Positions 1-56,120 of a stretch of 56,120 nt of DNA are shown piece by piece; position 1 is the first letter of the stretch, and each line of letters opens with the position of its first letter. The stretch is taken from positions 1 to 56,120 of the forward strand of contig JAFGMN010000256.1 in NCBI GenBank assembly GCA_016927515.1, given 5' to 3'. The stretch is from a candidate division CSSED10-310 bacterium (lineage in GTDB: Bacteria > CSSED10-310). Position numbers and translations under genes: made by a program. Under the pieces are notes generated by a model. The model was not told the DNA's origin. It did no database searches and worked only from the letters and a program-made list of their open reading frames with translations.

Positions 1-1
1 G

Positions 2-970
2 CATTCGTGGGAATATCCCCGGAACAAGGCATTCCCGGGCCATGCGAATCCCGCGGTGGAGGGAAAAGCGAAAAGCTTCCGCCGGGCCCGGGTAATGGCA
101 AATGGAGATTTAATTGGAATTTACAACGGTTCCGGGATGATCCGTCTGAACCACCGTTCCGAACCGATGTGGACACTGGATGTGCGATGCCATCACGATC
201 TCGATATCGGTGCAGATGGCGTCTTATATACATTGATTCAGAAAAAAGCGATGCACGCCGATATTAACCCTGACGAACCGATCATCGATGAATTGATTGC
301 GATGGTGGATCCGGAAACCGGGCGCATCATTCGACAGATATCGATAATCAATGCGTTCAGAGCATCCATTTACGCACCACTTTTAAAGAAGATGCCGCAA
401 ACCGGCGATGTCCTTCACGCCAACACCATTGTGCACATCAATGCCGCCACCGCTGGAGTTTCGCCGCTGTTCCATGAAAACCACCTGTTGGTTTCGCTGA
501 GAAACATGGATGCCATCGCCCTGATCGATCCCAATCGATCCCGGGTCGTCTGGGCCTTGACCGGTATGTGGTCCTTGCAACACGAACCCAGCATTTTACC
601 GTCTGGAAACATTCTAATCTTTGACAATACCGGACACCGAGGACGATCGAAAATTCTGGAGTTTGACCCGATGACTCAGGTCCCCGTTTGGCAGTACGGC
701 CTGACACCGGATACAGCAATTTTCTCATCCACATCCGGCGCTTGCCATCGGCTACCGAATGGGAATACATTTATTATCGAAAGCAATCGGGGACGGGCCG
801 TGGAAGTCACCACCCTTGGCAAAACAGTATGGTTATTCAACAATCCATCGACCTGGGGACCCAACAACAATCTCCGAGGAACCCTGTTTGACGTCGTCAG
901 AATTCCTCCGGATTTTTTCTCTCCGGACATATCCGCTTCACTGGTTTCCGATTCGTTAGCCGCACTCTGA
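2..970 (+). CDS. Arylsulfotransferase (ASST)-like protein, 5' end cut off by window
   Basis: The frame is open from base 2, so the true start lies left of the window; 322 residues are visible. A GTG at 56 exists, but the residues before it read as ordinary protein, so I treat the gene as partial. The protein resembles the arylsulfotransferase (PF05935/PF14269-like) beta-propeller family. Signs are GDLIGIYNGSGMIRL, the HHDLDIGADG turn, LVSLRNMDAIALIDP, and repeated NGNIL/NGNTF blade motifs. Members either transfer sulfate between phenolic compounds or have unknown roles; I cannot place a catalytic His with confidence, so the activity is inferred from family only. The stop codon overlaps the convergent nrdJ by 15 bases. 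Confidence 0.72.
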   Translation, partial: HSWEYPRNKAFPGHANPAVEGKAKSFRRARVMANGDLIGIYNGSGMIRLNHRSEPMWTLDVRCHHDLDIGADGVLYTLIQKKAMHADINPDEPIIDELIAMVDPETGRIIRQISIINAFRASIYAPLLKKMPQTGDVLHANTIVHINAATAGVSPLFHENHLLVSLRNMDAIALIDPNRSRVVWALTGMWSLQHEPSILPSGNILIFDNTGHRGRSKILEFDPMTQVPVWQYGLTPDTAIFSSTSGACHRLPNGNTFIIESNRGRAVEVTTLGKTVWLFNNPSTWGPNNNLRGTLFDVVRIPPDFFSPDISASLVSDSLAAL

Positions 971-3256
971 ATACCCACAACTCCGGCACGTTTCGCACCC
1001 GTTGATATGCTCGATGACACCTCCACAGTCCGGGCAAGCTCCGCGTTCACGTTTGAACGAAATCTCCGGTTGCTGCTTTTTTTCGAGGGCCAGATACCAC
1101 TTCAACGCCTTCGCAATCGCATCCGAACAGCTCAGGATTTTATTGGATCCGAAGCCGCTGGGTTTATGGCAACTGATACCGATCAATTGCTTGATAATGG
1201 TTTTTGGTTCGATACCCGAGCGAAGAGCCAGGGAGCAGAGCCGGGCGGTTGATTGGGTTTGTGATGCAACACATCCACCGGCCTTGCCGATCTGGGCAAA
1301 CACTTCGAACGGATTACCATTATCGTCTTCATTGATGGTCACATACAGACTGCCACAGCCGGTTTCCATTTCAATCGTTCGTCCTTTCACACAGATTGGA
1401 CGGGGTCTCGGACCGACACTTGTGCTGGCGGCTGCTTTGAGTTTTGAATCAGTTTTATCCTGCTTTCCAGTGGAAAGGACCTGGGCTTCCCTGCTGCCGT
1501 CGCGATAGACGGTAATTCCCTTGCAGCCCAGGTTATATGCAAGTTCGTATGCTTTCTGCACATCATCCCGAGTCGCGCTCTCCGGAAAATTAATGGTTTT
1601 CGAAACGGCATTATCCGTGTGCTGTTGAAACGCCGCCTGCATCCGCACATGCCATTCAGGGGATACATTGTGTGCGGTGACAAACATGGATCTGATATCG
1701 GAGGGAATCTCGGCAATCGTCTGGATATCTCCGGTCTCCGCTATTCGATTCATCAATTCCCGGCTATGAAATCCCCCGTCCAGAGCTGTTTTCAGAAAAA
1801 GCGGATGCACTTCCGTCAATTCCTCGCCATCGAGAATCCGTCGTTTAAATGCAATGGAAAACAGCGGCTCGACGCCGCTGGAACAGCCGGCGATAATCGA
1901 AATCGTTCCCGTTGGAGCAATGGTCGTTACGGTCGCATTACGCATGGGTCGATGACCGGGCCGATCCCAGACGGAGTCGGGGTAATTAGGAAAAGCCCCT
2001 CGTTCCTCCGCCAGATCCCGGGAATATTCCACCGCCCGGTGATTGATGAATTCCATCAACTTGCCGGCCAGTTCGACACCCGCCTCGGAATTGTACGGAA
2101 TTCCCAGATGAATGAGCATATCGGCAAAACCCATGACACCCAACCCGATTTTGCGATTCGACAGCGTTTTTTCCTGAATTGCAATCAGAGGATAATGGTT
2201 CATTTCAATCACATCATCGAGAAATCGGACAGCGGTTTCGATCGTTTCCTCGAGTTTAGCGTAGTCGATCTCGCAATCCCCGCCGCTGTGTTTCAGCATC
2301 CGGGCCAAATTGATCGATCCCAGATTGCAGGATTCGTATGGGAGCAAGGGTTGTTCACCACACGGATTGGTTGATTCGATGTCGCCCACGTGAGGGGTTG
2401 GATTATCCGCATTGACGCGATCGATGAAAACAATACCGGGCTCCCCGTTCCGCCAGGCTTGCTGGACAATCAAATCAAAAACCTTGCCGGCTTCCTCCAT
2501 GCGCTGAACTTCACCTGTTCGTGGGTTGATTAACGGATACTCCCCATCATTCCGGACCGCTTCCATGAAGGAATCCGTCAATGCGACGGAAATATTGAAA
2601 TTGTTCAGCCGGTGTTGATCGTTTTTACACGTGATAAAATCAATGATGTCCGGATGATCGACGCGTAAAATTGCCATATTCGCACCCCGTCGGGTGCCGC
2701 CCTGTTTGATGGCTTCCGTCGCGGCATCGAAGACCTGCATGAACGTCACAGGACCACTGGCAACGCCACTGGTGCTCTTGACCCGGTCATCCTTGGGTCG
2801 GATCCGGGAAAACCCGAATCCCGTACCGCCACCGGATTTGTGAATCAGAGCGGTGTCCCGGATAGTGTTGAAAATGCTGTCAATGGAGTCTTGAACGGGC
2901 AAAACGAAACATGCGGACAATTGTTGCAATTCGCGACCGGCGTTCATCAACGTCGGCGAATTGGGCAAAAACTCCAACGCCGTCATCGATTGAAAGTACC
3001 GCTCCTCCCATCGCTTGGCTTCGTCTTCCCCCACAAACCGCCGCTCCGCAAGCGCAATATTTGACGCCACGCGACGGAACATCTGAAGCGGCGTCTCCGT
3101 CACCTGCCCTTCGTCATCCTTCCGGAGATACCGACGCTCAAGAACAACCCGGGCATTAGCCGAGAGATTTATCGTAAAATCATCTGGCGTGCTGTTACGG
3201 ATCGATGCCGAAACAATTCCCTGTGCACGCTGATCGGATTTTTGCATCTCATTCAT
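956..3256 (-). CDS. nrdJ: Adenosylcobalamin-dependent (class II) ribonucleoside-diphosphate reductase
   Basis: This enzyme reduces ribonucleotides to deoxyribonucleotides with a B12-derived radical and needs no oxygen. It has 766 residues. The catalytic set is complete: Cys116 (LSACFVL), thiyl-radical Cys299 (NPCGEQ) and Cys310 (ESCNLGS), with the usual 11-residue gap between the last two. Residues about 120-210 hold the Gly-rich SGGGTGFGFSR and GGTRRGANMA blocks. A TSCPD domain follows (TGCGSLYVTI to about residue 700), and a Cys-rich tail (Cys741, 744, 754, 757, 760, 765) should carry electrons from thioredoxin. The ATG at 3256 is preceded by AAGGAG about 10 bases upstream. No other reductase class is seen in the window. 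The family call is secure. Confidence 0.96.
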   Translation of the reverse strand: MNEMQKSDQRAQGIVSASIRNSTPDDFTINLSANARVVLERRYLRKDDEGQVTETPLQMFRRVASNIALAERRFVGEDEAKRWEERYFQSMTALEFLPNSPTLMNAGRELQQLSACFVLPVQDSIDSIFNTIRDTALIHKSGGGTGFGFSRIRPKDDRVKSTSGVASGPVTFMQVFDAATEAIKQGGTRRGANMAILRVDHPDIIDFITCKNDQHRLNNFNISVALTDSFMEAVRNDGEYPLINPRTGEVQRMEEAGKVFDLIVQQAWRNGEPGIVFIDRVNADNPTPHVGDIESTNPCGEQPLLPYESCNLGSINLARMLKHSGGDCEIDYAKLEETIETAVRFLDDVIEMNHYPLIAIQEKTLSNRKIGLGVMGFADMLIHLGIPYNSEAGVELAGKLMEFINHRAVEYSRDLAEERGAFPNYPDSVWDRPGHRPMRNATVTTIAPTGTISIIAGCSSGVEPLFSIAFKRRILDGEELTEVHPLFLKTALDGGFHSRELMNRIAETGDIQTIAEIPSDIRSMFVTAHNVSPEWHVRMQAAFQQHTDNAVSKTINFPESATRDDVQKAYELAYNLGCKGITVYRDGSREAQVLSTGKQDKTDSKLKAAASTSVGPRPRPICVKGRTIEMETGCGSLYVTINEDDNGNPFEVFAQIGKAGGCVASQTQSTARLCSLALRSGIEPKTIIKQLIGISCHKPSGFGSNKILSCSDAIAKALKWYLALEKKQQPEISFKRERGACPDCGGVIEHINGCETCRSCGYSECG

Positions 3257-3316
3257 CTGCCGTTAACTCCTTTTTATCGATATTCTGACTGTTAACCCTC
3301 GGTAAAATATCAATTA

Positions 3317-3344
3317 ATTGTAGGTTATCATAAGGTTAGCACAA
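3317..3344 (-). promoter_or_regulatory. Candidate sigma-70 promoter for nrdJ
   Basis: On the minus strand a -35 box TTGTGC (3344-3339) is followed after 16 bases by a -10 box TACAAT (3322-3317), about 60 bases upstream of the nrdJ ATG. The -10 is good and the -35 is weak. No NrdR box pair was recognised by eye. The intergenic stretch 3257-3368 holds nothing else that I can identify. Confidence 0.35.
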
Positions 3345-3368
3345 GATAGAGTATTCCAACAAGACGCT

Positions 3369-3791
3369 TTAGTCCAGAATTTCAATCTGAACAGCCGCGA
3401 CACCTTCCTCCAGCATACCGATTTCCTTTGCAGCCCGGTAGGAGAGGTCGATGATCCGGTCCGCGACCCATGGACCGCGATCGTTGACCCGGACAATCAC
3501 CGACCTGCCGGAGTTTTCGTGGGTCACGCGGAGACGGGTTCCGAATGGGAGGGTCGGATGGGCGGCAGTGAAAGCAAACATATCGTATCGTTCACCGCTG
3601 GCGGTTCGCCGGCCGTGGTACTTCCTTCCGTACCACGATGCGAACCCTTCGATGGAGTCTCCCGATCGGGGTGCGGTGGGGACAGTGGCGCATGCATCCA
3701 GCAAAATCAAACTCAGCAAACCGGCGAGGAAACCGGTCGGCCGGCGGGTTCGCCAAATCCTGCGGTATCTTCCGGCTACCATCAGCTCCAT
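3369..3791 (-). CDS. rlpA: RlpA-like lipoprotein (septal ring lytic transglycosylase family)
   Basis: RlpA proteins are outer-membrane lipoproteins with a double-psi beta-barrel that cleave peptidoglycan glycan strands lacking stem peptides. From the ATG at 3791 the protein has 140 residues. It begins with a basic stretch, a hydrophobic segment and a lipobox-like LLDAC. The barrel covers about residues 48-140 with the hallmarks GFASWYGRKYHGRRTASGE and VRVNDRGPW. There is no C-terminal SPOR domain. The start overlaps the end of pyrK by 10 bases; a second ATG at 3782 (TGATG overlap) is also possible. A longer frame to 3893 lies inside pyrK and is rejected. It is the last gene of a channel - pyrK - rlpA unit. 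Confidence 0.88.
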   Translation of the reverse strand: MELMVAGRYRRIWRTRRPTGFLAGLLSLILLDACATVPTAPRSGDSIEGFASWYGRKYHGRRTASGERYDMFAFTAAHPTLPFGTRLRVTHENSGRSVIVRVNDRGPWVADRIIDLSYRAAKEIGMLEEGVAAVQIEILD

Positions 3792-4561
3792 TTTGTGATC
3801 TCTTCCGCGTTGAACACGGGACCATCGGTGCAAACACGCCGGTAACCGTCCCGGGTGGGGACCACGCAACCCAGGCAAGCTCCAATACCGCATCCCATGT
3901 GCTCTTCCAGTGACAATTGACCCGGAATGGTATGGTCAACACAGATGTCCCGGACCGCATGAAGCATCGCATCCGGACCGCAAGCATACATGACCGTTGG
4001 CTCCGTCCTGTCATTCCCATTCAACCAACCCAGCAGCGGGTCGGTCACTCGACCCATCAATCCGGTTTCACCTGTTTCCGTGGCCAGTATCACGGTTGCT
4101 CCGATCAATCCGAACCGATCCACCATCGGTAGATCCGCTGCTGTTCGAGCGCCCAGAAACGCCGTGACCGTTACGTCGGATCGCCGGTGCAACACACGGG
4201 CTAAGAACATCAACGGCGGAATTCCGATTCCACCGCCAATCAGCACCGCATGATGAGACGTCTCCGGCGGAAAAAAACCATTTCCCAACGGACCGGTCAT
4301 GTCAAGTCGATCCCCGGCGCTGAACGATGACAGCAAACGCGTACCCCGGCCCACAACTTTATACAACAATTCCACTGAACCATCAGGACCGGTATCCATG
4401 ATTGAAATCGGTCGGCGCAACAGAGGGTCGGACAAGCTTCGTCCAATCCTGACCATCAGAAATTGACCTGGGCAAGCCGCTTGAGCGATAGCCGGCGCAT
4501 CGAGTTTTAGGTGATAGTAGCCCGATCCCAGCAGTGTCTGCATCACAATGGTGCTCTGCAT
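3782..4561 (-). CDS. pyrK: Dihydroorotate dehydrogenase B electron-transfer subunit
   Basis: PyrK carries electrons from the PyrD flavoprotein to NAD+ in pyrimidine synthesis, using FAD and a 2Fe-2S cluster. The 259-residue length is normal. An FAD-binding barrel contains the RRPISI motif (about residue 50). The NAD-binding part has LIGGGIGIPP. The C-terminal cluster ligands are Cys224, Cys229, Cys232 and Cys244 in CGIGACLGC...C. The ATG at 4561 follows GAGGGGG. No pyrD is seen in the window, so its partner must lie elsewhere. The gene sits 23 bases after the K+ channel gene, an unusual neighbour. Confidence 0.93.
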   Translation of the reverse strand: MQSTIVMQTLLGSGYYHLKLDAPAIAQAACPGQFLMVRIGRSLSDPLLRRPISIMDTGPDGSVELLYKVVGRGTRLLSSFSAGDRLDMTGPLGNGFFPPETSHHAVLIGGGIGIPPLMFLARVLHRRSDVTVTAFLGARTAADLPMVDRFGLIGATVILATETGETGLMGRVTDPLLGWLNGNDRTEPTVMYACGPDAMLHAVRDICVDHTIPGQLSLEEHMGCGIGACLGCVVPTRDGYRRVCTDGPVFNAEEITKWS

Positions 4562-4584
4562 AAATCCCCCTCGTCTCGCAAGAA

Positions 4585-5622
4585 TCAGACCTTTAGCTGC
4601 CCGGATGCCACGTGCTCAAGTCGGTGAAGCTGATCCTCTGTTCCAAGAACGATCAGCGCATCCCCGGCCTGCAGAACCGTACTTGAACCCGGATTGAATG
4701 TCACCGTTTCCTCTGTCTGACTTTTCCCGAGAATCGCTATGATTGTCAGACCAAAACGCTGGCTAACCGCTGCATGGACAAGGGATTGTCCCACCAAGTC
4801 ACTGGTCGGCTGGATATGGATTTCCTCCATATATACGCCGTATTTTTCCCTCAACGCCTCCACCGACATGAATCGATCCAATGTGGGTCTTAAAGCAGCC
4901 ATAGCCATTTGGCGACCGCCAATCTGATGTGGATAAACCACGCGATTTGCACCGGCCCGTCTCAATTTAGATCCCGTTTCCGGAGACTCGCCCCGGGCGA
5001 CAATGTGGATCCGTGGATTCAGGTCCCGTGCGGTCAGAGTAATGAATACGTTATCGGCGGGAGAATCCACGGCGGTAATAATGCATCGCGCCCGATCGAT
5101 CCCCGCATCCCGTAATACTGTTTCCTCCGTCGCTTCGCCCAAAACCACCGGTAAACCCATTTTAGTGACCTGCTCCGCAGCGTCCATCAACCGTTCCACT
5201 ACGACGCAAGGTACCCGCTCAATCTTAAAGAGTTCGCAAACCCGTCTTCCTATTCTTCCAAAACCGCAGATAATGAAGTGATTTTCCATCTGTGCCATCG
5301 ATTTCCTCATTCGCCGTTGTTCCATGTATCGGTGGATCTCGCCCGATACTAGAAGACGGGTTGCAACGTTTACCGTATACGCGACAGTGCTCAAACTCAG
5401 AAACACGATGATGATCGTGAATATCCGTCCATGCACAGAAAGCGGATGCACTTCCTGAAATCCGATCGTGCTTATCGTGAGGACAGTCATATACAAACTA
5501 TCCAAGACGCTCCACTCTTCAATTATCGTGTATCCTGCCGTACCGGCTGCCAGAATGCCGAACATCACCGATAAGGCAAGGTAGAATCTATGCGTTGGTT
5601 CATTGGGTCCGATCCCGTGCAT
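4585..5622 (-). CDS. Two-TM potassium channel with RCK domains (Kch/TrkA-like)
   Basis: This is an inner-membrane K+ channel with cytoplasmic regulatory domains; 345 residues. TM1 spans about 12-34, the pore loop holds the filter TISTIGFQE (49-57), and TM2 spans about 65-92. An RCK_N Rossmann domain begins near residue 115 (HFIICGFGRIGRRV), and an RCK_C (TrkA_C) domain ends the protein (DLVGQSLVHAAV...GDALIVLG). GFxE in place of GYG is common in bacterial channels of this type. The start is divergent to the membrane protein at 5685 with about 60 bases between them. Ligand control by nucleotide or Ca2+ is family knowledge, not visible here. Confidence 0.9.
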   Translation of the reverse strand: MHGIGPNEPTHRFYLALSVMFGILAAGTAGYTIIEEWSVLDSLYMTVLTISTIGFQEVHPLSVHGRIFTIIIVFLSLSTVAYTVNVATRLLVSGEIHRYMEQRRMRKSMAQMENHFIICGFGRIGRRVCELFKIERVPCVVVERLMDAAEQVTKMGLPVVLGEATEETVLRDAGIDRARCIITAVDSPADNVFITLTARDLNPRIHIVARGESPETGSKLRRAGANRVVYPHQIGGRQMAMAALRPTLDRFMSVEALREKYGVYMEEIHIQPTSDLVGQSLVHAAVSQRFGLTIIAILGKSQTEETVTFNPGSSTVLQAGDALIVLGTEDQLHRLEHVASGQLKV

Positions 5623-5684
5623 GGCGCTATGTTACTCAAAGTCCCTTGACAGTTTCAAACGGTTTCATTGAAAATGCCGGCGTG

Positions 5685-7502
5685 ATGCGATCTCACGTTC
5701 AATCGACGCGTTCGTTCAGAAGGGCCGACATCGGCATGGTCGGCAGCATCGTTCTATGGGGTCTGATGGCATGGATCACGTGGGATACATGGGTCGAGCC
5801 GTTCGTGGACTTCGGGCGCGAACTCTATGTTCCCTGGCGGATTTCTGAAGGCGATCGGCTGTTCCATGATATCGCATATTTTAATGGTCCGGTCAGCCCG
5901 TGGTGGAACGCCCTGGGTTTCCGTTTGTTTGGACCATCTATCCAGACCCTGACCCGTATCAATCTATTCCTGAATCTGGTTTTCACGGTTCTGTTATACC
6001 GGTTTCTTCGCCGGTGGTTCGCCATGGCAGCGGCAACAGGCGCATCCATCGTTTTTTCCATAGTCTTTGTTTTTCCGCACCTTACCGTCAACAATGCGTT
6101 TAATTACATCGCTCCCTATTCGCACGAGGCCGTTCACAGCCTGTATCTTTCTTTTGCCGTTCTGGCATTAGCAATTCGACCAGGCGTGTTTTCGTGCGTC
6201 GGGACCGGATTCTGTTTCGGTCTGGTGTGCATGATGAAACCGGAAACAGGAGTGGCAGTGGCCGGTGCATTGGTCCTTGTCGTCAGTTTGCATCGACGAG
6301 ACCCGCACGGACCCGCCGACCGAGTTCGAATCCGTGTTTTAACCTGGATTGTCAGCGCATGTGCCGCTGTTTTCATTGCATCGACTGCAATCAGCGCGGA
6401 TTGCGAACTGACCGAAGCCGTGATGCATGCCATGGGAGCATGGCGTTTTACGTTTCGCCCGGAAGTGAGCGCGACCCCCTTTTATCGGTTGACATCGGGA
6501 ATGGGTGACCCTGTCGGAAACAGTATGGCCATGGTAGCCAACGCCGTCGGCATCCTGTGCCTCACAGGAATCGGTATATGGGTGAGCCTGCGCGCCGGCA
6601 GAATCCGTACCGCTCGCAACAAATGGAGGTTGTATCTCGTTGTCATGGCAAGCACTGCTGTCACATGCCGGCTCGTTTTTCCGCTGATCACGTGGCATGC
6701 TCTCCCCCGAAGCTTGCCTGTGCTGCTGGTCGTCAGCCTGGTCGCGTGCGTTGCCTTACGACGCACGTTTCCCTGCACACCGCTGCATACCTCATGTACC
6801 ATTTTGCTGCCTTTCGCTGGATTCGGACTTCTGCTGCTGCTGAAAATCATTCTCTTCGCTCGGTTGTATCACTACGGTTTTGTGCTGGCCCTTCCTGCCT
6901 CCATCACGGTTATCATCATGCTAATGCAGATCATTCCCGAAACGCTCCGGCTGCACCACGGCGAACCGCGATTCTTTCGGGATCCCGCGGTGATCGTACT
7001 GGCATGCCTCATCATCGGACACATGATTCCCGCCTGGCATCATCATCAGAACGCTTTTACCGTGTTTGAATCCGAACGCGGCCACCTGATCACCGACCGC
7101 CGCGGCGACTATCTTCAGAAAATCGTCGATACCGTGGAAGCCGTTCTCGACCCAACAGACACGCTGGCTGTATTGCCGCAAGGGGTCATCATTAATTTTC
7201 TTACCGAGCATCGGTCATCAGTACGGCATGTCGTTTTCATGCCAACGGAACTGGCCATGTACGGCGAAAAGACGATCATTGATGAATTCGCCACGCATTC
7301 TCCCGATTTCATTATTCTGAGAGATCGTTCCACGGCCGAGCATGGGGTCGAATTCGGTTCCGGTTATGGTGTGGACCTGGTGAATTGGATCGAAGCGCAT
7401 TATCGCCCGGTCGAACAGATCTTCCCACCGCGGATCGGTGGTAAGTTTGGTGTTCTGCTTCTTGCACGGGATCGCAGCCGAATGCCGGATCCCCACAACT
7501 AA
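5685..7502 (+). CDS. Polytopic membrane protein, GT-C glycosyltransferase-like
   Basis: About 605 residues with many hydrophobic helices. The first periplasmic loop reads DFGRELYVPWRIS and later YFNGPVSPWWNALGF. This matches the pattern of GT-C (PMT/ArnT/RgtA-like) transferases, where an acidic residue after TM1 is catalytic and the donor is a lipid-linked sugar. I cannot name the acceptor. The start is uncertain: ATG 5685 has no clear ribosome site, while ATG 5736 follows AGAAGG at a 12-base distance. A TTG at 5595 lies inside the divergent channel gene and is rejected. The C-terminal third (after about residue 430) is a soluble region. The stop overlaps the lptD stop by 4 bases. Confidence 0.72.
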   Translation: MRSHVQSTRSFRRADIGMVGSIVLWGLMAWITWDTWVEPFVDFGRELYVPWRISEGDRLFHDIAYFNGPVSPWWNALGFRLFGPSIQTLTRINLFLNLVFTVLLYRFLRRWFAMAAATGASIVFSIVFVFPHLTVNNAFNYIAPYSHEAVHSLYLSFAVLALAIRPGVFSCVGTGFCFGLVCMMKPETGVAVAGALVLVVSLHRRDPHGPADRVRIRVLTWIVSACAAVFIASTAISADCELTEAVMHAMGAWRFTFRPEVSATPFYRLTSGMGDPVGNSMAMVANAVGILCLTGIGIWVSLRAGRIRTARNKWRLYLVVMASTAVTCRLVFPLITWHALPRSLPVLLVVSLVACVALRRTFPCTPLHTSCTILLPFAGFGLLLLLKIILFARLYHYGFVLALPASITVIIMLMQIIPETLRLHHGEPRFFRDPAVIVLACLIIGHMIPAWHHHQNAFTVFESERGHLITDRRGDYLQKIVDTVEAVLDPTDTLAVLPQGVIINFLTEHRSSVRHVVFMPTELAMYGEKTIIDEFATHSPDFIILRDRSTAEHGVEFGSGYGVDLVNWIEAHYRPVEQIFPPRIGGKFGVLLLARDRSRMPDPHN

Positions 7503-10198
7503 CGCTCGTCACCCCACCAGAATCGACCGAATGTGTCGGTATCAATCGTGTCCACGTTTTTCAGGTGAAAACTCAATCCGAACTTTACTTCGCTGCGATC
7601 GTCATACTCCCGGGCCAGTATGTCAAACTCCCGATTGTTTTTGTAATACGTATGGAGCGTAACACCCCAGCACTGCGACATATAAGTCAGATCGAGAACC
7701 GCATATGGGAAAAAATCCTGTGCAAAATCGTATTTCACCCATGAATTGAAACTCCAGCGATCCGAGAGATGCATACCACCTTCCAAGGCAAGGGCATGCA
7801 GATCAAAGAAATCGTCAAGAAAATACCGGGAGTAATCCCATCGAATTCCGAATTTCCAGTCCTTTTGACGAAAGAAACCGTAGATATATCCGCTCGATAT
7901 CTCGTCATACCATGGATCATATTCCACCCGACCCGACAAGTAGACGCTGGCATACGGATTGATCATCAGGTCCAGCTTGACATTGCTGTATGGATAGTAA
8001 ATCCTCTCGTCCTCCCCCGGTTTGACTTCTCGTCGTTCCCATTGATCGTTCTTGTAAAAATCATACGTTTGGCTGATTGTCAGGGAGCCGAAATCACGAA
8101 TGATGCCGTCACGGGTCGATACACCCTTTTCCTGTGCATCATCACCCTCTTCAGCAGAATCATCAGCCGCAACATCGCCACGATCAGCGCGTTCGGTTGT
8201 ATCGGTGCCATCATCATCACCCGCATCGGCATCGGTGCTGTTTAGGTCTTTGCTTGAGTCAGTTTTTGTGTGTGTATATCCGGCACCGGATGACAAATCG
8301 AGCGGTCCAGTTCCATCGGCGTCTTCTGCGGCTGTTTTCCGGGTTTTCTTTTGTTTTTCCGGAACAAGTTTCATCAGCAAACGCGTGGTCATCGAATAGG
8401 TCAGGCGGGTTCCCGGTTCCATAAAGTCATCCCGGTCAAAATACAGGATTTCCTCCTGGCCGAGTAATTCCGGAGTGTAATCCAGGGAGATTTTGGGTTC
8501 GACGACATGTTTCATGCGGGACAACTGCTGATACCCGAGCATATCGAAGATCCGGTAGAATTTGGGGCCGTTAAAATCGATACCGGTGCGAAAAATGTGA
8601 CGATGCAGGCCGTCGCCCATATCCGTCAAGCTTGCCTTCCACTGGTTATCCGGGGTTTCAGGAGGGGTATCATATGTTGCCCAAGTCCCATCCGTAAGTC
8701 CGAGATCTTCGGTTTTCTTTTTGTCCCAGATTCGTTCATCGACGAGGATCCAGGGAGTAATCCCGAGCCATGGGATCTCGTTAAATTCATACCAGATTTC
8801 ACCATAGAAATAGCCGCGGAGAGCTTCTTCCTCGAGCCGTTCTGGAACCGTCTGGTCGTCGCGGACAGCAATCTCATTTGTTCCTTTGAACAGCCGTTCT
8901 CCCTGGACCCGCATCTGCCATCGGAGATCACCGACGAGGGTTTTCCATCCGGTGAAATACTCCAGCCGGGGCAGGTGTTCGAGCCGGGTATCAAACACGG
9001 GACTGAAATCTTTTTCGTAGCTTGCGTCCAGAGTCAGGCTTGAAGCACCCCAATACCGGGAAAAACTGACTCGGCTGTCCAGATACTGGGTTCGGCCGAG
9101 TGAAAGATCTGCATAATCGTCATCAAACGATTCGTCACTCTGGTAGTTGATATTGGCAGTACCCCGGATATCACCGGGAAAAACGGCGTTCTGTTCGTAT
9201 GTCAGTTTCCACCGTTCTTCCGGATTCCGGGTTTCGCTGGGTGACTCATCCTCACGGATATGTTCGAAATGAAGCTCACCCTTGGAATATCGGTCGAATG
9301 CGTTCCGAATTTCGATTTCTTCCATCAACCCGATGATCGAATGGTAGGTCAGCCCCAGCGTCGCATCCATCGTATCGCTGATACACCAGAAAAACTCCTC
9401 GTTGACGATCAGTCCCCGGGAACTGCTCCACTTGATGCTGGGCGTCAACAGTCCCGTTGCCCGGCCGGTTTTTGTGGGATAGAAAAAATAGGGGGTCCAG
9501 AAAATCGGAATTTTCTTGATCCACGCAGACACACTGTTCATATGCACATAGTTTTCCAGCCGGATGACGGCATATCGTGGTTCGAACCGCCAGGCTGGGC
9601 TGGTAGAACTGCATGCGGTTATCATGCCGCCGTACAGCGCGTATTGTCCTTCTCCATTACTTTCCAGATCCATCCATTTTTCAAGTCGATCTGCTTCGAG
9701 ATAAAGCTGTGGGTTCACCGCTGCCCGTGCATTGCTTAACCAACCGGTCCCCGTATCGAAATTATAATTCGCTTCATCTCCCGTCAGGACATCGTCGGCA
9801 AATTCGATGACAACATTTCCGCGTGCTTCCACGAGCCCTGACCACTGAAAGATCCGTACCCACTCCGCTTTTAACTTGAACATGTCCTTCCAGATTTCCA
9901 CATTTCCGGACAGCACGAAAATCCGGGCAGCTTCATCGATTTCCTGAGCATCCGCCCGGAAAAAGATCGGTGATTCCCGACTCATCAACGACTCATACGA
10001 TGCCCGCTTCTTCTTGAACTCTTCCTGCATGATTTCCTGATCACTCTTGTCGATAAACTGCTCATCCTGAAACTTATCGAACAAATCTGTGGAACCCGTC
10101 TCCGCCTGCATCAACCCCTGAGCGTCAACTCCGGCTAATCCGGCAGACAAGATAAACCATCCGATCAGAACGGCATGATACAGATATGCGGGTTTCAC
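7499..10198 (-). CDS. lptD: LPS-assembly protein LptD (outer membrane)
   Basis: LptD is the outer-membrane beta-barrel that inserts lipopolysaccharide into the outer leaflet. The protein has 899 residues. A signal peptide ends near residue 26 (GVDAQG). The OstA/LptA-like jellyroll covers about 75-190 (IFVLSGNVEIWKD, LVEARGNVVIEF), then the LptD barrel family core (PIFWTPYFFYP, GRATGLLTPS), with aromatic-rich strands to the C terminus. Residues about 620-700 hold an Asp/Thr-rich low-complexity insert unusual for the family. The start is GTG, overlapping the accD stop (GTGA), so translation is coupled. Presence of lptD implies a diderm cell with LPS or a similar glycolipid. Confidence 0.93.
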   Translation of the reverse strand: MKPAYLYHAVLIGWFILSAGLAGVDAQGLMQAETGSTDLFDKFQDEQFIDKSDQEIMQEEFKKKRASYESLMSRESPIFFRADAQEIDEAARIFVLSGNVEIWKDMFKLKAEWVRIFQWSGLVEARGNVVIEFADDVLTGDEANYNFDTGTGWLSNARAAVNPQLYLEADRLEKWMDLESNGEGQYALYGGMITACSSTSPAWRFEPRYAVIRLENYVHMNSVSAWIKKIPIFWTPYFFYPTKTGRATGLLTPSIKWSSSRGLIVNEEFFWCISDTMDATLGLTYHSIIGLMEEIEIRNAFDRYSKGELHFEHIREDESPSETRNPEERWKLTYEQNAVFPGDIRGTANINYQSDESFDDDYADLSLGRTQYLDSRVSFSRYWGASSLTLDASYEKDFSPVFDTRLEHLPRLEYFTGWKTLVGDLRWQMRVQGERLFKGTNEIAVRDDQTVPERLEEEALRGYFYGEIWYEFNEIPWLGITPWILVDERIWDKKKTEDLGLTDGTWATYDTPPETPDNQWKASLTDMGDGLHRHIFRTGIDFNGPKFYRIFDMLGYQQLSRMKHVVEPKISLDYTPELLGQEEILYFDRDDFMEPGTRLTYSMTTRLLMKLVPEKQKKTRKTAAEDADGTGPLDLSSGAGYTHTKTDSSKDLNSTDADAGDDDGTDTTERADRGDVAADDSAEEGDDAQEKGVSTRDGIIRDFGSLTISQTYDFYKNDQWERREVKPGEDERIYYPYSNVKLDLMINPYASVYLSGRVEYDPWYDEISSGYIYGFFRQKDWKFGIRWDYSRYFLDDFFDLHALALEGGMHLSDRWSFNSWVKYDFAQDFFPYAVLDLTYMSQCWGVTLHTYYKNNREFDILAREYDDRSEVKFGLSFHLKNVDTIDTDTFGRFWWGDER

Positions 10199-10995
10199 TT
10201 CTTTTTCCGGCCGACGACGGTGGGTGTGTCAGACAGGATTCCAATCAGTCTGTGAATTGTTTCCTTCATGTCTTTCCGTTCGACGATCATGTCCACCAAG
10301 CCGTGCTCCTGGCAAAACTCCGGTTTCTGAAAACCCTCGGGTAACTCACCCCCGATGGTCTGAGCGATGACGCGGGGGCCCGCGAAACCGATCAGGGCGC
10401 CTTTTTCAGCAACGATAACATCCCCCAGTGAAGCAAAGCTGGCCATCACCCCGGCAGTCGACGGATCGGTCAGAATGGAAATAAAGGGAACCCCGTTTTC
10501 CCGGAGTTTTCCACAGGCATATGAGGTCTTCACGAGTTGCATCAGGGAGTAGAACCCTTCCTGCATCCTGGCTCCGCCGGAACAGGAAACGGTAATAAAG
10601 GGTATACCGAGTTCCAGGGATCGCTCAGCGCCGCGCGTGATTTTTTCACCCACCACGGAGCCCATGCTGCCACCCATGAAGAAGAAATCCAGGATCGATG
10701 CTGATACGGGACGGGATTGCATGGTACCGAGAATATTCCTGCAAGCATCGTCCAGGCCGGATGAATCCCATGTCGCCTGCAGTCGAGCTTTGTAGGGTTT
10801 CGAGTCGACAAAATGCAACGGATCTGTAGCATACAGTGGTGTGTCTTTTTCTTCCCATCGGCCGTCATCGAACAGCAGTGTCGCCCATTCAAGCGACGCT
10901 AATCGATGATGATGACCGCACGTCGGACAGACCCGCCAATTTCGAATAAACTCGTCGTCCTGTATTTCCACCTGACATGATTTACATACCGCCAT
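10195..10995 (-). CDS. accD: Acetyl-CoA carboxylase carboxyltransferase subunit beta
   Basis: AccD, with AccA, transfers CO2 from carboxybiotin to acetyl-CoA, the first step of fatty acid synthesis. From ATG 10995 it has 266 residues. The N-terminal zinc ribbon uses Cys4, Cys7, Cys23 and Cys26 (CKSC...CPTC). The crotonase-fold core has SGGARMQEG, DPSTAGVMASFASLGD and GFAGPRVIAQT. CAGGAGG lies 5-6 bases before the ATG, which fixes the start; a TTG at 11046 is rejected. The usual partner accA is not in the window. It is translationally coupled to lptD downstream and follows a thioredoxin gene. Confidence 0.95.
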   Translation of the reverse strand: MAVCKSCQVEIQDDEFIRNWRVCPTCGHHHRLASLEWATLLFDDGRWEEKDTPLYATDPLHFVDSKPYKARLQATWDSSGLDDACRNILGTMQSRPVSASILDFFFMGGSMGSVVGEKITRGAERSLELGIPFITVSCSGGARMQEGFYSLMQLVKTSYACGKLRENGVPFISILTDPSTAGVMASFASLGDVIVAEKGALIGFAGPRVIAQTIGGELPEGFQKPEFCQEHGLVDMIVERKDMKETIHRLIGILSDTPTVVGRKKK

Positions 10996-11095
10996 GGCTG
11001 CCTCCTGTTCGTCCCGCACCGATTGCGGCCTATCATACGTGATCAATTATTCAATGTCATCCCGTTCGATCAAAGTGACCGGCTCGACACCCTCT

Positions 11096-11428
11096 TCACT
11101 CCACCACATTGTCCCGGATCAGTTTTTCAAAGGCCTGTTTCGGAGCCGCTCCCACATGACGGGCAACCGGTTTTCCGTTTTTGAACAAGATCAATGTCGG
11201 AATCCCAGAAACGCTGTATTGACGGGCCACATCACTGTTCTCGTCCACGTTCAATTTGAAGATTGTGACTTGTCCGGCCAGTGCAACGGCAATATCTTCA
11301 AGAATCGGAGTCACCATGCGGCAGGGACCGCACCAGGGAGCCCAGAAATCCACAACAATCAACCCATTTCCCGCAATCACCTTTTCCTGAAAATCGTCCA
11401 CACCAACCGCCTTTACATGCTCAGACAT
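11096..11428 (-). CDS. trxA: Thioredoxin
   Basis: A 110-residue cytoplasmic disulfide reductase. The active site is WCGPC (Cys33, Cys36), with FWAPWCGPC context and the cis-proline loop SGIPTLILF. There is no signal peptide. A strong AAGGAGG sits just before the ATG. It could serve the class II reductase NrdJ, though the gene is not adjacent. Its place between DUF4416 and accD on the same strand suggests a shared transcript; about 100 bases separate it from accD. Confidence 0.95.
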   Translation of the reverse strand: MSEHVKAVGVDDFQEKVIAGNGLIVVDFWAPWCGPCRMVTPILEDIAVALAGQVTIFKLNVDENSDVARQYSVSGIPTLILFKNGKPVARHVGAAPKQAFEKLIRDNVVE

Positions 11429-11483
11429 ATTCTTCCTCCTTCCATGTTTCCGCTTGACCCGTCAGGTCGTCCCCGCCGACGAA

Positions 11484-12047
11484 TCATAACGGTAGATAAC
11501 GAACATCACCGGGTTGCAGAGAGCGCATATTATCCCGGTATATTTGTCTGATTCGTTGAAACACTTCGTCATACACAGCCGTCTTGAAATCCGGCAATGA
11601 CCACTCATACGGATGCCATCGGCCTTTCAGGTAAAACAACGTCGGATCCGCATAAATCCCACGGGACAGATAAATTTTCTGGGCCCGTTCCTTGACCGAA
11701 GCCAGAACCATTTTATAAAAATCCAGATATCCGGGGTCCAGATTCACCGGACGCCGTCCCTCCGAATCAGCAAACACTCCCTCCACCCGATTCGTCACAA
11801 TCTTGATTTCCGGGAGACACCCCGGATCCATTACCCGCTCGAAACTCCAGAAACATCGCCGAATGGAGTTCCCCATCTCCGCCGCATAGTAATCCGTCAA
11901 CGAAAAGAGATACTCGGGACTGGCATAATCGATCGGCCCTAACGCATCAACCAGCTGCTCCCGGACACGGTCCAGAACGTCCTGCGCAGATCCATACAGA
12001 AGTCCCGTGAAAAACTTCACGGGCTGGGGCAACCGGGGTCTTCCCAT
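11484..12047 (-). CDS. DUF4416 family protein
   Basis: A 187-residue cytoplasmic protein matching the DUF4416 family: KFFTGLLY near the start, DYYAAEMG in the middle, NLDPGYL and the YLSRGIYADPTLFYLKGRW block later. The family is common in Deltaproteobacteria, Nitrospirae and related phyla; its function is not known. The ATG abuts the stop of the NAT-like gene upstream (one-base overlap), which points to co-translation. No catalytic motif is claimed. Confidence 0.85.
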   Translation of the reverse strand: MGRPRLPQPVKFFTGLLYGSAQDVLDRVREQLVDALGPIDYASPEYLFSLTDYYAAEMGNSIRRCFWSFERVMDPGCLPEIKIVTNRVEGVFADSEGRRPVNLDPGYLDFYKMVLASVKERAQKIYLSRGIYADPTLFYLKGRWHPYEWSLPDFKTAVYDEVFQRIRQIYRDNMRSLQPGDVRYLPL

Positions 12048-12865
12048 TACGAACTCCTCTTCCGCGGCAACACGGCTTTGACATCGCCGACAATCGACCG
12101 GGCCTGTTCTACCAGGTCAAAGGCTATTCCGGTGTGCGCCGCAACCTGCCGATCGTAATCCTCCCGGATCGTATCCGAGCGACGGCCCGAACGATCCATC
12201 CATCGAATATGGCGGTCATGCAAATACATGCGTCCCTCGCCAGTCATCCGGGTAAACAGCAATGAATGCATCATGTTCCAGGAAAATGAATCGATCCAGT
12301 ATTGCCGGAATGTCTCCCGATCACAATCGGTTGCGTGGAGATGATATCGGTGTTTCGGACCGTCCGGTTCCAGCGTCACGAGATGCAGCCCTCCACCGGT
12401 ATCGCGCTCCAGACGAACCGGATGCAACCGTGTTTCGTGAACCGCAAAGCCGGTCTCGGGCAGTGGAAGAGGACGCGTGATTAAATATCCCGGATCCAGC
12501 AGATACTCCCGATCGTCGAACACAACTATCAATGCACAGTGATTATTGGCCGACCGGCCCAGATCCGCCATTCTGGGAGCACATCGATAACCATATGCCT
12601 CCAACACCATCTGCATGCAATACGTCAACGAAAAACACGTGCCTCCAGCCCCCAACTCGACAAACTCACGAAGAATATCCATCGGCATCCGCAACCGCTT
12701 GCCAGGATCCATCTCTCGAGCCGCACGAACAATTTTGCTTAAGTTTTCATACGGAATCAGCGCAAACTTGCCGGCAACCGTCTCCAAATGCTCCAGCGAA
12801 CACGGCTCGGTACCCACCGAAAAAACCCGTTCAAACTCCGCTGCCAGACATGCACCGATGATCAT
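12047..12865 (-). CDS. Arylamine N-acetyltransferase (NAT) family acyltransferase
   Basis: This family moves acyl groups from CoA thioesters to amines or hydroxylamines through a Cys-His-Asp triad; related amide synthases close macrolactams in ansamycin pathways. With the start at ATG 12865 the protein is 272 residues, the normal size. The triad is visible: Cys77 (GAGGTCFSL), His109 (ANNHCALIV) and Asp124 (YLLDPGY). The IPYENLS motif is also present. The start is chosen because the ATG overlaps the upstream stop (TGATG) and follows GGGGGAG; a longer frame to 12964 lies wholly inside the upstream gene. The substrate is unknown; the radical SAM partner suggests a biosynthetic role, by inference. 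Confidence 0.8.
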   Translation of the reverse strand: MIIGACLAAEFERVFSVGTEPCSLEHLETVAGKFALIPYENLSKIVRAAREMDPGKRLRMPMDILREFVELGAGGTCFSLTYCMQMVLEAYGYRCAPRMADLGRSANNHCALIVVFDDREYLLDPGYLITRPLPLPETGFAVHETRLHPVRLERDTGGGLHLVTLEPDGPKHRYHLHATDCDRETFRQYWIDSFSWNMMHSLLFTRMTGEGRMYLHDRHIRWMDRSGRRSDTIREDYDRQVAAHTGIAFDLVEQARSIVGDVKAVLPRKRSS

Positions 12866-14376
12866 CACCGCGGCTCCCCCCGCATAATCACGTTCCGGTT
12901 GTCCCGTCTGCTCCCCATTCGAAACATTAGACGTAAACCAGTCCGCTTCATCCACCGAAGGCATACACGCCCCCCCCGTTCCCAGCCGAAATCAAACAGA
13001 TGAAACAGGGCGACACACCAACAGGCGTGCCGGTGTTTGAGGAAAAACCGGATCAGTGTGCCGGGTGTTGTGTGAGTCAACCAGGTCAATCGATTCAGCA
13101 TCGTCGGTTGAATATCGAGATAGTTTTTATCCTCGGCCCGCATCATGCCTGTATTCCCTGTCAAATCCCGGGCCCGGTCATACAACGCTGTCCCGGGATA
13201 TAATGTCAGCGAAAACAGGTCCAGATGAAACGGTTTGTTTAGCCGGCTCAGTACGTGGACGGTCTCGGCCCGGTCGGCATCGGTTTCAAACGGATTATCC
13301 ACGATAACATCATAAGTACGAACCAACAGCCGATCCATGAATTCATCCAGCACGCCAGCCGCTCGGATGAAATCCGACACCGGTTCGTGACGGTGATAAA
13401 TTGTGCGTGATGTAGTATCCGAGCCTGACTGGAGCCCCATCTGAACGCCGATCAACCCGGCGTTGACCAGCATCTGCATGCGTTCTCGGCTCACCGATCG
13501 GGGATGAATCAGCACACCGAAACCGGCATTCACCGATGCGAATGCATCGCAAAAAGCCTCGATCCAACCGGGGGGTTTGAAAAAAAAGGAGTCATCCATG
13601 ATGGCGAATGCGTGACTGAATGGAAAATGATCGATGATATCGGTGATTTCCTTCATGAGATTCGCGACGGTACGAATGCGGATCGCATGTGCTTTTCCGA
13701 ATAGTGTCTGCAGGGCGCTGTTGCAGCAATACGTGCACTGATGAGGGCATCCTCTGGAGCTGATCACATAATGGCGGCCGTGGGACCACGGCATTTTCGT
13801 CCGAAAAAGAGTTTCGGATCCCGTGACAATGTGATCGCCTTCCAGGATAGCCTGGTGTGTCAGGTCATAATGAGGAGGGGGCCAGGCGTTCAAATCATCA
13901 ACGAGTTCCCGGCGACTCATATGAATGCCGTCATCCCGGCGATACCAGATATTGGGTATATCCGGCTGGGTCTGACCCGCACTCAATGCGCGCATCAGAG
14001 CTGGCACAGCCTCCTCACCGTCTCCTGCACAGACATAATCAGCGTGATCCAAACACGGCTCCGGCGCAAGAATCGGATGAATGCCTCCCCAGATAACCGG
14101 AATGGACAAACGATCCTGGATCGCCCGGGTCACATCGACGGCAAGAGAAAAATGGATCGACATCAGGCCCATGCCCACAAGTCCACAGGACTGTCCGTCA
14201 ATCCACTCGATTAACACATCCGTCTCCCGCTGCGACAACCGCTGCGACGGTTCCCGGCAGAGCCAGAGTATTTCCACGGAGATACCCGCTTGAACCGCCG
14301 CTGCCGCAACATAACGGACACCGAAATCAATGGTGGTGTTCTGCAGGGATATCAATGCCAGCCGAGGCGCATTCAT
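12865..14376 (-). CDS. B12-binding-domain radical SAM protein
   Basis: About 503 residues from ATG 14376; an ATG at 14436 would add 20 residues and neither has a strong ribosome site. An N-terminal cobalamin-binding-like domain (to about residue 165) includes GLVGMGLMS, VIWGGIHP and CAGDGEEAVPAL. The radical SAM domain holds the 4Fe-4S ligands Cys210, Cys214, Cys217 in SSRGCPHQCTYCCNS, then DDSFFF and a GLQSGSD motif. The histidine typical of base-off B12 binding (DxHxxG) is not obvious. Such proteins methylate or rearrange unreactive carbons in cofactor, lipid and natural-product pathways. It heads the operon and is coupled to the NAT-like gene. Substrate unknown. Confidence 0.85.
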   Translation of the reverse strand: MNAPRLALISLQNTTIDFGVRYVAAAAVQAGISVEILWLCREPSQRLSQRETDVLIEWIDGQSCGLVGMGLMSIHFSLAVDVTRAIQDRLSIPVIWGGIHPILAPEPCLDHADYVCAGDGEEAVPALMRALSAGQTQPDIPNIWYRRDDGIHMSRRELVDDLNAWPPPHYDLTHQAILEGDHIVTGSETLFRTKMPWSHGRHYVISSRGCPHQCTYCCNSALQTLFGKAHAIRIRTVANLMKEITDIIDHFPFSHAFAIMDDSFFFKPPGWIEAFCDAFASVNAGFGVLIHPRSVSRERMQMLVNAGLIGVQMGLQSGSDTTSRTIYHRHEPVSDFIRAAGVLDEFMDRLLVRTYDVIVDNPFETDADRAETVHVLSRLNKPFHLDLFSLTLYPGTALYDRARDLTGNTGMMRAEDKNYLDIQPTMLNRLTWLTHTTPGTLIRFFLKHRHACWCVALFHLFDFGWERGGRVCLRWMKRTGLRLMFRMGSRRDNRNVIMRGEPR

Positions 14377-14559
14377 GGTCGGAGATCGTATCACAACCGG
14401 TAGCGGTTCGTCACATAATCTGCGGTCCCGGACCATCGTTCCGTCTCAGGATAAACCCGACCGGAAAAAAAATGATTGCATGAAGACGTATAAAATTTTA
14501 ATGTAATCCCGGCTGAATCAACAACATATGGGTGTAAGGTGCAGGAGGTCAACGAGGCC

Positions 14560-16941
14560 GTGGTAAAAATACTGCTTGTGGAAGCAAGCCAGAAAATTCA
14601 GAAACAGATGACGGATGCACTGGTCCGGGTTCGATTCAGCGTCGACTCCACCCAATGGGCGGAAGAAGCCCTGGCATTGGCGACCCGTCAGAGATTCGAT
14701 GCGGTGATGATTCATGACAATCTGACAGATATGCCCGCCTTGGATCTGATTCGGAATCTCCGGAAACAACTGCAGGACAATCAACTTCCCGTGATCATTG
14801 TGTATGGGAAATTCGATGCCAAGCACCGGATGGAAGTATGGCGAATCGGTGCCGACGATGTCATCGACATGCCGTTTGTTCTTCCAGAAGTCTTGCTCCG
14901 ACTGCATGTTCGCCTCCAAAAACGCGGTATCGTCAGGCACATCCCCGGATCGATCGAAGATATCGGCGAACCCGATACCGCACACGCGCCGGAAGGTCTG
15001 CCGTGTCACGGGTCGATTGAAACCCGGCCTCTCCCGGTTTGCCTGTCGATTCTGTTTCTGAACAAAGCGACGGGTATTCTGCGGTTTATCGAGGGCAAAC
15101 ATATCCGGTCATACTACTTTGAAAAGGGGTATATTCGGGGTACAAATTCATCAAAAAAGGAAGAAAATTTCGTCCGGTTGATGCAGAAATGGCTCGAGCC
15201 GCCCGGCGATATTCGAAAACACCTCAAATCGCTGTCGGATACGCTCTCGGATCGTGAGGCGGCAAAAACCGTCCGTCATCTGTGCGGATTGCAGGATCAA
15301 TCCATCGATGCCCTTGCCGTCCGGTATATGCATTATGTCGTCCAAGGATCCATCCACGCGGCCCGTGGCGAGTTCGACTGGTCTCCGGATGAGGTCCCCG
15401 AGGATATGCTGTTAGTTAGTTTCCGCGGTTTTCACCCGATCCATATATTGATGACCGTGATCCGGGACACGTCCCCGGTTGTGGATTACACACCGTTTAT
15501 CATCGGCAGAGACCTGTATTTAGCGCCGGGGACACGGGACGGGCGACTGCGTAATACGTATCGGATGACGGCACCGGAAGCATGCGTAACCGCGTTGACC
15601 GCTCAGGGCGTAACACTGGGTAACTGGTTGAAGCAAGCTGAAATCATTCTTCCCTATGCCAGTGCGTTCATTTACACAATGTTGCAGTTTCGCGTTTTTA
15701 CATGCACAGAGCGCAATGAATTGACTTCGGATGAAAAAGAGGCCGTGAGCTTGCCGGAGTTTGATTCGCCGGAAAACCTTGGAACAATGATCGATTCAGA
15801 TGAACAGGTTTCCGATGCTTCGGCGTTGGAAGAGAAGGAACCGGGGGTGGAGTCGGATCCTGTGATGATGGACCCAACGGATGAGACGCCAGCGCCGATG
15901 CCGAAAGTCCGGCCGGTCCCCACTGCGATAAGATCGGCCGGGGAGTCTATCGAGTATGATTCGGTTGTATCCGGGATAAGTCAATCCCAGGCGGAATCCG
16001 GTAAAAAGCCCGTAATGCCTTCCGGGGAAGCGACGATATCGTCGCGCGGAACAAAAGAGTCACTTGCCGCCAATAGATCCCGGAAAACGCAGCTCGAGCG
16101 GGAGTTGGACCGGTTCACCCAGCAGACAACTCCTCACGAGCGGTACAAACCTGCGACGACAGGGAGTGTCCCATCCAGAGAACCCCGATTCGTTCCGGAT
16201 GCGCTTGAATTCTTTGCCGTAAATCGCGATCGATTGGCAAACGGTCACACATGGGAAACCCATCCCGCCTTAATCTGTATAGTGATCATGCAATCGCAGC
16301 AGACGGGGATTCTCACCTTTCAGGATGCCGCCAGCGAATCCCGGCTTTACTGGCAAAACGGCCGTTTGGTATATGCAAAATCAACCAAACCACAACTCCG
16401 AATCGATCAGATCCTGTTCGATCTGGGAATGATCAATGCCGATCAAAAGGCCACGGCCAATGCTCTCTGGGAAGAATCCGGCGGAATGCGTTCGGGAACC
16501 ATGCTGTTCCGATTCAATATCGTCAATGTCATGGATTTGACCGAAGCGGTGAAAGAACAGATCCGGCTCATCATGATCGATGTCTGCAATATTCCAGCCG
16601 GTGACTATGACTTCAAGCCAGGGCCTCTGCCCCAGTCGGAGTATATTGCGTTCGACGTTTCCACGGAGCGGCTGTTAGTTCAGGGGATTCGGGAAATGGA
16701 TGATCTGGGGAATCTGCAGAAAGCCATACCGAGCCTCAACGTGAATATGGTTCAAAACACCGGCGCTATGGAAAGAGCCCAGGAAATGCACCTGGAAGGC
16801 ATCGATATTTCCATATTGAACCGCTTCAGAAAAGCCAATGCCATCAAATCCGCCTACGCCGGAATGGATATCAGCCTCCAATCATTCAAAAACACATTGG
16901 CCGGCCTCTATCTTCTAAACCTTCTGAAAATCGCGCTGTAA
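14560..16941 (+). CDS. PATAN (DUF4388) protein with degenerate receiver domain
   Basis: A 793-residue cytoplasmic signalling protein. Residues 1-125 follow the response-regulator receiver fold, but the phospho-acceptor Asp is His52 (DAVMIHDN), the acidic pair is Glu8-Ala9, the Thr position is Tyr82 and the conserved Lys is Met104. Two PATAN/DUF4388-like regions follow, about 155-280 and 560-720 (GILRFIEG, GILTFQDAASESRLYW), separated by an acidic, low-complexity linker (about 400-530). PATAN proteins are linked to surface motility and gene regulation in several phyla. Start GTG 14560 is chosen because AGGAGG lies 11 bases upstream; GTG 14539 is the alternative. malQ follows 2 bases after the stop. 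Confidence 0.8.
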   Translation: MVKILLVEASQKIQKQMTDALVRVRFSVDSTQWAEEALALATRQRFDAVMIHDNLTDMPALDLIRNLRKQLQDNQLPVIIVYGKFDAKHRMEVWRIGADDVIDMPFVLPEVLLRLHVRLQKRGIVRHIPGSIEDIGEPDTAHAPEGLPCHGSIETRPLPVCLSILFLNKATGILRFIEGKHIRSYYFEKGYIRGTNSSKKEENFVRLMQKWLEPPGDIRKHLKSLSDTLSDREAAKTVRHLCGLQDQSIDALAVRYMHYVVQGSIHAARGEFDWSPDEVPEDMLLVSFRGFHPIHILMTVIRDTSPVVDYTPFIIGRDLYLAPGTRDGRLRNTYRMTAPEACVTALTAQGVTLGNWLKQAEIILPYASAFIYTMLQFRVFTCTERNELTSDEKEAVSLPEFDSPENLGTMIDSDEQVSDASALEEKEPGVESDPVMMDPTDETPAPMPKVRPVPTAIRSAGESIEYDSVVSGISQSQAESGKKPVMPSGEATISSRGTKESLAANRSRKTQLERELDRFTQQTTPHERYKPATTGSVPSREPRFVPDALEFFAVNRDRLANGHTWETHPALICIVIMQSQQTGILTFQDAASESRLYWQNGRLVYAKSTKPQLRIDQILFDLGMINADQKATANALWEESGGMRSGTMLFRFNIVNVMDLTEAVKEQIRLIMIDVCNIPAGDYDFKPGPLPQSEYIAFDVSTERLLVQGIREMDDLGNLQKAIPSLNVNMVQNTGAMERAQEMHLEGIDISILNRFRKANAIKSAYAGMDISLQSFKNTLAGLYLLNLLKIAL

Positions 16942-16943
16942 CG

Positions 16944-18452
16944 ATGAATCGAACTCCACGCGCTTTCGGCCTCCTTCACCACCCAACCTCACTGCCCTGC
17001 CGACACGGCATCGGATCCATCGGTCAACCCGCACATGCGTTCATCGATCTTTTGACGGAAACCGGCGTTTCGCTCTGGCAGATCCTCCCTCTGACTCCTC
17101 CGGCAACCGGGAATTCACCCTATTCATCCGATACGGCCTTCGCCGGCAATCCACTGCTGATCTGCCTCGACGATCTCGTTTCCCGCGGCTTGCTGGCTGC
17201 CGAAGCGGTTTCATCTCCGAACGGGTCCCCCCATTCAGTCGACTTCGCCGGTGTATCCGCTTTTAAAATGCCGCTGTTTAAACAGGCGTTTGACCGGTTT
17301 GAGCGTGATGGGGGCGCTCGGGATCCTTCATTCTTGCGGTTTATGAGTGATCATGCTTTCTGGCTTGACGATTACGCGCTGTTCAAGGCGATTCAGGCAA
17401 CGGCCGGATCATTCTGGCTGGAATGGCCGTTGAAGCTGAAGTTTCGAGATGCCGGAGCCTTGGGTGAGGTCCGAGATCGCGATGATCATCTGATCCGGTT
17501 TCATACATTCCTGCAATATCTATTCGATCAGCAATGGAACAGCGTCAAGCGGCATGCCACGCAATCGGGTGTCACACTGATCGGCGATATCCCGATTTTC
17601 GTATCCCTCGGCTCGGTTGATGTGTGGAAAAATCCCGCATTGTTTCAATTGGATGCCGATTTGAAGCCTGTTTCTGTTGCAGGTGTTCCACCCGACTATT
17701 TTAGTAAAACCGGTCAGTTATGGGGAAATCCGCTATATGATTGGGCTGCCATGGCTGCCGATAAGTATCGGTGGTGGACAAATCGGTTTGCCGTCACCCT
17801 GCGTGCGGTTGACTGTATCCGTGTTGATCATTTCCGGGGATTTGAAGCGTATTGGGCCGTACCGGCGGTGGACCGAACGGCGGAGAACGGCGAGTGGAAG
17901 CCGGGTCCGGGATCATCGCTTTTTGACACCATCCGGGACGTGTTAGGGGAGATTCCGGTGATTGCGGAGGATCTGGGCTGCTTGACGCCGGAAGTGGAGC
18001 GATTGAGAGATCGACTGGGTTTTCCGGGAATGAAGGTGTTGCAATTTGCTTTTGGTGGAGACGCATTCAATCCGTATTTAGCGCACAATCACACGCCGCA
18101 CTCGGTCGTCTACACGGCAACCCATGATAATGATACGACGCGGGGCTGGTGGCAGACCTTGGTGGATGCGGAGCGTGAGCGGATCGGGAATCAGATGACG
18201 ATTCTGCAAGGTCATCCGGTAACGGATCCTGTCAGTGACTTGATCCGGCTCGCGTTGGGATCCGTAGCGAATTGGGCGATCGTTCCAGTGCAGGATGTGC
18301 TGAATCTTGGATCGGAGGCACGAATGAACCGGCCGGGAGTCGCCGAGGGCAACTGGGGCTGGCGAATGGTTGAATGGAATCGGTTACGGCAGTGTTTAAA
18401 CGAGCTTCGACCCTTGCTGGAATTAACCGGTCGATTCAATTCTCCTCGGTAG
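16944..18452 (+). CDS. malQ: 4-alpha-glucanotransferase (amylomaltase, GH77)
   Basis: MalQ transfers maltodextrin segments between alpha-1,4-glucans in the cytoplasm. It has 502 residues, the usual bacterial length. Family signatures include SLWQILPLTPPATGNSPY near residue 50, nucleophile Asp295 (CIRVDHFRGFEAYW), acid/base Glu342 (VIAEDLG) and transition-state Asp395 (THDNDTTRGWW). The ATG lies 2 bases after the PATAN gene stop, so the two are probably co-transcribed. The stop region overlaps the convergent HD gene by 17 bases. It points to glycogen or maltodextrin use; no other glycogen gene is in the window. Confidence 0.96.
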   Translation: MNRTPRAFGLLHHPTSLPCRHGIGSIGQPAHAFIDLLTETGVSLWQILPLTPPATGNSPYSSDTAFAGNPLLICLDDLVSRGLLAAEAVSSPNGSPHSVDFAGVSAFKMPLFKQAFDRFERDGGARDPSFLRFMSDHAFWLDDYALFKAIQATAGSFWLEWPLKLKFRDAGALGEVRDRDDHLIRFHTFLQYLFDQQWNSVKRHATQSGVTLIGDIPIFVSLGSVDVWKNPALFQLDADLKPVSVAGVPPDYFSKTGQLWGNPLYDWAAMAADKYRWWTNRFAVTLRAVDCIRVDHFRGFEAYWAVPAVDRTAENGEWKPGPGSSLFDTIRDVLGEIPVIAEDLGCLTPEVERLRDRLGFPGMKVLQFAFGGDAFNPYLAHNHTPHSVVYTATHDNDTTRGWWQTLVDAERERIGNQMTILQGHPVTDPVSDLIRLALGSVANWAIVPVQDVLNLGSEARMNRPGVAEGNWGWRMVEWNRLRQCLNELRPLLELTGRFNSPR

Positions 18453-19773
18453 CGAACAGGGAAAGCTGTCCCTTCTGGATCAGGGGAAGGTCATTTGTAT
18501 ATTGCAGGTGTTTTTCACAGATGGCTCCGATGACGGCATACCGTTGAGCGAATTCGCTATCGACAAACACATATAACTTCCAGAGTTTTCCGTATTTTTC
18601 CTGGAGAGACATGACTTCGTGATTCCGGTAATCTCCGAGGGGACGTGCCGGTCGACGATCGACTTTGACGAGCACATCCGCTTCCTTCAGGTTCATTTTG
18701 GGTGGCGGCGCATAGATGATCACGGCTTCAGGAGGAATTTTCGCTTCCCGGGCAATTCTCCGTTCCATCACACCGCGGTGATTCCGCACGTTATCATGGT
18801 ATGTTTGGGAGATTTTCAGCCGCTCCGCTTCGGAAAGGGTGTGCTCGGTCAGCACAAAACAGCGTTTGTAAAGCGATCGGGACATGTAGTGCGATATCAA
18901 TCGGTGAATCGCCATGTCCTTGCCGAATTCGGTCTGAAGGACATACAAAAGGGCCTCGTCAGACATCGAAAATAATCGCTCCGTATCAAAACCCAGCTCA
19001 ACCGCCCGTTCGACCGCCCGTGACAACATGGCTCCGGCAGCAATTTTGGCATGATGATAATAGACCCGTTCCGTCAGGAAATACCGGATACGAAGCAGAT
19101 GGATGACTTCGGAGAAAGCATCGTGACGAAAAAGCCCGTTTTTCTGGAGATTCAGAACCAGCCGGCCGTCCTCGATGGTAAAATACCTGAAAATGCGATC
19201 ATCATAATCGATATTCAATCCGCAGAAACGGGCATCCCTTCGCAGATAATCCAGGAGATCGGCACAAATCGTATGGGAAATGACCTGTCCGGCCCATGTA
19301 GATCCATCCGGGGCGGCCTGCTTTTCGGACAACAAAGCGACAACGCGGTGCAGGATTTTGTGACGCTGTAGCAGCTTTCCGATTGGACTGTGATGAATGA
19401 AAAACTCCACGCGCTTCGGATCCTTGTCATGGCGCGGGAATATCCGTCGTTCATCTTCCAGCGTGTGACCGAACGGAATGTGCGTAACATCATGCAGCAG
19501 CGCTGCGGCTGCAATGGCTTTTTGTTCATCCTTGGTTACTTTGAGCCGGGTCTGGGTTTCCAGTGCATGAAGAATTTTCTTTGCCATCATGCAGGTTCCC
19601 AGGGAATGTTCGAAGCGGGTATGTTGAGCTGCCGGATACACGAGATAGCTAGCGCCCAATTGCCGGATACCTCTCAGCCGCTGCATAGCGGCGGTGTCCA
19701 TCAACTGGAGTTCCAGATCGGAAAACTCCAGATCCCCATGAATTGCATCGCGGATATGCTTCAAATCGGACAT
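18436..19773 (-). CDS. HD-domain phosphohydrolase (SAMHD1/dGTPase-like)
   Basis: A 445-residue soluble protein. The HD metal site is seen as HTRFEHSLGT (about 52-61) and LLHDVTHIPFGH (about 92-103). The opening IRDAIHGDLEFSDLELQLMD is typical of the SAMHD1/YpgQ-like branch, whose members act on nucleotides such as dGTP or have unknown substrates. AAAGGGA precedes the ATG. It is convergent with malQ and divergent from the transaldolase gene, with 186 bases between starts. The exact substrate cannot be read from the sequence. Confidence 0.87.
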   Translation of the reverse strand: MSDLKHIRDAIHGDLEFSDLELQLMDTAAMQRLRGIRQLGASYLVYPAAQHTRFEHSLGTCMMAKKILHALETQTRLKVTKDEQKAIAAAALLHDVTHIPFGHTLEDERRIFPRHDKDPKRVEFFIHHSPIGKLLQRHKILHRVVALLSEKQAAPDGSTWAGQVISHTICADLLDYLRRDARFCGLNIDYDDRIFRYFTIEDGRLVLNLQKNGLFRHDAFSEVIHLLRIRYFLTERVYYHHAKIAAGAMLSRAVERAVELGFDTERLFSMSDEALLYVLQTEFGKDMAIHRLISHYMSRSLYKRCFVLTEHTLSEAERLKISQTYHDNVRNHRGVMERRIAREAKIPPEAVIIYAPPPKMNLKEADVLVKVDRRPARPLGDYRNHEVMSLQEKYGKLWKLYVFVDSEFAQRYAVIGAICEKHLQYTNDLPLIQKGQLSLFATEEN

Positions 19774-19864
19774 GATGGTCCCTTTCGATCGTCCGGTAGA
19801 AAGTGATGTTCCCGGCGAAATACTGTCACAAACCCGAACGGGAAGAAACCCCTTCTGATTTTTT

Positions 19865-19893
19865 TAGACACGGGAGAATGGTCGCCGTATAAT
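19865..19893 (+). promoter_or_regulatory. Sigma-70-like promoter for transaldolase gene
   Basis: A perfect -10 box TATAAT (19888-19893) lies 17 bases after TAGACA (19865-19870), which matches the TTGACA consensus in 5 of 6 bases. The predicted start site is near 19900, giving a leader of about 60 bases before the ATG at 19960. This is one of the strongest promoters visible in the window. Confidence 0.75.
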
Positions 19894-19959
19894 CAGCCGG
19901 GAATGGATGTCAGCCGACGACGAATTTGCACAGGTCGGCGTCAGGGAAGGAGATGCAAT

Positions 19960-20607
19960 ATGAAGTTTTTTTTAGACACGGCTAATGTCGAGGAGATCCG
20001 GAAGGCATTGCGGACGGGATTGGTGGACGGCATCACGACGAATCCGAGTCTGGTAGCCAAGGCAGGGCGGTCGTATCGGGATGTTTTGAACGAGATTTGT
20101 GATCTGGTAAATGGACCGATTTCTGCAGAAGTTCTATCGGTTGATGCTGCCGACATGGTTGTGGAAGCGGAGAATCTGGCTGGTATTCACCCGAACATTG
20201 TCATCAAGATACCGATGACGCAGGACGGGTTGATAGCGGCCAACGCGTTGGTCCGGCAAAATATACCGGTCAATATGACGTTGATTTTTTCGCCTTTGCA
20301 GGCATTGATCTGCGGAAAAATCGGTGTCGATTATGTCAGTCCTTTCATCGGTCGGCTCGATGATATAGCCCACACGGGGATGGACCTGGTTGCGGACATT
20401 TTGACAATCTATGAGAATTATGGGTTTGATACCGAAGTCATTGTCGCATCGGTCCGTCATCCGGTTCATGTAGTGGAGGCAGCCCGTCTGGGGGCTCACA
20501 TTGCAACGTTGCCGGCTGCTGTATTCGACCGGCTGGCATTGCATCCGCTCACTGATCTGGGAATGGAAAAGTTTCTTTCCGACGCCGCGAAGATTCCGCG
20601 GGAATAG
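19960..20607 (+). CDS. fsa: Fructose-6-phosphate aldolase / TalC-type transaldolase
   Basis: A 215-residue class I aldolase of the small transaldolase family. [17 protein letters not shown] opens the barrel, [12 protein letters not shown] follows, the Schiff-base lysine is Lys83 (IVIKIPMT), and the later motifs are FSPLQA and SPFIGRLDD. The last two suggest transaldolase rather than strict fructose-6-phosphate aldolase activity, so its role is probably in the non-oxidative pentose phosphate pathway. AAGGAGAT before ATG 19960 fixes the start; an in-frame start at 19903 is rejected. It stands alone downstream of a strong promoter. Confidence 0.92.
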
Positions 20608-20695
20608 GTTTCTGGGGTGGGTGGAGTATCCGGGTTTGTGGAGCATCCGGTTGGTCGAGGGGGAGAGGTGACGGAATACCGTTATCGGGTCTGAC

Positions 20696-21178
20696 TCAGA
20701 CCTGGAGGGATTCCGTTCGGGACCATAGCCAGCCGATGATGCCTCCGGTTAGCGTGAACAACACGAAGAAAACGGCGGGATACTCAGTAAAAAACACTGG
20801 TACCCATGTCGGCATGTATTTTTGGTAGAGAACGGCGGCGACGAGGAAGCCGGAAAACAGGCCAGTGAAGACCCGATTCCACGAAAATGAGCGGCGGCGA
20901 CCGGTGGTATCGGGTGTTTCCGGTTCCGGATCCGGTGTAATGCCCCAGATGTAACCGAGCGTGGTGCATATCAGGATCAACAAACCAAAAAACAACCGAG
21001 GGCTCCGTGCAAGGCATGACGGGACCCACGGAGGAAGATACCGTGAATAGAGAACAGCTGCTGCCAAAAAGCCGATGATTCCGCCTTTACCCGCATCGAG
21101 AAACGCTCCGACATCCATCATCAACACCCCGTTTTTCCGGTGGTTTTTTCCCTTCCGGTCCGGTTCCCGCCCACTCAT
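20696..21178 (-). CDS. Small membrane protein built from an internal duplication
   Basis: A 160-residue protein with about four hydrophobic helices. Two halves of about 50 residues are clearly related. The first carries GFLAAAVLYSRYLPPWVP and the second GFLVAAVLYQKYMPTWVP, each followed by a hydrophobic helix ending in G-Y/W-I/L-W. A charged, Pro-rich loop separates them. ATG 21178 overlaps the upstream stop (ATGA) and has GGGAG upstream; an ATG at 21196 is possible. I do not recognise the family. The likely place is the inner membrane, co-expressed with the isomerase-like gene. Confidence 0.75.
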   Translation of the reverse strand: MSGREPDRKGKNHRKNGVLMMDVGAFLDAGKGGIIGFLAAAVLYSRYLPPWVPSCLARSPRLFFGLLILICTTLGYIWGITPDPEPETPDTTGRRRSFSWNRVFTGLFSGFLVAAVLYQKYMPTWVPVFFTEYPAVFFVLFTLTGGIIGWLWSRTESLQV

Positions 21179-21963
21179 TCTGATTCTCCCTTCCATAACG
21201 ATCGCAGAATTTCACGACTGCTGAGTAAATGTTCCCGATTATTGGAAAACACTTCCAGGGTCATTGTTCCGTCATATCCCGCCTGTTTCAGTAAGGTCAG
21301 AACATGTCCCCACGGAATCCCTCCGGCGCCGATCGGCAAGTGGAGATCGTCCGTACGGCCGAAGTTATCAGAAAGGTGCACGTGTGCCAACCGCGATTTG
21401 AAGCGTTTCAGGTAGTTGTATGTCACATTGGCCGGTACGTTGAGATTGGCGTGGGCGATATCCAGGTGAAAACGCACATCGGGAAACTGGTGAAATAAAT
21501 CCCGCAGTAATCGGAATTGATCTTTATTTTCCGGGACATTTTCAAGCATGAGGGTCAGGTTTCTGTCCCGGGCTGCGGGAACAATCCGGGTCAGGGAATC
21601 GACCCACAGAGCGAGTTTAGCGCTGTAGGTGAAGAATCGATGGGGGTATGAGAATCCGGAATGAATCGTTACGAGTGGAACGGATAATTCAGCGAAGATG
21701 TCAAGGTGGTGGATGATCACCTCGGTTGCAGCGATTCGAACGGGGTCGAAGGGAGAATCGAGTGGCAGGTAGTAGGCTGTATGTCCGATGCACCCCAATC
21801 CGAGGGATGACAGGAGATTTCGGAGGGGGGTTCGTGCGTTCGAGTCGGGAATTCCCGCGGGGGGTTCCAGGGTCAGATCCAGGAAATCGAAGCCATGCCG
21901 GGCTGCAAACTGAATCTCTTTTGTGATGTCCAACTGAGGATTATTCATCATTCCGATCTGCAC
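21175..21963 (-). CDS. Sugar phosphate isomerase/epimerase-like TIM-barrel protein
   Basis: A 262-residue protein of the xylose isomerase-like/AP endonuclease family 2 fold (PF01261). Metal-site strands are visible: TLEPP early, CIGHTAYY, VTIHSGFS, LENVPEN, FHLDIAHANL, HVHLSDNFG and MTLEVF. These give the Glu, His and Asp ligands expected of the fold. Members isomerise or epimerise sugars or cut abasic DNA; the specific reaction cannot be read here. The start is GTG 21963 because AAGGAG lies about 10 bases upstream; a longer frame to 22032 lacks support. It is coupled to the duplicated membrane protein downstream. Confidence 0.83.
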   Translation of the reverse strand: MQIGMMNNPQLDITKEIQFAARHGFDFLDLTLEPPAGIPDSNARTPLRNLLSSLGLGCIGHTAYYLPLDSPFDPVRIAATEVIIHHLDIFAELSVPLVTIHSGFSYPHRFFTYSAKLALWVDSLTRIVPAARDRNLTLMLENVPENKDQFRLLRDLFHQFPDVRFHLDIAHANLNVPANVTYNYLKRFKSRLAHVHLSDNFGRTDDLHLPIGAGGIPWGHVLTLLKQAGYDGTMTLEVFSNNREHLLSSREILRSLWKGESE

Positions 21964-22045
21964 GTTTTCTATCTCCTTTAGTGTTTTCCAGGATCGACCC
22001 GGTGAGGTCGAACAGGATTTTTCGGCTCTCAACGTGAAATTACGC

Positions 22046-22074
22046 TTACTCCAGCTCTTTCCTCATGTTATACT
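22046..22074 (+). promoter_or_regulatory. Candidate promoter for the 22130 lipoprotein gene
   Basis: A good -10 box TATACT (22069-22074) lies 55 bases before the ATG. The matching -35 region (TTACTC, 22046-22051) is poor, so the assignment rests mainly on the -10. Confidence 0.35.
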
Positions 22075-22129
22075 AAAGGCGTTTTAAACTGAAAGACCTC
22101 ACACCGTTTCGACAAGAGGAGGCTTTTCC

Positions 22130-23050
22130 ATGAATCGATTAGCGGTGATCGTGATGACAAGTATTATTCTAATAACCGGTTGCGGGCGGGACACAGAGCC
22201 TATCGAGCCAACGCCCGATCTGCAACTCAAGATGCAATCGAAGGTCGACATGGGACGGTGGCTTCTGTCTCTGCGTTACGTCAACGCTATGTGCGACAAG
22301 GTGGCGCAGAGCATTGAGGAACGATTTGACGAGCAGAACATTGAGAGAAGCCAGCGCGAGATTGCGGCGATAATCGAGTATTTCAAGCAACCCGATGGTT
22401 TGCTTCCACGCCTGGGCACACGGTTCAATCAAGCGGAAGGGGAGCAGGTTCGTTTGATGGGGATCGCTGAGAAGGACCTCCAGGTGTTCAACAGTCTGAA
22501 CAAGGCCAATGGATTGACGGGGGAGTATCTCTCGTTGATTTCGACTGTTCCTGACTCCATGGAAGCCTTTACCGAGAACCGATCGCGAGTCCGGACTCAA
22601 TTCGAGTCCATCGTCAAGGTGCTGTCCGGTGATTATCCCGAATCTGCCGATGATCTTTCGGCTGCCATGTCTGAAGACAACCTTGAATACCGTGCGGACA
22701 TCAAGCACATTCAGGATGTTCCGACACCCATGCCGGCAGAAACACCTACGCCTGAAATCCCCCTTCCGACGGCAACACCGACGATACCGCCGGCTCGGAC
22801 ATGGATTGATGATAAAGGTGTCATGCACATGGGCCATCATCCGCCTGAAGGAGCCAGCCTTCATGAAGTGAAAAACCGTCTGTCCGGATCAGTGGATACA
22901 ACCACCGTGGAGCCGACACCATCCGATCAGCCGTCAGCATCGGACTCTCGAATCTGGGTCGATGAAAATGGCATCACCCATATGGGACAAAATGTCCCGG
23001 AAGGATCTGAAAGCCGGTCGGTCAAAGAGATTCCACTGATGATTGAGTGA
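22130..23050 (+). CDS. Lipoprotein with two C-terminal DUF4124-like repeats
   Basis: A 306-residue secreted lipoprotein. The lipobox is ILITGC, so Cys18 should be lipidated. Residues about 30-195 are a helical domain of unknown type. A Pro/Thr linker (about 205-225) leads to two short related modules: TWIDDKGVMHMGHHPPEGAS and IWVDENGITHMGQNVPEGSE. These resemble the DUF4124 module ((Y)RWVDxxGxxHYSDxPP) found in many cell-envelope proteins. Function unknown. The gene is followed within 6 bases by a structured RNA element and a terminator. Confidence 0.8.
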   Translation: MNRLAVIVMTSIILITGCGRDTEPIEPTPDLQLKMQSKVDMGRWLLSLRYVNAMCDKVAQSIEERFDEQNIERSQREIAAIIEYFKQPDGLLPRLGTRFNQAEGEQVRLMGIAEKDLQVFNSLNKANGLTGEYLSLISTVPDSMEAFTENRSRVRTQFESIVKVLSGDYPESADDLSAAMSEDNLEYRADIKHIQDVPTPMPAETPTPEIPLPTATPTIPPARTWIDDKGVMHMGHHPPEGASLHEVKNRLSGSVDTTTVEPTPSDQPSASDSRIWVDENGITHMGQNVPEGSESRSVKEIPLMIE

Positions 23051-23055
23051 TTTCG

Positions 23056-23167
23056 TGGCGGGATTCCACAGCCTGTTCCCGTGACTGGCATAAAACAAGA
23101 CGGGAACCAGCAGGAAATGGGTGGTGAAGGAGGGGCAACCCTGCCGGTTCCCGTCGGAGGAACGCCA
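23056..23167 (+). ncRNA. Candidate structured RNA element (long hairpin with alternative pairing)
   Basis: An outer stem pairs TGGCG plus TTCC (23056-23060, 23064-23067) with GGAACGCCA (23159-23167). Inside, a near-perfect 16-base stem pairs 23099-23114 with 23140-23155, with a single A/C mismatch. GTTCCCGT at 23075-23082 can instead pair with ACGGGAAC at 23100-23107, so two folds exclude each other. No open reading frame explains the region. It may be a 3' UTR structure, a small RNA processed from the lipoprotein transcript, or an attenuator ahead of alr. No known RNA family was recognised. Confidence 0.4.
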
Positions 23168-23178
23168 TTGTCGTAGAG

Positions 23179-23223
23179 ACTGACCCTTCGACTGGTTCAG
23201 TATAGTCGTTTTTGCATTTTTTT
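23179..23223 (+). terminator. Rho-independent terminator
   Basis: ACTGACC (23179-23185) pairs with GGTTCAGT (23194-23201) with one bulged T; alternatively CGACT (23189-23193) pairs with AGTCG (23204-23208), which is followed at once by T5 and then T7 (23209-23223). It would end the lipoprotein transcript or the structured RNA before alr. The rest of the gap (23224-23374) shows nothing clear. Confidence 0.6.
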
Positions 23224-23374
23224 GAAACTTTTTTTTGCTATTTCCACGCGCTCATCAAAAAAACCGCATCATGTGTGGACAACCAGCTAACTTCTTTGAA
23301 GCGTTACCGTTGATCGATTCACCTTCCCAATTGATCGGTCTCCTGTTATCCTGTCTCCGTAAAGGAGGTTAGCC

Positions 23375-24493
23375 ATGCGGTTGACATGGGCGGAAATCGA
23401 TATCGAGGCAATTGAACACAATCTTCGAACTCTCCGGCATACGGTACATCCCGCTAAAATCATCGCGATCGTAAAAGCGAATGCGTATGGTCACGGTATT
23501 GTCCGTGTCGCTCGCGCAGCAGTTGACGCCGGAGCTGATTACCTGGGTGTCGGCTTCCTCGAAGAAGGTATGCTGCTGCGGCGACGAGGTTTTTCTACAC
23601 CAATTCTCGTTCTCGGCGGGGTTCTCTTTCACCAAGTACATGAGTTTATTATTAATCATCTCGACCTGACCGTCTCCTCCCTCGGCCTCGCATATGCCGT
23701 CAATCGCGAAGCGGAAATATTGGGAAAAATCGCTCGCATTCACTTGAAGTTTGACACGGGTTTTAACCGGATCGGTATGCATTACGCGAAAGCAAGTGAT
23801 ATTTTCGAGCGGTTAAAACCCCTTAAAAACATAGATATCGTAGGTATTTATTCTCATTTCGCCACAGCCGACGATCCGGCTACCGACTACACCGGGATTC
23901 AATTCGACCGGTTTCAAGCAGTTCTTGAAGCTGCTACCCGGTGGGAAATCGCTCCCACATATCGCCATATCGCCTGTTCCGGCGCTATCCTATACCATTC
24001 GCAGACGTTCTGTAACATGGTCCGCGTGGGCTTGGCCATGTATGGACTATATCCGACCCTGGCAAGCCCGCGCGTTCTGGATCTAAAACCGGTTTTGAGT
24101 TTCAAATCGCGGGTCGTATTTCTAAAAACCCTTCCACCGGGTGAACCTGTCAGCTATGGCGGTACATTTGTCACTTCCGGCATCACCCGTGTAGCGACGA
24201 TTCCGGTTGGATATGGTGACGGTTATACACGCCGCCTGTCGAACAACGCCGACGTCTTGATCCGCGGCAAACGGTTTCCGGTGATTGGGAACATCTGTAT
24301 GGATCAGATTATGGTCAACCTGGGTGACGACGCGACGGTCGAAGTGGGCGATGAAGTCGTCCTGTATGGCCGTCAGGGCAACGAGTGCATTCCAGTGGAA
24401 GAAATTGCCCGTCGAGCGGATACGATTCCATATGAGATCACAACCTGGCTGGCCCGTCGTGTCCCTCGTGTCTGCATCAACACCAAGGACTGA
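23375..24493 (+). CDS. alr: Alanine racemase
   Basis: Alr interconverts L- and D-alanine for peptidoglycan. It has 372 residues. The PLP lysine is Lys34 in AIVKANAYGHG; the second catalytic base is Tyr261 in PVSYGGTF; GYGDGYTR and the ICMDQIMV block near the C terminus complete the signature. AAAGGAGG lies just before the ATG. It opens a long plus-strand run of seven genes with gaps of 4 bases or less, so it may be the promoter-proximal gene of the lipoate operon. Confidence 0.96.
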   Translation: MRLTWAEIDIEAIEHNLRTLRHTVHPAKIIAIVKANAYGHGIVRVARAAVDAGADYLGVGFLEEGMLLRRRGFSTPILVLGGVLFHQVHEFIINHLDLTVSSLGLAYAVNREAEILGKIARIHLKFDTGFNRIGMHYAKASDIFERLKPLKNIDIVGIYSHFATADDPATDYTGIQFDRFQAVLEAATRWEIAPTYRHIACSGAILYHSQTFCNMVRVGLAMYGLYPTLASPRVLDLKPVLSFKSRVVFLKTLPPGEPVSYGGTFVTSGITRVATIPVGYGDGYTRRLSNNADVLIRGKRFPVIGNICMDQIMVNLGDDATVEVGDEVVLYGRQGNECIPVEEIARRADTIPYEITTWLARRVPRVCINTKD

Positions 24494-24497
24494 GAAT

Positions 24498-26297
24498 GTG
24501 GATAGTTGGCGCGTTCTTCTCCTTCTGATTTTTTTGCTTCCGGCCATCATAATTCTATCGGAGCATCCCGAAACCCGGGTTCCCGGGTTTTTTGCGGATG
24601 AAGCGGTCTATTACGGGATGACTCAAAGTCTTGCCGATTCGGGTGACCTTCGATGGACACGGCACGATCTTGAATCGATCTGTACCCGTTTTCCCGCCGG
24701 ACCGATCGGGATCATCCTGAAGCAAGGAGATGACGGTCAAATTGTGTATGCAAAACCTGTCATCTATCCTCTTGTCGCCGCTCCGTTTTTCCTTCTCTTC
24801 GGTCCATCAGGCATTCTTCTGCTGAATATGCTGGCCATGGCCGGCATGATTCGATGGATCGCGATTGTCTGGGGCAGAACACCTTTTACGTTGATTATTG
24901 CCGCCGCCGCCATCGTCTTCTCAGCCTTCTTTCCCTATACACTCTGGTATCATCCCGAAGTCTTTACGGCTTTTCTGCTGACAGGCTTCGCCTATTACTG
25001 GATACGATCCGTCCGGGAATCAAACCAGCGGCTCCATATACCCATGGCTCTGACCCTCGCCCTGGCAACGGCCATCAAGCCTCCTCTGATCATCATCGGC
25101 ATTCCCGCAGCAATCAGCTTGATCACACGAAAACGGATGCGTCCGATCCTGGTTTGCCTGCTCGTCATCGCCGCTGCCGGCCTCCTGACGATGCTACTGA
25201 CCGGCGATATCAACCCCTATAGCGGAAATCGAAAAATATTCACCCATTCGTTTCCTCTCGACTCCCCCACCGCCGCCTTCGCATCCGGCGATTCCTGGTC
25301 CACCCGGGACGCCGGTTTTCATTTCGCATGGAACGTTTTCGGGTATAATTTGATGTATTTCTTTATCGGTCGATTCACCGGTCTGGTCTGGTATTTTCTG
25401 CCCGGCTTGCTCGCCGCCGCCCTTGCCCTTGCACATACCGGCAACCCGACTGGACGGCGCATTCTGACCTGTACGGGTATCCTCGCCCTGCTCCAGATCA
25501 TCCTGATTCCATCCAACTATCACGGCGGCGGCGGCGCGTTGGGTAACCGCTATTTCATCAACCTTTATCCGCTGCTGCTGATCAGCCTGCCCCGTCTCCC
25601 CAGCCGCCGGGTCATTTTCCCCGTTCTCATCACCGCAGCCGTTTTCTCCGGTTCCTTCCTCATCACCCCCTGGCTCAGCTCCTATCAACCCGGTCACTTC
25701 GCAAAAACCGGCATCTACCGGTTCCTTCCGGTGGAATGGACACTGACCGGCGCTTTTCCCCTCTTCGAGCCGACGCATGTGCGGGTCCACCTGCCAGGTA
25801 TCCCCGGTACCATCACCTTTTTGGATCGGCAAACCCGTGGCAAAGAAAATGACGGCTTCAGCATTCTGGCGGGCCCGCCTGCCCAAAGCATCATCGAACT
25901 CGACGAGCCGGTCGATACCCTCACACTTCACGCCATCACACAGGGTGTACCCATTTACGGCCGCATTCGCTCCTCAGCCGGGGTCATCCCCATCGATCTG
26001 CCGGCTCATTCCCAGCGCTCCGTGACGGTTCCCCTGGGTACAGGACATCATCGCATTGACATCTACGGTATCGACCGGTGGATCCATTCCCTCGATTTCT
26101 CATTCACAGCAGGCGATCCCTCCTGGGTATGCGGTCAGCCCATGTATCAACCGGAAATCCGGTTCATCTCCACCCCCGCAACCACGATCCCAGACGACTC
26201 ACCGGATTCCCAGCGGCCACCCGAACGAAAACCACAGCGGAAAATACCGCTTCAAGTGTATAATAAGTCAGACCGTTTATCCGGGGAGGAACCATGA
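24498..26297 (+). CDS. Polytopic GT-C-like membrane glycosyltransferase
   Basis: About 599 residues with roughly ten hydrophobic helices and a soluble C-terminal domain of about 170 residues. The loop after TM1 carries PGFFADEAVYYG, an acidic pair typical of GT-C (ArnT/PMT-type) enzymes that use lipid-linked sugars. The start is GTG 24498, 4 bases after the alr stop, with AAGGA upstream; the frame extends back into alr, which I reject. Related in kind, not closely in sequence, to the protein at 5685. Donor and acceptor unknown. It overlaps the next gene by 4 bases. Confidence 0.72.
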   Translation: MDSWRVLLLLIFLLPAIIILSEHPETRVPGFFADEAVYYGMTQSLADSGDLRWTRHDLESICTRFPAGPIGIILKQGDDGQIVYAKPVIYPLVAAPFFLLFGPSGILLLNMLAMAGMIRWIAIVWGRTPFTLIIAAAAIVFSAFFPYTLWYHPEVFTAFLLTGFAYYWIRSVRESNQRLHIPMALTLALATAIKPPLIIIGIPAAISLITRKRMRPILVCLLVIAAAGLLTMLLTGDINPYSGNRKIFTHSFPLDSPTAAFASGDSWSTRDAGFHFAWNVFGYNLMYFFIGRFTGLVWYFLPGLLAAALALAHTGNPTGRRILTCTGILALLQIILIPSNYHGGGGALGNRYFINLYPLLLISLPRLPSRRVIFPVLITAAVFSGSFLITPWLSSYQPGHFAKTGIYRFLPVEWTLTGAFPLFEPTHVRVHLPGIPGTITFLDRQTRGKENDGFSILAGPPAQSIIELDEPVDTLTLHAITQGVPIYGRIRSSAGVIPIDLPAHSQRSVTVPLGTGHHRIDIYGIDRWIHSLDFSFTAGDPSWVCGQPMYQPEIRFISTPATTIPDDSPDSQRPPERKPQRKIPLQVYNKSDRLSGEEP

Positions 26298-26620
26298 CGC
26301 AATCACCTTTCCGCCCAGACGCTGTTCATTATAAGGTCGTGGAGCTATCCATGGTAACCGACGAAACCATTGAACATGCCGTGAACATGTGGACCGGCAG
26401 CGGATGGATCTTTGACCAGATTCAATTCGTCGTTCGGGATGCATCCCGGAGACCATCGATGGCATTCCTGTTTTTTTTGAGACCGGTCCAGCAGGGAGAC
26501 GAGCCGACATTCGAACAGCTTCGGTCGCAGAAAGAGGATGATGCTATTGATGATGATGATGATGATGACGACAACGGGCTGATCATGAGCCCGGATGAAG
26601 GAGATATTGTATGGAACTGA
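26294..26620 (+). CDS. DUF4177-like small protein with poly-Asp tract
   Basis: A 108-residue protein. The start HYKVVELSMVTDETIEHAVN and later GSGWIFDQIQFV fit the DUF4177 pattern (YKVV...LN..G..GW). The C-terminal part is strongly acidic with eight Asp in a row encoded partly by (GAT)6. GGGAGG precedes the ATG, which overlaps the upstream gene. Its stop overlaps the nifS start by 10 bases, so it is co-translated with nifS. Function unknown. Confidence 0.7.
   Translation: MTQSPFRPDAVHYKVVELSMVTDETIEHAVNMWTGSGWIFDQIQFVVRDASRRPSMAFLFFLRPVQQGDEPTFEQLRSQKEDDAIDDDDDDDDNGLIMSPDEGDIVWN
26549..26572 (+). repeat. In-frame GAT/GAC trinucleotide tract
   Basis: Six GAT units and two GAC units encode eight Asp residues in the DUF4177-like protein. 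Unit gain or loss would change tract length without a frameshift. Confidence 0.9.
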
Positions 26621-27783
26621 TTTATCTCGATCACAATGCGACGACACCATTGCATCCGGAGGTTAAGCGAACGATTGTCGACAGCCTGGACATTTTCGGA
26701 AATGCCTCAAGTCTGCATCCGTTCGGGATCGACGCGCGGAGACGCGTAGAACAGGCTCGGAAACGGGTGTTGTCAATATTGAATGCCACAGAGGGTCAGG
26801 TTATTTTCACGAGCAGCGGGTCGGAAGCGAATAATCTCGCGTTAAAAGGGCTCATTTGTCGTGGAGAAAAATGCAGACATACAGTCTGTAATGTTCAGCA
26901 GTTTCATTACATCACGTCGCAAATCGAGCATCCCAGTGTGCATCAGACCTTTTATTGTTTGAGCCACATGGGGGCCGATGTCACGTACCTGCCCGTGGAT
27001 GGATTCGGTCGGGTAAATCCCGACGATGTCCGCCGAGCACTGAAACCCAATACCGTTCTGATCTCGATTATGATGGGTAACAATGAAGTGGGTACACTGC
27101 AACCTATCCGTGAAATCGGCACGATTGCCCGGGAATCCGATGTCGCTTTTCATGTCGATGCCGTGCAGGCCGTAGGGAAACTTCCCATCGATGTCGATGC
27201 AATGCATATCGATCTGCTATCTCTCAGCGGGCATAAACTCAATGCTCCAAAAGGTATCGGAGCACTGTACGCACGGAATTCGATGGCCCTCTGCCCGTTA
27301 ATCCACGGCGGGCATCAGGAATTGAACCTGCGGGCCGGCACGGAAAACACACTGGGTATTTTCGCCCTCGATAAAGCACTCGCTATCGCTCTGATCGATG
27401 GCGAAACCGAAGCCGCCGAATCGAGAAAACTGCGCGATCTAATGCATAATAAACTGACGGAATCATTGACCGGTGTCCATCTGAACGGTCACCCCACACA
27501 ACGGCTTCCCGGTACCCTGAACCTGAGCTTCGACCGGATCGATGGCGCCGCCATTCTGGAAATGCTGGCCATGCAGGGCATCGCCGTCTCATCCGGATCC
27601 GCCTGCTCCAGCGGCGAAGAATCACCCTCGCATGTGCTCATGGCAATGGGTCTCCCACCGGAAAAAGCCCGATCCGCCATCCGCATCTCATTCGGTCTGG
27701 GCAACACGGAAGACCAGGTTCAAGCCGCCGCCGCCATTTTGATCCGGACCGTGGAAAAACTCCGCACCCTCTCACCCTTGTAA
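26611..27783 (+). CDS. nifS: Cysteine desulfurase (NifS/IscS family)
   Basis: A 390-residue PLP enzyme that takes sulfur from cysteine for Fe-S clusters and other thio-cofactors. YLDHNATTPLHPEV opens the protein; the PLP lysine is Lys209 (SLSGHKLNAPKG) and the persulfide cysteine is Cys332 (SSGSACSSGEE). The active-site loop is of the long, class I (NifS/IscS) type. No scaffold gene (iscU/nifU) follows; instead it lies directly before lplA and two radical SAM genes, so it may feed sulfur to lipoyl synthesis there. That link is inference from position. Confidence 0.93.
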   Translation: MELIYLDHNATTPLHPEVKRTIVDSLDIFGNASSLHPFGIDARRRVEQARKRVLSILNATEGQVIFTSSGSEANNLALKGLICRGEKCRHTVCNVQQFHYITSQIEHPSVHQTFYCLSHMGADVTYLPVDGFGRVNPDDVRRALKPNTVLISIMMGNNEVGTLQPIREIGTIARESDVAFHVDAVQAVGKLPIDVDAMHIDLLSLSGHKLNAPKGIGALYARNSMALCPLIHGGHQELNLRAGTENTLGIFALDKALAIALIDGETEAAESRKLRDLMHNKLTESLTGVHLNGHPTQRLPGTLNLSFDRIDGAAILEMLAMQGIAVSSGSACSSGEESPSHVLMAMGLPPEKARSAIRISFGLGNTEDQVQAAAAILIRTVEKLRTLSPL

Positions 27784-27786
27784 CCG

Positions 27787-28869
27787 ATGATGATGAAAAA
27801 GTGGCGCTTACTCAACACTGGATATCGAACTGGAGCCGACAACATGGCTCTAGACCATGCCATCCTGACCGCCCGGGATCGGGATGAATGCCCCGACACC
27901 CTGCGGTTCATGTTCTTCGAGGCAGATACCGTGCTCGTTGGATTCCATCAATGCGTCGAACTCGAAGTCGATATTGACTACTGTCGGCAGCATCGGATCG
28001 AAATCGGTCGGCGATTAACCGGTGGCGGCGCAATTTTGATGCAGCCAAGCCACATTGGATTCGAGATCGTATGCGATGCCGGGTGGTTCGATACAGGGCT
28101 CAATCGAAAAAACCGCTATCGCCTCATCTCAGACCCTATCGTCAACGCTCTGCGTCACGTGGGATTCAACGCCGCCTATCGCCCATTAAACGATATCGAA
28201 ATCAACGGAAAGAAAGTATCGGGGACCGGTGGCGTCGATGGGAAACGATCCCTTCTGTTTCATGGTTCGATTCTCGTCGATATGGATATCGAAACCATGC
28301 TCGGGTGCTTGAAGATACCAATCCAGAAAATTAGTGATAAAGCGCTGGCTTCGATTATGGACCGTATCACGACACTCCGCCGCGAGCGCCAAGGCGCCGT
28401 CGACACGGAGTTATTGATCGAGAGGATCATCCGGGAATTCGAGTGCCGTTTGGGTGTAGAAATTCGGGAGAACGCCTTGACGGAGTGGGAATATCAGCTT
28501 TTTTCACAGCGTCGGGCGTATTATGCATCTTCAGAATGGATTGACACCGTGCAGATGCCGCCCGGAACACGTCCGGTTCTCCACGGGATTCATAAAGCAC
28601 CCGGCGGCATGGTACGAAGCGTTTTGGTGGTAGATCAGCGAAGTCGGCACATTCAGAGTGCATTGATCACCGGAGATTTTTTTGCCGCTGATCCCCGTGT
28701 GCTACTGGACATGGAGGCCCGCCTGAAAGGCGTCTCCATCGATCCCGGAAAAATACGCTGGTTAATCCACCAGGCTTTTACCGGCTACGAACAAACGATT
28801 CCCGAGGTGACAGCCGATGACTTCGTCCAGTCGGTTTTAAATGCTCTGCAGGACCAGGGTACCGGATGA
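27787..28869 (+). CDS. lplA: Lipoate-protein ligase A family
   Basis: A 360-residue LplA-type ligase that attaches lipoate or octanoate to the lipoyl domains of 2-oxoacid dehydrogenases or GcvH. The adenylate-binding motif RRLTGGGAI spans about 75-83, and a lysine in NGKKVSGTGG matches the catalytic region. A C-terminal accessory domain is present (from about residue 255), so it resembles the bipartite sLpl(AB)-like ligases. The start lies 4 bases after nifS; several ATGs cluster at 27787-27795. Its stop overlaps the next gene (ATGA). The LipS context suggests it supplies octanoylated or lipoylated protein to the synthase pair. Confidence 0.9.
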   Translation: MMMKKWRLLNTGYRTGADNMALDHAILTARDRDECPDTLRFMFFEADTVLVGFHQCVELEVDIDYCRQHRIEIGRRLTGGGAILMQPSHIGFEIVCDAGWFDTGLNRKNRYRLISDPIVNALRHVGFNAAYRPLNDIEINGKKVSGTGGVDGKRSLLFHGSILVDMDIETMLGCLKIPIQKISDKALASIMDRITTLRRERQGAVDTELLIERIIREFECRLGVEIRENALTEWEYQLFSQRRAYYASSEWIDTVQMPPGTRPVLHGIHKAPGGMVRSVLVVDQRSRHIQSALITGDFFAADPRVLLDMEARLKGVSIDPGKIRWLIHQAFTGYEQTIPEVTADDFVQSVLNALQDQGTG

Positions 28870-29795
28870 TTGAATCCCGAACCGTTCATACGTATCACCC
28901 GGGAATGTTTCGAATCGATGGTATTCGTGGAAAATATCCAGCGCTTTCTCTGACGGGTACAGTGTGCGAACTCAACTGCCGGCATTGCCGGGGTCGACTT
29001 CTTAAGGGTATGATGATGGCCGATACACCGGACCTGCTGCGGGAAAGACTGATACGCGCTCATCTCGCCGGTTTTCCGGGGGCATTGATATCCGGCGGCG
29101 CGGATATCCGGGGTTCTCTGCCTTGGACTCGATTCCTCCCCGTCATCGAGTCCATTGCTAATACCACCAACCTGATGCTCAGTGTGCATCTCGGCCTGGC
29201 TGATCGGAACACTGTCGAAGCACTGGCTCGGAGTGGTGTGCGGTTATTTCTGTTCGATTTCGTCACTCGGCCCGATACGTTCCGCACCGTTTTCGGTCTT
29301 TCCGACGGGTATACCCGAATGCAGTCCATGATTGATGCGCTCATTGATTTGCATGTCTGGACCGCGCCCCATATCATTCTCGGGTTCACAGGGGATGATA
29401 TTTCCACAGAAATCGAAAATATGGACCGATTAGTGCCTCTTTTAAAAACGAGCATTGTCGTCATTCAGTTCATGCCACTGAGGAACACACCCATGGCCGG
29501 AGATCCGACAGCATCCCGTGATACTGTTATCCGATACATTACGGATCTTCGAAAACGATTTCCGCAGACCGAAATCGCCCTGGGTTGTGCTCGCCGACGA
29601 CCCGATGCCACACTGGAAATTCAGGCGATTCGCGCAGGCATTGACCGATTAGCGCTCCCCGATCCCATCACACGCGCATTTTTGGATACGGAAGCGATAC
29701 CGACGATCCATCATCCGGTTTGCTGCGCCATACATCATGCCGATCCGATGATGCAGAAAGGACCGACCGATGGCCACCATGCCATACTACCCTGA
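28866..29795 (+). CDS. lipS1: Radical SAM protein, LipS1-like lipoyl synthase subunit
   Basis: A 309-residue radical SAM enzyme. The cluster ligands are Cys34, Cys38 and Cys41 in TVCELNCRHCRG, following HPGMFRIDGIRGKYPALSLTG. Further SAM-domain signs are ALISGGAD and IILGFTGDD. From memory of the family, this N-terminal pattern (PGMF...GKYPA.S.TG..C...C.HC) fits LipS1, one of two radical SAM proteins that together make lipoate in some archaea and bacteria. The direct neighbours, a lipoate ligase and a second radical SAM gene of LipS2 type, support the call. Biochemical function is inferred, not shown. Confidence 0.75.
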   Translation: MIESRTVHTYHPGMFRIDGIRGKYPALSLTGTVCELNCRHCRGRLLKGMMMADTPDLLRERLIRAHLAGFPGALISGGADIRGSLPWTRFLPVIESIANTTNLMLSVHLGLADRNTVEALARSGVRLFLFDFVTRPDTFRTVFGLSDGYTRMQSMIDALIDLHVWTAPHIILGFTGDDISTEIENMDRLVPLLKTSIVVIQFMPLRNTPMAGDPTASRDTVIRYITDLRKRFPQTEIALGCARRRPDATLEIQAIRAGIDRLALPDPITRAFLDTEAIPTIHHPVCCAIHHADPMMQKGPTDGHHAILP

Positions 29796-30834
29796 AACCA
29801 TACGTACATCCACTGCAGCCGCGTTGACGCTGGGACTGAAACGCGGCCGTTTCTACCGAAATGCCCGTCTCGGATGTATCAATGTGCTTTTGACCTATCC
29901 GGACGGATGCCGGGCCAATTGCGCCTATTGCGGTCTGGCTCGCCAGAGGTCCGGAAGAGATGCTTCGAAAAGCTTTATCCGCGTGGACTGGCCAGTGGTT
30001 CGGACCGATGTCTTGATCGATGCCATGAACGGAAAAATCGACAGATTGAGGCGTATATGCATCAGCATGATTACCCATGACCGGGCTGCGGACGATACGC
30101 TCGCGTTAACCCGTATTCTGAAGGAATCCGTGAATTTGCCGATCTCCCTCCTGATCACCCCGACCCAGGTTGATCGGCACATGCTTGCGCTGTTCCACGA
30201 AGCCGGTGCCGACCGAATCGGAATTGCCGTGGATGCAGCTACCCCCGAGATTTTTGATCGGTATCGGGGCGGCATGGTACACGGTCCGCACCGATGGGAT
30301 CGTTACTGGGAGTGTTTTGATGATGCCGTCACTGAATTCGGTCGAGGGTTTGTCGGATCCCATCTCATTGTCGGTCTCGGTGAAACGGAAAAGGATATGG
30401 TTTCAGCTTTCTGGAAAACCTGCCAGGCCGGCGGCGTAACACACCTGTTCTCCTTTTATCCGGAACCCGGGTCGTTTCTTCACCATCAGCCACCTCCCCC
30501 TCTGGCAAGCTATCGCCGGATGCAACTGGCTCGGTATCTGATCGATACCGGCGTTGTAACCAATACGGACTGTGTGTTTGATTCATCCGGAACACTGCGT
30601 GCATTCAGCAAACCAGGTCTCAATCTGGACCGGTTGATCGAATCCGGACGTCCATTCGAAACCAGTGGTTGCCCCGGTAACGATGGGGAAGTGGCATGTA
30701 ATCGGCCGTTCGCCAACAGCGAACCTGGGCCAGATGTCCGCAATCTGCCCTATCGAGCCACCAACGATGATATTGACCGAATCCGGATGTCTCTCGGCGC
30801 TGATTTCCTGACAAACCGTCATTCGGTCCGATGA
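29770..30834 (+). CDS. lipS2: Radical SAM protein, LipS2-like lipoyl synthase subunit
   Basis: A 354-residue radical SAM enzyme related to biotin synthase. GLKRGRFYRNARLGC leads to the cluster ligands Cys47, Cys51 and Cys54 in DGCRANCAYCGLAR. Other marks are SHLIVGLGETE and a C-terminal SGCPGNDGEVACNRPFANS block with two more Cys that could bind an auxiliary Fe-S cluster. This pattern fits LipS2. It overlaps lipS1 by 26 bases, with AAAGGA before its ATG. Its stop abuts the stop of the convergent greA within a single TGATCA palindrome. Together with lipS1 and lplA it should insert sulfur at C6 and C8 of an octanoyl chain, by analogy. Confidence 0.75.
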   Translation: MATMPYYPETIRTSTAAALTLGLKRGRFYRNARLGCINVLLTYPDGCRANCAYCGLARQRSGRDASKSFIRVDWPVVRTDVLIDAMNGKIDRLRRICISMITHDRAADDTLALTRILKESVNLPISLLITPTQVDRHMLALFHEAGADRIGIAVDAATPEIFDRYRGGMVHGPHRWDRYWECFDDAVTEFGRGFVGSHLIVGLGETEKDMVSAFWKTCQAGGVTHLFSFYPEPGSFLHHQPPPPLASYRRMQLARYLIDTGVVTNTDCVFDSSGTLRAFSKPGLNLDRLIESGRPFETSGCPGNDGEVACNRPFANSEPGPDVRNLPYRATNDDIDRIRMSLGADFLTNRHSVR

Positions 30835-31326
30835 TCAGGTGTTCTTGTTGAGTTCCGAGAAGGGAATGACCTCTACTATTTCCCACTCATAGACGCCTTT
30901 GGGCAGACGCACTTGAACCTCGTCACCCTCGTGCCGGCCGAACAATGATCGCGCAATCGGTGATCCCACTGTAACCAGGATATCCCCCGGTTGTTTGTAG
31001 GGCGGGTCTTCACCGTCAAGAACAATAATATATGTACGGGTCTCTTCCAGATCCAGGTCCGCAATAGTCACTCGACTTCCATACGCGATGCGATCTGTCG
31101 GCAAATCGTCCAAATTGATCGTCTGTATCTGATTCAGCAGCTTTTCCAACTGCGCAATTCGGGATTCCACGAATAACTGCCGTTCCTTCGTCATCTCATA
31201 CTCGGCATTTTCACTCAGATCTCCCAGTGAAATAGCATATTCAAGCTGCTTGGGTATTTCCACGGTCAATTCAAACATATATTTCTTCATCTGGGTTTTG
31301 ACTTGGTCGATAAGAGGGTGTTTCAT
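30835..31326 (-). CDS. greA: Transcription elongation factor GreA/GreB family
   Basis: A 163-residue factor that stimulates RNA cleavage in backtracked RNA polymerase. The N-terminal coiled coil ends with the acidic tip DLSENAEYEM; the C-terminal FKBP-like domain has GSPIARSLFGRHEGDEV and the ending YEWEIVEV. AAGGAGA precedes ATG 31326; the ATG at 31347 is upstream of it and less likely. It lies 27 bases after fbp on the same strand. Confidence 0.93.
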   Translation of the reverse strand: MKHPLIDQVKTQMKKYMFELTVEIPKQLEYAISLGDLSENAEYEMTKERQLFVESRIAQLEKLLNQIQTINLDDLPTDRIAYGSRVTIADLDLEETRTYIIVLDGEDPPYKQPGDILVTVGSPIARSLFGRHEGDEVQVRLPKGVYEWEIVEVIPFSELNKNT

Positions 31327-31353
31327 AGCTGTCTCCTTGTTCGTCACATGCAG

Positions 31354-32376
31354 TTATGCGCATTCAGCATGGGTTTGATTCTGCCGGAAGAAACGCATCG
31401 CAAAATCCACCTCGTCCGCGGATCCGATAATGAGCGGTGTGCGCTGATGGAGTTCCGTCGGAACGATTTTCATGATGTCCTGATCTCCATTGGTTGCTTT
31501 GCCCCCTGCCTGTTCGGCAATGAACGCAAGGGGAGCCGCTTCGTAGAGATAGCGCAGTTTGCCATGAGAGTTCTGCTTGTCGGCCGGATACAAAAAAATA
31601 CCACCTTTCAGCATATTACGATGAAAATCTGCAACCAGAGAGCCGATGTATCGCAATCCCATGCCGCGTCCACCCGACTCGCGTGATCGTTTGGCACAGG
31701 CGAGATAATCCCGGACTTCCTCCTTCCAACGATGGGAATACGCCTCGTTGATACTGTAGTAGTTACCGGAACGTGGAATCCGTATATGAGAATGGGAAAG
31801 CAGGAATTCCCCGATCGATGGTTCCAGAGTAAACCCGAAAACACCCTGTCCCGACGTATACACAAGCATCGTGGACGATCCATACAACACGTACCCAGCC
31901 GCGACTTGTTTATAGCCGGGTTGCACACAGTCGGTCACATCGCCCCGGGGAGCGTATGACACCTTTCTCAGAATCGAAAAAATCGTACCGATACTGACAT
32001 TGACATCAATATTGCTCGACCCATCCAGGGGATCCATATTCAGTGCATAATTACCCACAGGATACTCATCGGGTATACGGACCATTCCCTCGGATTCCTC
32101 GCTGGACAGTGCACACAGCAATCCCAGATGATTCAACGAGCGCACCATGATGTTATGGGCGAGAATATCCAGTTTCTGCACATCCTCTCCCTGAACATTG
32201 GTCTGACCGGCCCGGCCCAAAATACCCGCCAGCCCTGCCCGGTTCACCTCCCGGGACACAATCTTGGCAGCAAATGCTACCTCCGTGAGCAGCTTCGTAA
32301 AATCACCGCGGGCTTCCGGATAGCGTCGTTGCTGATCCAGGAAATGCCGTTCCAGAGACATGATCGTTTTATCCAT
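31354..32376 (-). CDS. fbp: Fructose-1,6-bisphosphatase class I
   Basis: A 340-residue gluconeogenic enzyme removing the C1 phosphate of fructose-1,6-bisphosphate. The metal site is MDPLDGSSNIDVNVSIGTIF (about 118-137), and GGIFLYP, MKIVPTEL and the C-terminal TPLIIGS are also typical. GGAGGAGAGGG sits before ATG 32376. It is downstream of a lipoprotein gene (29 bases) and upstream of greA. Confidence 0.95.
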   Translation of the reverse strand: MDKTIMSLERHFLDQQRRYPEARGDFTKLLTEVAFAAKIVSREVNRAGLAGILGRAGQTNVQGEDVQKLDILAHNIMVRSLNHLGLLCALSSEESEGMVRIPDEYPVGNYALNMDPLDGSSNIDVNVSIGTIFSILRKVSYAPRGDVTDCVQPGYKQVAAGYVLYGSSTMLVYTSGQGVFGFTLEPSIGEFLLSHSHIRIPRSGNYYSINEAYSHRWKEEVRDYLACAKRSRESGGRGMGLRYIGSLVADFHRNMLKGGIFLYPADKQNSHGKLRYLYEAAPLAFIAEQAGGKATNGDQDIMKIVPTELHQRTPLIIGSADEVDFAMRFFRQNQTHAECA

Positions 32377-32405
32377 CCCTCTCCTCCAGCACTGACTCAC
32401 ATCAA

Positions 32406-32819
32406 TCAGGGTTCAGGTGTCGGCGTCGGTGTCTCGGGAGCCGGTGTTGGCGTAGGATCACATTCTCCACACTCCCCAGCGTCTCCGATGGTCCATTCGA
32501 ACAGCGACCCGTCGGCTAAATTGGGAGTATAAATAGAATCGCATGAAAATTGCTCATCATACCAAGGATAGGCCTCCAACAGATGAACTCCGCGACCATA
32601 GCCTTCCACTTCAAACGACTCGCCGGGATCCAGCGATGTCTCGCTGTCTCCGTCAATAAAGAAATCCACCAGACACGTGGACTGATTAACCACACTGATC
32701 GTCACATCATTCGACCAGTCGCCTTCTTCATCCTCATAGAGATCACATCCCGTCGCGACCAGCAACACCCCAATCATCAGCATAATCCAACCCGTGAAGA
32801 TATGTTTTCTGATAACCAC
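32406..32819 (-). CDS. Small lipoprotein with Pro/Thr-rich tail
   Basis: A 137-residue protein of unknown function. The signal peptide ends in LVATGC, so Cys25 is the probable lipid site. A small beta-rich domain follows with four further Cys residues, and the end is an extended TPTPAPETPTPTP tail. The tail resembles linkers of other surface proteins in this window, so it may expose or tether the protein. It is divergent from the secreted propeller gene at 32987. Confidence 0.75.
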   Translation of the reverse strand: MVIRKHIFTGWIMLMIGVLLVATGCDLYEDEEGDWSNDVTISVVNQSTCLVDFFIDGDSETSLDPGESFEVEGYGRGVHLLEAYPWYDEQFSCDSIYTPNLADGSLFEWTIGDAGECGECDPTPTPAPETPTPTPEP

Positions 32820-32986
32820 GCATCGCCCTCCATCCTGTTATCAAAATGATAATGTATCTTATTCTGATATTCGTGTCGATCTTTTACCGATCGATTCCTA
32901 CCCAGTTATTTTCGACGCACATTTTCGACGCTGAAACCTCTGTGATCTGGAATCGTCCAACATTCAGGATGTTTGGAGTAAAAGCG

Positions 32987-34285
32987 ATGAAAACAGCTCA
33001 CCAATTCATATTCTTAACCGGGATCATTATCGGATGGTCCATGATGACACTTCCGTCCGTTCACGCCCAAGCTCCCCGGTGGGAATTGGTTTACTACCCA
33101 AATGGACCGGTTATAACGCCCGGTTTTCAAGCGCCCTGGGATACAAACGGTGTCGAGGATCCGGAACTTTTATGGGACGGTATGGAATTCCGGTTGTATT
33201 ATACCGCAATCGATGCCCTGGGGGTTCAACGCATCGCCGCGGCAACATCCCGAAATCTGCTGGAATGGACCCCCCGGGGAATCATCCTGGAACCGCGGGC
33301 AGGCACATTCGATCGGGATGGTGTATCGGATCCCGATGTGCTCCGTGTCGGTTCGCAGTACATCCTTTTCTACACCGCAACGAACTATGAATGGCGGCAA
33401 ATCGCCCGGGTAGATTCCCCGGATGGATACCACTTCACGGGGAACCGGGATGTCGTACTTACCGGTTCGTTCAATGGCAACCGCTTCGATTATCTCGGCG
33501 CCGGTGAACCCTCAGTGATTTACTCCGGTGGCATGTATCAACTTGTCTATCGAGGGTTTGATTCGAATGTCTGGTGGCGGTTGGGCCTGGCGCTTTCAGA
33601 GGATGGATTTCACTTTCTATCCATTAGCAGTTCCTTGGAACGGCAGGCGATTTTCGGCCGGGGTCCGCACGGTTACGACGATGGAGGTGCTGGGGAGCCG
33701 GAAATCTGGTCAGGCAACGCGAACGACATCCGGATGCTGTATACAAGTCTGCATTACTGCCTGGATGGGCCTTTGTACCGGATTGGATATACCAGTGACG
33801 GCTACTTCAATTGGGATCGTTACAACATGATCAGCGGGATCGGTGAACCGGGTGATTGGAATGGTATGCACTTTAAATCCCCATCGGTTCTTGATTTCGG
33901 TGATTTTTTACTCGTGGCGATGGAGGGATGGCCGAATCGATTGCAGGCATCTGGAATCGGTCTGATGATCGGTGTCGAGCGGTGGCTGAAATCGAAACAA
34001 AACCATCTGGTTTTTCACACCACCGGCGGCATCGTTCCGCCCGGTCGCATCGAACTGGGTAACTACGGCGCAAGCGATGTGGTCATTACTGGCATCACCG
34101 TCATCGGCCCGTCATTCACCATCGTCCCTCCCTCATTGCCTCATGTGCTGAAACCCTCCGACGAACGGGTCCTTTCAGTATCCTACACACCCGATCCGGG
34201 GGGGACACCCGTTCAGGGTCGTGTAATCATCGAGAGCAATGCGCAGATCGGTAACACCATCACAATTCATCTGTCGGGATACTGA
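32987..34285 (+). CDS. Secreted five-bladed beta-propeller (GH43/GH130-like) protein with Ig-like tail
   Basis: A 432-residue exported protein. A signal peptide ends near VHAQA (residue 32). Residues about 35-345 form a propeller like that of GH43/GH68/GH130 enzymes: repeated VEDPELLWDGMEFRLYYTA, VSDPDVLRVGSQYILFYTA and GEPSVIYSGGMYQLVYRG blades, each with an acidic DP/EP motif. A C-terminal Ig-like domain of the ASPM-SPD-2-Hydin type follows (about 350-432). Catalytic acids cannot be fixed, so it may bind or cleave glycans. TTGGAGT precedes ATG 32987; an earlier frame start at 32846 is rejected. Its end overlaps the convergent PHP gene by 26 bases. Confidence 0.75.
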   Translation: MKTAHQFIFLTGIIIGWSMMTLPSVHAQAPRWELVYYPNGPVITPGFQAPWDTNGVEDPELLWDGMEFRLYYTAIDALGVQRIAAATSRNLLEWTPRGIILEPRAGTFDRDGVSDPDVLRVGSQYILFYTATNYEWRQIARVDSPDGYHFTGNRDVVLTGSFNGNRFDYLGAGEPSVIYSGGMYQLVYRGFDSNVWWRLGLALSEDGFHFLSISSSLERQAIFGRGPHGYDDGGAGEPEIWSGNANDIRMLYTSLHYCLDGPLYRIGYTSDGYFNWDRYNMISGIGEPGDWNGMHFKSPSVLDFGDFLLVAMEGWPNRLQASGIGLMIGVERWLKSKQNHLVFHTTGGIVPPGRIELGNYGASDVVITGITVIGPSFTIVPPSLPHVLKPSDERVLSVSYTPDPGGTPVQGRVIIESNAQIGNTITIHLSGY

Positions 34286-35213
34286 AATCCGCTATCCGTT
34301 CTGCACATAACTGGCGGAGGGCATCCGCCACCCGTTCAGTCACTCCCGTCCGAGCCGGTGGACGCAGGGTCCGATCGTGGCAATCAGATCCTCCCGACTC
34401 AATATAAAGATGATGATCATACATCCATTCCCGCAATCGCTTTTTCCACTCCTCGGTGTGCCCCGGATACTCAATTTCCAGACCATCCAGCCCGATCCCG
34501 ATGAACTCGGGGAGAATTTTTTCTACTATCTCAAATGGAGGCAGGACTTCCCGGTAATGGCTTTCACCGGGAAACGAACCGGCTGCCGGGTGGGCAAGTA
34601 TGCGAACGAGCGGCCATCGGCGAAGATAAATAGCAGCCCGTTCAAGGGGGATTCCGGAAGGAAGATAGGCGGGGGAGTCATTTCCGATGATGGATGACAC
34701 GACCGCTCGATCATGGATTCCCAGATCGTTCAGGGCCAGAGCAAAATGGCGGCGTGATATCCGATGCCCATGCCTGTACACATGTTCAACGCGCAATGGT
34801 TCCGGTAGCCAGGGTTCCGTCGACTCCGGACCAAAGCATTCGTTGATGGTCCGGATCCGCGCTTCGGTCAGCGCATCGCCACGGCCCTGTGACAAAACTA
34901 AATCGGTTTCTTCGATAAATGCGGGAATATCCAGCAAAGCGGAATCGAAGTATGCCAGGAGATGCAGTGATCCGGTGAACAGCGTGCGTTTGAATTGAAT
35001 GGTAATCTCCATCCCGGGCATCACATCGATGCCGGCTTCTCGACCGGCAGAAAGCGTTTCCTGCAAGCTATCAATGGTGTCATGATCGGTCACAGCGATC
35101 ATGCGGATTCCAGACCGAACGGCTTCCTGGACCAATTCGACTGGTGTCAGTGCACCGTCCGATGCGGGGGTATGATTGTGAAGATCGGCATACATACGGG
35201 ATTCCTGAATCAT
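34260..35213 (-). CDS. PHP-domain phosphoesterase
   Basis: A 317-residue metal-dependent phosphoesterase. The N terminus has the metal motif ADLHNHTPASDG (about 9-20), then AVTDHDTIDS (about 39-48), GMEIT, ILAHPAAGS and a C-terminal SGGSDCHD. The insert domain between about 115 and 210 is like that of TrpH/RNase AM and nucleoside 3',5'-bisphosphate phosphatases, which suggests an RNA or pAp substrate. GAGGAGAG precedes ATG 35213. It is divergent from the peptidase gene at 35335. Confidence 0.88.
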   Translation of the reverse strand: MIQESRMYADLHNHTPASDGALTPVELVQEAVRSGIRMIAVTDHDTIDSLQETLSAGREAGIDVMPGMEITIQFKRTLFTGSLHLLAYFDSALLDIPAFIEETDLVLSQGRGDALTEARIRTINECFGPESTEPWLPEPLRVEHVYRHGHRISRRHFALALNDLGIHDRAVVSSIIGNDSPAYLPSGIPLERAAIYLRRWPLVRILAHPAAGSFPGESHYREVLPPFEIVEKILPEFIGIGLDGLEIEYPGHTEEWKKRLREWMYDHHLYIESGGSDCHDRTLRPPARTGVTERVADALRQLCAERIADFSIPTDEL

Positions 35214-35334
35214 TGTCGCTCTCCTCGAATAATCCGTGTACGCGGATCGGATAGCAATCTCCGATCCAAGGCTTTGCCTTCCCGTCGAATAACGTCTAAT
35301 ATAGCCGGTATGAAATAGCAACATGGAGGCATGT

Positions 35335-36462
35335 ATGACAATTGCACAGATACCATTCACTCTTCACCATTCCCGCAGTCAGGAGATGACACAGGCGGCA
35401 ATGATCGCGTTGAAAATCGCGTTAAATCTTCAATCCGGTGAACGGATTCTGATCATGGCCAATCCTGACGGCGACCTGCCGGTGATCGCACAAAGTGTCT
35501 ATAATGCGGCTCTGGAAATCGGCGCTTGTCCCACGTTGTTGTTTCAGCCGGCTCGTTCACGAGTGGACTTCGCCGAACAGGCGACTCTGGCAGCGATATC
35601 AACAGAACCCGAGGTCATGTTTTCCATCACACGGGAAAGCCTGGGTAACGATCCCAGGGGATTGACGGATCCATACAAGAAAGGTTCACTGACATTTAAC
35701 CACATTTTTTATTATCTGATTGCGACGCAACGCACTCGAGGAGCCTGGTGTCCTGCGGCGGATCTCGACACATTTTGCCGAACCGTTCCGGTGGATTACG
35801 AAATGATGTGGGTGCGGGCCCGGGAACTCAATCAGTTATTCGATGCAGCGGAGAGCATCCATATCACGACACCGGCCGGGACCGATCTGTTTATCGATAT
35901 GGAGGGTGTTCAGGGCATGCTGGATGATGGTGATTACCGGTATGCGGGCCATGGCGGTAATCTTCCTGCCGGTGAAGTGTTTTGTGTTCCTGCCCGGAAT
36001 AGCTATGGTCTCGCGGTCATCGATGGAACAGCCAGCCTTCTCAATGGTACGCTGATACCGAAAAACCCCTTTACGATTCGCATCGAGCAGGGCCAAGTGG
36101 TTGTTATTGAAGGGAAAGAGGAGGCCGATCGTTTTAAAGGAACGCTCGAGGAAATGCGACGGGCAACGGAGGATCAGATTACGCGAGGGATCATCGCCTC
36201 GGGTCATGCGGACACGTATCGAAGGAATTGCTTGCATCTGGCGGAATTCGGAGTTGGTCTCAACGAATCGGCCCGGATTGTCGGCAACATGACCGAAGAC
36301 GAAAAAGCGCTGAACACGTGCCATATCGCTGTTGGAGACGACTGTTACGGTCAAGCGCCCGCCGTTGCTCATCTGGACTGCATCATGCGTAATCCGACCA
36401 TCGAGATCGCTCTGGTCAATGGGAAATCCGTTCGGATCGAACCAAAGCAACCGAAAATTTAA
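35335..36462 (+). CDS. M29-like aminopeptidase (thermophilic aminopeptidase family)
   Basis: About 375 residues. The C-terminal half has the M29 pattern: LAEFGVGLNESARIVGNM, DEKALNTCHIAVGDD and VAHLDCIMRNPTIEI, with Glu, His and Asp residues that bind two metals in the family. The N-terminal half has GERILIMANPDGD typical of the nucleotide-like fold of the family. GGAGG lies 6 bases before ATG 35335, favouring it over ATG 35323. Cytoplasmic peptide turnover is the likely role; substrate preference is not visible. Confidence 0.75.
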   Translation: MTIAQIPFTLHHSRSQEMTQAAMIALKIALNLQSGERILIMANPDGDLPVIAQSVYNAALEIGACPTLLFQPARSRVDFAEQATLAAISTEPEVMFSITRESLGNDPRGLTDPYKKGSLTFNHIFYYLIATQRTRGAWCPAADLDTFCRTVPVDYEMMWVRARELNQLFDAAESIHITTPAGTDLFIDMEGVQGMLDDGDYRYAGHGGNLPAGEVFCVPARNSYGLAVIDGTASLLNGTLIPKNPFTIRIEQGQVVVIEGKEEADRFKGTLEEMRRATEDQITRGIIASGHADTYRRNCLHLAEFGVGLNESARIVGNMTEDEKALNTCHIAVGDDCYGQAPAVAHLDCIMRNPTIEIALVNGKSVRIEPKQPKI

Positions 36463-36538
36463 TAGGCGCAGGAACCGAAACGCTGATCTGTGCATTGCCA
36501 CACGTCATCTCGACGTGCTCATCATGGGGTGCCGCGTT

Positions 36539-37732
36539 TCAAACGAGATCAGTCAGGGCTTTCTGAATGCGGGTCATCCCTTCCCGAAGATTTTCCATGG
36601 ACGTTGCGAACGACAACCGGATGTTATTCGGCGCGCCGAATCCTTCACCTGGAACCAGTGCCACATGGGCTGTTTCCAGCAGGTAATCGCATATATCCAT
36701 CGCTGTCTTCATTGTGTGTCCGGCTGCGGAGCGGCCGAACAGCTTGGAAACGTTGGGGAACAGGTAGAAAGCGCCTTTCGGCACGCAAACACTCACGCCG
36801 GGAATTTGAGCGAGTGATGCCAGCAGAAAATCTCTTCGCTCCTGGAATTCACGAACCCGAACCACCAGATGACGTTGATCTCCTCGAAATGCAGCAACCG
36901 CCGCCTTCTGAGAGATCGACACCGGATTGGATGTCGTATGCCCCTGTATCCGTTTCATGCCGCCGATCAGCGTTGCCGGACCTGCAGCATACCCGATTCG
37001 CCAACCCGTCATCGAGTATGCTTTTGATGCGCCGTCGATCAACACCGTATGCGCCCGCGTCTCGGGCATAATGTTCAACGACCGGACAAAACGGTATCCC
37101 TCATAGGTAATCTGTGAATATATTTCATCGGCGATAATCAATAGTTTGTTCCGATGTGCAATTTCAAGAATGGCACGCAGTTGATCCGTTTCATAGGCCG
37201 CACCCGATGGATTCGATGGATTGTTGATGATGATAGCCCGTGTTTTAGAGGTCAGAGCTGCTTCAAGCTGCTCAGGCAACAAAATAAATTCACTGGATTC
37301 CTCTGTATGTACTATCACCGGAACCGCTCCCGTCAACCGAACCTGCTCTGGATATGAAACCCAGTACGGCGCTGGAATGATGACCTCGTCTCCCGGATTT
37401 AACGCCGCCGCCATGGCTAGATACAACGACATCTTTGCACCGGCACTGATCAAAATCTCATCTGGAGAAAAAGACAAGGCATCATCCTGAATCAAGCGCT
37501 GAATAATGGCATCTTTCAGATCGGGAATGCCGTCGTTCTGCGTATACCCGGTAAAATTATCCCGAATCGCCTGGATTCCTGCTTCCTTGACATGTTCCGG
37601 AGTGGGAAAATCCGGTTCGCCAACACTGAAATCAATCACCGGGATACCGTTGCTTTTCATCGTCTTGGCTTTAGCGGATATTTTCAACGTTAAAGAAGGT
37701 GATAACTGCTTTACAATTTCTGATAAATCCAT
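36539..37732 (-). CDS. Class I/II aminotransferase (aspartate/prephenate aminotransferase type)
   Basis: A 397-residue PLP aminotransferase of the AspC/AatA I-gamma group. The usual opening (KISAKAKTM, DFSVGEPDFPTPEHV) is present, with NNPSNPSG, PLP lysine Lys237 (DGASKAYSMTGWRIG) and C-terminal arginine region NIRLSFATS. GGAGG precedes ATG 37732. Aspartate-oxaloacetate exchange is most likely; a role in prephenate amination is possible. It is downstream of DUF3343 and a class V aminotransferase gene on the same strand. Confidence 0.92.
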   Translation of the reverse strand: MDLSEIVKQLSPSLTLKISAKAKTMKSNGIPVIDFSVGEPDFPTPEHVKEAGIQAIRDNFTGYTQNDGIPDLKDAIIQRLIQDDALSFSPDEILISAGAKMSLYLAMAAALNPGDEVIIPAPYWVSYPEQVRLTGAVPVIVHTEESSEFILLPEQLEAALTSKTRAIIINNPSNPSGAAYETDQLRAILEIAHRNKLLIIADEIYSQITYEGYRFVRSLNIMPETRAHTVLIDGASKAYSMTGWRIGYAAGPATLIGGMKRIQGHTTSNPVSISQKAAVAAFRGDQRHLVVRVREFQERRDFLLASLAQIPGVSVCVPKGAFYLFPNVSKLFGRSAAGHTMKTAMDICDYLLETAHVALVPGEGFGAPNNIRLSFATSMENLREGMTRIQKALTDLV

Positions 37733-37770
37733 AACGCCTCCATTCCAAATTCGAAAAAAACGTGTTGCGC

Positions 37771-38028
37771 CTATCCGAGATAGGGTTCCCATCGGTTATC
37801 GACTAAGAAAAAAACGCCGAAAACCAATAACTTTTCATGTTCGCAAATCTGCCGGATTCGATCAAGATCAGCGGTATCGATCCGCATCGCCATGCCACAA
37901 TCCGAACCCAGTTGTCGCGGTTTGACCACTGTCCGGTATCGAATTTTCAGTCGATCCAGAATTTCTTCGAGAACCATATGCTGATGCACCGATTGCATCA
38001 GTAAAACAACGTGTTCCGGACGGTTCAT
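37771..38028 (-). CDS. DUF3343 family small protein (putative Se/S carrier-like)
   Basis: An 85-residue protein matching DUF3343, with the conserved cysteine Cys44 in QLGSDCGMAMRI. In known genomes DUF3343 is fused or adjacent to YedF/TusA-like sulfur or selenium carriers and to class V aminotransferases. Its ATG overlaps the stop of such an aminotransferase gene (ATGA), so the two are co-translated. A role in relaying S or Se is inference from family context. Confidence 0.8.
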   Translation of the reverse strand: MNRPEHVVLLMQSVHQHMVLEEILDRLKIRYRTVVKPRQLGSDCGMAMRIDTADLDRIRQICEHEKLLVFGVFFLVDNRWEPYLG

Positions 38029-39170
38029 TTCATTTTCCTGAACACGCTGTCGACGGCTTCGATCATCATATCGATGTCTTCCCGCGTGTGAAATAAGCCG
38101 GGTGACAACCGGACGGTGCCCATGGGGTACGATCCTGCCGTTTGATGCGCCCACGGCGCACAGTGCAAACCCGTTCGGGTAATGATTCCATAATCATCCA
38201 GCAACGCATTGGCAATGTCGGCAATGTCGACATCCTTCTTTCCCACACTGAACACCGGACTGCGATTCTCCGGCGTCGTCTTACCATACAGAATCAGACC
38301 CGGTATGTTTTTAAATCCGTCCAATACCCATGTGCACAACTCTTTTTTTCGTTGTGTAATTGCGGCGATACCGCGGGAATGAATATACTGCAGGGCAGCT
38401 TCCAAACCAGCGAGACCGTGGAAATTCTGTGTTCCGGATTCATAACAATCCGGCATTTCATCTGGTTGATAATCGAGGCCGGACCGTGTTCCTGTGCCGC
38501 CGAAAATCAACGGTTCCGGATTTGTCCGATGCGAAACATACAGGAAACCGGTACCGGTAGGACCCAGCAGACTTTTATGTCCCGGACCCGCCAGCACATC
38601 GATGCAGTCTTTTTCGACATCAATGGGAAAAGCACCCACCGTCTGGGCACAATCCACCATAAAATAGGCATCATAATCCCGCACAATGGAGCCAATCGCG
38701 GTTAGATCATTGACGGTTCCAGTCACGTTTGATGCGTGATTTACGATCACCATGGCGGTTTTTTGTTGTTTGAGCGCATGCCGGAGATCTTCGGAATCCA
38801 GTAGACCGGTGGTGGAACAAGGCAGAATAACGAGTTCGATAATTCCCAACTTTTCGAGATACCGAAGTGGACGACTGACCGCATTATGTTCCATGCTGGT
38901 GGTAATGATGCGATCGCCTTGACGGACCAGTCCACGGATGCCAAGATTGATCATATGCGTGGCATTGTGACCAAAAGCGACCCGTGAACTGTCTGAAACA
39001 TTCAGCAAACGAGCAAGCAGGGAACGCGTTCGGAACGGTAAGCGGTTCATTTCCGGATTATTGGATCGGCCTGGGTTCCCCATGGCTTCCTGAAATACCC
39101 TATTGACAGCTTGTAAAACACAGGCCGGTTTTGGCCAGGAAGTCGCGGCATTGTCGAAGTATCGATTCAA
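38025..39170 (-). CDS. Class V aminotransferase, cysteine desulfurase/selenocysteine lyase-like
   Basis: A 381-residue PLP enzyme. YFDNAATSWPKP opens the protein, typical of the TIGR01977-like cysteine desulfurase branch. The PLP lysine is Lys199 (GPGHKSLLGPTG), and the active cysteine is Cys337 in TRTGLHCAPWAH, a group II (SufS/CsdB-like) loop. It differs from the group I enzyme at 26611. Its end is coupled to DUF3343 and its start overlaps the stop of a small membrane protein gene. It probably supplies sulfur or selenium to the DUF3343 protein. Confidence 0.88.
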   Translation of the reverse strand: MNRYFDNAATSWPKPACVLQAVNRVFQEAMGNPGRSNNPEMNRLPFRTRSLLARLLNVSDSSRVAFGHNATHMINLGIRGLVRQGDRIITTSMEHNAVSRPLRYLEKLGIIELVILPCSTTGLLDSEDLRHALKQQKTAMVIVNHASNVTGTVNDLTAIGSIVRDYDAYFMVDCAQTVGAFPIDVEKDCIDVLAGPGHKSLLGPTGTGFLYVSHRTNPEPLIFGGTGTRSGLDYQPDEMPDCYESGTQNFHGLAGLEAALQYIHSRGIAAITQRKKELCTWVLDGFKNIPGLILYGKTTPENRSPVFSVGKKDVDIADIANALLDDYGIITRTGLHCAPWAHQTAGSYPMGTVRLSPGLFHTREDIDMMIEAVDSVFRKMK

Positions 39171-39379
39171 TGCACGTCCTCAGCTTCCCCCTGCCCCGGT
39201 ACTGCCGATCTCTGAAGTGCGGTGGAACCTCCATCGGTCACAACGGAAGCATGACTAGCTGTCTCCAATCGGTCGCGGATGTAAAAGAATCCCGTAATAA
39301 ATGCGATTAAAAACAGAGCACCGATCACAACCCATTCATTGCGGAAAAATGATGCTTTCGTTTCTTTTTCTTCTGCCAT
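39167..39379 (-). CDS. Small single-TM membrane protein
   Basis: A 70-residue protein with charged N-terminal residues, one hydrophobic helix (about 16-34, VVIGALFLIAFITGFFYI) and a polar tail. GGGAGC lies before the ATG, and a clear promoter sits just upstream. The stop overlaps the start of the desulfurase gene (ATGA), which supports it as real. Family not recognised. Confidence 0.65.
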   Translation of the reverse strand: MAEEKETKASFFRNEWVVIGALFLIAFITGFFYIRDRLETASHASVVTDGGSTALQRSAVPGQGEAEDVH

Positions 39380-39413
39380 ATTTGCTCCCAGATCCTCTGC
39401 ACGTCAACGTGGT

Positions 39414-39443
39414 ATTATAAGAGATACGTTTCGTTCGGTTCAA
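39414..39443 (-). promoter_or_regulatory. Promoter for the 39379-36539 operon
   Basis: On the minus strand, -35 TTGAAC (39443-39438) and -10 TATAAT (39419-39414) are 18 bases apart. The predicted start is near 39407, about 28 bases before the small membrane protein ATG. The -10 is perfect; the -35 matches at 4 of 6 bases. Confidence 0.6.
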
Positions 39444-39487
39444 TGGTTTTCATTTATTCCCCGGTTTGACTTTGATATGGTAGTATC

Positions 39488-40210
39488 ATGAACGGGGCTT
39501 CACAAGATATGGAAATCCGCCTCCGCGATGATGGTCTGGCCATTCGGACAGACCGGGACGGCTATTGGTTCGGAAACGAAGTTTTAGAGCTAGTTGCCGC
39601 CATGGGTCACCGTACCTGGAATCGAGCGGTGGACTTGGGATGTGGTGATGGAGTCATTGCGCTTTTGCTAGCGCGTCGCGGCTTGGCCCGAGAAATCTGG
39701 GCAGTGGATATCGATGATGACCATTGTCGGCGAGCGGCGGTCAATATTGACACACATGGTCTGACCGGAATGATCCGGGTTTTCCGGAGAGATATCCGCC
39801 AGTTGCGAGGCATGCTACAGAAATCCTCAGTCGATCTGATTACAGCGAATCCCCCGTTTTTTCCGCTCGATCGGGATTTTTTACCCGTATCGGAAAGCGA
39901 GACCCATGCGCGCCAGGAAGTTAACGGCAATCTGAGGATTTTTCTACATGCCGCTGATTATCTGGCATCCCGCCGAGCGGACCTGTTTATGATCTATCAC
40001 CCCGGTCGCCTTGATGTTTTATTCTATGAGTTGCAATTGACCCGGTTCCGATGCAAATCTCTTCGTATACTCCACCATCGGGACGGCCGGGCGTTGTTTG
40101 TTATATGTCATGCCGCTAATCATGGAAAGCCGGGGATGCAGATCGAACCACCAATTACGATGGCGGACTCGATTAAAACATCGATGAAGGAATCACATCA
40201 TGGAGATTAA
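39488..40210 (+). CDS. SAM-dependent methyltransferase, TrmN6-like
   Basis: A 240-residue class I methyltransferase. Motif I is AVDLGCGDGVIALLLA, the acidic end of beta-2 is AVDID, and motif IV is NPPFF, typical of N6-adenine enzymes. The general form matches TrmN6 (tRNA1-Val adenine-37), though RNA or protein substrates cannot be told apart here. An ATG at 39509 is an alternative start; no strong ribosome site is seen for either. Its stop overlaps the ThyX-like gene by 11 bases. Confidence 0.78.
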   Translation: MNGASQDMEIRLRDDGLAIRTDRDGYWFGNEVLELVAAMGHRTWNRAVDLGCGDGVIALLLARRGLAREIWAVDIDDDHCRRAAVNIDTHGLTGMIRVFRRDIRQLRGMLQKSSVDLITANPPFFPLDRDFLPVSESETHARQEVNGNLRIFLHAADYLASRRADLFMIYHPGRLDVLFYELQLTRFRCKSLRILHHRDGRALFVICHAANHGKPGMQIEPPITMADSIKTSMKESHHGD

Positions 40211-41699
40211 CCTCGCCGGAATGAACATTGACCATTCTCTGCTGCAGGACACGATCCGCCTGTTGCGGCGCGCAGCGGATTGCTTGACGCAGGAAAAACC
40301 CAATTTGCAGGAAAATCGACGGGTTGCCGATGCCATTTTTGCCCTATTGGATGCCGATAGCATGACGCCGGAAACACTCTCCGCTGCCTATGCCCGAATC
40401 AGCCGGGATCCTCGATCCGTCGATCAACTCCGGGAAGAATCCCGATATCGAGTAGGGAAGGCGCGCCGCTCCAACCGGACGATCATCTTCGGTCTCGGGC
40501 ATGCATCGGTCGCAGAGCATGCCGTTTTCAACCTGGATGTCATCGGTATCAGCCGGTATCTGTCCGAGTATATCCAGTCTCACCGGCTGGGTTCCTATAC
40601 GGAGAAGTCGCAGCGATACATTCGTCTGGACTCTGACTACACAATCCCTCCCGAGTTGATCGGAACACCACTGAGCCGGGATTTTGAGCAGTTCATTCAG
40701 CGGCGATTCGACGATTACCACGCGCTGTGCCGTATCATCGAGAAGGAATTGGATTCGGCGGAGCCCGACGTAGCCGGTGAAGATGCACGGTATGTTCTGC
40801 CCCTAGCGGTCACGACACAGATGGGGATGACAGTGAACGCTCGAACATTGGAGCGAATACTACAGAGAGCTGCTTCATCCGGTCTTCAGGAGTTCCAGGA
40901 ATGGGGTCGACGCGTCTTTTCGGTCATCGACGGTATTGCGCCCTCTATCATTAAATACACGGCACACTCCGATCGCCAGACAGCTATCGAAACCGCGCTT
41001 CGATCTTACCAATCGCGTGAGAAACCGGATCCGACAGCACCCGGAATCCGTCCACCGGTCCAACTGGTATCGGTCACTCCTGATGGTGACCGTCGGGTTG
41101 TCGAGGCTCTTTTGGCCGGATTATCGGGTCAATCCATTGGCGAAACGCACGAGTCGTTCCTCGATGATCCCGCAATTCGACGGCAGATTTTTCTAGATGT
41201 ATTCCGGGAGATGGAACCATGGGATCCACCTCCCCGGGAGTTCGAATTGGCGGATGCACAATTCGAATTGCTGATCAGTGCCGCTGCATATGCGCAGTTA
41301 AAACGCCATCGCATGGTCACGCTCCGGCCCGGACCCTATGATCCGCGTTTGGATATCACGATCCCTCCGGTATTGAAAGAGGGTCGGGGTGAAGTCATTC
41401 TTCGATCTGCGGCAGCAGAAAGCGCTGCGATAGCTCACCGCATGATGTGTCAGGCACCGCTGGCTGCACCTTACGCATTCTTGGCGTGTCACCGTCGGCG
41501 AATCATCATGAAAGTCAACGCCCGTGAACTGATTCACCTTTCGCGATTGCGGGAGGATGTACATGCGCAATGGGATATCCGGGAAATTGTTACTGCGATG
41601 GTCACTCTTGCGAGAGCGCAGCTACCTGGCTGTATGATCGCAGCATGTGGTAAACACGCGTTCGAAGCATACCGGCAATCGCTGGGAATTTCATCCTGA
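40200..41699 (+). CDS. Double-domain ThyX-like (FAD-dependent thymidylate synthase family) protein
   Basis: A 499-residue protein with two ThyX-like domains. The first (about 75-260) has GLGHASVAEHAVF and a modified signature with Ser127-His-Arg129 in place of RHR, then Ser137 and QRY. The second (about 310-495) keeps RHR (369-371), but the later Ser is Pro379; it keeps NARELIHLSRLRED and AQWDIRE. Single-domain ThyX makes dTMP from dUMP with FAD and folate as a tetramer. Here key residues seem shared between domains. It may be a working synthase or a relative with a different task. It is translationally coupled to the methyltransferase gene. Confidence 0.82.
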   Translation: MEINLAGMNIDHSLLQDTIRLLRRAADCLTQEKPNLQENRRVADAIFALLDADSMTPETLSAAYARISRDPRSVDQLREESRYRVGKARRSNRTIIFGLGHASVAEHAVFNLDVIGISRYLSEYIQSHRLGSYTEKSQRYIRLDSDYTIPPELIGTPLSRDFEQFIQRRFDDYHALCRIIEKELDSAEPDVAGEDARYVLPLAVTTQMGMTVNARTLERILQRAASSGLQEFQEWGRRVFSVIDGIAPSIIKYTAHSDRQTAIETALRSYQSREKPDPTAPGIRPPVQLVSVTPDGDRRVVEALLAGLSGQSIGETHESFLDDPAIRRQIFLDVFREMEPWDPPPREFELADAQFELLISAAAYAQLKRHRMVTLRPGPYDPRLDITIPPVLKEGRGEVILRSAAAESAAIAHRMMCQAPLAAPYAFLACHRRRIIMKVNARELIHLSRLREDVHAQWDIREIVTAMVTLARAQLPGCMIAACGKHAFEAYRQSLGISS

Positions 41700-41719
41700 T
41701 TGCTCAGGAACTCAGGGAC

Positions 41720-42163
41720 TCAGGGACTGTTCGGGGTTGACTCGAGATCGTATGGGTTGCCGGGCATCACAATTGTATATCCCGGTTGACCGCCGCCGGT
41801 GGCAACCAGGTTTGCGAAGACAGCGCTCCATAAATAAATTGCGTCTTCAGAAGCCTGAATATCGTAGTTTCCAAAGCCGAAGTTTTCTCCGACTGAATAC
41901 CATCCTTCGGACGTGCTGGGCATCTATGCGGGGGCCGCACTGATTGTCGAAGTAGCGGAAACCAGGAACGAACCGGTAGCGCTATCGAACAAGGTGAGTG
42001 TGACCGTGGCAGGCTGAGTACCGGCATTCACGATCGACCAGAAACCCTGGATCGAAAATCCATGCTGCCAAAAAGGAAACGGAACCGTTTCATCCGAAAA
42101 CGCGCTATAAGGCATCAGACCCATCATTGAAATCATGACAATACCAACAATCGCATTATTCAT
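41720..42163 (-). pseudogene. FPFW-family secreted protein, interrupted by in-frame TAG
   Basis: A second copy of the small secreted protein at 42470. The 79-residue first part (signal peptide, then DETVPFPFWQHGFSIQGFW) ends at TAG (41926-41924). The rest reads on in the same frame for 67 residues (GWYSVGENFGFGNYDI and so on). In the intact copy the matching codon is Trp, so a single TGG-to-TAG change explains the break. AAGGAG precedes the ATG. A few C-terminal residues differ. TAG ends several intact genes here (malQ, lptD, transaldolase), so recoding is unlikely. Confidence 0.8.
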
Positions 42164-42416
42164 TTGGTTCTCCTTGAATAATGGCTAATCACACGGAAAA
42201 TCAGTGGAATCTTGTATCAATACAAACCGATAGGTAATCGCTTTGTTCCATTCTTAGACACACATTCTCTGGGTAAAACGACGGCGTATCCAGATGGTCC
42301 AATGGGTGCATTATCGGCCGCAGCACGTCAGGGAAAGGGTGGGCGTGTCCACAACGGTAGGTGCGATACGCTTGGTCGCAACCATGAAAGCCTAACTATA
42401 TTTTCAGCGCCAGAAC

Positions 42417-42447
42417 ACAAAAAAACCCCGGCCGAAGGCCGGGGTTT
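42417..42447 (-). terminator. Rho-independent terminator after the FPFW-family gene
   Basis: CCCCGGCC (42426-42433) and GGCCGGGG (42437-42444) form a perfect 8-base stem with a 3-base loop, flanked by A/T runs that extend it. On the minus strand it is followed by a T run (42425-42419). It lies 22 bases past the stop at 42470. The rest of the gap to 42163 shows no gene. Confidence 0.9.
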
Positions 42448-42469
42448 CCATACGATTCTTCTGATCGAA

Positions 42470-42892
42470 TTACATGCCGTAGGGGTTGCCGGGCATAACA
42501 ATCGTGTAGCCGGGCTGACCGCCGCCGGTGGCAACCAGGTTCGCGAACACCGCGCCCCACAGATAGATCTCGTCTTCGGTGGCCTGGATGTCATAGTTTC
42601 CGAAACCGTAGTTGTCGCCGATATCATACCAAGCTTCAGCGGTGCCGGGCTGCCAGGCAGCGCCAGCATTCACGGTGGCGGTGGTGGAGATCAGCCAGTT
42701 GCCGGTTGCGCCGTCGAACAGGTTGATGGTAACGGTGGCGGGCTGGGTGCCGGCGTTAACGATTGACCAGAAACCCTGGATCGAGAAGCCATGCTGCCAG
42801 AAGGGGAAAGGAACTGTTTCATCGGTCAAAGCCACATTGGCCATCAGGCCGAACACCAGAACCATCGCGATCGCTACGAATGCTTTCTTCAT
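42470..42892 (-). CDS. Small secreted beta-rich protein (FPFW family)
   Basis: A 140-residue exported protein. A signal peptide (MKKAFVAIAMVLVFGLMANV) ends near ALT. The mature part begins DETVPFPFWQHG and has many Thr/Val/Ala strands and aromatic residues, then a GGGQPGYTIVMPGNPYG ending. I recognise the FPFWQxG...W...N pattern from uncharacterised exported proteins but no named family. AAGGAG precedes the ATG, and a strong terminator follows. A signal peptide, strong ribosome site and terminator suggest an abundant surface or secreted product. Its neighbours are secreted M14/dockerin proteins. Confidence 0.8.
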   Translation of the reverse strand: MKKAFVAIAMVLVFGLMANVALTDETVPFPFWQHGFSIQGFWSIVNAGTQPATVTINLFDGATGNWLISTTATVNAGAAWQPGTAEAWYDIGDNYGFGNYDIQATEDEIYLWGAVFANLVATGGGQPGYTIVMPGNPYGM

Positions 42893-43033
42893 TTTGAAAC
42901 TCCTTTTAATAAGGTGATTAAAAATCTGAGGGTTTCTCCCTCTCTCGCACCGTATAAACCGGTGAGGTTCCCAATGGTTCCCTAAAAAAAATCTTTTTCC
43001 GCGACCCCCCCGTCCTTTGTCTTTTCTACCCCG

Positions 43034-43067
43034 AAAAAAAGAACCTCCGGTCTTGGACCGGAGGTTC
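43034..43067 (-). terminator. Rho-independent terminator after the active M14 gene
   Basis: A 12-base perfect stem (43041-43052 with 43056-43067, loop TTG) is followed on the minus strand by a T7 run (43040-43034). It ends the transcript of the M14 peptidase gene, 39 bases past its stop. Confidence 0.93.
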
Positions 43068-43105
43068 CATCCTGCATCTTCAATCCGAAACATTCAGAGG
43101 CTGAT

Positions 43106-45655
43106 TTACAGCGGATCTACACAGCTTTGGCTTCCCAGCGCCGTCATGAAAATCTGCTGTGCATCACCTGCTGTGATGCTCTCATCGCCGTTACAGTCAG
43201 CACTGCAGGCCTCTTGATACGAGGGCGAATATGAACCCAGAGCGATCTGAAACGCCAGTTGGGCATCACCGGCCGTAATGGCGTCATCGTCGTTGACATC
43301 ACCGTTGTTCACGCATTCATTCGGAGTCCAGGTCGGAACCGGGGTCGGCGTCACTTCAGGCAGCGATTTTCCGCAAATCGAAATGTCATCGATGTAGTAA
43401 CCGTAATCGACAACCGACGTGTCGGTTTCCAGCCGCCATCGCACGTAGACCGCCGGCTGACCATCAGCCACTCCCGAAATGTCAAAAATCTGTTCCGTCC
43501 AGACCGTATCTTGCGCATAACCGGTCCAAACCACTGTCCAAGTCTGATTGTCAGAGGAAACCTCAACATATGCTTCATCCCAGTTTTCTTCATTCTGGAG
43601 CCATCGGTAAAAATGCAGTTCCGTATCCGTAATCGTCGAACAGTCGAACGGGGTCGACGTGAGCTTGTATGTCGCATTGTTGCTGTAATTACCATCAAGG
43701 TTCGTTCCGTAACAGGTTGTTCCGCTGTAAGGTGAAGAGGGACCAGCAACAGGCTGGCCAAACTCCCAGCCATTGGACCCACTGTTTTCAATGGTGTAAC
43801 CGGGATCGCTGTCCAACGTTTCCAGATACAACGGGCATTGCCAGACATACCGGGAAATCACGACTCGAATCACGCTGGATTCGGCGCACAACACCTGATC
43901 CGCTGAAAAGGTTACCATCAATTCCGCAACATATTCATCGGGTGCAGATGGCGATGCCTGAATCTGGAAATGAGGCAACTGTGTTGTCCCCGTTCCGCCA
44001 TCAGGAATGTTTCCGATGACGGCACTCCCATCCAAAATGACAATATATGGATCCGATGATGTGAGTGCTGCCTGAACATTCGTCGTCGAACCAATCGAAG
44101 TAGCAGTCAACGCCAGATTGGCGGTTTCACCCGGATCGAGAACCCCATCGTCATCCCCCTGCGTATCAATAATCTGCTGATTGACGGGGAAAACGCCGTA
44201 ACTACCGGTTGGAACCAGCATAATGTCCTGATCGAGCTGGCTGCTCCCCACCATCACCGGCAGAACCGTGTCACCGTACCCGGCTGCACTGGCGACCAAC
44301 GTATAATCACCGGACACAACGGGCCACCAGTACCGGCCGAATGCATCGGTTACACGGGGAAGTTCGTCGGCTGTCAGCGGAATTTCTTGAAGACCGAATT
44401 CGGCACCTTCGATCGGCACCCCCGTGCAGGCATCGAGAATGTGCCCCGTTAGGAGCGGTCCTTCCATCCGATTCAGCAGATACTGCCATCCGGCGCGGTT
44501 ACGTTGCACGGTCGAATCTCGCCACTGATTGTAATTCGGAAGAAAACCCTGTGACATCGAATTCACTTCGATCACGTAGGCGAAAGTTCCCAGATCCGTA
44601 TAATACCAATCGATATCACCGCCGTCGGTTGCATACAGCAGTTCCCAACACGTGCCTGGAGAATATCCCATGGTGCCGCTGTCGCATTCGATGACCGAGG
44701 CGATACCCTGTCCGATCGCCGACACCGCGTCATGATCGGGAGTTATCTCACCATCGCAGCCGTACGGGTAGATCACCAGTTCGGAATAGGAATGATAGGA
44801 GATGTCGAAAACGGGTTTGATTGTCGATGCAAACGTGATCATATTCGTTACGCAGTAACTTTCGGCGGGGAACTGCCCCCGGTACGTATCGCTGGACGGG
44901 CTTCCGGAACTGCCGTTGCAGGAACCCCAGAACGACGGGTAATTCCGATTGGGATCGATTCCGTAATAGGATGATCCTGACGGTGGATCGTGGCGATCTT
45001 TCCGCCAATCATCGTTATTGGTGAAAACGTATTCCACGCCGTCAAGATTTACCTGGGGAACAACCCAGATTTCATACGTATCTACCCAGTGCGTGACCTG
45101 CGGATCCGTTCCGTAGTTCGTCAGCAGATAATCGACGATATCCGTCGTAATCTCCGCCGTCATCACCTCCCGGGCATGATGTTGACCGTTAAACAGAATC
45201 GCCAGTTCATCTTCATCGGTATCGGCGTTGTCGGAAATTTTAATCGCGATCATTGACCGTCCCTGTTCCGTATCACCGATCGTGACCAGTTGTGTCAAAT
45301 CCGGGTACGTATCGGCGAGTTGAGTGATCAGGGCAGTCATTTCCGCCGGTTGCAGATACTGCGGATCGACTTTCACGCCATCGCCGGGCACTCGGATCAC
45401 GTCGACCGTATACCGTTTTTCCAGATCCAGCAGCGTTTCTTCCGAAACAACCAGACCGATCCGGAATGTCTCCCGATCCACTCCCGCCAGATCGAGATGC
45501 ATCGTCTGAACGTCTTTCAGGGCCGCCGCAAAAGCTTCCTTATCAGGACAAACCAATTGCACCTGATACCGATTTTCCGATTCCGTCGCAGCCACACCAG
45601 CAACAGAAAGCGCGAGAATAAACGCAAGCGATATCACCAACACTGTCTTTGTCAT
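43106..45655 (-). CDS. Secreted M14 zinc carboxypeptidase with C-terminal dockerin-like domain
   Basis: An 849-residue exported protein. A signal peptide ends near residue 23, and a propeptide-like region runs to about 95. The M14 domain (about 100-400) keeps zinc ligands His160 and Glu163 (GQHHAREVMT) and His288 (ISYHSYS), substrate residues Asn236-Arg237 (DPNRNY) and catalytic Glu363 (VIEVNS). A CarboxypepD_reg-like domain (about 405-485), Ig-like parts and a jellyroll domain follow. After a Pro/Thr linker, residues 780-849 carry two Ca-binding repeats of dockerin type I (GDVNDDDAITAGDAQ and ADCNGDESITAGDAQ). It should cleave C-terminal residues from peptides outside the cell while docked to a partner. 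SD AAGGGGGAG is clear. Confidence 0.9.
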   Translation of the reverse strand: MTKTVLVISLAFILALSVAGVAATESENRYQVQLVCPDKEAFAAALKDVQTMHLDLAGVDRETFRIGLVVSEETLLDLEKRYTVDVIRVPGDGVKVDPQYLQPAEMTALITQLADTYPDLTQLVTIGDTEQGRSMIAIKISDNADTDEDELAILFNGQHHAREVMTAEITTDIVDYLLTNYGTDPQVTHWVDTYEIWVVPQVNLDGVEYVFTNNDDWRKDRHDPPSGSSYYGIDPNRNYPSFWGSCNGSSGSPSSDTYRGQFPAESYCVTNMITFASTIKPVFDISYHSYSELVIYPYGCDGEITPDHDAVSAIGQGIASVIECDSGTMGYSPGTCWELLYATDGGDIDWYYTDLGTFAYVIEVNSMSQGFLPNYNQWRDSTVQRNRAGWQYLLNRMEGPLLTGHILDACTGVPIEGAEFGLQEIPLTADELPRVTDAFGRYWWPVVSGDYTLVASAAGYGDTVLPVMVGSSQLDQDIMLVPTGSYGVFPVNQQIIDTQGDDDGVLDPGETANLALTATSIGSTTNVQAALTSSDPYIVILDGSAVIGNIPDGGTGTTQLPHFQIQASPSAPDEYVAELMVTFSADQVLCAESSVIRVVISRYVWQCPLYLETLDSDPGYTIENSGSNGWEFGQPVAGPSSPYSGTTCYGTNLDGNYSNNATYKLTSTPFDCSTITDTELHFYRWLQNEENWDEAYVEVSSDNQTWTVVWTGYAQDTVWTEQIFDISGVADGQPAVYVRWRLETDTSVVDYGYYIDDISICGKSLPEVTPTPVPTWTPNECVNNGDVNDDDAITAGDAQLAFQIALGSYSPSYQEACSADCNGDESITAGDAQQIFMTALGSQSCVDPL

Positions 45656-45746
45656 TTTCTCCCCCTTGATTCAGAAATAGTGATTCCGGGCATGCACCGG
45701 ACTTGTTTCGGGCATTACCTTTGCAAAAAACGGGCCGAAAATGGAA

Positions 45747-45778
45747 CAGGCTTCCGATTTTCAATTACCGGAAGCCTG
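45747..45778 (-). terminator. Perfect 10-base hairpin, possible terminator
   Basis: CAGGCTTCCG (45747-45756) and CGGAAGCCTG (45769-45778) form a perfect stem with a 12-base loop, 44 bases past the stop of the cohesin-bearing M14 gene. No T run follows directly on the minus strand (a T6 comes about 16 bases later), so it may be a weak terminator or an RNA-stability element. Confidence 0.45.
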
Positions 45779-45821
45779 CTGATCCGTTATTTTCTGATAT
45801 CACTCAGATGTCAACAGGGCG

Positions 45822-48800
45822 CTATTGTACATCATCAAACAGAGCCATTACTTGAATTCGGGGTGTCTCCCGATTCAGGGTGGAAAAGCCAGCTATCGAA
45901 TCGAACACAAGATGGGCAATGATGCCGTGCGACCCGGATGGGATACCGGCTTGATCCGGTGTTCCCACGCTGTAACCGCCGATGCGGAGTCGATTTCCAG
46001 GGAGTTCCTGAGAATCAAACTCCACCCAGCCTGGATCCAGATCACCGGGATATGCATCGATCAGACGCAAACAGGATGCATCGTAAGCCAGTTCGATCAG
46101 GAATGCATCAATGGGTTTGTGGTTATCGGATATCCGGACTTCGACATTCCACTGGTTTCCATTTGGCCGCACCGAACCCACGGTGACCGTTCTCTCCTCT
46201 GCAGCGAGTTCTTTCCTGATTCCCCTTCCCATGATTCGAGGTAACGGATCCAGGCAAGACGAGCTTCCCAGGGCAGTCAGGAAAACACCCTGCGCATCTC
46301 CGGCCGTCACTTCGCTGTCGCCGTTGCAATCCGCAGCGCAGAACTCGACCTGAGTCGGCGTATACGCACCCAGTGCGATCAGGAACGTGGTTTGTGCATC
46401 TCCGGCCGTCACCTCGCCATCAGCGTTGACATCGCCATGGTGCAGGCATCCCGATGTCGAGGTGGGTGTCGGTGAGGGAGTGCTGGTCGGCGGCAAGGTC
46501 GGCGTTGGTTGAACCTGTCCAGCTCCCTCCGCCAGTCCACAGATCCAAACGTCATCGATGTAATGACCGGCCTGGCTGATCGACGAGTCCGCCCGGACAT
46601 CGAAGCGGAGTTCGACCTGCGGTTCATCATCCGCCCATGCGGATATATCCAGTTCCCGCCATTGCCATCCACCGGAACTGCCGTCTTCATCCAGGATGGT
46701 CACCCAGGATCCTCCGTCACTCCTGATCCGGACCCGGGCGTGATCATAGGAATTTTCAACTTCGTAATACTGAGCAAACTTCAGTGCCACTTCCGTGACA
46801 TTGGAACAATCGATGGGAGGAGATGTCAGGCATAGTGTCCAGTTGTTATCGTAATTCCCGGCCAGTCCCGTGCCATAGACGTATAATCCCGTATAGGCTC
46901 CGTCAGGGCCCACCTGCGGTTCACCGAATTCCCAGTTGTTATAGGGTCCCGGCGGAGAACCGGACGTGGGGTACGATGTGATTTCCCATCCCGGATCGGC
47001 ATTGAAGTTTTGTTCCCAGAATGGACACATGTAGTTGATCGAAAACACGCGGACAAACGTCGTGTCCTCCGGGTCGCAGAGTGTCTGATCACATGAAAAT
47101 GTTACGGTCAGGTACGCTTGATGATACTCCGGAGTCCCCGCCGCTGCCGTAACCCGAAACCGATTGGCCGGACAATATGCGCCCCCTCCGGATGGAAGGT
47201 CTACCCATGCTGCACTGTTGTCGGTGATCGTGATATAGGGATCCGTTGTCGACAAGATTCCCGTGATTCCCGATACAGGGGCTCCCGGAGCCCAGATGGC
47301 CATATTCAGATAGGCCGTTTCCCCCGGATCCAACTGACCATCGTTGTCACCGGCCTGATCCTCGATCACCACCGCCCAGACTGCCAGACCGGGTTCGTCG
47401 GTGGGCAACAACCCGATATCGTAAGTGATCGGACCGGTCCCAAACAGCACGGGCACACGTCGCGAAAGATAACCGTCCGCCTCAACTATCAAATTCAATG
47501 TGCCAGCGTGTCCGACTGCCGTATAGAAGCCGGTCACCGGGTTGTTTTGCCGCGGCGATTCCTTTGGCGTCAGAGGATATTCCTCAAAGTAATACGTCGC
47601 CTGAACCGGCTGACCGGTGCAGGCGTCGGTGATCGTCCCTTGCACGATCGGTCCGGTTTCATAGAGATCCAGCACGTTCTGCCAGCCCGCCCGGTTTCGG
47701 GTAACCGTCGTGTTTCGGATCGAATACGCCGGGTAATAACTCGAGGCATTGACCTCCACCGCCATCGCCAAGCTACCAAACCCGGCATAAAAATAATCCG
47801 TCTCGTTACCATCATTGTTATACAGAATCTGCCACCATGCTCCGCTGTCATATCCATATCCGCCATCTTCCCGTTGAATCACCGCTCCCATGGAGCCAGC
47901 GAAACTGGACAGAATTCCAGCTTCCGGCGCTGATTCCCCCCAGCAGCCATACGGATACATGATCAACTCGTTAAAACTGTGATACGAGATCACCGCAGTG
48001 AAGGCATGATTCTGAGCCAGCGTCATGATTCCCTGGATCTCCGGCTCCGATCCGGGAGCAGTCCCGCGATAGCCACTGGAATTGGGATCCGATGAAGATC
48101 CAAAACACGCTCCCCAGTCGACATCGTAATTATGCCCCAGCGCAACGCCAAACACATCCCCACCCAACTCACGCCGATTCTTGATCCAATACTGATCCGT
48201 CGACCAACAATACGCGCTGCCGTCAGGATTCAGCATCGGAACAATCCAGATCTGCCACGAATTGACCCAATTCGTGACATCCGGGTTCGATCCGTAATTT
48301 TCCGCCAGGTAGATCGCCATATCCATCGCAATCTCCGTACTCATGATCTCCCGCGCTTCATGCAAACCCAAGACGAGAACTTCCGGTTCCTCCTCCTGAA
48401 CCAGAACATTGTCGGATATTTTCACCGCCCAAACCGTCCGGTTCTCCGCCGTAACCGCCAACTCATACCGCTTGACAATCGACGGGTAGGTCGTTTGCAG
48501 ATTGTTCAGCACATTCATGACCTCCGCATAATCATAATACTGAGGATCAATATCCCTATTACTTTCGACATCCTCTGCGGAACGGACCTCCGTCCAAGAC
48601 AATCCCATCTCATCCAGGATCTGCCGACCGTCGTCCGTCATCAACACATCCACGGAAAAGCGTTCCCGATCCAAACCAATCCGATCCACATGGTCACGGA
48701 TCGCCGGACCATGCTCCTTCATCACCATCTGATAATCCTTCAGCGATATCTCGGCAACACATCGCGACGATGCTTCCACCGAAATCCCAAACCCCATTCC

Positions 48801-48836
48801 AATCAGCAATCCAATTAGACACGTCAGTTTTCTCAT
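45822..48836 (-). CDS. Secreted M14-like pseudo-peptidase with dockerin-like and cohesin-like domains
   Basis: A 1004-residue exported paralog of the M14 protein downstream. The signal peptide ends near residue 22. In the M14 domain, the first zinc His is Glu160 (GLHEAREIM), and the substrate pair Asn-Arg is Gly234-His235 (VALGHNYD); Glu163, His286 and Glu361 remain. This predicts a weak or lost peptidase. A regulatory-like domain, Ig-like and jellyroll parts follow. After a Pro/Thr linker, residues about 797-865 form a dockerin-like pair (GDVNADGEVTAGDAQ). About 885-1004 resembles a cohesin (KPIDAFLIELAYDASCLRL, RLRIGGYS, HGIIAHLVFD). ATG 48836 follows AGGGGA. The cohesin call is from pattern and needs a profile search. 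Confidence 0.8.
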   Translation of the reverse strand: MRKLTCLIGLLIGMGFGISVEASSRCVAEISLKDYQMVMKEHGPAIRDHVDRIGLDRERFSVDVLMTDDGRQILDEMGLSWTEVRSAEDVESNRDIDPQYYDYAEVMNVLNNLQTTYPSIVKRYELAVTAENRTVWAVKISDNVLVQEEEPEVLVLGLHEAREIMSTEIAMDMAIYLAENYGSNPDVTNWVNSWQIWIVPMLNPDGSAYCWSTDQYWIKNRRELGGDVFGVALGHNYDVDWGACFGSSSDPNSSGYRGTAPGSEPEIQGIMTLAQNHAFTAVISYHSFNELIMYPYGCWGESAPEAGILSSFAGSMGAVIQREDGGYGYDSGAWWQILYNNDGNETDYFYAGFGSLAMAVEVNASSYYPAYSIRNTTVTRNRAGWQNVLDLYETGPIVQGTITDACTGQPVQATYYFEEYPLTPKESPRQNNPVTGFYTAVGHAGTLNLIVEADGYLSRRVPVLFGTGPITYDIGLLPTDEPGLAVWAVVIEDQAGDNDGQLDPGETAYLNMAIWAPGAPVSGITGILSTTDPYITITDNSAAWVDLPSGGGAYCPANRFRVTAAAGTPEYHQAYLTVTFSCDQTLCDPEDTTFVRVFSINYMCPFWEQNFNADPGWEITSYPTSGSPPGPYNNWEFGEPQVGPDGAYTGLYVYGTGLAGNYDNNWTLCLTSPPIDCSNVTEVALKFAQYYEVENSYDHARVRIRSDGGSWVTILDEDGSSGGWQWRELDISAWADDEPQVELRFDVRADSSISQAGHYIDDVWICGLAEGAGQVQPTPTLPPTSTPSPTPTSTSGCLHHGDVNADGEVTAGDAQTTFLIALGAYTPTQVEFCAADCNGDSEVTAGDAQGVFLTALGSSSCLDPLPRIMGRGIRKELAAEERTVTVGSVRPNGNQWNVEVRISDNHKPIDAFLIELAYDASCLRLIDAYPGDLDPGWVEFDSQELPGNRLRIGGYSVGTPDQAGIPSGSHGIIAHLVFDSIAGFSTLNRETPRIQVMALFDDVQ

Positions 48837-48968
48837 ACTTTTCCCCTGGATAGACGACATTGACAGAGTGATTACCTCCACGGCGCCGAAACTTGCAAAA
48901 ACAATGCCGTATCACCTCTCGTCCGCTGTTTCGACCCGGAACCACATTCATTGCCACCCGCCGCCATC

Positions 48969-48997
48969 TTGAACTCCTGTCGTATTCAGAATATGAT
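48969..48997 (+). promoter_or_regulatory. Promoter for the 49063 lipoprotein gene
   Basis: -35 TTGAAC (48969-48974), a 17-base spacer, and -10 TATGAT (48992-48997) give a start near 49004, about 60 bases before the ATG. The region also serves the divergent M14-like gene, for which no clear promoter is seen. Confidence 0.6.
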
Positions 48998-49062
48998 CAT
49001 GCAACGTGCCCACGCTCAAATCAGCAGGGCAAAACGGTTCACGCCGGAAGGGGGAAACAATC

Positions 49063-50121
49063 ATGAAGCGTGGTATTCTAACATCATTTTGGATCGGTAC
49101 CGTCATGCTCGTCGGATGCAGGCAATCTTCGCCTTCCGTCCCCACGATGACAGAAACCTGGACACTCATCGGACCAAGCGGAATGTCAGAAATACGACAC
49201 CTGACAGTCCTTCCGGATTCCAACCGCCTGGTTGCATGCGGCGTCCCGGTTGTTTCGGAAACAGGATTACGCCTGTATGATATAGAAACGGAACAATGGA
49301 CGGTTCCACGTGACGGTCTTCCAGCAGATCAGACCGTGATTATGTCCACACGCCACGGTTCCGATCTCATCGCCGTTGTGTTTTCACGGGAAAACGGCAG
49401 CGGACGTCTCGCGGTCAGTCATGATGCCGGGATAACATGGCCGGATTCCATTCCCCTTCCAGAAGCCGCCGACCCGCGATGCCTGCTGATCCGTGAAGAT
49501 TCAAGCACATCCTGGATTCTGGGAACCGTTAACACCGGACTGTATCTATCCGACGACCTCGGCACGACGTGGACCCAACCGGACACACCACCAGATAATC
49601 CCGGAATTCAATGCATCATCGCCGATCCCAGCCACCCCGATCATCTCCTCACCGGCACCCGAATCGGAATCTGGGAAAGCAATGATAGTGGTAAAAACTG
49701 GATCGAAATCACCAGCCGACTCGTGCAAAACCCGGTGTTCATCGTGGATATCGTCGCCCATCCGCGGAAAACCGGCTGTTTTTTGAGTATTTTCCGCTCC
49801 GAAACCGGAACCGCTTCGGTCATGATTACGTTGGACGGAGCTGCAACCTGGACATCGGTTCAAAATGGTCTGTATGCAGACTCGCAACCTCGATGTATCG
49901 CATTTCATCCAACCCGCGAATCCCGCCTGTTCATGGGTACTGTGTACGACGGTGTTTACGCCAGCGATGACCTCGGTACGCAATGGTATCCCATCAATTC
50001 CGGACTTCCGATGAACAAACCCATCATCGTTCACAGTCTGAACTGCACGGGTGACGCCACTGCTGTCCTACGGGCTGGAACCAACCTCGACGGTCACGCT
50101 TTTCAATTGATCAATCAGTGA
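49063..50121 (+). CDS. Lipoprotein with BNR/sortilin-type propeller repeats
   Basis: A 352-residue lipoprotein; the lipobox is VMLVGC near residue 19. At least four BNR/Asp-box blades are visible (GLYLSDDLGTTW, GIWESNDSGKNW, VMITLDGAATW, GVYASDDLGTQW), as in sortilin, YCF48 and xyloglucanase propellers. Such domains bind or cleave polysaccharides or act as assembly factors; no catalytic residues are claimed. The start at ATG 49063 follows a GGGGG stretch; an earlier start at 49006 is less likely. Its stop lies 2 bases from the convergent lipA stop. Confidence 0.78.
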   Translation: MKRGILTSFWIGTVMLVGCRQSSPSVPTMTETWTLIGPSGMSEIRHLTVLPDSNRLVACGVPVVSETGLRLYDIETEQWTVPRDGLPADQTVIMSTRHGSDLIAVVFSRENGSGRLAVSHDAGITWPDSIPLPEAADPRCLLIREDSSTSWILGTVNTGLYLSDDLGTTWTQPDTPPDNPGIQCIIADPSHPDHLLTGTRIGIWESNDSGKNWIEITSRLVQNPVFIVDIVAHPRKTGCFLSIFRSETGTASVMITLDGAATWTSVQNGLYADSQPRCIAFHPTRESRLFMGTVYDGVYASDDLGTQWYPINSGLPMNKPIIVHSLNCTGDATAVLRAGTNLDGHAFQLINQ

Positions 50122-50123
50122 AA

Positions 50124-50984
50124 TCATTCCGATTCGCTGGACATTTCCGCCGCATGATATGAGGACCGCACGAGAGGTCCCGATGCAACATGGGTGAACC
50201 CCATGCGCCGGGCTTCTTCGCCAAGCGATTCGAATTCGACAGGTTCCAGATATCGCACGACCGGGACATGGTGTGCCGAGGGCTGGAGGTATTGACCGAT
50301 GGTCAACCGTCCCACACCCGCTGCGCGCAAATCGGTAAAGACCGACATGAGTTCGTCCCATGTCTCCCCCATTCCAACCATCAACCCGCTTTTCGTTCGG
50401 TGTTCACCCAGGCGATTGGACGCGGATCGAAGCACCGCAAGCGATTGATGGTAATTCGCTTCCGGCCGAACCCGGGAATACAACCCAGGCACTGTTTCGA
50501 TGTTATGATTCAACACTTCCGGTGAGGCATCCAAAACACAGTCAAGTGCAGCCTGATCACCGGCAAAATCCGGAATCAACACCTCCACGCGGATCCCGGA
50601 ACCGATGCTTTTGATTTCCCGGATCACAGCGGCAAACATCGACGCACCGCCATCCGGCAGGTCATCCCGGGTAACGCTGGTAACGACAACATAGTGCAAT
50701 CCGAGTGTTTCGACCGCAACCCGCACACGCCGAGGCTCTGTCGGATCCGGTGGCTCCGGATTTCCGCTCTGGACAGCACAGAATCGGCAGTTTCTGGAAC
50801 AGCGATCTCCCAAAATCATGAATGTCGCGGTACCACAGCTCCAACATTCCCCCAGATTCGGGCAATGCGCTTCACTGCATACCGTATGCAGACCCTGCGC
50901 CGCCAGCGTGCGGCGGACCTCCCGATAGTGTTCCCCGCTTCCCAAAGGAACCTTGAACCAATCCGGTAACCGTTTCCCTCGCAT
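50124..50984 (-). CDS. lipA: Lipoyl synthase (canonical LipA)
   Basis: A 286-residue radical SAM enzyme that inserts two sulfurs into protein-bound octanoate. The auxiliary cluster ligands are Cys36, Cys41 and Cys47 (VCSEAHCPNLGECW), and the SAM cluster ligands are Cys62, Cys66 and Cys69 (DRCSRNCRFCAV). Also present are VVVTSVTRDDLPDGGA, the NHNIETVP block and the C-terminal RSSYHAAE that carries the essential Ser. No lipB is adjacent. The window thus holds this enzyme and a separate LipS1/LipS2-like pair. Confidence 0.96.
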   Translation of the reverse strand: MRGKRLPDWFKVPLGSGEHYREVRRTLAAQGLHTVCSEAHCPNLGECWSCGTATFMILGDRCSRNCRFCAVQSGNPEPPDPTEPRRVRVAVETLGLHYVVVTSVTRDDLPDGGASMFAAVIREIKSIGSGIRVEVLIPDFAGDQAALDCVLDASPEVLNHNIETVPGLYSRVRPEANYHQSLAVLRSASNRLGEHRTKSGLMVGMGETWDELMSVFTDLRAAGVGRLTIGQYLQPSAHHVPVVRYLEPVEFESLGEEARRMGFTHVASGPLVRSSYHAAEMSSESE

Positions 50985-50999
50985 CGCTCCGCCCTTTCC

Positions 51000-53042
51000 C
51001 TATAGATGATCCAGTGCCGATAAATCCTCGATCACCCGGTCCACCATGGTTTCGATCTCCGGCCGCAGTGCATCGATCCGGATCCGGAATACCGACCGGG
51101 CATTATCGAGCATTTCCCGGTGGAGTTGGATGCGAAGTTTCTCAACCATCCGGTCCAACCGATGATCGGAATACAGAACCGAAGCCATCCACGCCGGTAC
51201 CGCCAATCTGCTCACCGTGCGTTGGATCGGTCCCTCCAGGATCTTAAAACCCAGAAACGAGAACAACACACCCACAACCGCTCCAACAACCAATCCCGGC
51301 AGACCCGTGCTCAACAAAGCGACTCCGCCACCCCCCAGCAGAGCACCCCCTCCCCACATCATCATCAAATGACTGATGTTTCGAACCAGATCGAATAAAG
51401 GATCATCCAGTGAAAACAAGGACTGCCCGGGACTGGATACGCCCAAATCCTGCACATAATGCCGATCGCCGGACCAGTGTCGCATCCCGTTCCGCCGGAA
51501 CCATTCGGCGAGCACATCGATGATTTCATCATTCACCGCTGCCAGCACTTCCTGCTCCCGGCTCTGGATGATAGATTCACATTCCCGGCTGCGCTCCCCC
51601 AACATCTCCCCGATCCGCGTTTGCAGGCTCGCCAAGGTACCCCCCTCGCGGCTGAAATCCGTCAGGATCCGGCGCATGGCATCGTCAACGACCAAAGCCA
51701 CGATTTCCGTCGCCATGTCCGAAGCGAAACTCTCCGCTAACTCCCCGATGCGAGACACAATTTCCGCTATTTTTTCATTTCGCTGCGCCGTGATCGCCCT
51801 CCGGGCTTTGCTATGGATCGTTTGGATCACCGGCAACAGGGCAATCCCCTCGCCAATGGCCGTCATCGGATTTGCGCTATAGAAAATGCGTTCCCGGGCA
51901 ATATGCAACTGCTGTTCGATGCAATCCCGGACAAACGGCCATGCGCTGGAGCCTCCGGTGAGTATCACATAGTGAATATCCTGATCCGGGACGGACTGGG
52001 TCCGAAGTCCATCCATGACCACATTCGAAAACCACTGAATGAGGTCGTATCGACCCGTTCGATCATTCCGGAATGCCCTCGGGTGGGCGTGCAGAATGGT
52101 GCGAAGCGATTCAGAAGGAGAATACGCCCGGGCCCGTTCCACGAACTGCGGCCATGTCACGCGATCGAGGCCACCGTAATATGTTTGGGCGACTGAGACA
52201 TGATGTGAAAAGACGCTGTCCCGGTTCCGGTTCATCGTAATGGAGAACCGTTCTTTCATTTCACGGCACCGGATCCAATGGACAAAATACTCATCCCGTG
52301 AAGACTCAAGCGGGTTTCGGGCATCTGGATTCAATTCAATAAACCATTGATAAAAGAGGTCGTCGAACAGCCTGCCACCCAGTTGGGGATCTCCCCATGC
52401 CGCCTGAACCTCCAGACGGGACATGAACGCGATATCACACGTTCCTCCGCCGAAATCGACGACGAGCAACCCGCGCCGGGCATCTCCGGGAGACAGGTCC
52501 TGCCGCGTCGCCACATGCGTGATCAAAGCGCCAACCGGCTCCGGCGTCGTACGAACGGCACCCAGATTCATAGCTTCCACGATCTCCCGCAAACTGGATT
52601 CAAACCCCTCCGTCGGCATGGCCGGAACACCAATGATGATAGACAGATTATCCCTGGCATCCGGCGGAATCACGCCCTGGCATTGCATGTCGTCTAACAA
52701 CGCAGCCCAAAACGCCCGGGCATCGCTCCGTGCGGTCTCAGACCAACCGATATCCGGCTTGAACATCGTGCTGATCCGGCAGTTCTTCCGTTCATCAATG
52801 GACCGCAAACCCCATTCTTCAACAGCCCGATCACCAAAAGCCAGCAGCCGTTCGGTACCATCCGGAGCTAATTCCCACAATACCGATGTTGAAATCGATG
52901 TTTTTCCATCGAACATGACAGGCGTTGCACTGATGTATCCGTCAGCCGTTAAACAACAATATGAGTTGCTTGTGCCGAAATCGATGCCGAAATAATGCCT
53001 GTCTCGCTCTTTTCTTGCTTTGGATAGTGTTATTCCCGCCAT
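51000..53042 (-). CDS. Membrane-associated Hsp70-like ATPase
   Basis: A 680-residue protein. Residues about 18-390 form an actin-fold Hsp70 ATPase domain with phosphate motifs YFGIDFGTSNSY and VVDFGGGTCDIAF and the adenosine motif LTGGSSAWPFVRDC. No normal substrate-binding domain follows. Instead there is a helical region (about 415-530), a Gly-rich hydrophobic hairpin (about 565-610, GGGALLGGGGVALLSTG) and a C-terminal coiled coil. This suggests membrane association. ATG 53042 overlaps the upstream gene by 13 bases; an ATG/GTG further up would add about 22 residues. Likely works with the membrane protein encoded directly upstream. Client unknown. Confidence 0.82.
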   Translation of the reverse strand: MAGITLSKARKERDRHYFGIDFGTSNSYCCLTADGYISATPVMFDGKTSISTSVLWELAPDGTERLLAFGDRAVEEWGLRSIDERKNCRISTMFKPDIGWSETARSDARAFWAALLDDMQCQGVIPPDARDNLSIIIGVPAMPTEGFESSLREIVEAMNLGAVRTTPEPVGALITHVATRQDLSPGDARRGLLVVDFGGGTCDIAFMSRLEVQAAWGDPQLGGRLFDDLFYQWFIELNPDARNPLESSRDEYFVHWIRCREMKERFSITMNRNRDSVFSHHVSVAQTYYGGLDRVTWPQFVERARAYSPSESLRTILHAHPRAFRNDRTGRYDLIQWFSNVVMDGLRTQSVPDQDIHYVILTGGSSAWPFVRDCIEQQLHIARERIFYSANPMTAIGEGIALLPVIQTIHSKARRAITAQRNEKIAEIVSRIGELAESFASDMATEIVALVVDDAMRRILTDFSREGGTLASLQTRIGEMLGERSRECESIIQSREQEVLAAVNDEIIDVLAEWFRRNGMRHWSGDRHYVQDLGVSSPGQSLFSLDDPLFDLVRNISHLMMMWGGGALLGGGGVALLSTGLPGLVVGAVVGVLFSFLGFKILEGPIQRTVSRLAVPAWMASVLYSDHRLDRMVEKLRIQLHREMLDNARSVFRIRIDALRPEIETMVDRVIEDLSALDHL

Positions 53043-54007
53043 TTCGTCACCCGTCCTTTGCGGCGCACACGTCCGTTCTGAATCACCGGTAACTGCAATA
53101 CACGGCACATATCTCCGGCCTGAACGATGCCCACCACATCGAACCGATCCGCCAATCCCTCCCGCCAGACCAGGCGGTCCGCTTCCTGCGTGATATCGTA
53201 TCCCGCATTGCAGAATTCCTGGATCACCTCTTCAGTCAATGCCTTCCGGGTTTCTACCGGAGCCTGAATCAACTTCATCAGGGCGTTGAGCAGACCGATC
53301 GGCATATGATCCGGTTCCTTCACGTTTTCACTCCGGTCCACCGGAACCAGCCGTGTCGTCACCAGTGCCAGAAGCAAAACCACGTGCAGATGCGAGTCGA
53401 TAACTGCCCGTAGAATGACGCGGAGTTGTTTTTCATCGAGATCATCGATGGATCGACTGCGAGCGAATCCGGGAAGCAGCGCGCGTTGACGAGCAAGCCA
53501 CCGAACGGTGTAAACCCCGGCGAGTGCGCCGAGCGGCGCGGTGAATGCGTTCATTGCCAGCGCTGGTGTTGCCTCCATTTTCAGCATGTGAACCAACAAC
53601 GTGCCGATCAACGCTCCGAGACCGCTCCCGATTGCCCAGATCGGTGCTGGTGTCTCCCGGTGAATCCGGGGAACCGGGATAACAGGATCCGGAGCGATTT
53701 TGCGCAATGTGTATGCAAACCGCAACCTCCATTCCCGCCGGATGCTGTCGGCTACCGCTGGACCCAACGGTTCGATCGTCCGGAGGATATCGTCCCCGGT
53801 TATCCTGTCGAGCACGAGATTTCCGATCATCCGTCCCGTTTCGGCGAGAATGGCATCCGTTCCGCCGCGATGAGTCGCGAGATAATCAATGGCTTTTCCG
53901 GTAAATTCAGTTGCCATGTCGCGGAACAAGGGTTCCATTGTATGGGAAACGTCATGAAACCGATGAACGATGATACGGGCCGAATCCGGTGATGCTGAAG
54001 CATTCAT
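53030..54007 (-). CDS. Membrane partner of the Hsp70-like protein, possible GrpE-like tail
   Basis: A 325-residue protein. Residues 1-115 are soluble and helical; two hydrophobic helices cover about 122-141 (PIWAIGSGLGALIGTLLVH) and 147-172; a third hydrophobic stretch lies near 205-220. The C-terminal 60 residues (DRFDVVGIVQAGDMCRVLQL, GRVRRKGRVTKW) faintly resemble the GrpE beta head and its final G-x-V-x-R-x-A/G-x-V pattern. A membrane nucleotide-exchange factor for the coupled Hsp70-like protein is therefore possible but weakly supported. The end overlaps the Hsp70-like gene. No close family recognised. Confidence 0.6.
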   Translation of the reverse strand: MNASASPDSARIIVHRFHDVSHTMEPLFRDMATEFTGKAIDYLATHRGGTDAILAETGRMIGNLVLDRITGDDILRTIEPLGPAVADSIRREWRLRFAYTLRKIAPDPVIPVPRIHRETPAPIWAIGSGLGALIGTLLVHMLKMEATPALAMNAFTAPLGALAGVYTVRWLARQRALLPGFARSRSIDDLDEKQLRVILRAVIDSHLHVVLLLALVTTRLVPVDRSENVKEPDHMPIGLLNALMKLIQAPVETRKALTEEVIQEFCNAGYDITQEADRLVWREGLADRFDVVGIVQAGDMCRVLQLPVIQNGRVRRKGRVTKWRE

Positions 54008-54183
54008 TTCCGGGGAGATTCCTTTCTATCCAGCCGGTGCCGGTCTCGATGAAATCCAGTCCTGATTGTAATGGTCCCATTCCCGGCTTTCAAATGGCTG
54101 ATTCGGTGGTGATGGGGAGCACGTGGCAGATGCCTTGTGGTGAGCCATGTTGAGGAGAGGGGAGGAGGGTGTGCTGGAGGGAG

Positions 54184-54212
54184 TTGGGGTGGTATGGGTG
54201 ATCATGTATACT
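54184..54212 (+). promoter_or_regulatory. Promoter for the DUF2058 gene
   Basis: -35 TTGGGG (54184-54189), 17-base spacer, -10 TATACT (54207-54212). The start would fall close to the ribosome site CAGGAGG, giving a short leader. The remainder of the 54008-54183 gap is G-rich on the plus strand with no gene. Confidence 0.5.
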
Positions 54213-54231
54213 GTTTTCAGGAGGATCGGGG

Positions 54232-54726
54232 ATGGGAGATCTCAAAGATCAATTGTTGAAAGCCGGGTTAATCGACAAAACCCAGGCGCGGGACGTCCGG
54301 CGGGAACAGCGCCGGGAGCGGCAGGAAAAAGGAGTGCGCGCACTGGAAAACGCTGCGCGGGAAAAGGAAGCTGAATTCCGGAATCTTCGGGAGATGGAAG
54401 CCCGGCAGGAAAGGGAACGGGCACGACGGCAACGGGAAGTGGAAGAAGCGGATGAACGCGTGGCGCAACTGGATCAGGTGATCGAAAACGGACGTGTCTT
54501 TCGCGATGTGTCGGGATCCGTTAAATTCTATTTTATTGCCCGGTCGGGTGTTATTCCATGCCTTGAAGTATCCAGTGGAGCAGCCGATGCGTTGAGGAAC
54601 GGGACCCTGGCCATTGTAGAAAAACCGTCGTCTACGGGGAAACAATTCGTCTTGGTGAACCGTGAAAGCGCTCTCCGGATAAAGCAGGACGCACCGGAAC
54701 GTATCCGTTTTTTCCAAGCTGGATGA
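54232..54726 (+). CDS. DUF2058 family protein (YaiL-like)
   Basis: A 164-residue cytoplasmic protein. The N-terminal motif LKDQLLKAGLIDKTQAR is followed by a long, charged Arg/Glu-rich helix (about 20-85) and a small folded domain (GRVFRDVSGSVKFYFIAR, ending FQAG). This matches DUF2058 (YaiL), thought to be a nucleoid- or RNA-associated protein; function not settled. CAGGAGGATC precedes the ATG. Confidence 0.85.
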   Translation: MGDLKDQLLKAGLIDKTQARDVRREQRRERQEKGVRALENAAREKEAEFRNLREMEARQERERARRQREVEEADERVAQLDQVIENGRVFRDVSGSVKFYFIARSGVIPCLEVSSGAADALRNGTLAIVEKPSSTGKQFVLVNRESALRIKQDAPERIRFFQAG

Positions 54727-54773
54727 AACAAAAGGAACAGTCGCAGCGTAGTACGCCATGGAGGTGCCGAAGA

Positions 54774-55460
54774 ATGAAACGACAGGGTTGGCTGATCGGT
54801 CTGATCATCATGACGGGAATCACGGTGTTCGCAGCAAGCGAATCAAACGATCCGGAGCGCATTGATCGAACATACAAGGTGTTTAGTTCGAGTCTTGACA
54901 AGCTGCTGCTGGAAACGCCGCATGTGTATATCCGTTCAGACCATAAAACGATGTGCTTTTTTCTTCCTCATTTCGGAGCTGTTTTTACTGCGAATGTGAG
55001 TATCACGCAAAGCGCCAGTTTGCCTGAAATCGTCAACATGTGGTCTCAATGGTTCAATAATGAAGACGGGCCGATCATTATCAACACGAAAAAGAAACAG
55101 AAGGAAACGCCGGTTCCGGATGCCGGTGAACCGGGTTCCGAGCCGACCCCGTGTATCGAATCGGACAAGATGAAAGACATTCAGAAAGACGATCAAAAGC
55201 GAGTGGAAGTGATGCAAACCAGCGTCACTGCATTCAAAATGGAAGTGATGGAGGTCATTCTGGATTTCAGTTCGATACTGCAGGGTCTCGATTCCAATGA
55301 TCGACTGGCGCTGATCTTCCACGTGGCAGATGAGGCATTTTTTGACCTGTACCACACCCGATCGCTGCAGGTTCAGATTCCGATCGACACGCTGCGGGAT
55401 CTTGGCAGCAAGCGAGTCGACGATCAAGAGGTGATCAAAGCCTTCCAGTGGAACATCTGA
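54774..55460 (+). CDS. Exported protein of unknown function
   Basis: A 228-residue protein with an N-terminal basic stretch and hydrophobic helix (MKRQGWLIGLIIMTGITVFA) and cleavage near ASE. The mature part is acidic and helical with a Pro-rich loop (about 100-120), then IDTLRDLGSKRVDDQEVIKA near the end. The start is ATG 54774 because GGAGGTG lies about 9 bases upstream; the frame to 54723 is rejected. I recognise no family. It follows DUF2058 closely and is convergent with pnp. Confidence 0.68.
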   Translation: MKRQGWLIGLIIMTGITVFAASESNDPERIDRTYKVFSSSLDKLLLETPHVYIRSDHKTMCFFLPHFGAVFTANVSITQSASLPEIVNMWSQWFNNEDGPIIINTKKKQKETPVPDAGEPGSEPTPCIESDKMKDIQKDDQKRVEVMQTSVTAFKMEVMEVILDFSSILQGLDSNDRLALIFHVADEAFFDLYHTRSLQVQIPIDTLRDLGSKRVDDQEVIKAFQWNI

Positions 55461-55478
55461 TCGTCTCCGCGGATCCGG

Positions 55479-56120
55479 TCACCTTTCGAAATGCAGATCG
55501 CTGATATTCAGCGCATCTTTCCTCGACAACTTGAGTCGACCGTTATCGACCCCGATAACCTTGACCGGAATCGTGTCTCCGGAACGAACGATTCGGTTGG
55601 GATCCTCAACATGGCTGGTATCGAGATCAGATACGTGAACAAGTCCCTCGGTATTAGGTAGGATCTCGACAAACACACCGAATGGTTTTATGGATTTGAC
55701 CACACCGCGATAAAATCCGTTGAGCCGTGGTTCCCGGCACAGCCATTCGACCCGGTTCCGAGCTTCTTGGCCCTGTTCCCGATTTCGGGCAAAAATACGC
55801 ACGCGTCCGTCTTCGGCGATATCGATGGTAGAATCTGTTGCCGCCTGAATCTCCTTGATCGTTTTGCCACCCGGACCGATGATCAGACCGATCTTGTTTT
55901 CGCGGATCATGAATTGCTCAATCCGGGGTGCATGCGATTTCAGCTCTTTTCTCGGACCGGTGCAGATCGTATCCATTCTGTCCAGGATATGATTCAATCC
56001 TTTCCGCGCCTGCTCCAATGCCTGACTGAGTATCGGACGCGGAAGATGACCGAGCTTATTGTCCAGTTGAATCGCCGTGACACCTGAGCGCGTTCCCGTC
56101 ACCTTGAAATCCATATCCCC
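55479..56120 (-). CDS. pnp: Polynucleotide phosphorylase, C-terminal part (gene continues past right edge)
   Basis: The visible 213 residues are the end of PNPase, a 3'-5' exoribonuclease of RNA turnover. They start inside the second RNase PH domain (GDMDFKVTGTRSGVTAIQ), then a KH domain with GPGGKTIKEI and an S1 domain (FYRGVVKSIKPFGVFVEIL, ending KLSRKDALN). The tail after S1 is very short, with no RNase E-binding extension. The first ATG in view is internal to the protein; the gene start lies outside the window. Confidence 0.95.
   Translation of the reverse strand, partial: GDMDFKVTGTRSGVTAIQLDNKLGHLPRPILSQALEQARKGLNHILDRMDTICTGPRKELKSHAPRIEQFMIRENKIGLIIGPGGKTIKEIQAATDSTIDIAEDGRVRIFARNREQGQEARNRVEWLCREPRLNGFYRGVVKSIKPFGVFVEILPNTEGLVHVSDLDTSHVEDPNRIVRSGDTIPVKVIGVDNGRLKLSRKDALNISDLHFER

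Follow-up and report, generated by a model that had tools for sequence, protein, structure and literature searches.

A putative M14 pseudopeptidase carrying a dockerin-cohesin tail in a peptidase-rich cohesin-dockerin system of candidate phylum CSSED10-310

The planctosome, proposed for the Nemodlikiaceae (Planctomycetes), is a hypothetical peptide-degrading cohesin-dockerin complex in which an adaptor combines a dockerin with a cohesin and an M14 carboxypeptidase is among the cargo (PMC6461901). The cellulosome-like complex of Ca. Stygibacter (Cloacimonadota) is, like the planctosome, a genome-based hypothesis (PMC8542988, PMC6461901). In the accessible part of its description it comprises dockerin-tagged gingipain-like C25 and S8 peptidases and a multi-cohesin scaffoldin, as well as GH18 and GH57 enzymes among the cargo; neither a pseudopeptidase nor an enzyme-borne dockerin-cohesin tail is described in that part (PMC8542988). 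Catalytically dead members of the M14 family (CPXM1, CPXM2, AEBP1, CPD-III, and Ecm14) are secreted, and the characterised ones stem from animals or yeast (PMC11266112).

Here, we describe two tandem M14 genes from an uncultured spring-sediment bacterium of candidate phylum CSSED10-310 (G000; 3,457,392 bases in 360 contigs), one of which encodes a putative pseudopeptidase with its own dockerin and cohesin. In the planctosome the adaptor bears an HYR domain and M14 is a bound enzyme (PMC6461901), whereas here the dead M14 itself carries the dockerin-cohesin unit, C25 peptidases lead the cargo, and a relative possesses a five-cohesin scaffoldin. Judged by domain content alone, the planctosome-like combination of dockerin-tagged peptidases and a dockerin-cohesin adaptor is present, with its assembly being a prediction. 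Type I dockerins, cohesins, and scaffoldin-like proteins, including multi-cohesin ones (G002 L247, G000 C261), are shared with clostridial cellulosomes. However, glycoside hydrolases are few instead of forming the main cargo (the 41 dockerin proteins scanned in G000 gave a single GH44 and a single GH18 match), and the dockerins have four cysteines and other residues at the recognition positions. Replacement of Arg145 by His is common to CPXM1, Ecm14, and the dead clade described here, yet His69 is retained in every M14 pseudopeptidase that PMC11266112 tabulates, whereas this bacterial clade has lost it together with Arg127. The finding varies known themes in two respects, namely a bacterial M14 pseudopeptidase clade without the zinc-binding His and the recruitment of such a protein to carry a dockerin and a cohesin.

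Two tandem M14 proteins and a conserved dead clade

The window, i.e., the whole stretch of 56,120 nucleotides that was analysed (contig C16), encodes both M14 proteins on the same strand with 166 bp between them (Table 1). Their common domain order runs from a signal-peptide-like start through a propeptide-like region, the M14 domain, and beta domains to a PT linker and a dockerin; in the 849-residue protein, a carboxypeptidase regulatory-like domain follows M14 and precedes the beta and MAM-like region. Both match Pfam PF00246 (8e-64 and 1e-53) and align along the whole M14 domain with carboxypeptidase T (1obr). The dockerin repeats that the original prediction had proposed for both proteins were recovered as the duplicated Ca-binding F-hand repeats of Dockerin type I, at 28.4 and 27.7 bits against a Pfam cut-off of 22.9 bits, while an NCBIfam search returned no informative name. 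The length of 1004 residues is counted from an ATG; an upstream GTG would yield 1019. We infer that this protein is secreted. Beside the active gene lies a small secreted-type protein (w42470; 42470-43093, minus strand) without a Pfam match, which probably starts at an internal MKKAFVAIAM and adjoins the active M14 in the sister genus G001, too (47% identity).

Table 1. Features of the two tandem M14 genes (positions in the window)
Feature	Positions	Strand	Remarks
Active M14 carboxypeptidase, 849 aa	43106..45655	-	C-terminal dockerin
Dockerin of active copy	43154..43303	-	two Ca loops, C-terminus
M14 domain of active copy	44522..45340	-	zinc, Arg127, Asn-Arg, Tyr, and Glu residues all present
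Predicted M14 pseudopeptidase, 1004 aa	45822..48836	-	dockerin and C-terminal cohesin
C-terminal cohesin, tail type	45825..46190	-	about 12 profile positions shorter at its end than scaffoldin cohesins
Dockerin unit of 1004-aa protein	46245..46448	-	four conserved cysteines, two D-x-N-x-D...T..D loops; Pfam core 46290-46439
MAM-like domain of 1004-aa protein	46545..46823	-	Pfam InhA-like_MAM, 2.7e-7
Pseudo-M14 domain	47709..48515	-	Pfam, 1obr alignment
Gly234-His235 replacing Asn144-Arg145	48132..48137	-	Gly/Ala-His across the clade
Ile218 (ATC) replacing CPA Arg127 (CPT Arg129)	48183..48185	-	Ile in 4/4 clade members
Glu160 (GAA) replacing zinc His69	48357..48359	-	Gln in three relatives
Signal-peptide-like N-terminus of 1004-aa protein MRKLTCLIGLLIGMGFGISVEAS	48768..48836	-	judged by eye

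Aligned to 1obr, the 849-residue protein retains H160, E163, R218, N236-R237, H288, Y341, and E363 and is, by these residues, an intact M14 carboxypeptidase. In the 1004-residue protein, the zinc ligands H69, E72, and H196 read E, E, and H, and R127, N144, R145, and E270 read I, G, H, and E; Glu163, His286, Tyr339, and Glu361 are retained as the equivalents of E72, H196, Y248, and E270. The original prediction of two tandem paralogs of these lengths, one with a complete active site and one with Glu160 and Gly-His beside the retained Glu163, His286, and Glu361, agrees with the coordinates, the alignment, and the codons, but it had missed the replacement of Arg127, the Arg of the W-R-K-N-R motif (CPT numbering verified). 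The 1004-residue protein is best described as an M14 pseudopeptidase that should be catalytically dead, and ordinary carboxypeptidase action appears very unlikely because Arg127, Asn144, and Arg145 are lost. An AF2 model of its M14 domain, built on a five-row alignment, reached a mean pLDDT of 49 and was not used.

The 1004-residue protein belongs to a dead clade of four members from three genera of the phylum. The contig scan for relatives covered the best 80 of 232, and more distant dead M14 copies may exist elsewhere. The others are encoded on contig C184 of the same genome (L062), in G004 (L038), and in G003 (L039); L067 and L068 are second handles for L038 and L039. Pseudo-M14 relatives were drawn from Zod_Metabat.252 and.419, which belong to this phylum. 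In each of the three proteins, His69 is replaced by Gln, Arg127 by Ile, Arg145 by His, and Asn144 by Gly or Ala, and the G003 protein additionally has Gln for Glu270; the His ligand is removed by H69E and H69Q alike. As the substitutions are common to three further genes, they are not due to chance. In the other M14 loci that were scored, which stem from many phyla, the zinc His and the Asn-Arg pair are present whenever these positions align. The dead clade is monophyletic (support 100/100, stem 0.89), and its dN amounts to 0.30-0.44 with dS saturated. The dead M14 proteins are maintained under purifying selection and are no pseudogenes.

The tail cohesin and the genome-wide cohesin-dockerin system

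An additional cohesin-like domain had been predicted at the end of the second protein but not the first. The 1004-residue protein does carry such a tail domain, although its sequence alone gave no match to Pfam PF00963 (Cohesin), and it is family profiles and the modelled fold that speak for its identity. When 16 related domains of the phylum were combined into a profile (A2), it matched nothing but cohesins in the PDB (best 6kg8, 9e-10), as did one of nine dockerin-linked tails alone (A6, 2e-4), and a profile built from other cohesins without any tail domain detected the window copy at 51.7 bits. The dockerin-cohesin unit was modelled with AF2 at a mean pLDDT of 81, and the best 28 Foldseek matches were all cohesin-containing chains, including 6kgf, 5nrm, 1g1k, and 2xdh from Archaeoglobus, with TM values of about 0.47-0.65 against single-cohesin targets. 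Eight strands are predicted in the tail; the classical cohesin fold has nine. By profile and predicted fold, the tail domain is clearly a cohesin. A carbohydrate-binding module and a type IX secretion tail were also considered and dropped, as cohesins led the profile and fold matches. Tail cohesins end near position 119 of the 131 profile positions, short of the scaffoldin type, and cluster separately from scaffoldin cohesins (2 label changes versus 7.8 when shuffled), with weak branch support. Because of this separate cluster and the missing last stretch, they may have another partner than scaffoldin cohesins do.

About nine further proteins or fragments from three genera, several of them peptidases, bear the same dockerin-cohesin tail. 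The carriers include C25-type proteins (G000 C354 and C10, G002 C9 and C4; C354 confirmed as C25, the other three assigned from sequence and cargo tallies), an M36-like protein (G001 C146, class judged by eye), a cohesin protein (G000 C253), a 605-residue protein (G000 C261), and two fragments (G001 C237 and C249). The other three pseudo-M14 proteins (G003, G004, and C184) have neither dockerin nor cohesin, so an adaptor function would be particular to the window copy. Their PT linker leads into a different C-terminal domain, which has VTFGY or VEFGY at its end and resembles the end of the five-cohesin scaffoldin. Since three relatives end in this other domain, domain exchange is the probable origin of the tail on the window copy, the direction being read from three against one. 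The VTFGY-type domain, for which no name was found in Pfam or NCBIfam, recurs in other dead M14s, CarboxypepD_reg-rich proteins, and scaffoldins (L250, L251, L067, L247, and L156).

The count of dockerin proteins that the original prediction had called for gave 44 Dockerin_1 matches in G000, accompanied by 15 cohesins detected with the local profile. Counted in the same way, G001 has 43 dockerins and 30 cohesins, G002 has 21 and 10, G004 has 11 and 6, and G003 has a single dockerin and no cohesin. Among 63 aligned dockerins of G000 and G002, 54 are located at the C-terminus, the Ca-loop positions (Asp, Asn/Asp, Thr, Asp) are conserved, and the recognition-loop positions are near-uniform in both repeats (A-G/A in TAGDAQ); in clostridial dockerins, it is these positions that mediate recognition. 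Four cysteines stand at fixed positions (1, 37, 41, and 67) in 61 of the 63, and the pattern is present in both window dockerins (46245-46448 and 43106-43310). Their fixed positions suggest that these dockerins are clasped by disulfides.

Two scaffoldin-like proteins stand out, one with five cohesins and a VTFGY-type C-terminal domain (L247; G002:C3:324500-328700) and one with three cohesins, a hydrophobic C-terminus, and an RRR end (L157; G000:C261), the last two of which are possibly a sorting or anchoring signal. The dockerin cargo of G000 comprised six C25, four M14 (the dead copy being one of them), two S8, one C1, one PAD, one GH44, and one GH18 match in the 41 proteins scanned, and that of G002 five C25, two S8, one M14, one astacin, and one C13 match in 19. 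As many dockerin proteins have no recognised catalytic domain, the term peptidase-rich is used here for a cargo in which peptidases outnumber any other recognised class. One dockerin protein of G000 (alignment A4) has a Porphyromonas-type peptidyl-arginine deiminase domain, alongside the gingipain-like C25 enzymes. As far as domain content can tell, G000 has the parts of an extracellular cohesin-dockerin system. Outside the phylum, numerous M14 relatives are encoded in the single-contig genome G065 (C1), where the tail profile also matches cohesins in tandem; this genome possibly has a similar peptidase system.

Possible function of the pseudopeptidase

We consider it only just probable that the 1004-residue protein is a secreted M14 pseudopeptidase that was retained for binding and acts as a chain-extending adaptor in a peptidase-rich cohesin-dockerin system. 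Its dockerin would attach it to cohesins of a system at the cell surface in which peptidases make up most of the recognised cargo, and its tail cohesin would offer a further site for a dockerin-bearing protein, thereby extending the chain. The dead M14 and MAM-like domains would bind either substrate or some other partner at the surface. The adjacent active M14 would be one possible client among about 40 and no dedicated one.

Persisting peptidase activity, by way of a modified metal site of Glu160, Glu163, and His286 or of some other chemistry, would agree with the retained equivalents of E72, H196, Y248, and E270. Glutamate can bind zinc. We nevertheless hold this to be very improbable, given that three relatives have Gln at the His69 position, one has also exchanged E270 for Gln, and Arg127, Asn144, and Arg145 are gone in 4/4 members. 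The lost catalytic residues would fit a decaying duplicate without function, which is hardly credible in view of four long intact frames with 54-59% identity, purifying selection, and branch tips of 0.24-0.64, comparable to the 0.23-0.86 of active paralogs. Another explanation accepts binding through the dockerin alone: the tail would keep the cohesin fold without binding dockerins and would have a stabilising or secretion-related role. The fast-evolving cluster formed by the tail cohesins, their early end near position 119, and the missing Pfam Cohesin match of the window copy are all consistent with this. We regard it as unlikely, though well worth considering, as the core positions (DAF, G, P, W, F, and DD) are conserved in the tail family and the tail recurs on unrelated enzymes in three genera, while 54 of the 63 dockerin proteins end in a dockerin and manage without it.

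The original prediction had instead proposed that the dead copy serves its active neighbour, or itself, as scaffold or receptor. Such a dedicated role, be it as receptor, as scaffold, or as regulator, or else self-polymerisation, is suggested by the close tandem on one strand with a dockerin on the active and a cohesin on the dead copy, and there are known cases of pseudopeptidases regulating active relatives (PMC11266112). Synteny speaks against it. In the sister genus G001, w42470, the active M14, w49006, and w50124 all have homologs (47, 61, 42, and 62% identity) with no dead M14 between them, and no active M14 adjoins the dead paralog in G003, G004, or contig C184. The dead M14 of G003 and G004 adjoins instead a protein of similar length ending in a VTFGY-type domain, which in G003 proved CarboxypepD_reg-rich on scan; a C25 peptidase is also adjacent there. 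The tandem pair was therefore dropped as a conserved unit, and with it the main support for a dedicated pair is removed. The near-uniform recognition positions across the 63 dockerins likewise argue against a private cohesin-dockerin pair, and an identical tail type sits on about nine other proteins. We thus consider a dedicated pair improbable, and the original prediction is supported in part, for the domains and residues but not for this pairing.

Returning to the adaptor reading, a more far-reaching proposal is that the pseudopeptidase serves as an adaptor scaffoldin, with the dead M14 holding peptide substrate or chain ends in a surface-bound, chain-extending peptidase complex that is built by enzyme-borne dockerin-cohesin tails and not by a separate scaffoldin alone. 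This is tentative, and we rate it as rather unlikely in its full form.

The bacterial clade without the zinc-binding His69 would be an independent case of a peptidase fold reused for binding. Its genome context adds to an under-described class, the peptidase-centred cohesin-dockerin systems, in which dockerin-cohesin tails could chain enzymes together without a long scaffoldin.
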